Assembly (NCBI GenBank): GCA_025056745.1
Contig: JANWVQ010000025.1
Coordinates: forward strand, 1 to 33,972
Length of the DNA stretch: 33,972 nucleotides
Direction of reading: 5' to 3'
Origin: Ignavibacterium sp.
GTDB lineage: Bacteria > Bacteroidota > Ignavibacteria > Ignavibacteriales > Ignavibacteriaceae
Made by a program: the position numbers and the translations under genes. Positions 1 to 33,972 of the stretch are shown piece after piece. Within the stretch, counting starts at the first letter, position 1; every line of letters starts with the position of its first letter. The notes under the pieces were generated by a model. It saw only the letters and a program-made list of their open reading frames with translations, ran no database searches and was not told the origin of the DNA.

Positions 1-2622
1 CTATTAGGTGGAATAGTTTTACATCAGGGAAAAATTGCTGAAATGGCTACAGGTGAAGGAAAAACATTAGTTGCAACTTTACCACTTTATCTAAATGCTT
101 TAACAGGTAGGGGAGTTCATCTTGTCACAGTCAATGATTACCTCGCAAAACGTGATAGCGAATGGATGGGCGAAATTTTCAAGTTTCACGGCTTAACCGT
201 TGGCTGCATTACAAATACAATGGATTATCAGCAAAGAAAAATTCAGTACAACTGTGATATTACTTACGGAACAAACAGTGAATTTGGATTTGATTACTTA
301 AGAGATAATATGGCTATTGATAAAGAATTTCAAGTTCAAAGAGGCCACAATTATGCGATTGTCGATGAGGTTGATTCGGTACTGATAGATGAAGCAAGAA
401 CTCCTTTAATTATCTCAGGTCCAGTTGACAGAGATGACCATTTATTTGGAGAAATGAAACCAAAAGTTGAAAGATTATATCGATTACAACAGAATTTAGT
501 TGGAAAAATTGTTAGTGAAGCTGAAGAGTCAATCAACAAAGGCGATTATAAGCAAGCTGGTATTCTTCTTTTCAGAGCTTTTAGAGGGTTGCCTAAGAAT
601 AATAAATTACTCAAGGTTATTGCAGAACCAGAAAATAAAAAGTTAATGCAGGAAACGGAACTTGAATTTCTTAAAGAAAAAGGTAAGAATATGCACATAA
701 TCGATGATGAATTATACTTTGTCATCGATGAAAAAAATAATATAATTGATTTGACAGAAAAAGGAAGAGAAGAATTAGCAAAAGGTACTGGGAGAGAGAA
801 AGATTTCTTCGTTTTACCAGATCTCGGAACTGAAATAAGCAAATTTGAAAATGATCCTAACTTATCCAATGAACAAAAAATAAAACTAAAAGAAGAATTA
901 TATAAAAAATACTCAGAGGCAAGTGAAAGAATTCACGCAATTCATCAATTATTAAAAGCCTATACTCTATTTGAAAAAGATGTTGAATATGTTGTAACTG
1001 AAGATGGAAAAATTGCTATTGTAGATGAATTTACAGGTAGAATATTACCAGGCAGGAGATACAGTGATGGTTTGCATCAAGCAATTGAAGCTAAAGAGAA
1101 TGTTAAAGTAGAAAGAGACTCACAAACCTTAGCAACGATTACTCTTCAAAATTATTTCAGAATGTATAAAAAGCTTGCTGGAATGACTGGAACAGCGGAA
1201 ACCGAAGAAGCAGAATTCTATCAAATTTATAAACTTGAAGTTGTGGTAATTCCAACTAATAAGCCTGTAATCAGAGAAGACCTTGATGATGCTGTATATC
1301 GAACAAAGCGCGAAAAATATAATGCGGTGATTCAACAAATAGAAGAACTTCGTAAGATTGGAAGACCCGTCCTAGTTGGAACAACTTCAGTTGAAGTATC
1401 AGAAACAATTTCTCGAATGCTTAAAAGAAAGGGAATACCTCATAATGTTCTTAACGCAAAGCAGCATCAAAGAGAAGCTGAAATAGTAGCACACGCTGGA
1501 GAACTCGGAGCTGTAACAATTGCAACGAATATGGCAGGTAGAGGAACTGATATTAAACTTGGTGCCGGTGTTCGAGAGCGTGGCGGGCTTTTCATCTTAG
1601 GAACTGAAAGACACGAGTCAAGAAGAATTGATAGACAGTTACGTGGTAGAGCTGGAAGACAAGGAGATCCCGGAACTTCTAAATTCTTTATTTCGCTTGA
1701 AGATGATTTAATGAGACTGTTCGGAAGTGATAGAATCGCTTCTATTATGACAAGAATTGGAATTCAAGAAGGAGAGGTTATTCAACATCCGATGATAACC
1801 AAATCTGTTGAAAGAGCTCAAAAGAAAGTCGAAGAAAATAATTTCGCAATACGTAAAAGATTGCTTGAATACGATGATACAATGAATCAACAGAGAGAGG
1901 TTATTTATGCCCGTAGACAAAAAGCTTTACAAGGCGATAGATTAAAAAGTGAAATTTTTGATTTACTCGAAGAATGGGTTGAAAGCATCATTGAAAAATA
2001 TTATGATGATGTTAACTCTCAAGCAATCAGAGAAGAATTGATGCAACATCTATTAATCGATGTTCAAATACAACCAGAGGAATTTGAATCTTTAGGAAAA
2101 GATGGTATTAAAGAAAGAATTTTAAACGAAGCGAAGAATTTTTACAATAAAAAGGAACAAATGATTGGCTCTGAAATGATGGCTCAACTTGAAAGATTTG
2201 CGATGCTGAGTGTAATAGATAGCAAATGGAAGGAGCATCTAAGAGAAATGGATGATGTCAAAGAAGGAATCAATCTAAGAGCCTATGGTCAAAAAGATCC
2301 ATTAATTGAATACAAGAAAGAAGCTTTTGAATTATTTATAAAATTACTTGAGTCAATCAGAAATGAAACAGTTTCTTTTGTATTTAGATTTTGGCCACAA
2401 GGACAAGAACAAGTTCAACAAAGACGACGACCATCCATTTCAAATATCTCACAAGTCAAACAGAACACAGACAATATGGGATTGCAATTGCCCAGTTTAA
2501 GACAAAGTAGGGAAGCTACTGCTGGTAAACTTCAGCCAGTTAGAGTTGAAGAAAGAATAGGACGAAATGAACCTTGTCCCTGTGGGAGTGGTAAAAAATA
2601 TAAACATTGTCACGGTAAATAA
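1..2622 (+). CDS. secA: Protein translocase subunit SecA, 5' end missing
   Basis: SecA is the ATPase motor that pushes unfolded preproteins through SecYEG. The reading frame is open from base 1, so the N-terminus lies outside the window; the first internal ATG at 43 is not the start. The visible 873 residues begin just before the Walker A motif (ATGEGKT). They continue with the DEVDSVLIDEARTP Walker B region, the preprotein cross-linking region, the second helicase half (GTTSVEVSE, NMAGRGTDIKLG, QLRGRAGRQGDPG), the scaffold/wing domains and a C-terminal zinc motif (CPCGSGKKYKHC) for SecB or ribosome contact. Between the IISGP segment and the LTEKG segment (visible residues about 140-250) there is an insertion of roughly 60 or more residues compared with E. 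coli SecA, as I recall from Bacteroidetes/Chlorobi homologues. It is followed 12 bases later by the PII gene, probably in one transcript. Confidence 0.97.
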   Translation, partial: LLGGIVLHQGKIAEMATGEGKTLVATLPLYLNALTGRGVHLVTVNDYLAKRDSEWMGEIFKFHGLTVGCITNTMDYQQRKIQYNCDITYGTNSEFGFDYLRDNMAIDKEFQVQRGHNYAIVDEVDSVLIDEARTPLIISGPVDRDDHLFGEMKPKVERLYRLQQNLVGKIVSEAEESINKGDYKQAGILLFRAFRGLPKNNKLLKVIAEPENKKLMQETELEFLKEKGKNMHIIDDELYFVIDEKNNIIDLTEKGREELAKGTGREKDFFVLPDLGTEISKFENDPNLSNEQKIKLKEELYKKYSEASERIHAIHQLLKAYTLFEKDVEYVVTEDGKIAIVDEFTGRILPGRRYSDGLHQAIEAKENVKVERDSQTLATITLQNYFRMYKKLAGMTGTAETEEAEFYQIYKLEVVVIPTNKPVIREDLDDAVYRTKREKYNAVIQQIEELRKIGRPVLVGTTSVEVSETISRMLKRKGIPHNVLNAKQHQREAEIVAHAGELGAVTIATNMAGRGTDIKLGAGVRERGGLFILGTERHESRRIDRQLRGRAGRQGDPGTSKFFISLEDDLMRLFGSDRIASIMTRIGIQEGEVIQHPMITKSVERAQKKVEENNFAIRKRLLEYDDTMNQQREVIYARRQKALQGDRLKSEIFDLLEEWVESIIEKYYDDVNSQAIREELMQHLLIDVQIQPEEFESLGKDGIKERILNEAKNFYNKKEQMIGSEMMAQLERFAMLSVIDSKWKEHLREMDDVKEGINLRAYGQKDPLIEYKKEAFELFIKLLESIRNETVSFVFRFWPQGQEQVQQRRRPSISNISQVKQNTDNMGLQLPSLRQSREATAGKLQPVRVEERIGRNEPCPCGSGKKYKHCHGK

Positions 2623-2973
<351 letters not shown>

Positions 2974-3016
2974 AAAAATACCTTTTTGAAATTTATTTCC
3001 CGTAATACTTTTATAT

Positions 3017-5440
3017 ATGAAAAAAAAATTTAATCTTTTCAGTCTCGCAATCACATTAACTCTTTTTACAACCGGATGCAGCGTCTGGGAGAATTTTACC
3101 ACTTACTTCAATAGATGGTATAACATCAAACAAATCTATAATGAAATCGAAGCAGATATTCAATCTCAAAAAAAGAATATTTTTTCAACAGAGCCAATTG
3201 TACTATCAAGTAATTCAAGAAATAATTTACCAAAGTTAATCGATAAATGCTCTGACTTACTACAGTTTAATAAAAACTCTGCATTTGTAGATGATGCTTT
3301 ATTAATACTTGGAAAAGCTTTTTATTATCAGGCGAACTATCAGAAATCTAAAAGAAAATTTGAAGAACTTCTTTTAACAAACCCCTCTGAAGAAGAAAGA
3401 TTGGAAGCTGAATTATGGATTGCAAAATGTGAAATGCAGATGAAAAACTTCAACGTTGGATTAAATGCAATTCGTTCAGTTGGTGCTAAAGCAATTGAGA
3501 AAGATTATGAAAAATTGATTGAAGAATCTTTTGTTGAAGAAATCAAATACTTCAAGTCCATTGAAGAATATAAAACAGCTATTGAATTACTTGAAAGATT
3601 TACAAAATACATCTCTGATGATGAATTACTTGCCTTAACTTACTACGAATTAGGCAACCTTTACTTTAAAGAGGGAAATTACATCAAATCTGCTGAGAAC
3701 TATCAGTTAGCAATCGAAAATACCTCTGATTTCGATATAGAAATTAATGCAACCCTAAATTACGCATCATCATTGAGAATGGCTGATAAAGTTGAAGAGT
3801 CTTTGGAATTTTTAGAGGGAATAAGAACAAAGGATAAATTTTCTGAATCTTTGCCTAAAATTGAATTAGAAATTGGTAAAGCCTACGTATTATTGAATCG
3901 TTTTGAGGAAGCTTTAGATAAATTTACTATTGTTGATACAACCTTTAAGAATTCTCCCTACTCAGCCTTAGCTCTTTATGAAATTGGTAAAATTTATGAG
4001 AATAATTTACTAAACTTTGATAGTGCTGCACACTACTTTAATCGTTCTCAATTAAGCAATCCTCCAAGGGAATTTCAAAAAGAAATTTTTGATAAAAATA
4101 CTTTATTCAGCACATATTCAAGATTGAGAAAGACAATTGATAATTACGATAGACAATTATTTTATGCAAATAATCCTGAAATATTCAAACAAGATTCTAT
4201 AGCTTATGTTGAGGATTCTCTTAGAATTTTACAAGAATATCTTGAGAAAAAAGAGCTCTATGATATTTGGAATAGTATTTCAGAAGCATCACAAAATAAA
4301 CCATCAATAAACTACCTGAGTTTAAGAGATTCAGCTTTTGTTAGAGATAGTATTAAGCTTGCTGATAGTCTAAGTAAATTTTTTGTTAGACTTGAACCTG
4401 ATTCAATTATTAAAATACTTTTAGTCAAAGCTTTTTATCGTGATAGTATAAAGTTTACAGATAGTTTAAAGTTAGAAGGAATTAGTTTTGAAGATGACGA
4501 GCTAAAAATTGCTCTTGAAGAAAGGAGAAGAAATTTAGTTTCTTATAAACAAAATAAAACAACATACACAGATATCTCAGGTTCAATTCCGGTAGATTCA
4601 TTAAACTTTAAGAAAAATCCTCCAACAAAACCTACTATTCCATTAGATAAATTGAAAAATGACTTAGCTAAAAACAGACTTCAATTAGGAAATTTATTTT
4701 TTACAGAATTAGAAATCCCTGACTCGGCTTACAAACTTTATTATGAAATCGTTAGGAACTTCGATAGTACTGATTATTATCCAGATGCTCTCTACGCTTT
4801 GGGTACTTTTTATTTAACTGTTAATGATAAACCTAAAGCAGACAGTCTTTTTAGAAAAATTTATGATGAATATAAACATCTTTCAATTGTCAATAGCGCT
4901 GCTGATAAACTTGGATTACCACTAATTGATTTAACATTTGACCCTGGAAAAGAGATTTATCTCAAAGCAGAATCATACATTAAATCAAAAAATTACAAAG
5001 ATGGAATAAATAATTTCCTGGAAATTTACAAGAAATTTCCTGAATCAAAATTTGCAGATAAAGGATTGTATGCGGCAGGTTTCATCTTAGAAAACGATCT
5101 GAGATTGTTGGATTCTGCAGTTGTTGTTTATGATACTTTATTGACAAAATATCCAAATTCAGAATTTATCAAATTGATTGCAATGAAGGTTACAATCTAT
5201 AAACAAGAAAAAGCTAGATTGCAAAGGGAATTAGAAGAATCAAAAAATAAGCAAGTAACTAAAATTGATGAAAATGTTGGGCAGGTTTTTGAAGGTAATA
5301 CAAATGAAGAAGAATTGACAGAAAAAGAAAAAGAAAATAAAATTGAGGAAAAGCTTACCACTAAAAAAACTGATATTAACATCACTTCGAATAAGAAAAA
5401 ATTAGAAAGGCTCTGGAACCCTCGAAAGCATAAACGTTAA
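3017..5440 (+). CDS. Large TPR-repeat lipoprotein, possibly PorW/SprE-like
   Basis: This is an 807-residue exported lipoprotein. The N-terminus is a lysine-rich signal peptide ending in a TTGC lipobox, so Cys21 is the predicted lipidated residue. The mature start (ENFTTYFNRWYNIKQIYNE) resembles the opening of TPR lipoproteins in this group. Helical TPR-type repeats fill residues about 70-340 (for example DDALLILGKAFYYQANYQKS) and return near 560-720 (PDALYALGTFYLTVNDKPKA). A Ser/Asp-rich middle section around 400-490 contains two near-identical 12-residue units (FVRDSIKLADSL and FYRDSIKFTDSL). The C-terminal 80 residues are charged (Lys/Glu). The T9SS component PorW/SprE is a TPR lipoprotein of similar size, and this window encodes T9SS cargo, so that role is plausible. 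It is inference only; a generic outer-membrane scaffold is the alternative. Confidence 0.8.
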   Translation: MKKKFNLFSLAITLTLFTTGCSVWENFTTYFNRWYNIKQIYNEIEADIQSQKKNIFSTEPIVLSSNSRNNLPKLIDKCSDLLQFNKNSAFVDDALLILGKAFYYQANYQKSKRKFEELLLTNPSEEERLEAELWIAKCEMQMKNFNVGLNAIRSVGAKAIEKDYEKLIEESFVEEIKYFKSIEEYKTAIELLERFTKYISDDELLALTYYELGNLYFKEGNYIKSAENYQLAIENTSDFDIEINATLNYASSLRMADKVEESLEFLEGIRTKDKFSESLPKIELEIGKAYVLLNRFEEALDKFTIVDTTFKNSPYSALALYEIGKIYENNLLNFDSAAHYFNRSQLSNPPREFQKEIFDKNTLFSTYSRLRKTIDNYDRQLFYANNPEIFKQDSIAYVEDSLRILQEYLEKKELYDIWNSISEASQNKPSINYLSLRDSAFVRDSIKLADSLSKFFVRLEPDSIIKILLVKAFYRDSIKFTDSLKLEGISFEDDELKIALEERRRNLVSYKQNKTTYTDISGSIPVDSLNFKKNPPTKPTIPLDKLKNDLAKNRLQLGNLFFTELEIPDSAYKLYYEIVRNFDSTDYYPDALYALGTFYLTVNDKPKADSLFRKIYDEYKHLSIVNSAADKLGLPLIDLTFDPGKEIYLKAESYIKSKNYKDGINNFLEIYKKFPESKFADKGLYAAGFILENDLRLLDSAVVVYDTLLTKYPNSEFIKLIAMKVTIYKQEKARLQRELEESKNKQVTKIDENVGQVFEGNTNEEELTEKEKENKIEEKLTTKKTDINITSNKKKLERLWNPRKHKR

Positions 5441-5462
5441 TAAAAAATTTAAATTCATACTT

Positions 5463-6119
5463 ATGAATCATCGAGAGCTGAAAGAATTAATAGAAGAAGG
5501 TGAAAATTTACAGTGTGAGTTTAAACTTCGATTCACTACTGAGGAAAAAATAGCAAAAGAGATGATTGCCTTTGCAAATACAAAAGGTGGTTATTTGATT
5601 TTTGGAATTGATGATGACCGTGAAATTGTTGGAGTTGAAAGTGAAAAAGAAGTTGCTGAATTAGTTTACTCAACAGCCAAAAATTATTGTGTACCTCCAT
5701 TAGATATTGAAATTCATTTTGTAGCATTAAAAGGAAGAGAATTAGTCATTGTAGAAATCCCTGAGTCTGATAATAAACCACATCGATTACAAGATTATCT
5801 CGATGATTTAGACCTTAATAAATCAATTGTAACTATACGTGTAAATGATAAAAGTGTTCAAGCAAGTAAAGAAATGATCAGAATTCTTAAAGCTCAAAGT
5901 TCCAATAAAGCTTTAATAAAATATACTATCGGCCCAAACGAAAAGATTGTTTTTGAATACTTAAAGCACAAAGAAAAAATCACAGTCAAGGAGTTAAGTA
6001 AATTAGTTAATATTTCGGAAAGAAGAGCTTCAAGAACTTTGGTAAAAATGGTAAGAGCAAATCTTTTGATGATTCATACAAAAGAAAATGGTGAAGAATT
6101 TTTTACAGCTGCTATGTAA
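5463..6119 (+). CDS. AlbA_2 (Schlafen-type) DNA-binding protein with winged-helix C-terminus
   Basis: This 218-residue cytoplasmic protein has an N-terminal AlbA_2 domain. Residues about 8-120 show the family pattern: a Glu-rich start with CEFKLRF, then IAKEMIAFANTKGGYLIFGI and a GVE turn. Residues about 150-218 look like a winged helix-turn-helix (VKELSKLVNISERRASRTLV). Such proteins are usually annotated as putative transcriptional regulators or ATP-binding proteins; the target here is unknown. No clear Shine-Dalgarno sequence precedes the ATG, which lies 22 bases after the TPR lipoprotein stop. The stop codon abuts the stop codon of the opposing methyltransferase gene with no spacer. Confidence 0.85.
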   Translation: MNHRELKELIEEGENLQCEFKLRFTTEEKIAKEMIAFANTKGGYLIFGIDDDREIVGVESEKEVAELVYSTAKNYCVPPLDIEIHFVALKGRELVIVEIPESDNKPHRLQDYLDDLDLNKSIVTIRVNDKSVQASKEMIRILKAQSSNKALIKYTIGPNEKIVFEYLKHKEKITVKELSKLVNISERRASRTLVKMVRANLLMIHTKENGEEFFTAAM

Positions 6120-6659
6120 TCAAAATTTCTTATCAAAAATTTCTCTCAACTTAAATATCGCAATTCCATAAGCTACTGCAACATTCAAAGATTGTTTTAT
6201 ACCATACTGAGGAATTTCGATAGCATAATCACAATGATCCAATATCTCTTGAGAAACTCCTGAAATTTCATTGCCAACTACAAGGCAAATTGGAAAATCT
6301 ATTTTATCGAAATCATAGTATGGAATGCTATTATCAGTCAGTTCTAAAGCTACGATCTTTAAACCTAAACTTTTAATTTGCTTTATTACATCCAAAGTAT
6401 TTTTAGCATACTCCCAATTAACACTTTCAGTTGCTCCTAAAGCAGTCTTTAGAATCTCTTTTCTTGGTGGATGTGGAGTATAACCACAAAGAAACAGTTT
6501 CTCAATCATTGCTCCATCTGAACTTCTAAAAATTGAACCTACATTGTAATTGCTTCGAATATTATGGAGAACTACGTAAACAGGTAATTTTCTGACTTTG
6601 CTTAAATTGTCAAGAGATGCTCTGTTTAGTGAGATTTCATCGTGAGTTAGTTTTCTCAT
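6120..6659 (-). CDS. TrmH/SpoU-family RNA 2'-O-methyltransferase
   Basis: This is a SAM-dependent methyltransferase of the trefoil-knot SPOUT class that methylates a ribose 2'-OH in tRNA or rRNA. All three family motifs are visible in its 179 residues: motif 1 NIRSNYNVGSIFRSSDG near residues 33-49, motif 2 LVVGNEISGVS near 125, and motif 3 IPQYGIKQSLNVAVAYG near the C-terminus. It is a short, single-domain form without the N-terminal substrate-binding domain of RlmB. The substrate cannot be named from sequence. Its ATG overlaps the rlmN stop by one base (TAATG), so translation is probably coupled to rlmN. Confidence 0.92.
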   Translation of the reverse strand: MRKLTHDEISLNRASLDNLSKVRKLPVYVVLHNIRSNYNVGSIFRSSDGAMIEKLFLCGYTPHPPRKEILKTALGATESVNWEYAKNTLDVIKQIKSLGLKIVALELTDNSIPYYDFDKIDFPICLVVGNEISGVSQEILDHCDYAIEIPQYGIKQSLNVAVAYGIAIFKLREIFDKKF

Positions 6660-7747
6660 TAATTATTTTCAAATTTATAAGCTAACTGTCCACAAGCTGC
6701 TGCAATATCATCACCTTGAGTGAATCGAACTGTCACTGTAATACCCTTATCTCTCAACTTCTGGACAAACTCTTCAATTCTTTGTTTAGGTGATGGTTTG
6801 AGTTCTTTAGAAATTCCTGTTGGAAACATATGAGCTATTGAATTAAATGGAATAACATTTACTTTGCAAGGCAGCGATTTGCATAGTTTAACCAAAGCGT
6901 GAAAATCATCTTCACGATCGTTTAAGTCATTAAACATCACATACTCAAAAGTTACACGAGTTTTTGTTTTATTAACATAATATCTAATTGCTTCGAGATT
7001 TGAGGAGAGATTATATTTTTTATTAATAGGCATTATTTTGCTTCTCGTCTCATCGAAAAGAGAATGTAAGGAGAAAGCAATTTTTACTCCTATTTGAGAA
7101 TCTGCAAGTTCAATGATCTTATGAGGTATTCCAGCAGTAGATACAGTAATTTTTTTAAGACTAATTCCTCTGGTTTTTTCTTCTGAAAAAATTTTGAGAG
7201 ATTTAAGAGTGTTATTAAAATTCAAAAGTGGCTCTCCCATACCCATATATACAATATTTGTAATCTGTGATAATTTATAATCTTTTGAGGCCAACAAAAA
7301 TTGATCGAATATTTCACCAGTAGTTAAATTTCTTTTATAACCCATCAAACCTGTTGCACAGAATTTACAATCAAGAGGACACCCAACTTGAGTTGAGATA
7401 CATAGAGTTGTTCTTTTGGCTTCAGGAATAATTACAGATTCAATCTTGAAGTTGTCTTTTGTTTCGAAAATATATTTTCTTGTCCCAGTAATTTTTGATT
7501 CTTCAACAGAGTGCAATTTTAAAGTAATTAATTCACAGAAAGAATTTAATTTTTTTCTTAAATATTTTGGAATGTTTTCCATCTGATCAAAATTATCAAT
7601 CAAATGTCCATACATCCATTCGAAGACTTGTTCCCCACGATATCTTTTTTCACCAGCTGCCTCAAAGAATTCTTTTAACTCCTTGAGAGTTAAACCTTTG
7701 AGCACAGTTTTACTAATCTTTTCCTGTTCAGTAATTTGAGTAATCAT
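6659..7747 (-). CDS. rlmN: Dual-specificity RNA methyltransferase RlmN
   Basis: This radical SAM enzyme places a methyl group on C2 of A2503 in 23S rRNA and of A37 in some tRNAs. The radical SAM cysteines are in CPLDCKFC (C123, C127, C130 counting from the chosen start), preceded by CISTQVG. Further family landmarks are NIVYMGMGEPLLN, VSTAGI, SLHS and a C-terminal RFTQGDDIAAACGQLA, where the late Cys is the methyl-carrying residue. I chose the ATG at 7747, giving 362 residues. An in-frame TTG four codons upstream (7759) is possible, but it would leave almost no leader after the promoter at 7770-7800. The gene heads a two-gene minus-strand operon with the TrmH-family gene. Confidence 0.96.
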   Translation of the reverse strand: MITQITEQEKISKTVLKGLTLKELKEFFEAAGEKRYRGEQVFEWMYGHLIDNFDQMENIPKYLRKKLNSFCELITLKLHSVEESKITGTRKYIFETKDNFKIESVIIPEAKRTTLCISTQVGCPLDCKFCATGLMGYKRNLTTGEIFDQFLLASKDYKLSQITNIVYMGMGEPLLNFNNTLKSLKIFSEEKTRGISLKKITVSTAGIPHKIIELADSQIGVKIAFSLHSLFDETRSKIMPINKKYNLSSNLEAIRYYVNKTKTRVTFEYVMFNDLNDREDDFHALVKLCKSLPCKVNVIPFNSIAHMFPTGISKELKPSPKQRIEEFVQKLRDKGITVTVRFTQGDDIAAACGQLAYKFENN

Positions 7748-7769
7748 AGTTTTGTTCAATAAAGCAAGG

Positions 7770-7800
7770 CAAAAATAAATTAAAACAAAAACGTATCAAA
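7770..7800 (-). promoter_or_regulatory. Bacteroidetes-type promoter for rlmN
   Basis: Read on the minus strand, TTTG (7800-7797), a 19-base spacer and TATTTTTG (7777-7770) match the TTTG / TAnnTTTG consensus of the primary sigma factor in Bacteroidetes. Transcription would start a few bases further, leaving a leader of roughly 17-20 bases before the ATG at 7747. This rests on motif match and position only. Confidence 0.6.
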
Positions 7801-7805
7801 TAAAT

Positions 7806-7839
7806 TTTGACTTTAATAAAGAAAATATTTTTATTTTTG
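7806..7839 (+). promoter_or_regulatory. Bacteroidetes-type promoter for the acyl-CoA dehydrogenase operon
   Basis: TTTG at 7806-7809 and TATTTTTG at 7832-7839 are separated by 22 bases, within the range I recall for Bacteroidetes promoters. The expected start is near 7845, about 30 bases before the ATG at 7875. The site is back to back with the rlmN promoter, only 5 bases away. Confidence 0.5.
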
Positions 7840-7874
7840 AACAAATTATTTCATCAAAAATTATAGAGGTTAAG

Positions 7875-9020
7875 ATGAATTTCAATTTCACAGAAGAACA
7901 ATTAATGATTCAACAAACCGCAAGAGATTTTGCTTTAAGTGAAATTGCTCCATCAGCAGTAGAAAGAGATATCAAAGCCGAATTTCCTTATGAGATAGTA
8001 AAAAAACTTGGTGAATTAGGTTTTATGGGAATGATGGTTTCACCTGAATATGGTGGTGCCGGTTTAGATACAATAAGCTATGTTTTAGCTATGATTGAAA
8101 TTTCAAAAGTTGATGCTAGTGTTGGTGTAATTATGTCTGTTAACAATTCATTGGTGTGCTATGGTTTAGAAAAATATGGCTCCGATTACATCAAAGAAAA
8201 ATATTTAACTCCGTTAGCAAAAGGTGAAAAGTTAGGTGCATTTGCTTTATCTGAACCTGAAGCAGGTAGTGATGCAACAAAGCAAAAAACCACTGCTGAT
8301 AAGGATGGTGATTTTTATATCCTCAATGGGATTAAAAATTGGATTACAAATGGAATAAATGCTGATTACTATCTTGTTATGGCTACAACAGATAAAGAAA
8401 AAGGGCACAAAGGTATATCAACTTTTGTTGTTGAAAAAGGCACTGAAGGTTTTGGTCAAGGAGCCAAGGAAGATAAACTCGGAATAAGAAGCTCTGATAC
8501 TTGTTCTCTAACATTTGAAAATTGTAAAGTCCCAAAAGAAAATCTGGTTTGGGAGGAGGGAAAGGGATTTAATTTCGCAATGAATACTCTTAATGGTGGA
8601 AGAATAGGGATTGCTGCTCAAGCAATTGGGATCGCCGAAGCTTCTTTGGAGGCTTCAATAAAATATTCAAAAACTAGAAAAGCTTTCGGTTCAACTATTT
8701 CTAATTTTCAAGCTATTCAATTCAAATTAGCAGATATGGCTGTTAAAGTTGATGCTGCTAAATTACTAACCCTAAAAGCTGCTGCTTTAAAGGATGCAGG
8801 ACAATCTTATGCAAAAGAAGCTGCAATGGCAAAATTATACTCTTCCAAAATTGCAGTTGAATGCGCGCTTGAGGCAATTCAAATACACGGCGGTTATGGT
8901 TATGTAAGAGAATATCTTGTAGAAAGATATTTGAGAGATGCTAAAATTACCGAGATATACGAAGGTACTTCAGAAATACAAAGAATAATTATTGCGAGAG
9001 CTTTACTTGATCAAAAATAA
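7875..9020 (+). CDS. Acyl-CoA dehydrogenase (short-chain type)
   Basis: This FAD enzyme makes the alpha,beta double bond of acyl-CoA in fatty-acid or amino-acid breakdown and passes electrons to ETF. At 381 residues it has the family length. The FAD/substrate segment FALSEPEAGSDATKQKT and the C-terminal signature YLRDAKITEIYEGTSEIQR are intact, and Glu363 of YEG is the expected catalytic base. It most resembles butyryl-CoA/short-chain dehydrogenases, but chain length cannot be fixed from sequence. An AGAGG Shine-Dalgarno lies at 7865-7869, before the ATG. No etfAB or other beta-oxidation gene is nearby; instead the reading frame overlaps the start of an unrelated YidD-like gene. Confidence 0.95.
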   Translation: MNFNFTEEQLMIQQTARDFALSEIAPSAVERDIKAEFPYEIVKKLGELGFMGMMVSPEYGGAGLDTISYVLAMIEISKVDASVGVIMSVNNSLVCYGLEKYGSDYIKEKYLTPLAKGEKLGAFALSEPEAGSDATKQKTTADKDGDFYILNGIKNWITNGINADYYLVMATTDKEKGHKGISTFVVEKGTEGFGQGAKEDKLGIRSSDTCSLTFENCKVPKENLVWEEGKGFNFAMNTLNGGRIGIAAQAIGIAEASLEASIKYSKTRKAFGSTISNFQAIQFKLADMAVKVDAAKLLTLKAAALKDAGQSYAKEAAMAKLYSSKIAVECALEAIQIHGGYGYVREYLVERYLRDAKITEIYEGTSEIQRIIIARALLDQK

Positions 9021-9420
9021 TTTGATAGTAATTTTTTTAATCTTCATATTAAATTCACAATTGATTAGTCAGGTTGATTTTATTAGATGGGAGAAATCTG
9101 ACAATTATCTTTTGATTGAATCGAAAAATTCTCTATCTGAATCAATTGAAACAAAGAACATCAATAAAAAACAAAGTTTTATTGATGTTCTTCTTAAAGT
9201 ATATAAATATTCATTTTCAAATTTTGATGGAGATAATTGCTCATTCTATCCTAGTTGCTCGGAATTTTTAGCGGAGTCTTTTAAGTTAACAAATCCTATA
9301 GTTTCTATACTTCTATTTTTTGACAGGCTATCAAGAGATACAAATATTTTTTACAAAGGAGACTATGTCATAATAAATAATAGATATTATGATCCACCAA
9401 GTGATTATATTAAAAAGTAA
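9007..9420 (+). CDS. Exported YidD-like protein
   Basis: This small protein has a hydrophobic N-terminal segment (LIVIFLIFILNSQLIS), likely a signal peptide or anchor. A YidD-type domain follows in its second half: IDVLLKVYKYSFSN, then CSFYPSCSEFLAES. YidD (membrane protein insertion efficiency factor) normally has CRFxPTCS and a later RCHP; here the later cysteine region reads RLSRD, so one conserved Cys is missing. Classical YidD is a short cytoplasmic, membrane-associated protein, so the leader is unusual. No ATG is available. I chose TTG at 9007 because GAGAG (8996-9000) lies 6 bases upstream; TTG at 8992 or 9022 is also possible. The gene overlaps the acyl-CoA dehydrogenase end and is followed by two related envelope genes. 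Confidence 0.75.
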   Translation: MIKNNLIVIFLIFILNSQLISQVDFIRWEKSDNYLLIESKNSLSESIETKNINKKQSFIDVLLKVYKYSFSNFDGDNCSFYPSCSEFLAESFKLTNPIVSILLFFDRLSRDTNIFYKGDYVIINNRYYDPPSDYIKK

Positions 9421-9437
9421 AACAATCTTAATTTGAT

Positions 9438-10265
9438 TTGAAAACTATTTTAATCACTCTATCTGTCTTTAATTATCTTTACTGCCAGATTAACTTTTTT
9501 CACACTCAGGAAAATATTAAACTCTTTGCTGATCATTTATTTTGTGAGAAAGACTATTTACGAGCAATAGAAGAATATGTCAGATTAGATGAAAATTTTA
9601 TAAACGATTCTGTATTATTAAAAATTGGTATTTCATACCTAAAAATCGGACAGTTTATTCAATCAGAAAATTACTTTAAAAAAATAAATGACAAATCTCC
9701 TCTTAAAGAAATTTCAAATTCATTCAAATCAATAAATTTTCTTTTAAATAATAAAGTTGATTCTCTGGAAGAGTTTTGTAGTAATTTAAATTTCAGTAAT
9801 GAAATCATTAATAAGCACTTAATAATTTCAAAATTATTATTCAAAGATGAGCTACCAGACAGTTCTGTTATTACAAGATTTAATGAATTTGATAAAAAAT
9901 TTTTGACGGATTTAATTCAAAAAAAAATTGATAAAAAAGATAAATCTCCCATTCTCGCAGCATCACTATCTTTAATCCCAGGTTTAGGAAAAATTTATAC
10001 CGAAAATTATACAGATGGATTGACTTCATTCATTATAACAAATCTTTTTGCATATTTGGCAGTAGATAACTTTAACAAGTCACACAATTTTAGAGGATAT
10101 CTTTTTTCAATCACAGCAATTGGATTTTATCTTGGAAATATAGTTGGCTCATATTATTCCGCAATAAAATTTAATAAATCTCGTCAGCAAAAAATTTTGG
10201 ATGATTCATTTGAGTATCTAAAAAATAGAAATTACCTCTTAGATGATGTCAATTTATGTAATTAA
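9438..10265 (+). CDS. Exported TPR/membrane protein with GLG-x-YT motif (twin 1)
   Basis: I do not recognise a named family. The 275-residue product begins with a probable signal peptide (ILITLSVFNYLYCQ). TPR-like helices follow (DYLRAIEEYVRLDE, LLKIGISYLKIGQFIQSENYF), and a hydrophobic C-terminal part near residues 170-245 starts SLIPGLGKIYTENYTDG and holds about two membrane-spanning stretches. The next gene has the same architecture with LPGLGQFYTGNYLSG, so the two are paralogues. The start is a TTG with no strong Shine-Dalgarno; no ATG is suitably placed. It lies 17 bases after the YidD-like gene and overlaps its twin by 23 bases, so the three form one transcription unit. A role in the envelope is inference from the leader, membrane segments and neighbours. 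Confidence 0.75.
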   Translation: MKTILITLSVFNYLYCQINFFHTQENIKLFADHLFCEKDYLRAIEEYVRLDENFINDSVLLKIGISYLKIGQFIQSENYFKKINDKSPLKEISNSFKSINFLLNNKVDSLEEFCSNLNFSNEIINKHLIISKLLFKDELPDSSVITRFNEFDKKFLTDLIQKKIDKKDKSPILAASLSLIPGLGKIYTENYTDGLTSFIITNLFAYLAVDNFNKSHNFRGYLFSITAIGFYLGNIVGSYYSAIKFNKSRQQKILDDSFEYLKNRNYLLDDVNLCN

Positions 10266-11076
10266 GTGTTTTTTGGTTTTAATAGTATTTAATTGTTTTG
10301 GGCAAGATGATCTATTAAAGCAAAAAGATTACGCTGATTCAATCTTTAAAGCTCAAAATTATTTTGATGCTATAAAAGAATATAAACGATTAATGTTTTT
10401 TGATAAACAAGATAATTTCTCATTTTATGCATACAATCAAATTGCAAAATGTTATAAATATGGAGGTAAATTTGAGAAAGCGTCTGAATATTTTTCACTG
10501 GCATTATTAAAGGCACGAAACGATAAAGAAATATTTCATACAAAAGTCAATTTATGTCGATTAAACATAATTCAGAGAAAAACTTCAAATGCTAAAAGAA
10601 TGTTAGATCAAATTGAAAATGAAGGAAGATTTTCTATTTATGAAGATGAAATTAAATATTGGAGAGCTTGGATATATTTCTTTGAATGGAAATGGGTTGA
10701 GGCATCGAAAATTTTCGAGGAATTAGGGAAAAAAAATCTGTATGAAATTTGCATTAGTAATAAAGACAAATTCTATTCTATTGAAAAAGCTAAAATTTTG
10801 TCAATGTTTTTACCTGGGTTAGGGCAATTTTACACTGGAAATTATCTAAGTGGATTTGGTTCTTTTTTGTGGAATACCTTATCAGCATATTTAACAATAT
10901 CAGCTTTCTACCAAGATAGAATTTTTGACGGAGTAATAATTTCAAATCTTCTTTGGTTAAGATTCTATAAAGGTAATTTAGAAAATGCTGAAAAATTCGC
11001 CTTGGAGAAGAACAATATTTTATTTGAAGAAACTCTTGATTTTATTTACAAAAATTATTCGGAAGAAATTCCTTAA
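10243..11076 (+). CDS. Exported TPR/membrane protein with GLG-x-YT motif (twin 2)
   Basis: This is a 277-residue paralogue of the preceding product. It has a signal peptide (KCFLVLIVFNCFGQ), then TPR-like repeats (DYADSIFKAQNYFDAIKEYK, AYNQIAKCYKYGGKFEKASE) and a C-terminal hydrophobic region. That region starts near residue 187 with SMFLPGLGQFYTGNYLSG, then GSFLWNTLSAYLTISAF. The GLG-x-(Y/F)YT motif followed by a glycine-serine-phenylalanine turn and a membrane helix is shared with twin 1. Two adjacent ATG codons (10243, 10246) could start it. Function is unknown; tandem retention of both copies next to a YidD-like gene suggests a joint envelope role. Confidence 0.75.
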   Translation: MMSIYVIKCFLVLIVFNCFGQDDLLKQKDYADSIFKAQNYFDAIKEYKRLMFFDKQDNFSFYAYNQIAKCYKYGGKFEKASEYFSLALLKARNDKEIFHTKVNLCRLNIIQRKTSNAKRMLDQIENEGRFSIYEDEIKYWRAWIYFFEWKWVEASKIFEELGKKNLYEICISNKDKFYSIEKAKILSMFLPGLGQFYTGNYLSGFGSFLWNTLSAYLTISAFYQDRIFDGVIISNLLWLRFYKGNLENAEKFALEKNNILFEETLDFIYKNYSEEIP

Positions 11077-11147
11077 ATCTATTAAATTAATTAAATCATT
11101 TTCTTATTTTAGTATTAATTACTTGATCAAAATTTAACGAGGTTTTT

Positions 11148-11756
11148 ATGAAAAATAAGGCGATTTTGTTCATTGCAGTGGTTATAGGATTAATGCTACT
11201 TTTTTTGGGAATAATGTTAATTTGGGGAGTAGGAGTTTATAACAACTTAGTTTCTGCTGAACAAAATGTAATCAAACAATGGGCTCAAGTTGAAAATCAG
11301 TATCAACGCCGCGCTGATTTAATTCCAAACTTAGTTAATACAGTTAAAGGTTATGCAAATTTCGAAAAGCAGGTTTTGACAGATGTAGTTGAAGCTCGTT
11401 CAAAAGTGGGTCAATTTAATGTTACACCTGAAGTTCTTAATGATCCTCAAGCATTTCAAAAATTTCAATCTGCACAAGGTGAATTAAGTAGTGCTCTCTC
11501 AAGATTGTTAGCCGTGGTAGAAAATTATCCAGAATTAAAAGCAAATGAAAATTTCTTGCAACTTCAAGCACAATTGGAAGGGACTGAAAATAGAATAGCA
11601 GTTGAGAGGAAAAGATTTAATGAATATGTCCAGGAATATAATACTTCAATAAAAAAATTTCCTGCAACGATCTTAGCCTCGATTTTTGGATTCAGAGAGA
11701 AACAATATTTTTCAGCTGTTCAGGGTTCTGAAGTGCCACCAAAAGTAGAATTTTAA
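11148..11756 (+). CDS. lemA: LemA family protein
   Basis: This is a membrane-anchored coiled-coil protein of the LemA family, whose molecular role is still unclear. The single N-terminal membrane helix (residues about 5-27) is followed by the family signature: YNNLVSAEQNVIKQWAQVEN, QRRADLIPNLVNTVKGYA and ALSRLLAVVENYPELKAN. The end, FPATILASIFGF followed by FSAVQGSEVPPKVEF, is also typical. It has 202 residues and looks complete. An ACGAGG Shine-Dalgarno precedes the ATG. The stop overlaps the ATG of the TPM-domain gene by one base (TAATG); LemA-TPM pairs are common in bacteria, which suggests they act together at the membrane. Confidence 0.95.
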   Translation: MKNKAILFIAVVIGLMLLFLGIMLIWGVGVYNNLVSAEQNVIKQWAQVENQYQRRADLIPNLVNTVKGYANFEKQVLTDVVEARSKVGQFNVTPEVLNDPQAFQKFQSAQGELSSALSRLLAVVENYPELKANENFLQLQAQLEGTENRIAVERKRFNEYVQEYNTSIKKFPATILASIFGFREKQYFSAVQGSEVPPKVEF

Positions 11757-12484
11757 TGATTAAGAACTTAATAATATTTTTACTCATATCTTGTTCGATT
11801 TATTCGACAGATGATAAGTATAAATTAAATCAATGGGTAACAGATTATACAAACACTCTAACTCCAGAACAAATTTTATTTCTTAATAAGAAATTAAAAG
11901 ACTATCAAGATTCTACAACCACCCAAATTGTTGTTTTAATTATAAAATCACTTGAGGGTAATTCAATTGAAGATTTAGCCAATGAGATATTTACTTACAA
12001 TAAAATTGGAACTAAACAGAATGATAATGGAGTTTTAATTTTAGTTTCATTAGATGATAAGGCAATCAGAATAGAAGTTGGTTATGGCTTGGAATCGAAA
12101 TTAACGGATGCGCTGAGTTCATCAATTATTCGTAATGATATAATTCCTTACTTTAAGGCTGAAAATTATTTTGAAGGAATTAACTCGGGATTAAATTCAA
12201 TAATTAAAGCAATTGATGGAGAATATAAGTCCGATAAAAAGAAATCTGAAGACAAAATTGATATTTTTTCTTTAATTATATCAGTCATAATAATTTTTAT
12301 TCTAATTAGCACTTTAATAAGATCAAATAGATATTACAGAATTGGTAGCACAGGTTTTGGATATAGAAATCCTTGGGGAGGTGGGTTTGGAGGATTCGGT
12401 GGTTTTGGAGGTGGCGGGTTTGGTGGTGGATTTTCAGGTGGTGGAGGTATGTCTGGGGGTGGGGGAGCTAGTGGTAGGTGGTAA
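11756..12484 (+). CDS. TPM-domain (YgcG-like) exported membrane protein
   Basis: The 242-residue product has an N-terminal signal (IIFLLISCSIYS), a TPM domain (formerly DUF477) at residues about 25-155, one membrane helix near 170-190 (LIISVIIIFILISTLI) and a glycine-rich tail. The TPM landmarks are visible: TNTLTPEQI, TTTQIVVLII, GTKQNDNGVLILVS and RIEVGYGLESKLTDA. The tail consists of GGFGG and SGGGG runs and ends in GGGASGRW, the usual ending for this family. The signal contains LISC, which could be a lipobox, but the stretch before it is short. Its start overlaps the lemA stop, consistent with translational coupling. Confidence 0.92.
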   Translation: MIKNLIIFLLISCSIYSTDDKYKLNQWVTDYTNTLTPEQILFLNKKLKDYQDSTTTQIVVLIIKSLEGNSIEDLANEIFTYNKIGTKQNDNGVLILVSLDDKAIRIEVGYGLESKLTDALSSSIIRNDIIPYFKAENYFEGINSGLNSIIKAIDGEYKSDKKKSEDKIDIFSLIISVIIIFILISTLIRSNRYYRIGSTGFGYRNPWGGGFGGFGGFGGGGFGGGFSGGGGMSGGGGASGRW

Positions 12485-12572
12485 AATTTTATCTTAAATT
12501 GATTTGCCTTTGTTTGAATATTTTAATAATATAGAAAAGATAAAAATATCAACAATTTAAACGGAGATAATT

Positions 12573-12905
12573 ATGGCAATAATGATAACTTCCGAATGCA
12601 TCAACTGTGGTGCTTGTGAACCAGAATGCCCAAATAATGCAATTTATGAGGGAGGTGTTCCTTGGGAATTGGAAGGCAAAACTTATGGCGAAAATGACCC
12701 TGCTCCTTCAGGTGCAGTTGGATTCTTCTCAAATGATTTTTTCTATATTGTTCCTGATAAATGTACTGAATGTGTAGGTTTTCACGATGAACCACAATGT
12801 GCTGCAGTATGTCCAGTTGATTGTTGCGTCCCAGATCCAAATCACGTTGAAGACAAAGAAACTCTTCTAAAGAAAAAAGAATATTTAGATTCAATCGGTC
12901 GTTAA
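12573..12905 (+). CDS. 2[4Fe-4S] ferredoxin, extended type
   Basis: This is a low-potential electron carrier of 110 residues with two 4Fe-4S sites. Site one is [11 protein letters not shown] (C9, C12, C15, C19). Site two is [17 protein letters not shown], with eight residues between the second and third Cys instead of two, as in Chlorobium and Allochromatium ferredoxins. Between the sites is a longer than usual loop ([16 protein letters not shown]), and the C-terminus carries an extra charged tail of about 25 residues. CGGAG before the ATG is a good Shine-Dalgarno. A second, shorter ferredoxin with the same loop follows, so the two are paralogues. The redox partners are not identified. Confidence 0.93.
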
Positions 12906-12917
12906 CACCTACTGACT

Positions 12918-12975
12918 AGCTGTCTAAAAAGTCTTTTTAATTTTTTTGTGACAAAAATTTACTTTTTAGACAGCT
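12918..12975 (+). repeat. 15-bp perfect inverted repeat between the two ferredoxin genes
   Basis: AGCTGTCTAAAAAGT (12918-12932) and its exact reverse complement ACTTTTTAGACAGCT (12961-12975) flank a 28-base spacer that includes a run of seven T. It starts 13 bases after the first ferredoxin stop. It could act as a transcription terminator, but the long spacer and the lack of a T-run directly after the right arm are unusual. The core AGCTGTC/GACAGCTTC recurs in the hairpin at 30653-30684, so it may instead belong to a dispersed intergenic repeat family. Confidence 0.7.
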
Positions 12976-13072
12976 TCAACTTTTCTTTTATTAAAAATTA
13001 TAAAATTGCATTTCACTTTTGAGAAATCAAGTTAAAAAATCCACTTTAAATTTAATTTTTACAGCTTTTTTC

Positions 13073-13088
13073 TGGCATAGTATTAGCA
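13073..13088 (+). promoter_or_regulatory. Candidate sigma-54 (-24/-12) promoter of the second ferredoxin
   Basis: TGGCATAGTATTAGCA matches the sigma-54 consensus TGGCAC-N5-TTGCW at GG and GC with the obligatory 10-base spacing, and also at the flanking TGGCA and CA. Transcription would begin near 13100, about 24 bases before the ATG, leaving just enough room for the AGGAG Shine-Dalgarno. No TAnnTTTG element is seen in this gap. No enhancer site was identified, and chance matches occur in AT-rich DNA. Confidence 0.4.
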
Positions 13089-13123
13089 TATTAAATATAA
13101 ACTTTAAGAAAACAGGAGTAAAA

Positions 13124-13390
13124 ATGGCTTACAGAATAACAGAAGATTGTATAAACTGTGGTGCTTGTGTTTCTGAATGTCCTAATGATGCTATCTATGA
13201 AGCAGGAACAAATTGGGAAATGAATGGTCAAATTTACGGTGAAGGTGATCCAGCTCCATCTGGTGCAGTTGGTTTCTATTCTGATGAATATACTTACATT
13301 GTACCCGACAAATGCACTGAATGTGTTGGATTTTATGATGAACCACAGTGTGTTGCCAGCTGTCCAAATGAAGCTGTAGTTAAGATTTAG
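13124..13390 (+). CDS. 2[4Fe-4S] ferredoxin (second copy)
   Basis: This 88-residue paralogue of the preceding ferredoxin has the same two sites: CINCGACVSEC, and CTECVGFYDEPQCVASC with eight residues in the second-site spacer. The interdomain loop [14 protein letters not shown] is also shared. It lacks the charged C-terminal tail of its neighbour and ends shortly after the last Cys (NEAVVKI). The frame stays open upstream to a TTG at 13019, but the ATG at 13124 is the real start: AGGAG lies 5 bases before it and homology begins there. It has its own candidate promoter and a strong terminator (13444-13471), so it is probably expressed separately from the first copy. Confidence 0.93.
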   Translation: MAYRITEDCINCGACVSECPNDAIYEAGTNWEMNGQIYGEGDPAPSGAVGFYSDEYTYIVPDKCTECVGFYDEPQCVASCPNEAVVKI

Positions 13391-13443
13391 ACTTTTTCAT
13401 AGAGCCTCCTTTATTTGTTGGTAAATTATGTTAGGTAGATGAG

Positions 13444-13471
13444 AAAAGGGCACTTAGTTGCCCTTTTTTTA
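13444..13471 (+). terminator. Rho-independent terminator after the second ferredoxin
   Basis: AAAAGGGCA (13444-13452) pairs with TGCCCTTTT (13459-13467) around the six-base loop CTTAGT, and the right arm runs into an uninterrupted T tract (13464-13470). It is the clearest terminator in the window. The Rieske gene begins almost immediately after it. Confidence 0.9.
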
Positions 13472-13515
13472 TTTTGAAGTCATTAGATTATATTTCAAAA
13501 AATTTTGAGAAAGTT

Positions 13516-13831
13516 TTGTTAAAAAAGATTTGTAAATTAAGCGATTTGTCTGAAGGCAAAGGAAAAAAATTTTTTATTGATGATGAAGACGTTGCCATTT
13601 TCTTGATTAAAGGAAAAGTTTTTGCATTGAGTAATATATGTCCTCATCAGCATTCATCAATAATTCACGAAGGATTTTTAGAAGATGATTTTGTGGTTTG
13701 CCCAGCTCACGGCTGGAAATTCAATATTCATAATGGTAAAAAAGAAGGTAAATATAACGGACTAAAATCTTATTCGGTGATGGTGGAGAATGGAGAAGTT
13801 TTCATTGAGATGAAAAAGAACACTTATAAAT

Positions 13832-13839
<8 letters not shown>
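13516..13839 (+). CDS. Rieske [2Fe-2S] ferredoxin-like protein
   Basis: This small soluble electron-transfer protein has one Rieske domain. The cluster ligands are in CPHQHSS (C42, H44) and CPAHGW (C62, H65), counted from the chosen start, with the usual spacing. It lacks any signal peptide or membrane anchor, so it resembles NirD-type or oxygenase-type Rieske ferredoxins rather than the cytochrome bc subunit. Starts are uncertain. TTG at 13516 is preferred because GAGA lies 5 bases upstream and the domain begins right after it (KKICKLSDLSEGKG). TTG at 13474 would add 14 residues but sits only a few bases after the terminator T tract, without a ribosome-binding site. Its end overlaps the queG ATG by 8 bases, so the two are translationally linked. 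Confidence 0.85.
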
Positions 13840-14755
<916 letters not shown>

Positions 14756-14802
14756 AATTAATTTATCAAAAACTTAAGATATTAATTCTTTAAAATCATC
14801 GC

Positions 14803-15777
14803 TTAATGAATCAATTTCAAAATTCTATCTGAACGAATTGAGCCAAGTAATCTGAATAAATCTGAAAATGGAATATTTCTATCCCAAGAAAATAAAACTA
14901 AAAATGCTTGTCCAATTACTGCATCACGTGGCACAAAGCCCCAAAATCTACTATCAAGACTATCATCACGATTGTCTCCCATCATAAAATAATAGTTTTT
15001 CTTGAAAGTGTAAGAGTTAGTTTTAACACCATCAATATAAATTTCACCATTTTGAATTTCTACAACTCTTTTGCCGAATTCTCTATCAATCAAAGTTCTC
15101 CAACCTTCAATGTTATTAAGATCTAAATTAATTCTCATCCCCTTTTTAGGGACAACTAAAGGACCATAATTATCCTCATTCCAAGGCATACCTCTTGGAA
15201 AAATTCTTGGTTCAGGGAAACCTTTTGGTAATGGTTTTGCAAAAGGGCTATTGTAAAAACCGCGATAATATTTTATGTATGGTGGACGCCAAAATTCTTT
15301 CCCATTTACAAAAACTACTTTATCGATTATTTCAACAGTGTCTCCAGGTAAACCTATACATCTTTTAACGTAATTAACACCTTTCTCAGATGGTTCAAGT
15401 TGGTCTCGATCACCCGGATATTCAAAAACTACAATATCTCCTCGTTCTGGTTCCTTTAATGCTGGTAAAGTAAAATAGGGAAGTGAGATTTCTGTAAATG
15501 GAATATATCTTGGTGAACTGGCTCCGTATATAAATTTATTTACAATAACAAAATCACCAACTAAAATTGTATCTTCCATTGAACCTGTTGGTATACGGGT
15601 GTTTTGGATTATAAAAGTAATTATAAAAAATGCTGCTAATCCTGCATAGAAAAGCTGTTTGAAAAATTCTAATATCTTTTTACTTAAAGGTTTATTTTTA
15701 TCTTCTTTCTCTTCTGGATGAAAATAGTCATATATTTTTTGTTTCAATTTTTCCTTGAAAGTTGGATTATTACTCAA
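14803..15777 (-). CDS. lepB: Signal peptidase I
   Basis: This membrane serine protease removes signal peptides from exported proteins. At 324 residues it is an extended form. One membrane helix (residues about 40-58, LFYAGLAAFFIITFII) is followed by the catalytic serine in PTGSMEDT (Ser66) and the general-base lysine in YVKRCIGLPGD (Lys138). Box E, GDNRDDSLDSRFWG, lies near the end. A long periplasmic insertion (residues about 165-240) separates the lysine from box E. The first 35 residues are charged and cytoplasmic. The gene follows gatB by 14 bases on the same strand, so they are probably cotranscribed, and it converges on queG with a 47-base gap in which I see no convincing terminator. 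Confidence 0.96.
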   Translation of the reverse strand: MSNNPTFKEKLKQKIYDYFHPEEKEDKNKPLSKKILEFFKQLFYAGLAAFFIITFIIQNTRIPTGSMEDTILVGDFVIVNKFIYGASSPRYIPFTEISLPYFTLPALKEPERGDIVVFEYPGDRDQLEPSEKGVNYVKRCIGLPGDTVEIIDKVVFVNGKEFWRPPYIKYYRGFYNSPFAKPLPKGFPEPRIFPRGMPWNEDNYGPLVVPKKGMRINLDLNNIEGWRTLIDREFGKRVVEIQNGEIYIDGVKTNSYTFKKNYYFMMGDNRDDSLDSRFWGFVPRDAVIGQAFLVLFSWDRNIPFSDLFRLLGSIRSDRILKLIH

Positions 15778-15791
15778 TTTAACTCCTAATT

Positions 15792-17246
15792 TTATTTCTT
15801 TCTTAAATTTAATTCTTCAAGTAAAACTTTATTCAATAGTTGAGGATTTGCTTTGCCCTGAGTTTGTTTCATAATCTGACCAACGAAAAATCCAAAAACT
15901 TTTTCTTTCCCCGATAAATATTCTTCTACTTGATTTGTATTACTATCTAAGACTTTTGAAACTATATCCTTGATTAAATTTATATCATTTATCTGAGCGA
16001 GATTTTTTTCATTCACTATAAGATTAGGATCTTTATCATCCTTAAGCATTATTTGAAAAACTTCTTTTGCGATTTTACTACTTATGACCTCCTCTGAAAT
16101 TAGATTAATAAGCTTTGCAAGATTCTCAGGCGAAATTGCGAATTTATTTATAGTTATATTCTCCGAATTAAGAATTGACATAACATCAACCATCAACCAA
16201 TTACTGGCTAATTTATATTCTTTGGTATGTGCAACAACTTTTTCATAATAATTTGCTAAACTTTTATCCTGAGTTATGATTTCAGCATCGTAATTTGGTA
16301 TGGAGTAGGATTCAATGAACCTTTTCAATTTTATATCTGGCAACTCTGGTATTGCGCTTTTTATTTTTTCAAACCATAACTCATCTACTAAAAGCGGTGT
16401 AAGGTCTGGATCGGGGAAGTACCTATAATCTTGTTCCTCTTCTTTAGTTCGCATTGGATATGCTTCTTCTAGATCTGCATTCCAGAGTAATGTTTGTTGA
16501 ACTACTTGTTCACCATCTTCAAGTAAATCAATTTGTCTTTCTATCTCAAATCTAATTGCCTTTTCAACATTTCTGAATGAATTCATATTTTTTATTTCGG
16601 TTTTAACACCAAGTTTTGTATCGCCAACTTTTCTAACAGATACATTAGCATCACATCTCAAAGAGCCTTCCTCCATATTTCCATCACAAATTTCAAGGTA
16701 TTGAACCAATTGCTTAATTTTCATCAGATACAAATATGCTTCTTCAGGAGAGTTTATATCTGGTTGAGAAACTATTTCAATCAAAGGTATTCCACATCTG
16801 TTAACGTCAATTAAAGTTGAATCTGATTTATCGTGAATTGACTTACCTGCATCTTCTTCCAAGTGAATTCTTTTGATTCGAATTATTTTTTCGGATCCAT
16901 CTTTTTTAGTTATTGTAATAAAACCATTTTCACATAACGGCTCTTCATATTGAGAGATCTGATATCCTTTGGGTAAGTCTGGATAAAAGTAATTTTTTCT
17001 GGCAAATACAGAATGGTTGTTAATTTTACAATTAGTAGCAATTCCCATCATAATTGCGAATTCAACAGCTTTTTTATTCAGAACAGGCAGAACTCCTGGA
17101 TGCCCTAAACACACTGGACAAATATTTGTGTTTGGTTCATTGCCAAATTTGGTTGAACAACTGCAAAACAATTTTGTTTCAGTAAGCAGTTGAGCGTGAA
17201 CTTCAAGTCCTATTACTGGTTCGTATTTTTGATTGAACTTTGACAT
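15792..17246 (-). CDS. gatB: Aspartyl/glutamyl-tRNA amidotransferase subunit B
   Basis: GatB is the kinase/tRNA-binding subunit of the GatCAB complex, which converts Glu-tRNA(Gln) and Asp-tRNA(Asn) to the amide forms. Its 484 residues have the family length. The start holds YEPVIGLEVHAQL and a zinc-type CSCS...CPVCLGHPGVLP segment. ARKNYFYPDLPKGYQISQY, EEDAGKS and DYRYFPDPDLTP follow, and the C-terminal YqeY-like tail ends with VGQIMKQTQGKANPQ. gatA and gatC are not in the window. Divergent from the SLC13 gene across a 200-base AT-rich gap (17247-17446), which must hold promoters for both; I see no full-consensus element there. Confidence 0.97.
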   Translation of the reverse strand: MSKFNQKYEPVIGLEVHAQLLTETKLFCSCSTKFGNEPNTNICPVCLGHPGVLPVLNKKAVEFAIMMGIATNCKINNHSVFARKNYFYPDLPKGYQISQYEEPLCENGFITITKKDGSEKIIRIKRIHLEEDAGKSIHDKSDSTLIDVNRCGIPLIEIVSQPDINSPEEAYLYLMKIKQLVQYLEICDGNMEEGSLRCDANVSVRKVGDTKLGVKTEIKNMNSFRNVEKAIRFEIERQIDLLEDGEQVVQQTLLWNADLEEAYPMRTKEEEQDYRYFPDPDLTPLLVDELWFEKIKSAIPELPDIKLKRFIESYSIPNYDAEIITQDKSLANYYEKVVAHTKEYKLASNWLMVDVMSILNSENITINKFAISPENLAKLINLISEEVISSKIAKEVFQIMLKDDKDPNLIVNEKNLAQINDINLIKDIVSKVLDSNTNQVEEYLSGKEKVFGFFVGQIMKQTQGKANPQLLNKVLLEELNLRKK

Positions 17247-17446
17247 AATTTATTTTAATTTCAAATATAATATCAAACTCATAAATCTTAAGAATATTTC
17301 AGATTGAGTTAATATTGTTTAATCATTAATTTTAAGAAAAAGTTATCAGTAATTCATTTTAATTCTGATTATGAAATTTTTTGCTTTTATTTTTAATTGC
17401 TAATTCGGTAATATGTATTTAACTTTAATAAAAAAATATTCAAAAT

Positions 17447-18976
17447 ATGAATAAATTCTCAAGCTTGCTGATTTTAATTGGGATAGTAGTTTTTTTAGTT
17501 TTCAATTCTTTAGTTGATTTGGGCGATAGAAGAATAACAATTACTGCGGGAGTTGCAATTCTAATGGCATTTTGGTGGATGACCGAAACTTTACCTCTTT
17601 ATGTAACTGCATTAATACCTCTAATAATTTTCCCTCTAACTGGAGTTTTATCTGCATCTAAGGTATCAGATGCTTACATAAATTCTACTATTTTTTTGTT
17701 CATAGGTGGGTTTTTAATCGCAATTGCAATTGAGACCTGGAATTTACATAAAAGGATCGCACTTAAGATAATTCTTTTTTTTGGAGCTGAGCCTACTAAG
17801 TTACTTTTCGGTTTTATGATTGCATCTGCATTTTTGTCAATGTGGATTTCAAATACCGCAACAATAATGATGATGCTTCCTGTTGCTTTTGCTGTTTTGA
17901 AACATTTTGAACAATCTTCTGTAAAAAATGAAAATTTGTCTAAAGCACTTTTATTATCAATTGCTTATTCTTGCTCAATAGGTGGAATCGCAACTTTAGT
18001 TGGAACTCAACCAAATTTAGTTTTTGTAAGAATAACAAAAATCAGTTTTCCAAATTCTCCAACTGTGAGTTTTTTTGAGTGGATGTTAATTGCTTTGCCA
18101 ATATCTGTTTTGATTTTAATTCTGACATATTTTTTGGTAAAAACATTGTTCCGAATATCCGATGAGTTTTTAATTTCAAGTTCAATCAATAAGAGAGATT
18201 TTATCAAGGAAGAATATAAAAAATTAGGCAGAATGAGCTATGAGGAAAAGGTTGTTACTGCTGTTTTTTTAACAACAATATTTTTATGGATTACAAAAAC
18301 AAACATAGATATTGGATTTATAAAATTAACAGGTTGGGCAAATATACTTAAAATAGAAAACTATGTTGATGATAGCACTGTGGCAATATTTTCGGCATTT
18401 ATTTTATTTGTAATTCCTGCAACTAAATTTAATTCAATTAAAGATCTCAAAAAAATTTTTACATACAATCAAAGAATTCTTTCAATTAATTCAGTTGAAA
18501 AAATTCCTTGGAATGTTATTTTACTTTTTGGAGGAGGATTTGCTTTAGCCTCTGCGTTTACTGAAACTGGATTATCAATTCTTATTGGAAGCAAATTGAA
18601 ATATCTCTCTGGAGTGGATGAATTAATATTGATATTGGTGGTTTCAATAACCATTAACTTTCTAACAGAATTGACTTCAAACACGGCTGTTACACAAATG
18701 ATTTTACCAATATTAGCCTCAATTTCATTATCATTAAATATTCATCCATTTTTATTGATGATTCCAGCAACTATCGCTGCATCAATGGCTTTTATGTTAC
18801 CTGCTGGAACTCCTCCAAATACGATTGTTTTTTCAAGTAATAAATTAAAAATTATTGATATGGTAAAAACTGGATTTATATTAAATTTGGTCAGCACTAT
18901 TGTAATTTCAATTACTGTTTATTACTTGGGAAACATTATTTTCAAATTAAATGTTTTTCCTCAATGGGCAAGATAA
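17447..18976 (+). CDS. DASS/SLC13-family sodium:carboxylate symporter
   Basis: This inner-membrane transporter belongs to the divalent anion:Na+ symporter family (succinate, malate, citrate or sulfate). Its 509 residues are strongly hydrophobic, with about 11-12 membrane segments. Both family Ser-Asn-Thr signatures, which bind Na+ and carboxylate, are present: MWISNTATIMMM near residue 134 and ELTSNTAVTQMILP near 410. The ending MLPAGTPPNTIVF is typical. The loop at about 245-265 is Lys/Glu-rich and cytoplasmic. The substrate cannot be decided from sequence. It opens a tightly packed ten-gene run; its last codons overlap the next lipoprotein gene by 13 bases. Confidence 0.93.
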   Translation: MNKFSSLLILIGIVVFLVFNSLVDLGDRRITITAGVAILMAFWWMTETLPLYVTALIPLIIFPLTGVLSASKVSDAYINSTIFLFIGGFLIAIAIETWNLHKRIALKIILFFGAEPTKLLFGFMIASAFLSMWISNTATIMMMLPVAFAVLKHFEQSSVKNENLSKALLLSIAYSCSIGGIATLVGTQPNLVFVRITKISFPNSPTVSFFEWMLIALPISVLILILTYFLVKTLFRISDEFLISSSINKRDFIKEEYKKLGRMSYEEKVVTAVFLTTIFLWITKTNIDIGFIKLTGWANILKIENYVDDSTVAIFSAFILFVIPATKFNSIKDLKKIFTYNQRILSINSVEKIPWNVILLFGGGFALASAFTETGLSILIGSKLKYLSGVDELILILVVSITINFLTELTSNTAVTQMILPILASISLSLNIHPFLLMIPATIAASMAFMLPAGTPPNTIVFSSNKLKIIDMVKTGFILNLVSTIVISITVYYLGNIIFKLNVFPQWAR

Positions 18977-19392
18977 AAATTAGATACGTTTATATTTTTT
19001 TAATCTTAATAATATTCTTAATTGTTGGGTGTAGAGAGGATATTATTGAACCTGATAATCCAGCAGGAAATAAAAATTCTCCATTCAGAACTGAAAAAGA
19101 GAATTACTTCGATGTTGCTATTAATGCTGAAGGATTAACTACTGAAATGATTTTCGATACTTATTTTAATTCTGAGAGTAATTTCATTACTGTTTATGTA
19201 AATAATAGGCAAAATGGACTTCTTCAAATAAATATCTTTTCAAAAGAGAATAAACTACTCTTTACAAACAGAATCGAAATAGGAGAAGTAAATATTAGAC
19301 AAAGAATTAGTCGAGGAATACCTGCAAAATTAAAATTGAGTTTTGATAATTTTACTGGTAAGATTAGAATCGTATTAAGCAGGTCATCTTAA
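18964..19392 (+). CDS. Small lipoprotein, family not recognised
   Basis: This 142-residue protein has a strongly hydrophobic signal (YIFLILIIFLIVGC) whose lipobox IVGC marks Cys23 as the lipid attachment site. The mature part begins REDIIEPDNPAG and then forms alternating short beta-type stretches (NFITVYVNNRQNG, LLQINIFSKENKLLF, GKIRIVLSRSS), suggesting a compact beta-sandwich. I recognise no family. The ATG lies inside the end of the SLC13 gene. Position immediately before a T9SS cargo gene, a second lipoprotein and a TonB receptor suggests an outer-membrane role. Confidence 0.8.
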   Translation: MGKIKIRYVYIFLILIIFLIVGCREDIIEPDNPAGNKNSPFRTEKENYFDVAINAEGLTTEMIFDTYFNSESNFITVYVNNRQNGLLQINIFSKENKLLFTNRIEIGEVNIRQRISRGIPAKLKLSFDNFTGKIRIVLSRSS

Positions 19393-19407
19393 TTGAAAGA
19401 GGTTTTT

Positions 19408-20517
19408 ATGAAAAAAATAATTACAATTTTGTTCCTAATGATTTCAACTAACATAGTTTCACAAAATGCTTCAACTTTTTTCCCTTCAAACACTGGTTAT
19501 GTTTGGCGATACAAAATAATTCCGCTAGACACTCTAAACAATCCTATTGATAGTTTAGTAAGTTTTAGAGTTGATTCATTTGCTACCACTGCATTTCTTT
19601 ATAACAAAGATGCAAAAGTTGTTTTATCTAAAACAGGTTTAGATCCATTTTTATATGAAATTCCATTTTTAGATTCAATACTTTACAATATGGAAGGAAC
19701 AAATGGAAATGAATATCTTGGAATGAATCAACTTGAGCCTTTCATTGATTTTTTAACTCAATTTCTTCAGGATTCAACCGGCGGAGTTTACAACTTTTTT
19801 AAATCTTTTGAAGGATGGAAATCATATTATCGATTTGCAAATACTGTAAATGTTCAATATACAGTTTTGCAACGCGATACAACTTTTACTATTGATACTT
19901 TGGTTTTACCATTAAGATTTCAAATACTCGGTCGAAGGCTCAATGATCAAACGATTCAAACAGAAATAGGAGTTTTCAATTGTAAAAAATTTACTTTGGA
20001 TAGAAGATTGAGCTATTTGATAAACTTACCTCCACCATTACCTCCTTTAACTGTAAAAATAGTTGGTTTGCTTGATACAATTTGGGTTGCGCCTCAAAAC
20101 TGGATTGTAAAAACTTTCACTCCTTCAACAACAATAGATCTTAATTTTATTGGATTAGGATCATTTACAATTCCAGGCTTTAAAACTGATATTCACAATC
20201 CACCTCTTTCAGTCAATGATGATATGAAAATACTTCCTGAATTAATCCTATATCAAAACTTTCCAAATCCATTCAATCCAATTACAACTATCAAATGGAG
20301 TTCATCTATTGATGGTTGGACAACCTTAAAAATTTTCGATCCACTTGGTGTTGAATTAATAAAATTAGTAGATGAATTCAAACCTGCAGGGACATATAAT
20401 GTACAATTTAATTCACAAGAGATAAATAAACTAAGTTCAGTCTCAAGTGGAGTATATTTTTATCAACTTAAAGTTGGAAATTATATTCAAACAAATAAAA
20501 TGATAATTCTAAAGTAG
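19408..20517 (+). CDS. Secreted protein with T9SS C-terminal sorting domain (paralogue A)
   Basis: This 369-residue protein carries a Sec signal peptide (IITILFLMISTNIVSQ) and, at residues about 279-369, a type A sorting domain for type IX secretion: YQNFPNPFNPITTIKW, a LKIFDPLGVEL strand, SGVYFYQLK and the final KMIILK. The cargo part (about 20-275) is unnamed. It opens FFPSNTGYVWRYKIIPLD and contains GVFNCKKFTLDRR and DTIWVAPQNWIVKTF. The same landmarks appear in order in the product at 23256, so the two are paralogues. The start is ATG 19408 with GAAAGAGG upstream; the TTG at 19393 is part of the spacer. It is expected to be exported to the surface or the medium. Confidence 0.9.
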   Translation: MKKIITILFLMISTNIVSQNASTFFPSNTGYVWRYKIIPLDTLNNPIDSLVSFRVDSFATTAFLYNKDAKVVLSKTGLDPFLYEIPFLDSILYNMEGTNGNEYLGMNQLEPFIDFLTQFLQDSTGGVYNFFKSFEGWKSYYRFANTVNVQYTVLQRDTTFTIDTLVLPLRFQILGRRLNDQTIQTEIGVFNCKKFTLDRRLSYLINLPPPLPPLTVKIVGLLDTIWVAPQNWIVKTFTPSTTIDLNFIGLGSFTIPGFKTDIHNPPLSVNDDMKILPELILYQNFPNPFNPITTIKWSSSIDGWTTLKIFDPLGVELIKLVDEFKPAGTYNVQFNSQEINKLSSVSSGVYFYQLKVGNYIQTNKMIILK

Positions 20518-21060
20518 ATGAATAATAAAATGCTCAAAAGGATTACTATATCATTATTTGTTTTAGTTTTGATAATTTTATCCTTTAGTTGTGATGATAA
20601 AGGAATTTCTCCATTACCTAAAGTTGATGAAGTCTCCGGGTTTGAAGGAACGGTCTATTTTTTAAGTCCTTGGCCTGATAGTATTCGAAGAACTTATTTA
20701 GTAGTATTTAAAAATCCTCTTCTTCAACCATCTGATTTTGTTGTCTTTAATTTAAAGTATCTTAGTAGAGAAATACCTTTTGGAACACGTGTATTTAAGT
20801 TTAGTTCTCTGGATAGCGCTCTGATTCCTGTTTCACCTGGTCCTTTTGAACCGGGTGAATATCATTATGTTGCAGTTGCTCATCAGACTACTGAAGAATT
20901 ATCTTTAGCAAGAAAAGATTGGTTTGTATCAGGAGTTTATTATGTGAACAACGATACTACCAAGCCCGGCATACTAAAAATTGAAGAAAACAGAATGACA
21001 AGAAATGTAGATATAAGAGTTGACTTCCGAAAATTACCTGCTCAACCACCCGGAGGTTAG
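20518..21060 (+). CDS. Lipoprotein of the T9SS-cargo/TonB-receptor cassette, family not recognised
   Basis: The 180-residue product has a hydrophobic leader and a probable lipidation site at Cys25 (LILSFSC, a relaxed lipobox of the kind common in Bacteroidetes), then CDDKGISPLPK. The mature protein is rich in aromatic and beta-forming residues: GFEGTVYFLSPWPDS, TYLVVFKNPLL, GEYHYVAVAHQTTEE and KDWFVSGVYY. It ends in a proline/glycine tail (QPPGG). This suggests an Ig-like or transthyretin-like beta fold, but I cannot assign a family. It starts at the base after the upstream stop codon, and the TonB receptor ATG follows 2 bases after its own stop. It may be an accessory surface lipoprotein of that receptor. 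Confidence 0.8.
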   Translation: MNNKMLKRITISLFVLVLIILSFSCDDKGISPLPKVDEVSGFEGTVYFLSPWPDSIRRTYLVVFKNPLLQPSDFVVFNLKYLSREIPFGTRVFKFSSLDSALIPVSPGPFEPGEYHYVAVAHQTTEELSLARKDWFVSGVYYVNNDTTKPGILKIEENRMTRNVDIRVDFRKLPAQPPGG

Positions 21061-21062
21061 TA

Positions 21063-23225
21063 ATGTTAAAAATACTTTTTCTATTACTCATAATTCCAAA
21101 CATTTTTATTTATTCACAATCTTACTACATAACGGGACGTGTTACAGATTCCGAATTTTCTCCTATCCCGGGAGTTAATGTATTTTTAACTAATACAACT
21201 TTGGGGTCAGCTACAGATGAGAAAGGTTATTATAAAATAATGAATGTTTCACCGGGAAGTTATCAAATTGAATTTTCTGCAATTGGCTATTCAAGAAAAA
21301 AGTTAAAAGTAAATATTACTAACAAATCCATAGCTTTAGATGTTATTCTTTATCCAGAACCCATTAAAACTGATGAAATTATAGTCACTGCTGGAAAATA
21401 TGAGCAGAAAAAATCTCAACTTCCAGTTAGCACAGATGTTATTTATGGTTCATCACTAGTCGATAGAAATTTTAGAAATCTTGAAAATGCAATGAGGTTC
21501 GTTCCGGGTGTAACGATGACAGAAGATCAAATAAGCATAAGAGGTTCAAGTGGATATAGTAGAGGTGTTGGTGCAAGAGCTTTGGTTACTATTGATGGTT
21601 TACCTTTTCACACAGGCGATACTGGTGAAATTGTTTGGGAAATGATTCCAACAACTGAAATTCAACGAATTGAAATAATTAAAGGTGCGGCAAGTTCTTT
21701 ATATGGCTCATCTGCTATTGGCGGTGTAATAAATGCAATTACAAGGGACATTTCAAAATTTCCCAGAACATTAATCAACGCCTACTATGGATTTTATGAT
21801 AAGCCAACTTATAAAGAATGGGATTGGTCAGGGCAATATAGACCTCTTAATGGTCTGACAATTTCTCATTCAAATTCTTTAGGTGACTTTGGATTTAATA
21901 TATCTTTATCACGCTTGGAAGATTTAGGCTACAGAAAAGAGGATTTTTCTAAAAAATATATTGGATTCTTAAAAATGAATTACAAGTTCAACAATTTTTC
22001 TGATATTACTTTTTTTGCAAATACACTGAATAAACGATCAGGAAATTTTCTTTATTGGAAAGATTCAAGAAACGCATTAATAAATTCAGATTTTGTTAAT
22101 ATCACAAGAGTTCAAACTAATAGATATCTATTCGGACTTATCTACAAAAATTTAATTGACGAAAACTCTATTCTATATTTCAAAGGAAGTTATTATAGAA
22201 ATAATTTTTCTGACAATGGTACTCCATCAAATGTTTCTACTTCTAATCTTTTTAGAGCAGAAACACAACTAACCACAAGTTTAACTAAAAGTATTGTCCT
22301 TACTTCTGGAGCAGAGTTTTCGCCGGCTTTTGTCAAATCAAGTTTGTTTGGAAATCCAAAAGCTTTTTACATCGGAATTTACTCAGTTGCTGATTTAAGT
22401 TTTGATTTTCCGCTAATACTTTCACTTGGATTAAGATATGATATCGGGAAATTAGATTCTCTATCATCTTCCGGTTCACTTTCACCTAAAGTTGGATTAA
22501 ACTATAAGTTGAATGAATATTTAATAATACGCTCCTCATTTGGTACAGGATTTAGAAATCCGTCTTTGGCTGAAGCGTTTACCTCTACGTCAACAAGTGG
22601 TTTGACAATTAAACCTAATCCCAAAATCAAACCTGAAAAAAACATCACATTTGAGATAGGTACTAATTTTACAATACCTTCGTTGTTTGAGTTTGATATT
22701 GCTCTATTTCAAAATGAATATTTCAAGATGATTGAACCAGCTGTGGATACTCTTGATGGTTTGATTTTCTTTAATAATATTTTAAGAGCAAGAATTCAAG
22801 GGATCGAACTAACTTCGAAGTTTGACATAATAAAAGGAATTCTTAAAGCTGGAGTTTCCTATATTTATTTGAGTTCAAAAGATATTGAAAGGAATAAAGC
22901 TCTGAAATATAGACCAAGACATAGCTCAATGGTCTCTGTTGAATTCACAAACTGGCATTTTAATCTTGGAGTTTTCTTTAGATACTCAAGTAAAGTAGAA
23001 GAGATTGATGAAGAACTAATTGATTTAGGTATTGTTAGAGATGGAAGACTTAGAGTGCCAATCTATCAGACTGACGTCAGTTTAGGTTATGATTTATTTG
23101 CATTACATATTCCAGCTAAAATTTATTTAAATGCTTACAACATTTTTAATTATAATTATGTTGAGCTTGTTGGAAATCTAAGACCAATCAGAAATTTTTC
23201 ATTTGGGTTTAATTTGATTTTATAA
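21063..23225 (+). CDS. TonB-dependent outer-membrane receptor with carboxypeptidase-regulatory-like N-terminus
   Basis: This 720-residue outer-membrane transporter would import a scarce ligand such as a siderophore, haem or cobalamin using TonB energy. The order is: signal peptide (about 1-19); CarboxypepD_reg-like domain (about 23-100: TGRVTDSEFSPIPGVNVFL, GSATDEKGYYKI); TonB-box-like DEIIVTAGK; plug domain (about 115-230: RNLENAMRFVPGV, ISIRGSSGYSRGVGARA, IEIIKGAASSLYGSSAIGGV); and a beta-barrel to the end. The late receptor motif FGTGFRNPSLAEAF followed by IKPEKNITFEIG is also present. The barrel is small and closer to BtuB/FepA-type than to SusC-type receptors, which are usually near 1000 residues. 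No tonB, exbBD or SusD gene is nearby. Confidence 0.93.
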   Translation: MLKILFLLLIIPNIFIYSQSYYITGRVTDSEFSPIPGVNVFLTNTTLGSATDEKGYYKIMNVSPGSYQIEFSAIGYSRKKLKVNITNKSIALDVILYPEPIKTDEIIVTAGKYEQKKSQLPVSTDVIYGSSLVDRNFRNLENAMRFVPGVTMTEDQISIRGSSGYSRGVGARALVTIDGLPFHTGDTGEIVWEMIPTTEIQRIEIIKGAASSLYGSSAIGGVINAITRDISKFPRTLINAYYGFYDKPTYKEWDWSGQYRPLNGLTISHSNSLGDFGFNISLSRLEDLGYRKEDFSKKYIGFLKMNYKFNNFSDITFFANTLNKRSGNFLYWKDSRNALINSDFVNITRVQTNRYLFGLIYKNLIDENSILYFKGSYYRNNFSDNGTPSNVSTSNLFRAETQLTTSLTKSIVLTSGAEFSPAFVKSSLFGNPKAFYIGIYSVADLSFDFPLILSLGLRYDIGKLDSLSSSGSLSPKVGLNYKLNEYLIIRSSFGTGFRNPSLAEAFTSTSTSGLTIKPNPKIKPEKNITFEIGTNFTIPSLFEFDIALFQNEYFKMIEPAVDTLDGLIFFNNILRARIQGIELTSKFDIIKGILKAGVSYIYLSSKDIERNKALKYRPRHSSMVSVEFTNWHFNLGVFFRYSSKVEEIDEELIDLGIVRDGRLRVPIYQTDVSLGYDLFALHIPAKIYLNAYNIFNYNYVELVGNLRPIRNFSFGFNLIL

Positions 23226-23255
23226 AATCATCTTTTAATAAATGGAGGAGCTAGT

Positions 23256-24332
23256 ATGAGAAAAATATTTACAACAATAATTTTAATTTCTTTGAATTTA
23301 TGCTTTGCTCAACAGGCTAATACTTATTTTCCTTCGAACTTAGGCTTTGTTTGGAATTATAAAGTTACTCCTCTTGATAGCCTGAATAATCCAATTACAC
23401 AATTAGAATTTTACAGGAAAGACTCTCTTGCTTTGAATTCAAATTATCAAGGCAGATTAGCAAGCTTTGTATTATCAAAAGAAGGTCCTTCACAAACAAT
23501 AAATTCACAACCTTATGTTGATACAAATTTTTATAGTTTTGAAGGCACAAATGCTTTTGAATACTTCAGTTCAAGTGGAATCCAGCAATTTTTACTTCAA
23601 TTAGATTCTCTTAGAATTGATACCAACTTTAATTTTGTTAGATTCTTCAAGTCATTAGAAAATTGGTATTCAGTTTACAGATTTGCAGCAAATCAAGGCT
23701 CAGCTTACACTTTACTTCAAAGAGATACTACAATATCAACTTTTAGAATTAGATTCAAATATTCAGCGACTAGAAATGCTGATCAGACAATTAACACTGG
23801 AATAGGTTCATTTACTTGTAAAAAATTTACAACACAATGGGAGTTCTCATACATACTTGGTATAATAAATGTTCCTTTATTTTCGATTGAAGACACAGTT
23901 TGGATTGCGCCAAATAACTGGATGGTGCGTGCATTTCAACCCTCAAAATCAGTTGATTTATCTCTACTTGGTATTCCTCCATTCAAGATTCAAGGAAGAA
24001 GAATTGATATAGTATCTCAAATTGTCAATGTTAATTACGAAAATGATTTAATTGAAAACTTTGTATTGTTTCAGAATTATCCAAATCCTTTTAATCCATC
24101 AACTAAAATAAGCTGGTATTCACCACAGAGTGGATGGCATTCATTAAAAGTATATGATATTCTCGGAAGGGAAGTTTTAACATTGATTAATGAATATAAA
24201 GAAAAAGGTTTTTATGAAATTGATTTGGATTTGTCAAAATATGTAAATAATTATTTGAACTCAGGAGTTTATTTTTACACTCTTAAAATTGATGATTATT
24301 CACAAACTAAGAAAATGATTTTATTAAAATGA
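23256..24332 (+). CDS. Secreted protein with T9SS C-terminal sorting domain (paralogue B)
   Basis: This 358-residue relative of the product at 19408 has a signal peptide (FTTIILISLNLCFAQ) and the shared cargo landmarks: YFPSNLGFVWNYKVTPLD, RFFKSLENW, LLQRDTT, GSFTCKKFTTQW and DTVWIAPNNWMVRAF. A type A sorting domain occupies residues about 268-358 (FQNYPNPFNPSTKISW, LKVYDILGREVL, SGVYFYTLK, KMILLK). A strong GGAGGAG Shine-Dalgarno precedes the ATG, and the 30-base gap after the receptor is the largest in this part of the operon. The stop overlaps the pepF ATG (ATGA). The cargo domain is unnamed; there are no visible protease, glycosidase or adhesin motifs. Confidence 0.9.
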   Translation: MRKIFTTIILISLNLCFAQQANTYFPSNLGFVWNYKVTPLDSLNNPITQLEFYRKDSLALNSNYQGRLASFVLSKEGPSQTINSQPYVDTNFYSFEGTNAFEYFSSSGIQQFLLQLDSLRIDTNFNFVRFFKSLENWYSVYRFAANQGSAYTLLQRDTTISTFRIRFKYSATRNADQTINTGIGSFTCKKFTTQWEFSYILGIINVPLFSIEDTVWIAPNNWMVRAFQPSKSVDLSLLGIPPFKIQGRRIDIVSQIVNVNYENDLIENFVLFQNYPNPFNPSTKISWYSPQSGWHSLKVYDILGREVLTLINEYKEKGFYEIDLDLSKYVNNYLNSGVYFYTLKIDDYSQTKKMILLK

Positions 24333-26173
24333 AACTTGATAATTTATTTTTCTCAAATTCAATCAATACTACAGAAGAATTATTAGAGCGAAATCAAGTT
24401 GATGAAAAACTAAAATGGAATCTTAAGGATATTTATCAGACTGATGAAAATTGGGAAGAAGATTTTAATTGGGTTGAAAAAAATTATGTCAAATACAAAG
24501 ACTTTAAAGGTAAATTAAAAACGTCCTCACAAAGTCTAATTGAATGCTTGAAGTTTGATGAATCAATTTGCGTTAAACTTGATCGATTAGCCTTATATGC
24601 AATGCTATCCAAAGATTCAGATTTGAGAGTTCAGATTTATCAATCAATGGATAATAGAATCAAATCTCTTTACTCCAAAGTCCTTTCTGAATCTTCTTTT
24701 ATTAAACCTGAAATATTAGAAATTGATAGAGAAGTTCTGAATAAATGGTTGATGGAAAATGAAGAATTAAAATTATACGAACATTACCTTGATGATATAT
24801 TTCGTTGGAAAAATCATTCACACGATCCTACAACTGAATCTATCTTAGCATTATCAACTGAGTTGATGCAAATTCCGTATAATACTTTTTCAATTTTATC
24901 AAACGTTGACTTAAAATTCCCAACTATCAAAGATGAGAATGGAAAAGATTATCAATTATCACACGGTAGATTTTATAGTGCGATGTATTCTAAGAATAGA
25001 CAATTTAGAGAAAACGCTTATCTTGGATTTATGTCAGCTTACAAAGAATTTTCTAAAACTCTAAACACAATTTTCAACGGGAATTTAAAGTCATACATTT
25101 TCAATTCTAAAGTGCGTAACTTCAATTCAGCTTTAGAGGCTGCCTTGCATAAAGACAATATTCCAGTTGATATTTACAAAAATCTAATAAACTCTGTTGG
25201 AAATAATCTTGCACAAATTCATAGATGGGCTCATTTGAAGAGAGAATTTCTTAGACTTGAAAAACTAAAACCTTATGATACTTATGTCTCTTTATTCAAT
25301 GGAGAAGTTGAGAGGTCATATTCTTATGAAGATTCACAAGAAATATTAAAAAATTCTCTTAAGATTTTTGGTGATGAATATATTTCAATTCTTGAAAAAG
25401 CAATTAATGAAAGATGGATTGATGTAATAGAAACCAAAGGTAAAAGAAGTGGAGCTTATTCATCTGGAACTACTTTTGGCGTTCATCCCTATGTTTTACT
25501 AAACTGGAACTTTCAGCTCAATGATGTTTTTACATTTGCTCACGAAATTGGGCATAATCTCCATTCATATTTCACTGGTGTAAGTCAACCTTATGTTTAT
25601 GCAAACTATTCAATATTCTTAGCAGAAGTAGCATCTACTGTTAATGAGGGCTTATTGCTTGAATATTTAATAAATAATGCTGATAGCAAATCTGAAAAAA
25701 TAATTCTAATAGAAAAGTATCTAAATAATATAACTGCAACATTTTATCGCCAGATAATGTTTGCTGAGTTTGAAATGAAGGTTTATGAATTAACTGAGAA
25801 CGGTGCTTATTTAACTGTTGATGATTTATGTAAGCTTTATGGTTCGCTTTATCAAAAATACTGGGGCGAGGCAATAGATGTTATTGAAGAAGAAACTTTC
25901 ACTTGGGCAAGAATACCACATTTCTATTATAATTTTTATGTATTTCAATATGCAACAGGATTTGCTGCATCTGAACAATTATTAAAGAATATAAAAGAAA
26001 ATGGCTCGTCAGCTATAGAAAAATATCTTGACTTTCTTAAAGCAGGCTCTCATAAATATCCTTTAGATGTTTTACTTGAAGCTGGAGTTGATATGAATTC
26101 AACTTTACCAATTGATGCTGTCTCACATAAAATGGAAAATTTATTAAATCAGTTAGAATCTCTAATTAAATAA
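24329..26173 (+). CDS. pepF: Oligoendopeptidase F (M3B metallopeptidase)
   Basis: This cytoplasmic zinc peptidase cuts peptides of roughly 7-17 residues. Its 614 residues match the family. The zinc motif HEIGH (H405-H409) sits in FTFAHEIGHNLHSYFTG, and the third ligand is expected in FLAEVASTVNE about 25-30 residues later. The N-terminus carries the usual LKWNLKDIYQTDENWEEDF. There is no signal peptide. The first 20 residues extend beyond the typical start, but the ATG overlaps the upstream stop in a classic coupling arrangement. It links the secreted-protein cassette with peptide breakdown, as do the OPT transporter and PepD further down. Confidence 0.95.
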   Translation: MKLDNLFFSNSINTTEELLERNQVDEKLKWNLKDIYQTDENWEEDFNWVEKNYVKYKDFKGKLKTSSQSLIECLKFDESICVKLDRLALYAMLSKDSDLRVQIYQSMDNRIKSLYSKVLSESSFIKPEILEIDREVLNKWLMENEELKLYEHYLDDIFRWKNHSHDPTTESILALSTELMQIPYNTFSILSNVDLKFPTIKDENGKDYQLSHGRFYSAMYSKNRQFRENAYLGFMSAYKEFSKTLNTIFNGNLKSYIFNSKVRNFNSALEAALHKDNIPVDIYKNLINSVGNNLAQIHRWAHLKREFLRLEKLKPYDTYVSLFNGEVERSYSYEDSQEILKNSLKIFGDEYISILEKAINERWIDVIETKGKRSGAYSSGTTFGVHPYVLLNWNFQLNDVFTFAHEIGHNLHSYFTGVSQPYVYANYSIFLAEVASTVNEGLLLEYLINNADSKSEKIILIEKYLNNITATFYRQIMFAEFEMKVYELTENGAYLTVDDLCKLYGSLYQKYWGEAIDVIEEETFTWARIPHFYYNFYVFQYATGFAASEQLLKNIKENGSSAIEKYLDFLKAGSHKYPLDVLLEAGVDMNSTLPIDAVSHKMENLLNQLESLIK

Positions 26174-26183
26174 AAGGGAAAAA

Positions 26184-27197
26184 ATGAAAGTTTATACAAA
26201 AAAAGATCTCAATGAATTTCATCAATCTTTGACTTATGATGATATAAGCCTAATTCCAACGGAAGTTTCTGAAATTAAATCAAGAACTGAAGCCAAGACC
26301 GATACAAATTTTCTTGGAATCAAACTTAAACTTCCTATTCTATCAAGTCCTATGGATACAGTAACTGGAATTGAAATGGCTGAAGCATTGAGCAAACTTG
26401 GTTGTCTTGGTATCTTAAATAGATTTGATTCTTCACTAAATGAAGTTTTGAATTCAAAAAATAAATTGAATATCAAAGCAGTATCTATTAGTCTTAGTAC
26501 CGGCTTGGATGTTATAGAAAAATTAGTTGAAAAAAAGATGATTATTTGTATTGACACTGCCAATGCAAACAATAAAGAAGTTTTGAAAAAGTGTGAGTCA
26601 ATAAAAAATAAATTCGAAACTAAAGTAATTATTGGAAATATTGCACACGGCGGAACTTTACAAGATTTGGAAAACGCTGGAGCAGATGCTGTTCGTGTTG
26701 GGATTGGAAGTGGTAGCGTTTGTACAACATCAATCCAAACAGGAATAGGAATTGGACAAGTATCTTCCATTCTTAATGTTTATTTCAATCGTGAAGAGAA
26801 AAAATTGAAAATTAAAATTATCGCAGATGGTGGAATAAAAAGTCCGGGTGATGTGGCCAAAGCAATTGCTTTAGGTGCAGATGTAGTTATGCTTGGAAGA
26901 ATGTTATCAGGTACCAAAGAAACTCCAGGAGAGGTCATCAAATACAAAGGACAATTATGGAAAAAGTATCGCGGTTCTGCTTCATTTGGTGTGAAAATGA
27001 GAAATGAGTTTATTGAAGGAGAGGAAACTATGGTACCTTATAAAGGAACTGTTGAAAATGTAATAAATGCAATTTCAGATGGACTAAGAAGCTCAATGAG
27101 TTATATGAATTGTTTTACTCTGAACGAATTAAGAAAAGTTGAAACTTTCGCTGTTTTAAGTAATAGTTCTTATTTAGAAAGACTTCCAAAAACATAA
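26184..27197 (+). CDS. IMP dehydrogenase / GMP reductase family enzyme, CBS-less
   Basis: This TIM-barrel enzyme interconverts IMP with XMP or GMP. Landmarks: [20 protein letters not shown] at the start, [33 protein letters not shown], the catalytic cysteine Cys180 in [31 protein letters not shown] and the flap region [10 protein letters not shown] followed by [10 protein letters not shown]. At 337 residues it lacks the two CBS domains of ordinary IMPDH, so GMP reductase (GuaC) or a short IMPDH-like form are the main choices. The residue after CTT is Ser183 where both families normally have Arg, which is odd. A GGGA ribosome-binding site precedes the ATG; pepF ends 10 bases upstream. Confidence 0.9.
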
Positions 27198-27205
27198 ATA
27201 ACTTT

Positions 27206-27784
27206 ATGATATCAAATAAAATCATTATTACATCAATCTTTATGCTCTTATCAGTTCTGAGCTTTGCACAAATTGATCAGGAAATTTCAGATAATCAGTT
27301 AAAAAAATTATTTGATCTATCAAATCCAGTTGATATCCACGAAGAATTTTCAAAGTTTGTCGGCGATCTGAAAATTCAAGCAAAATATTGGTTTAATCCT
27401 GAAGAAACTCCAATCGAGGCTGAAGGTAATGCAAAAATTGAATTAGTTTTAGATAATAAATATTTGAAAATATCTTATACACTGAATAAAAATGAAATTA
27501 AAATTGAAGGAATTACTTTAGAGACTTTTGATAAATTCATAAATAAGTATAAAACTGTTTTAATTGAGAATCTTAATTACGATATGATTCTACTAACAGG
27601 TGATAGTGATGATGGAGGAAAAACAATTTTCTATAAAGGAAGTTATTTTGATTCAATAAGGAATGAGCAATTAAAAGTTAAATCAATTGTTCATTACATT
27701 AGTGATAATCAAATTCAAATGGAATTGTTTAGTTACTTTGAAGATGTAGAAACAAAAATTAAGGAGTTTATATATACAAGGTAG
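27206..27784 (+). CDS. Secreted DUF1579-like protein
   Basis: This 192-residue protein has a signal peptide (IIITSIFMLLSVLSFA). The mature part has an opening HEEFSKFVGDLKIQAKYWF like that of DUF1579 proteins (His, then a G-D/E-W type turn) and later LTGDSDDGGKTIFYKGSYFD, with beta-strand character throughout. The similarity is recognisable but not strong, and the function of that family is unknown. Because it has a leader without a lipobox it should be periplasmic. It follows the IMPDH/GMPR gene by 8 bases. Its last 24 bases contain the ribosome-binding site of the next gene. Confidence 0.75.
   Translation: MISNKIIITSIFMLLSVLSFAQIDQEISDNQLKKLFDLSNPVDIHEEFSKFVGDLKIQAKYWFNPEETPIEAEGNAKIELVLDNKYLKISYTLNKNEIKIEGITLETFDKFINKYKTVLIENLNYDMILLTGDSDDGGKTIFYKGSYFDSIRNEQLKVKSIVHYISDNQIQMELFSYFEDVETKIKEFIYTR
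27761..27766 (+). promoter_or_regulatory. Shine-Dalgarno AAGGAG preceding an ATA codon
   Basis: AAGGAG lies inside the end of the DUF1579-like gene, 7 bases before the in-frame codon ATA at 27774. The genuine start at 28687 has the same AAGGAG with the same 7-base spacer. It is the main argument for initiation at ATA. Confidence 0.55.
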
Positions 27785-28556
27785 ATATTTTTCCTATCTA
27801 AAGAGAAAATTAGAACAATACTACTCTGAGTATAATAAATCAAATTTCGATTTAGATCCAATTCAATTTCCACATAAATTCTCTGATCCAAACAATATTG
27901 AATTAACTGCTTTTGTTTCAGCTTTGTTTGCTTACGGAAAAATTAATCAAATTATATCAACCCTGAATAAATTCATTCAATTAAGTGAGAATAATCCCTA
28001 TGAATATTTATTACATTTCGATAAAAGATCAAAAATACATTTTAGTCATAGATTTTATTCAAATGATGATATTAAAAATTTATTTCTTGCTATAAATTTT
28101 TTTATCAAAAAATATGGTTCGATAAAGAAAGTATTTCTCAGAGGCTACAGTGCTGAAGATAAAAATTTAAAGAACGCAATTACAAATTTTTCAAATACTT
28201 TTCTATCTTACTTTAAAGATCAAGAGATAGAAATAAACCACGCATTAAAGTTTATGTTTCCTTTACCAACAAAAGGTAGTGCTTGCAAGCGCTTGAATTT
28301 ATTTTTGCGTTGGATGATTCGGAAAGATAATATCGATTTTGGATTATGGTCAGAAATTCCTAAAAATAAACTAATTATTCCTGTTGATACTCATATTGCA
28401 AGGATTAGCAAAAAGTTGAGATTAACAAAAAGGAAAATTGTAAGTTGGAATATGGCAGAAGAGATAACAGAAAATCTTAAAAAATTTGATTCAAACGATC
28501 CAGTTAAATACGATTTTTCTCTTTGTCATATTGGAATTAAAAAATCAAAATTTTAA
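27774..28556 (+). CDS. TIGR02757 family protein, apparent non-canonical ATA start
   Basis: This is a conserved protein of unknown function (TIGR02757/DUF2400). The segment PVDTHIARISKKLRLTKRK and the ending DPVKYDFSLCHIGI are family features and resemble HhH-GPD DNA glycosylases, so a nucleic-acid role is possible. The first ATG/GTG/TTG in frame is TTG 27924, but translating upstream continues conserved-looking sequence: LKRKLEQYYSEYN, DLDPIQFPHKFSDP and NIELTAFVSALFAYG. That matches the N-terminus expected for the family, so a start at 27924 would cut off about 50 residues. The frame opens at 27762, and ATA 27774 lies 7 bases after AAGGAG, giving 260 residues. A start at ATA or ATT, or a base error (ATG to ATA), would explain this. 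Confidence 0.75.
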   Translation: MQGRYFSYLKRKLEQYYSEYNKSNFDLDPIQFPHKFSDPNNIELTAFVSALFAYGKINQIISTLNKFIQLSENNPYEYLLHFDKRSKIHFSHRFYSNDDIKNLFLAINFFIKKYGSIKKVFLRGYSAEDKNLKNAITNFSNTFLSYFKDQEIEINHALKFMFPLPTKGSACKRLNLFLRWMIRKDNIDFGLWSEIPKNKLIIPVDTHIARISKKLRLTKRKIVSWNMAEEITENLKKFDSNDPVKYDFSLCHIGIKKSKF

Positions 28557-28596
28557 CCCAACATTACAATTATACATTATTAATTATAAATTATTC

Positions 28597-28627
28597 TTAG
28601 AAATTATCTTATGAATAATTAAATTTG
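28597..28627 (+). promoter_or_regulatory. Possible promoter of the OPT transporter gene
   Basis: TTAG (28597-28600), a 19-base spacer and TAAATTTG (28620-28627) match the TTTG/TAnnTTTG pattern with one mismatch. The leader would be about 55 bases. An 8-base inverted repeat, AATTATTC (28589-28596) and GAATAATT (28613-28620), brackets the spacer and could be an operator. Weak evidence in AT-rich DNA. Confidence 0.35.
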
Positions 28628-28686
28628 TATAAATGAATTCATTTCATAACATAATTAAATAAACTTCCACATTAAGGAGTATTGTT

Positions 28687-30639
28687 ATGGCAGAACAAAA
28701 ACGGTTCGTTCCTTTCGTCTCCTCCGAGACAAATATGGCTGAATTTACAATACGCGCTTTATTGATTGGTCTCATTATGTCTGTGGTTTTAGGAGCTGCT
28801 AATGCATATCTAGGGCTCAAAGCTGGAATGACAATAGCAGCAACCTATCCTGCAGCTGTTATTGGTATGGCTGTTCTTCGCTTGTTGAAAGGCTCTATTC
28901 TTGAAGAAAATTTTGCAAGAACTGTTGGCTCAATCGGAGAATCTATCGCTGCCGGAGCGATTTTTACTTTACCAGCATTTTATATCGCTGGAATATGGAT
29001 ACCATTTTATACAACAACAAATTATCTAATTTCTGTTGCGATAATGGCTGCAGGAGGTGTTCTTGGAATTATGTTTGTTGCGATGCTCAGAAGAGTTTTA
29101 GTTGAAGATGCTGAGCTTCCATTTCCAGAATCAGTAGCCGCTGCAGAAATTCACAAGGCAGGCCAAAGAGGAGGTTCAAGCTCAAAATTTCTTTTTACTG
29201 CTATGGGAGTTGGTGCAATCATCAAAGCTTTGGGAATGTTGAAGTTATATGCAACAAGTTTCAAACATATTTTTAATATTGGTCAGGGGAAATTACTTTT
29301 CATTTCACCTGATGTAAAGCCAGCTTATATGGGAGTTGGTTATATAATCGGTCCTAAATTAGCAGCTTTAAATTTCAGTGGTGGATTAATTGCTTGGGGA
29401 CTTTTAACCCCTATAATTGCTTATTTCAAATACCAAAATGCTGAGCTACCAGCTGACTTCAATTGGTTAGATGGAATGACTTCGGTCTGGAAAGATTTTG
29501 TAAGACCAATCGCAATCGGTGGAATGTTAGTTGGTGCAGGTTATACTTTGTTTAGAATGAGAAAAAGTCTTGGTGCTGGAATCTCTCGTTCAATTAAAGA
29601 TGTTAAAAAAGCCGCAGCAGGCGTTCAAACAACTGATAGAATTGAAAAAGATATTAATATTAAAACGGTTGCATTAATAATATTAGCAACTTCTATCGGA
29701 ATTTTCTTTATATACAATTACTTCGCTCAAGATGTCTTAGCAGCTTTAGTTGCAACAATTGTTCTTGTAGTTGCTGGATTTTTCTTCTCAGCAGTTTCAG
29801 GATATTTAGTTGGTATTATTGGTTCGAGTAATAATCCAGTAAGCGGATTGACAATTTCAACTTTAGTTATTGCTGCTGTTTTAATGGTTGCTTTAGGAAT
29901 GAAAGGAACACAAGGAGTTGCTGCGGTAATTGGAGTTGCTGCAGTTATTTGTGTTGCTGCTGCTGTCGCAGGTGAAATGTTTCAGGATTTGAAAGCTGGA
30001 CATATTTTAGGTGGTACTCCCTGGAAAATGCAAACTGGAAATATAATAGGTGCAATTGTATCATCATTTGTAATGTTTTTACCACTTTTAATACTTCACG
30101 AAGGTGATATTAAAATGGGAGGAACTGGTTTCGGTGGTGAAAATATTCCAGCCCCTCAAGCATCACTTATGGCTATTCTATCTCAAGGAATAGTTGATGG
30201 GAAAATGCAATGGATTCTTATATTAACCGGTATGTTGATGGGATTTGGTTTTATATTAATGAATGTTCGAAGTCCAATGTTGGTAAGTGTTGGAATGTAT
30301 CTTCCTTTAGGAACAACTTTTGCAATTTTCATCGGCGGTTTAGTTAAAGGCTTGGTTGAAAAAATAAATGAAAAGAAACAGTTTAACGATGCTCAAAAAG
30401 CTAGAGTTGAAAATACCGGAATTTTATTGGCAGCTGGAATGATTGCAGGTGAAGCCTTGATTGGATTATTATTTGCCGGATTTGCTTTCTATGATATAAA
30501 ACTATTTGCAATCTTTAAAGAGCCGGGATTCATAATAAGCATCTTAGTTTTCGTATTCATTGCTTGGTATTTCACTCAAATACCAATAGCAAATGCTGGT
30601 AAACCTGATGAACCTGCACCACCACAGGTTTCAATGTAA
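28687..30639 (+). CDS. OPT-family oligopeptide transporter
   Basis: This inner-membrane proton-coupled transporter belongs to the oligopeptide transporter superfamily. The 650 residues contain about 14-16 hydrophobic segments. The family start (FTIRALLIGLIMSVVLGAAN, then AYLGLKAGMTIAATYPAAVI) and the NPVSGLTISTLV and AGEMFQDLKAGHILGGTPWK blocks are visible. A cytoplasmic linker sits near 295-325. Bacterial members transport peptides or, in some cases, metal chelates; the substrate is inferred to be peptides from the adjacent PepD. It has a clear AAGGAG Shine-Dalgarno with a 7-base spacer, and its own 130-base upstream region separates it from the preceding operon. Confidence 0.93.
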   Translation: MAEQKRFVPFVSSETNMAEFTIRALLIGLIMSVVLGAANAYLGLKAGMTIAATYPAAVIGMAVLRLLKGSILEENFARTVGSIGESIAAGAIFTLPAFYIAGIWIPFYTTTNYLISVAIMAAGGVLGIMFVAMLRRVLVEDAELPFPESVAAAEIHKAGQRGGSSSKFLFTAMGVGAIIKALGMLKLYATSFKHIFNIGQGKLLFISPDVKPAYMGVGYIIGPKLAALNFSGGLIAWGLLTPIIAYFKYQNAELPADFNWLDGMTSVWKDFVRPIAIGGMLVGAGYTLFRMRKSLGAGISRSIKDVKKAAAGVQTTDRIEKDINIKTVALIILATSIGIFFIYNYFAQDVLAALVATIVLVVAGFFFSAVSGYLVGIIGSSNNPVSGLTISTLVIAAVLMVALGMKGTQGVAAVIGVAAVICVAAAVAGEMFQDLKAGHILGGTPWKMQTGNIIGAIVSSFVMFLPLLILHEGDIKMGGTGFGGENIPAPQASLMAILSQGIVDGKMQWILILTGMLMGFGFILMNVRSPMLVSVGMYLPLGTTFAIFIGGLVKGLVEKINEKKQFNDAQKARVENTGILLAAGMIAGEALIGLLFAGFAFYDIKLFAIFKEPGFIISILVFVFIAWYFTQIPIANAGKPDEPAPPQVSM

Positions 30640-30652
30640 TTAGTTTGAAATA

Positions 30653-30684
30653 GGAAGCTGTCCTAAAATTTAATGACAGCTTCC
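30653..30684 (+). terminator. Hairpin after the OPT gene (terminator or repeat copy)
   Basis: GGAAGCTGTC (30653-30662) and GACAGCTTCC (30675-30684) form a perfect 10-bp stem around the 12-base loop CTAAAATTTAAT. It starts 13 bases after the OPT stop. The T tract behind it is interrupted (ATTTATAT), so termination may be weak. Its AGCTGTC core with following TAAAA matches the inverted repeat at 12918-12975. Confidence 0.65.
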
Positions 30685-30710
30685 ATTTATATCATATAGT
30701 TTTAACTTTG

Positions 30711-31082
30711 ATGATTTCTTTTTTTAAACGTAGAAAAATTCTAAAATCAGTTAACACTTTGGATTTACATCCAATAAAAAATTACTCTGAAGAAATTGAC
30801 TCAGAAGGTTTGATTAAAGTTTTAGTACCAAAAATAAAAAATGAATTTTTAAGAAATCTATTTTCAAAAAAAACAAATAATATCTTTATCAGAGTGAAGC
30901 TTGATAAATATGGTTCAGAGGTTTGGAAAAGGATTGATGGAGTAAAAGATGTTGATTCAATAGTTAAAGAAATGGTCAATATTTTTTCAAACGAAATGAA
31001 TGATGTTGAGAATAGAACAATTAATTTTATTTTTATATTGTATCAACAGGATTTTATTACGTTCAAAGAACTTCAAAATTAA
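30711..31082 (+). CDS. Stand-alone PqqD-like protein
   Basis: This 123-residue protein's second half matches the PqqD family, a winged-helix fold also known as the RiPP recognition element: RVKLDKYGSEVWKRIDG, then KDVDSIVKEMVNIF. PqqD normally presents a precursor peptide to the radical SAM enzyme PqqE, but no radical SAM partner or precursor gene is next to it. PqqD-like proteins also occur alone in Bacteroidetes-type genomes, and their role there is unknown. ATG 30711 is preferred to the TTG one codon upstream; neither has a good ribosome-binding site. It lies between the OPT hairpin and pepD, 11 bases before the latter, so it is probably cotranscribed with pepD. Confidence 0.8.
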   Translation: MISFFKRRKILKSVNTLDLHPIKNYSEEIDSEGLIKVLVPKIKNEFLRNLFSKKTNNIFIRVKLDKYGSEVWKRIDGVKDVDSIVKEMVNIFSNEMNDVENRTINFIFILYQQDFITFKELQN

Positions 31083-31093
31083 AAGGAGTAAAT

Positions 31094-32554
31094 ATGGGAA
31101 GCATATTAGGTCATTTAGAACCAAAACTTTTGTGGTATCATTTTGAAGAAATTTGTAAATATCCAAGACCTTCAAAAAAAGAAGAGAAAATTGTTGGTTA
31201 TGTTTTATCAGTTGCTGAGCGACTTAATCTTCCAGTCGACAGAGATAAGTTTGGGAACATTCTAATAAGAAAGCCAGCAACTCCTGGTTATGAAAATAGA
31301 AAAACAGTAACCTTACAATCTCACTTAGATATGGTATGCGAAAAAAATAGAGATGTTGTTCACGATTTTGAAAATGATCCAATCCAACCTTACATTGATG
31401 GAGATTGGGTTAAAGCAAGGGGAACAACCCTTGGTGCAGATAATGGAATTGGAGCAGCTGCAGCTTTAGCTGTACTTGAATCAAACGAATTAGAGCACGG
31501 TCCAATTGAAGCTCTTTTTACTCTTGATGAAGAAACAGGTTTAACTGGCGCTTCCAATCTGAAAAAAAATTGGTTAAAGGGTGATATCCTTATTAATATG
31601 GATTCTGAAGAATTGATGTCACTTTATATTGGTTGTTCTGGTGGAAGAAATACTGTGGCTACATTTAAATTCAAACAAGAAAAAACTCCTAAGAACTATA
31701 CTGCTTTTGAAGCAAAAGTTGAAGGTCTTAAAGGAGGGCATTCAGGACTTGAAATTCACGTCGGTAGGGGAAATGCATTAAAGATTTTATCGAGATTGCT
31801 TTGGAATTATATCAAAGAAAATCAATTATTACTTGCGAAGATGGAAGGCGGAAATAAGCATAACGCAATTCCAAGAGAGGCTTTCGCAAGTGTATTAATT
31901 CCCAAAAATGATGAGAAGAAATTCAAGAAATTTGTTAATGATTATAATAAAATAGTAAAAGAAGAATTCGCAACTTTAGAACCAGATTTGAAAGTATCAA
32001 TTTCCAAAATTCAAGTCCCAGATAAAGTCGTCGATAGTAAAACTACAAAAAGATTATTAAATGCTCTCTACATTGTTCCTCACGGAGTTGTTAAAATGTC
32101 TGCTGATATTCCAGGTTTAGTTGAAACATCAAATAATCTTGCAGTTTTAACAACAGAGGGTAAGACGTTCAGAATCGTTACAAGTCAAAGAAGTTCTGTT
32201 GCCTCTGAATTAAAAGATATAACAAACGTTGTAGCTGCTGTTTTTGAATTAGCTGGTGCAGAACTAACTTTTGGTGATGGATATCCAGGTTGGAAACCAG
32301 ATGTTAATTCAGAAATTTTAGGCATATTCAAATCTACTTTCAAAAGAATGTATGGAAGGGAACCTGAAATAAAAGCAATTCACGCTGGTTTAGAATGTGG
32401 AATTATAAAAGAAAAATATCCGAATATGGATATGATTTCTTTCGGTCCGACAATGTTTGGTGTTCATTCTCCAGATGAAAGATTACAGATTTCCACTGTT
32501 CCTGAATTTTGGAATCAACTAGTAAATGTTTTGAAAAATATTCCCGTTAAATAA
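31094..32554 (+). CDS. pepD: Aminoacyl-histidine dipeptidase (PepD, M20 family)
   Basis: This cytoplasmic zinc peptidase hydrolyses dipeptides, including Xaa-His. Its 486 residues match the family. Metal-site motifs are intact: SHLDMVCEKN (H77, D79), LGADNGIGAAAALA with the bridging Asp, DEETGLTGA with the catalytic Glu pair, NMDSEE, and the C-terminal His in GPTMFGVHSPDERL. The lid-domain motif LKGGHSGLEIHVGRGNA is typical of PepD. A strong AAAAGGAG ribosome-binding site lies 5 bases before the ATG. A clear terminator follows. Together with the OPT transporter it would take up and degrade peptides. Confidence 0.96.
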   Translation: MGSILGHLEPKLLWYHFEEICKYPRPSKKEEKIVGYVLSVAERLNLPVDRDKFGNILIRKPATPGYENRKTVTLQSHLDMVCEKNRDVVHDFENDPIQPYIDGDWVKARGTTLGADNGIGAAAALAVLESNELEHGPIEALFTLDEETGLTGASNLKKNWLKGDILINMDSEELMSLYIGCSGGRNTVATFKFKQEKTPKNYTAFEAKVEGLKGGHSGLEIHVGRGNALKILSRLLWNYIKENQLLLAKMEGGNKHNAIPREAFASVLIPKNDEKKFKKFVNDYNKIVKEEFATLEPDLKVSISKIQVPDKVVDSKTTKRLLNALYIVPHGVVKMSADIPGLVETSNNLAVLTTEGKTFRIVTSQRSSVASELKDITNVVAAVFELAGAELTFGDGYPGWKPDVNSEILGIFKSTFKRMYGREPEIKAIHAGLECGIIKEKYPNMDMISFGPTMFGVHSPDERLQISTVPEFWNQLVNVLKNIPVK

Positions 32555-32570
32555 ACTTTTATTGGTTTAA

Positions 32571-32611
32571 AAGAGCAGATATCAATTTTAGTATCTGCTC
32601 TTTATTTTTTT
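32571..32611 (+). terminator. Rho-independent terminator after pepD
   Basis: AAGAGCAGATA (32571-32581) and TATCTGCTCTT (32592-32602) form a perfect 11-bp stem with the loop TCAATTTTAG, followed by TATTTTTTT. It ends 34 bases before the MFS transporter start. Confidence 0.9.
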
Positions 32612-32644
32612 CTTTAATTAATTCAACACAAAAAAGAACTTTTG

Positions 32645-33972
32645 ATGGAACAAGAAAATAAAAGATTTTCGTTGGAACCAACACCAATTTACAGATGGTC
32701 TGTTCTGGTCTTTGTAAGTATTGCAATGTTTGGTAATTATTATATATATGACAGCATTGCACCGGTGTTTGATTTATTATCTTCTCAATTAAAATTTTCA
32801 GATCAGCAACTTGGCTTTCTATATACTGTTTATAGTATTGCAGCAATAATAGTCCTTTTAATTGGTGGTTATATAATTGATAGATTCGGAACTAAAAAAT
32901 CTATTTTGGCTTTTGCTCTAATTTGTTTGTTGTCTTCATTCATTACAGCTTTCTCAAGTGAATTTTATATAATGGCAATAGGTAGATTCATCCTTGGAAT
33001 TGGCGCAGAACCACTAATAGTTGCAGTTACAACCGCATTAGCAAAATGGTTCAAAGGGAAAACATTAAGCTTAGCTTTTGGATTAAATTTAACAATAGCA
33101 AGACTCGGCTCTTGGGCTGCTGATCTTTCTCCTTCTTGGGCAAAACCTTTTTTCACTAATTGGCAAGATCCTCTTTGGTTAGCTTCAGCGATAGCAGCTT
33201 TATCAGTAGCTGGTTCAATTTTATATTGGATAATGGAATCATCAGCGGAGAAAAAATTTAATTTGGAAAAAGCTGGGCAAACAGATAAACTTGAATTGAA
33301 AGGATTATATTCATTCAGTAGGTCTTATTGGTATATTGTAGCTCTTTGTGTTGTTTTTTATTCAACTGTTTTTCCTTTCAGAGCATTTGCTATTTACTAC
33401 TTTCAACAAGCACATAATTTAGAAAGAGAAAGTGCAGGAATACTGAATAGTCTTTTGCCTCTATCGGCTATGATCGCAACTCCTCTCTTTGGATTGTTAG
33501 TTGATAAAGTTGGTAAAAGATCTTTGTTTATGATATTTGGTACTCTGATTTTATTTCCATTATTTCTAATAGTGACTTATATGCCTCCTGGTGAATTAAT
33601 ATCAATTAATATCCCATTTATTGGTAATGGACAAATTCCTATGACTTTATTGATTATTATGATATTACTCGGAATTTCTTTTTCATTAATACCAGCCGTT
33701 ATGTGGCCTTCTGTAGCTTATATTGTCGAAGAGAAGAAACTCGGCTCAGCTTATTCATTAATGACCCTATGTCAACAAATTGGAATGGCTGCAATACCTT
33801 GGTTGATTGGTTTATTAAATGATATGTTCCGAGCTAGCCCCCAGAATCCATCTGGTTATGCTCCAGGTATGTGGTTATTTACTTTTTTAGCTGGTTTAGG
33901 AGTTTTATTTTCTTTCTTATTATGGATTAGAGAAAAAGGGCCACTCGGGCACGGACTTGAAAAGGGAATTAA
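32645..33972 (+). CDS. MFS transporter, 3' end outside the window
   Basis: This inner-membrane transporter belongs to the major facilitator superfamily. The frame is open to the last base, giving 442 complete codons, so the stop is missing. The first half has six membrane segments with the cytoplasmic loop motif GGYIIDRFGTKKS after helix 2, the family G-x-x-x-D-R/K-x-G-x-R pattern in relaxed form; the second half repeats it as FGLLVDKVGKRS. Other landmarks are GRFILGIGAEPLIVAVTTAL and MTLCQQIGMAAIPWLIGLLN. The last visible residues (IREKGPLGHGLEKGI) are hydrophilic, so the stop is probably close. The ATG at 32645 has only a weak ribosome-binding site, and no promoter is evident in the short gap after the terminator. 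Substrate unknown. Confidence 0.92.
   Translation, partial: MEQENKRFSLEPTPIYRWSVLVFVSIAMFGNYYIYDSIAPVFDLLSSQLKFSDQQLGFLYTVYSIAAIIVLLIGGYIIDRFGTKKSILAFALICLLSSFITAFSSEFYIMAIGRFILGIGAEPLIVAVTTALAKWFKGKTLSLAFGLNLTIARLGSWAADLSPSWAKPFFTNWQDPLWLASAIAALSVAGSILYWIMESSAEKKFNLEKAGQTDKLELKGLYSFSRSYWYIVALCVVFYSTVFPFRAFAIYYFQQAHNLERESAGILNSLLPLSAMIATPLFGLLVDKVGKRSLFMIFGTLILFPLFLIVTYMPPGELISINIPFIGNGQIPMTLLIIMILLGISFSLIPAVMWPSVAYIVEEKKLGSAYSLMTLCQQIGMAAIPWLIGLLNDMFRASPQNPSGYAPGMWLFTFLAGLGVLFSFLLWIREKGPLGHGLEKGI

Follow-up and report, generated by a model that had tools for sequence, protein, structure and literature searches.

A type IX secretion cargo with a predicted LolA-like domain is genetically linked to a lipoprotein–TonB receptor pair in Ignavibacterium and its relatives

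Two gene modules adjoin in the Ignavibacterium window

Do closely packed genes for exported proteins form one surface system, or do separate modules meet by position? The question is raised by a 33,972-nucleotide stretch of Ignavibacterium sp. DNA (the whole of which is termed the window), where two lipoproteins, a TonB-dependent receptor (TBDR) and two paralogous cargo proteins of the type IX secretion system (T9SS) are encoded in immediate succession, and where an initial annotation saw a five-gene capture-and-import cassette. LipoA and CargoA are referred to below as module A, and LipoB, TBDR and CargoB as module B. The features of the region are as follows.

17447..18976, + strand: DASS-family sodium/anion symporter (PF00939 and TIGR00785 over cutoff); module A neighbour that adjoins CargoA in other genera too
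18964..19392, + strand: LipoA, predicted lipoprotein of 142 aa, module A, no family; near CargoA in 12 loci
19393..20517, + strand: CargoA, with signal peptide, predicted YmcC/LolA-like domain and T9SS type A sorting domain; likely ATG at 19408
20518..21060, + strand: LipoB, predicted lipoprotein with a beta-sandwich model; constant neighbour of a TonB receptor
21063..23225, + strand: TonB-dependent receptor (TBDR) extended N-terminally by a CarboxypepD_reg domain; partner of LipoB
23256..24332, + strand: CargoB, with signal peptide, predicted YmcC/LolA-like domain and T9SS type A sorting domain; member of the TonB-receptor-linked clade
24329..26173, + strand: PepF oligoendopeptidase (TIGR00181 over cutoff); conserved CargoA neighbour in relatives
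26184..27197, + strand: IMPDH/GMP-reductase family gene (GuaB; PF00478); conserved PepF neighbour
28687..30639, + strand: OPT oligopeptide-family transporter (PF03169); near the trio of module B only within the window's genus

The coordinates, the common + strand, the spacing of 0–30 bases and the export signals of all five products, from LipoA to CargoB, were confirmed as first annotated. The co-directional run is longer than these five genes, extending from the DASS gene (17447), which LipoA overlaps by 13 bases, past CargoB, which overlaps PepF by 4 bases, through the IMPDH/GMP-reductase-family gene (27197).

Both cargo proteins carry a C-terminal sorting domain above curated cutoffs, by PF18962 (type A sorting; CargoA E 1.3e-7, 32.3 bits; CargoB E 4.6e-9, 36.9 bits; cutoff 27 bits) and by TIGR04183 (CargoA E 4.9e-8, 32.8 bits; CargoB E 1.4e-10, 41.0 bits; cutoff 23 bits). 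The same genome encodes T9SS machinery, with SprA and a PorU-type sortase both over cutoff, and sorting domain and machinery together identify CargoA and CargoB as predicted T9SS type A cargo. When CargoA was compared with its own genome, 85 places matched, nearly all through the sorting tail alone, indicating that T9SS cargo is common in this genome and that two adjacent cargos are unremarkable in themselves. Among these 85 places, only CargoB matched the N-terminal domain along its length, and it is the paralogy of the two N-terminal domains (41–43% identity) that constitutes the notable feature. These domains had no Pfam or NCBIfam match; the sequence motifs first used to pair the two cargos are real and are conserved in 42 homologues.

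The cargo N-domain was searched for in 97 related genomes, and 40 loci were fetched and their neighbours read. It was found in 44 of the 97, usually once, and a single-protein cargo scan returned four Ignavibacterium/Ignavibacteria MAG contigs. LipoB, TBDR and CargoB were linked in every complete context observed, amounting to 12 loci (the window and 11 others) in five genera, with two gene orders and with differing flanks composed of DUF1028 genes, BNR-repeat T9SS proteins, OPT with DUF2400, or module A genes. At one locus (L055), CargoB leads the order and is separated from LipoB by another T9SS protein. Within the cargo-linked clade, every LipoB locus uncut by a contig end has CargoB, and the same-clade LipoB matches with no visible CargoB are situated at contig ends. 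CargoA exhibited a different pattern in the fetched loci, lying near LipoA in 12, DASS in 7, and PepF plus the IMPDH/GMP-reductase gene in 11–12, with no TonB receptor nearby outside the window-type arrangement. Interleaving of both modules was seen in only three genomes of one genus (G000, the window; G001; G002), in which the trio is placed between CargoA and PepF, while in another genome of that genus (G005) the trio lies near OPT with PepF ~67 kb away, a rearrangement for which either direction fits. The five genes are a local junction of two modules and not one system. Relatives split LipoA–CargoA from LipoB–TBDR–CargoB, and the expectation that the neighbours would be conserved together was borne out for the trio and failed for CargoA and LipoA, which are inherited with DASS, PepF and GuaB and no TonB receptor. 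Separately, three near-identical short tandem ORFs (MRFGESHY...ADSRALPKS) at L075:356-1028 are probably a repeated DNA element.

In a tree of 42 cargo domains, all 12 receptor-linked cargos fell in one clade of 13 (support 100/98), while the window CargoA formed its sister clade together with two relatives from its own genus and three cargos from a different one (grouping with the CargoB clade 93/85). The cargo-linked receptors also formed one clade (100/100), and cargo and receptor distance matrices agreed (r 0.81), an agreement to which shared species history contributes. No more than two receptor positions distinguish the cargo-linked clade, so that the receptor shows no indication of a new contact surface. 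The 13th member of the CargoB clade (L060, G018) belongs to a genome without LipoB and lies 230 bases downstream of a different TonB receptor; as G018 encodes 14 Plug proteins in 4.1 Mb, at about one gene per kb, the chance of a Plug neighbour for this cargo is <1%. At L163 (G429), a plain lipoprotein form of the domain follows a Plug protein at a distance of 110 bases; as one among about ten plain lipoprotein relatives, it lends weak support to the receptor link.

Predicted fold of the cargo domain

The cargo domain was modelled with confidence (pLDDT 89.8, pTM 0.86) and compared with solved structures by Foldseek and VIA-align. The closest matches were 3FZX, described as YmcC-like (Z 14.2, 176 aligned, rmsd 5.5), and 4FVS (Z 13.3, 186 aligned, rmsd 6.5), both scoring well above unrelated rows, with E. 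coli YmcC (Z 7.1), LolA and LolB following at lower Z. The model is consistent with a YmcC/LolA-like open antiparallel beta-barrel that matches solved members across the whole domain, and the rmsd of 5.5–6.5 suggests that the barrel opening differs between the cargo domain and 3FZX/4FVS. The overall fold is common to YmcC/GfcB, BF2203 (3FZX), BDI_3050 (4FVS) and the wider LolA/LolB fold; these proteins have no T9SS sorting tail, whereas the cargos have one, and sequence identity is 7–15%. The initial view of an undescribed cargo fold is wrong by this model. LolA-like folds serve also as scaffolds or chaperones. In E. coli, GfcB/YmcC, which has been compared to LolA, interacts with partner proteins at the outer membrane (PMC8592465). 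A literature search found no paper on this locus or on T9SS LolA-like cargo.

The cargo domain was also found without a sorting tail, as plain lipoproteins in other families of the phylum (profile comparison of plain lipoprotein with cargo domain: 99.2%, E 1.5e-19, 219 columns), and therefore comes in two forms, one a lipoprotein, the other T9SS-tailed. Some of these plain lipoproteins weakly match the DUF3108-like family PF21347 (E 1.2e-4, below its cutoff), in contrast to CargoA and CargoB themselves, which matched neither PF21347 nor PF11306 at E <= 1. Profile comparison of the cargo domain with DUF3108 proteins was not significant over the domain, which thus has the fold by its model without being classed in the DUF3108 family. 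At L161:3617-5308, the gene immediately upstream of the lipoprotein form of the domain is a DUF3108 gene, and at L162 and L174 DUF3108-like genes lie two genes from that form; these may possibly be tandem relatives of one fold.

LipoB and TBDR as an ancient pair, and tests of receptor class

The 21063..23225 product comprises CarboxypepD_reg, Plug (PF07715, 3.1e-22) and barrel (PF00593, 2.1e-38) domains, of which Plug and barrel are above cutoff, identifying it at the sequence level as a TonB-dependent receptor. Its partner LipoB exhibits a lipobox cysteine, a C-(D/G/S)-x-G-(I/L)-x-P start and a PPxQPPGG end, and was modelled as a small beta-sandwich (pLDDT 89.9) whose best fold relative reached Z 6.3; this is the level of common beta-sandwiches, and no fold family is claimed. 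LipoB does not show a surface lipoprotein export signal. LipoA likewise has a lipobox cysteine and begins C-R-E-(D/E) in most orthologues, with a conserved C-R-E-(D/E)-I start; this resembles the K-(D/E)2 export signal of Bacteroidetes lipoproteins (PMC5080379), so that LipoA may face outward at the cell surface. Kinship of LipoA and LipoB was rejected, as their alignment was limited to the signal peptides.

LipoB is present in 62 of the 97 related genomes and, across the phylum, in 111 of 395, where cargo is mostly absent. TBDR follows directly after LipoB in 30/30 near loci and adjoins it in 16/20 distant loci, and in near relatives outside the CargoB lineage the two genes lie mostly between PurM and TatD genes with no cargo. 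LipoB–TBDR is thus an ancient pair, the old core to which CargoB is an addition in one lineage; as most genomes having the pair lack the cargo, CargoB is at best accessory. By its consistent gene adjacency, the pair is predicted to be of the general kind of lipoprotein-assisted TonB transporters.

Several further elements were observed around LipoB. An exported protein of ~325 aa lies between PurM and LipoB in several genomes (L114:6740-7714, L130:10090-11076, L131:6901-7884), the L114 copy having no Pfam match. Several genomes encode a 65-aa protein of no family with four cysteines (CLNC...CSHC; L051:5711-5908, similar in L058, L066 and L067) in the interval between a DUF1028 gene, a small lipoprotein and LipoB. 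At L120:21-273 (G046:C275), a CRISPR-like array is found just upstream of the LipoB gene, with four copies of the 38-nt repeat ATTCTTTGAATGACGTGAATGAATCAACGAATTGAAAC (last copy 87%) spaced 70–73 nt.

TonB transporters capped by a lipoprotein are characteristic of Bacteroidetes (PMC10404256), and three known systems are reminiscent of the arrangement seen here. BtuG–BtuB, of Bacteroides cobalamin uptake, is a lipoprotein and a TonB-dependent transporter encoded together, as are LipoB and TBDR, and BtuB models match the window receptor among others, far below their cutoffs (129 bits versus 600 for TIGR01779; 139 versus 836 for NF007926), such that a BtuB cobalamin receptor was rejected. The window differs from it in that LipoB is a 156-aa (mature) beta-sandwich without a sequence family, a T9SS protein is added and there is no riboswitch; the cobalamin-riboswitch control raised as a possibility at the outset found no backing, as Rfam gave no match, cobalamin riboswitch included, in the window or 8 loci. 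SusC–SusD and RagA–RagB, like the window, combine a CarboxypepD_reg-extended TonB receptor with a lipoprotein partner, but the receptor scored 104 bits against a SusC/RagA cutoff of 368 (TIGR04056), no SusD match was found in LipoA or LipoB, and the cluster has no SusD-type protein, as had been noted initially; a SusC/SusD system was accordingly rejected. In Porphyromonas gingivalis, secreted surface proteins feed the lipoprotein/TonB receptor pair HmuY–HmuR. Module B is similar in joining a predicted secreted surface protein to such a pair. HmuY–HmuR with gingipains, in haem uptake (PMC10100897), differs in that CargoB is LolA-like by its model and not a protease, and in that the window receptor has no histidine in the stretch from the FRAP box to the NPNL box, as was the case in all 26 receptors where this stretch was readable. 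A haem receptor of HemR/HmuR type was likewise rejected (159 bits versus a TIGR01785 cutoff of 317).

No conserved metal or haem ligands were found, with almost no conserved His or Cys in the receptor. In one distant genome (L192:8096-11423), LipoB–TBDR and a zinc-type ABC operon (ZnuA, ABC-3), with a possible porin, are in divergent orientation. Zinc was rejected as ligand, given that this arrangement was seen once and that the receptor has so few conserved His or Cys. By analogy, the LolA-like fold suggests a hydrophobic or amphipathic ligand.

Candidate role of CargoB and competing explanations

The favoured reading, at about even odds, is that CargoB, displayed through T9SS, binds a ligand with its LolA-like domain on behalf of a lipoprotein-assisted TonB importer. 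The linkage of CargoB with the importer rests on genomics; surface display, physical contact, ligand class and direction of transfer are what we infer, starting from gene content, sorting domains, the fold model, linkage and phylogeny. By analogy with the layouts of BtuG–BtuB, SusD–SusC and HmuY–HmuR, LipoB and TBDR would constitute an outer-membrane TonB-dependent uptake pair in which LipoB would sit with the barrel and help to load TBDR. CargoB would have joined this pair in a single lineage of Ignavibacteriaceae-type genomes; it would leave via the Sec and type IX systems, become fixed to the cell surface, bind a small and probably amphipathic or hydrophobic ligand in its open barrel and present it to the receptor. 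The sister-clade paralogue CargoA, with its own LipoA and other neighbours, would have the fold in common, with no evidence of an uptake role. The initial proposal of capture and import is, in this form, reasonable as T9SS-assisted surface uptake for the conserved LipoB–TBDR–CargoB trio, and is not supported for the two cargos as a pair.

A tentative alternative is that the linkage reflects shared regulation of envelope genes, with LipoB–TBDR importing alone and CargoB, co-transcribed by historical accident, performing an unrelated job such as envelope lipid or glycan handling in the manner of GfcB/YmcC. This would accord with the absence of cargo from most LipoB–TBDR loci, with the position of the same-fold CargoA among housekeeping genes and with the part of YmcC/GfcB in capsule export rather than uptake (PMC8592465), and co-expression alone could hold the trio together. 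However, the trio is kept in several flanks, two gene orders and five genera, and the sole LipoB-less orthologue adjoins another TonB receptor, both of which count against this alternative.

It is rather improbable that the trio belongs to a RagAB-like route for peptides or peptide-like metal chelates, by which TBDR, LipoB and CargoB would act across the outer membrane, followed by OPT and PepF/M20 peptidases. PepF, OPT and an M20 peptidase all lie <9 kb away in the window, and in genus g1 both arrangements place the trio close to OPT, but in two single-contig genomes of other genera OPT and the trio are ~190 kb (G030) and >1 Mb (G006) apart, in G005 PepF does not lie near the trio, and the stable partner of PepF is CargoA/GuaB and not the receptor. 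A single five-gene system, in which the two cargos on either side of the receptor act together to pass it a ligand, is very improbable despite the tight spacing and an order kept in three genomes of the genus, since the modules are apart, or one is alone, in all other relatives with intact loci, and the window CargoA and CargoB fall in different clades.

To return to CargoB as a partner of the importer, it is conceivable, though doubtful, that a LolA/YmcC-like ligand carrier has been moved outside by type IX secretion to form the surface ligand-binding arm of a TonB importer, with its LipoB partner representing an undescribed family conserved across the phylum. The novelty is real but modest, consisting of a conserved, unnamed lipoprotein/TonB-receptor pair and a lineage-specific T9SS partner of known fold. 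Many Bacteroidota-type genomes seem to have LipoB–TBDR as a core transport pair, and its lipoprotein has no named family. If CargoB serves TBDR, the deliveries of T9SS would go past enzymes and adhesins to include a ligand binder dedicated to a TonB transporter, and a fold familiar from the periplasm would function extracellularly.
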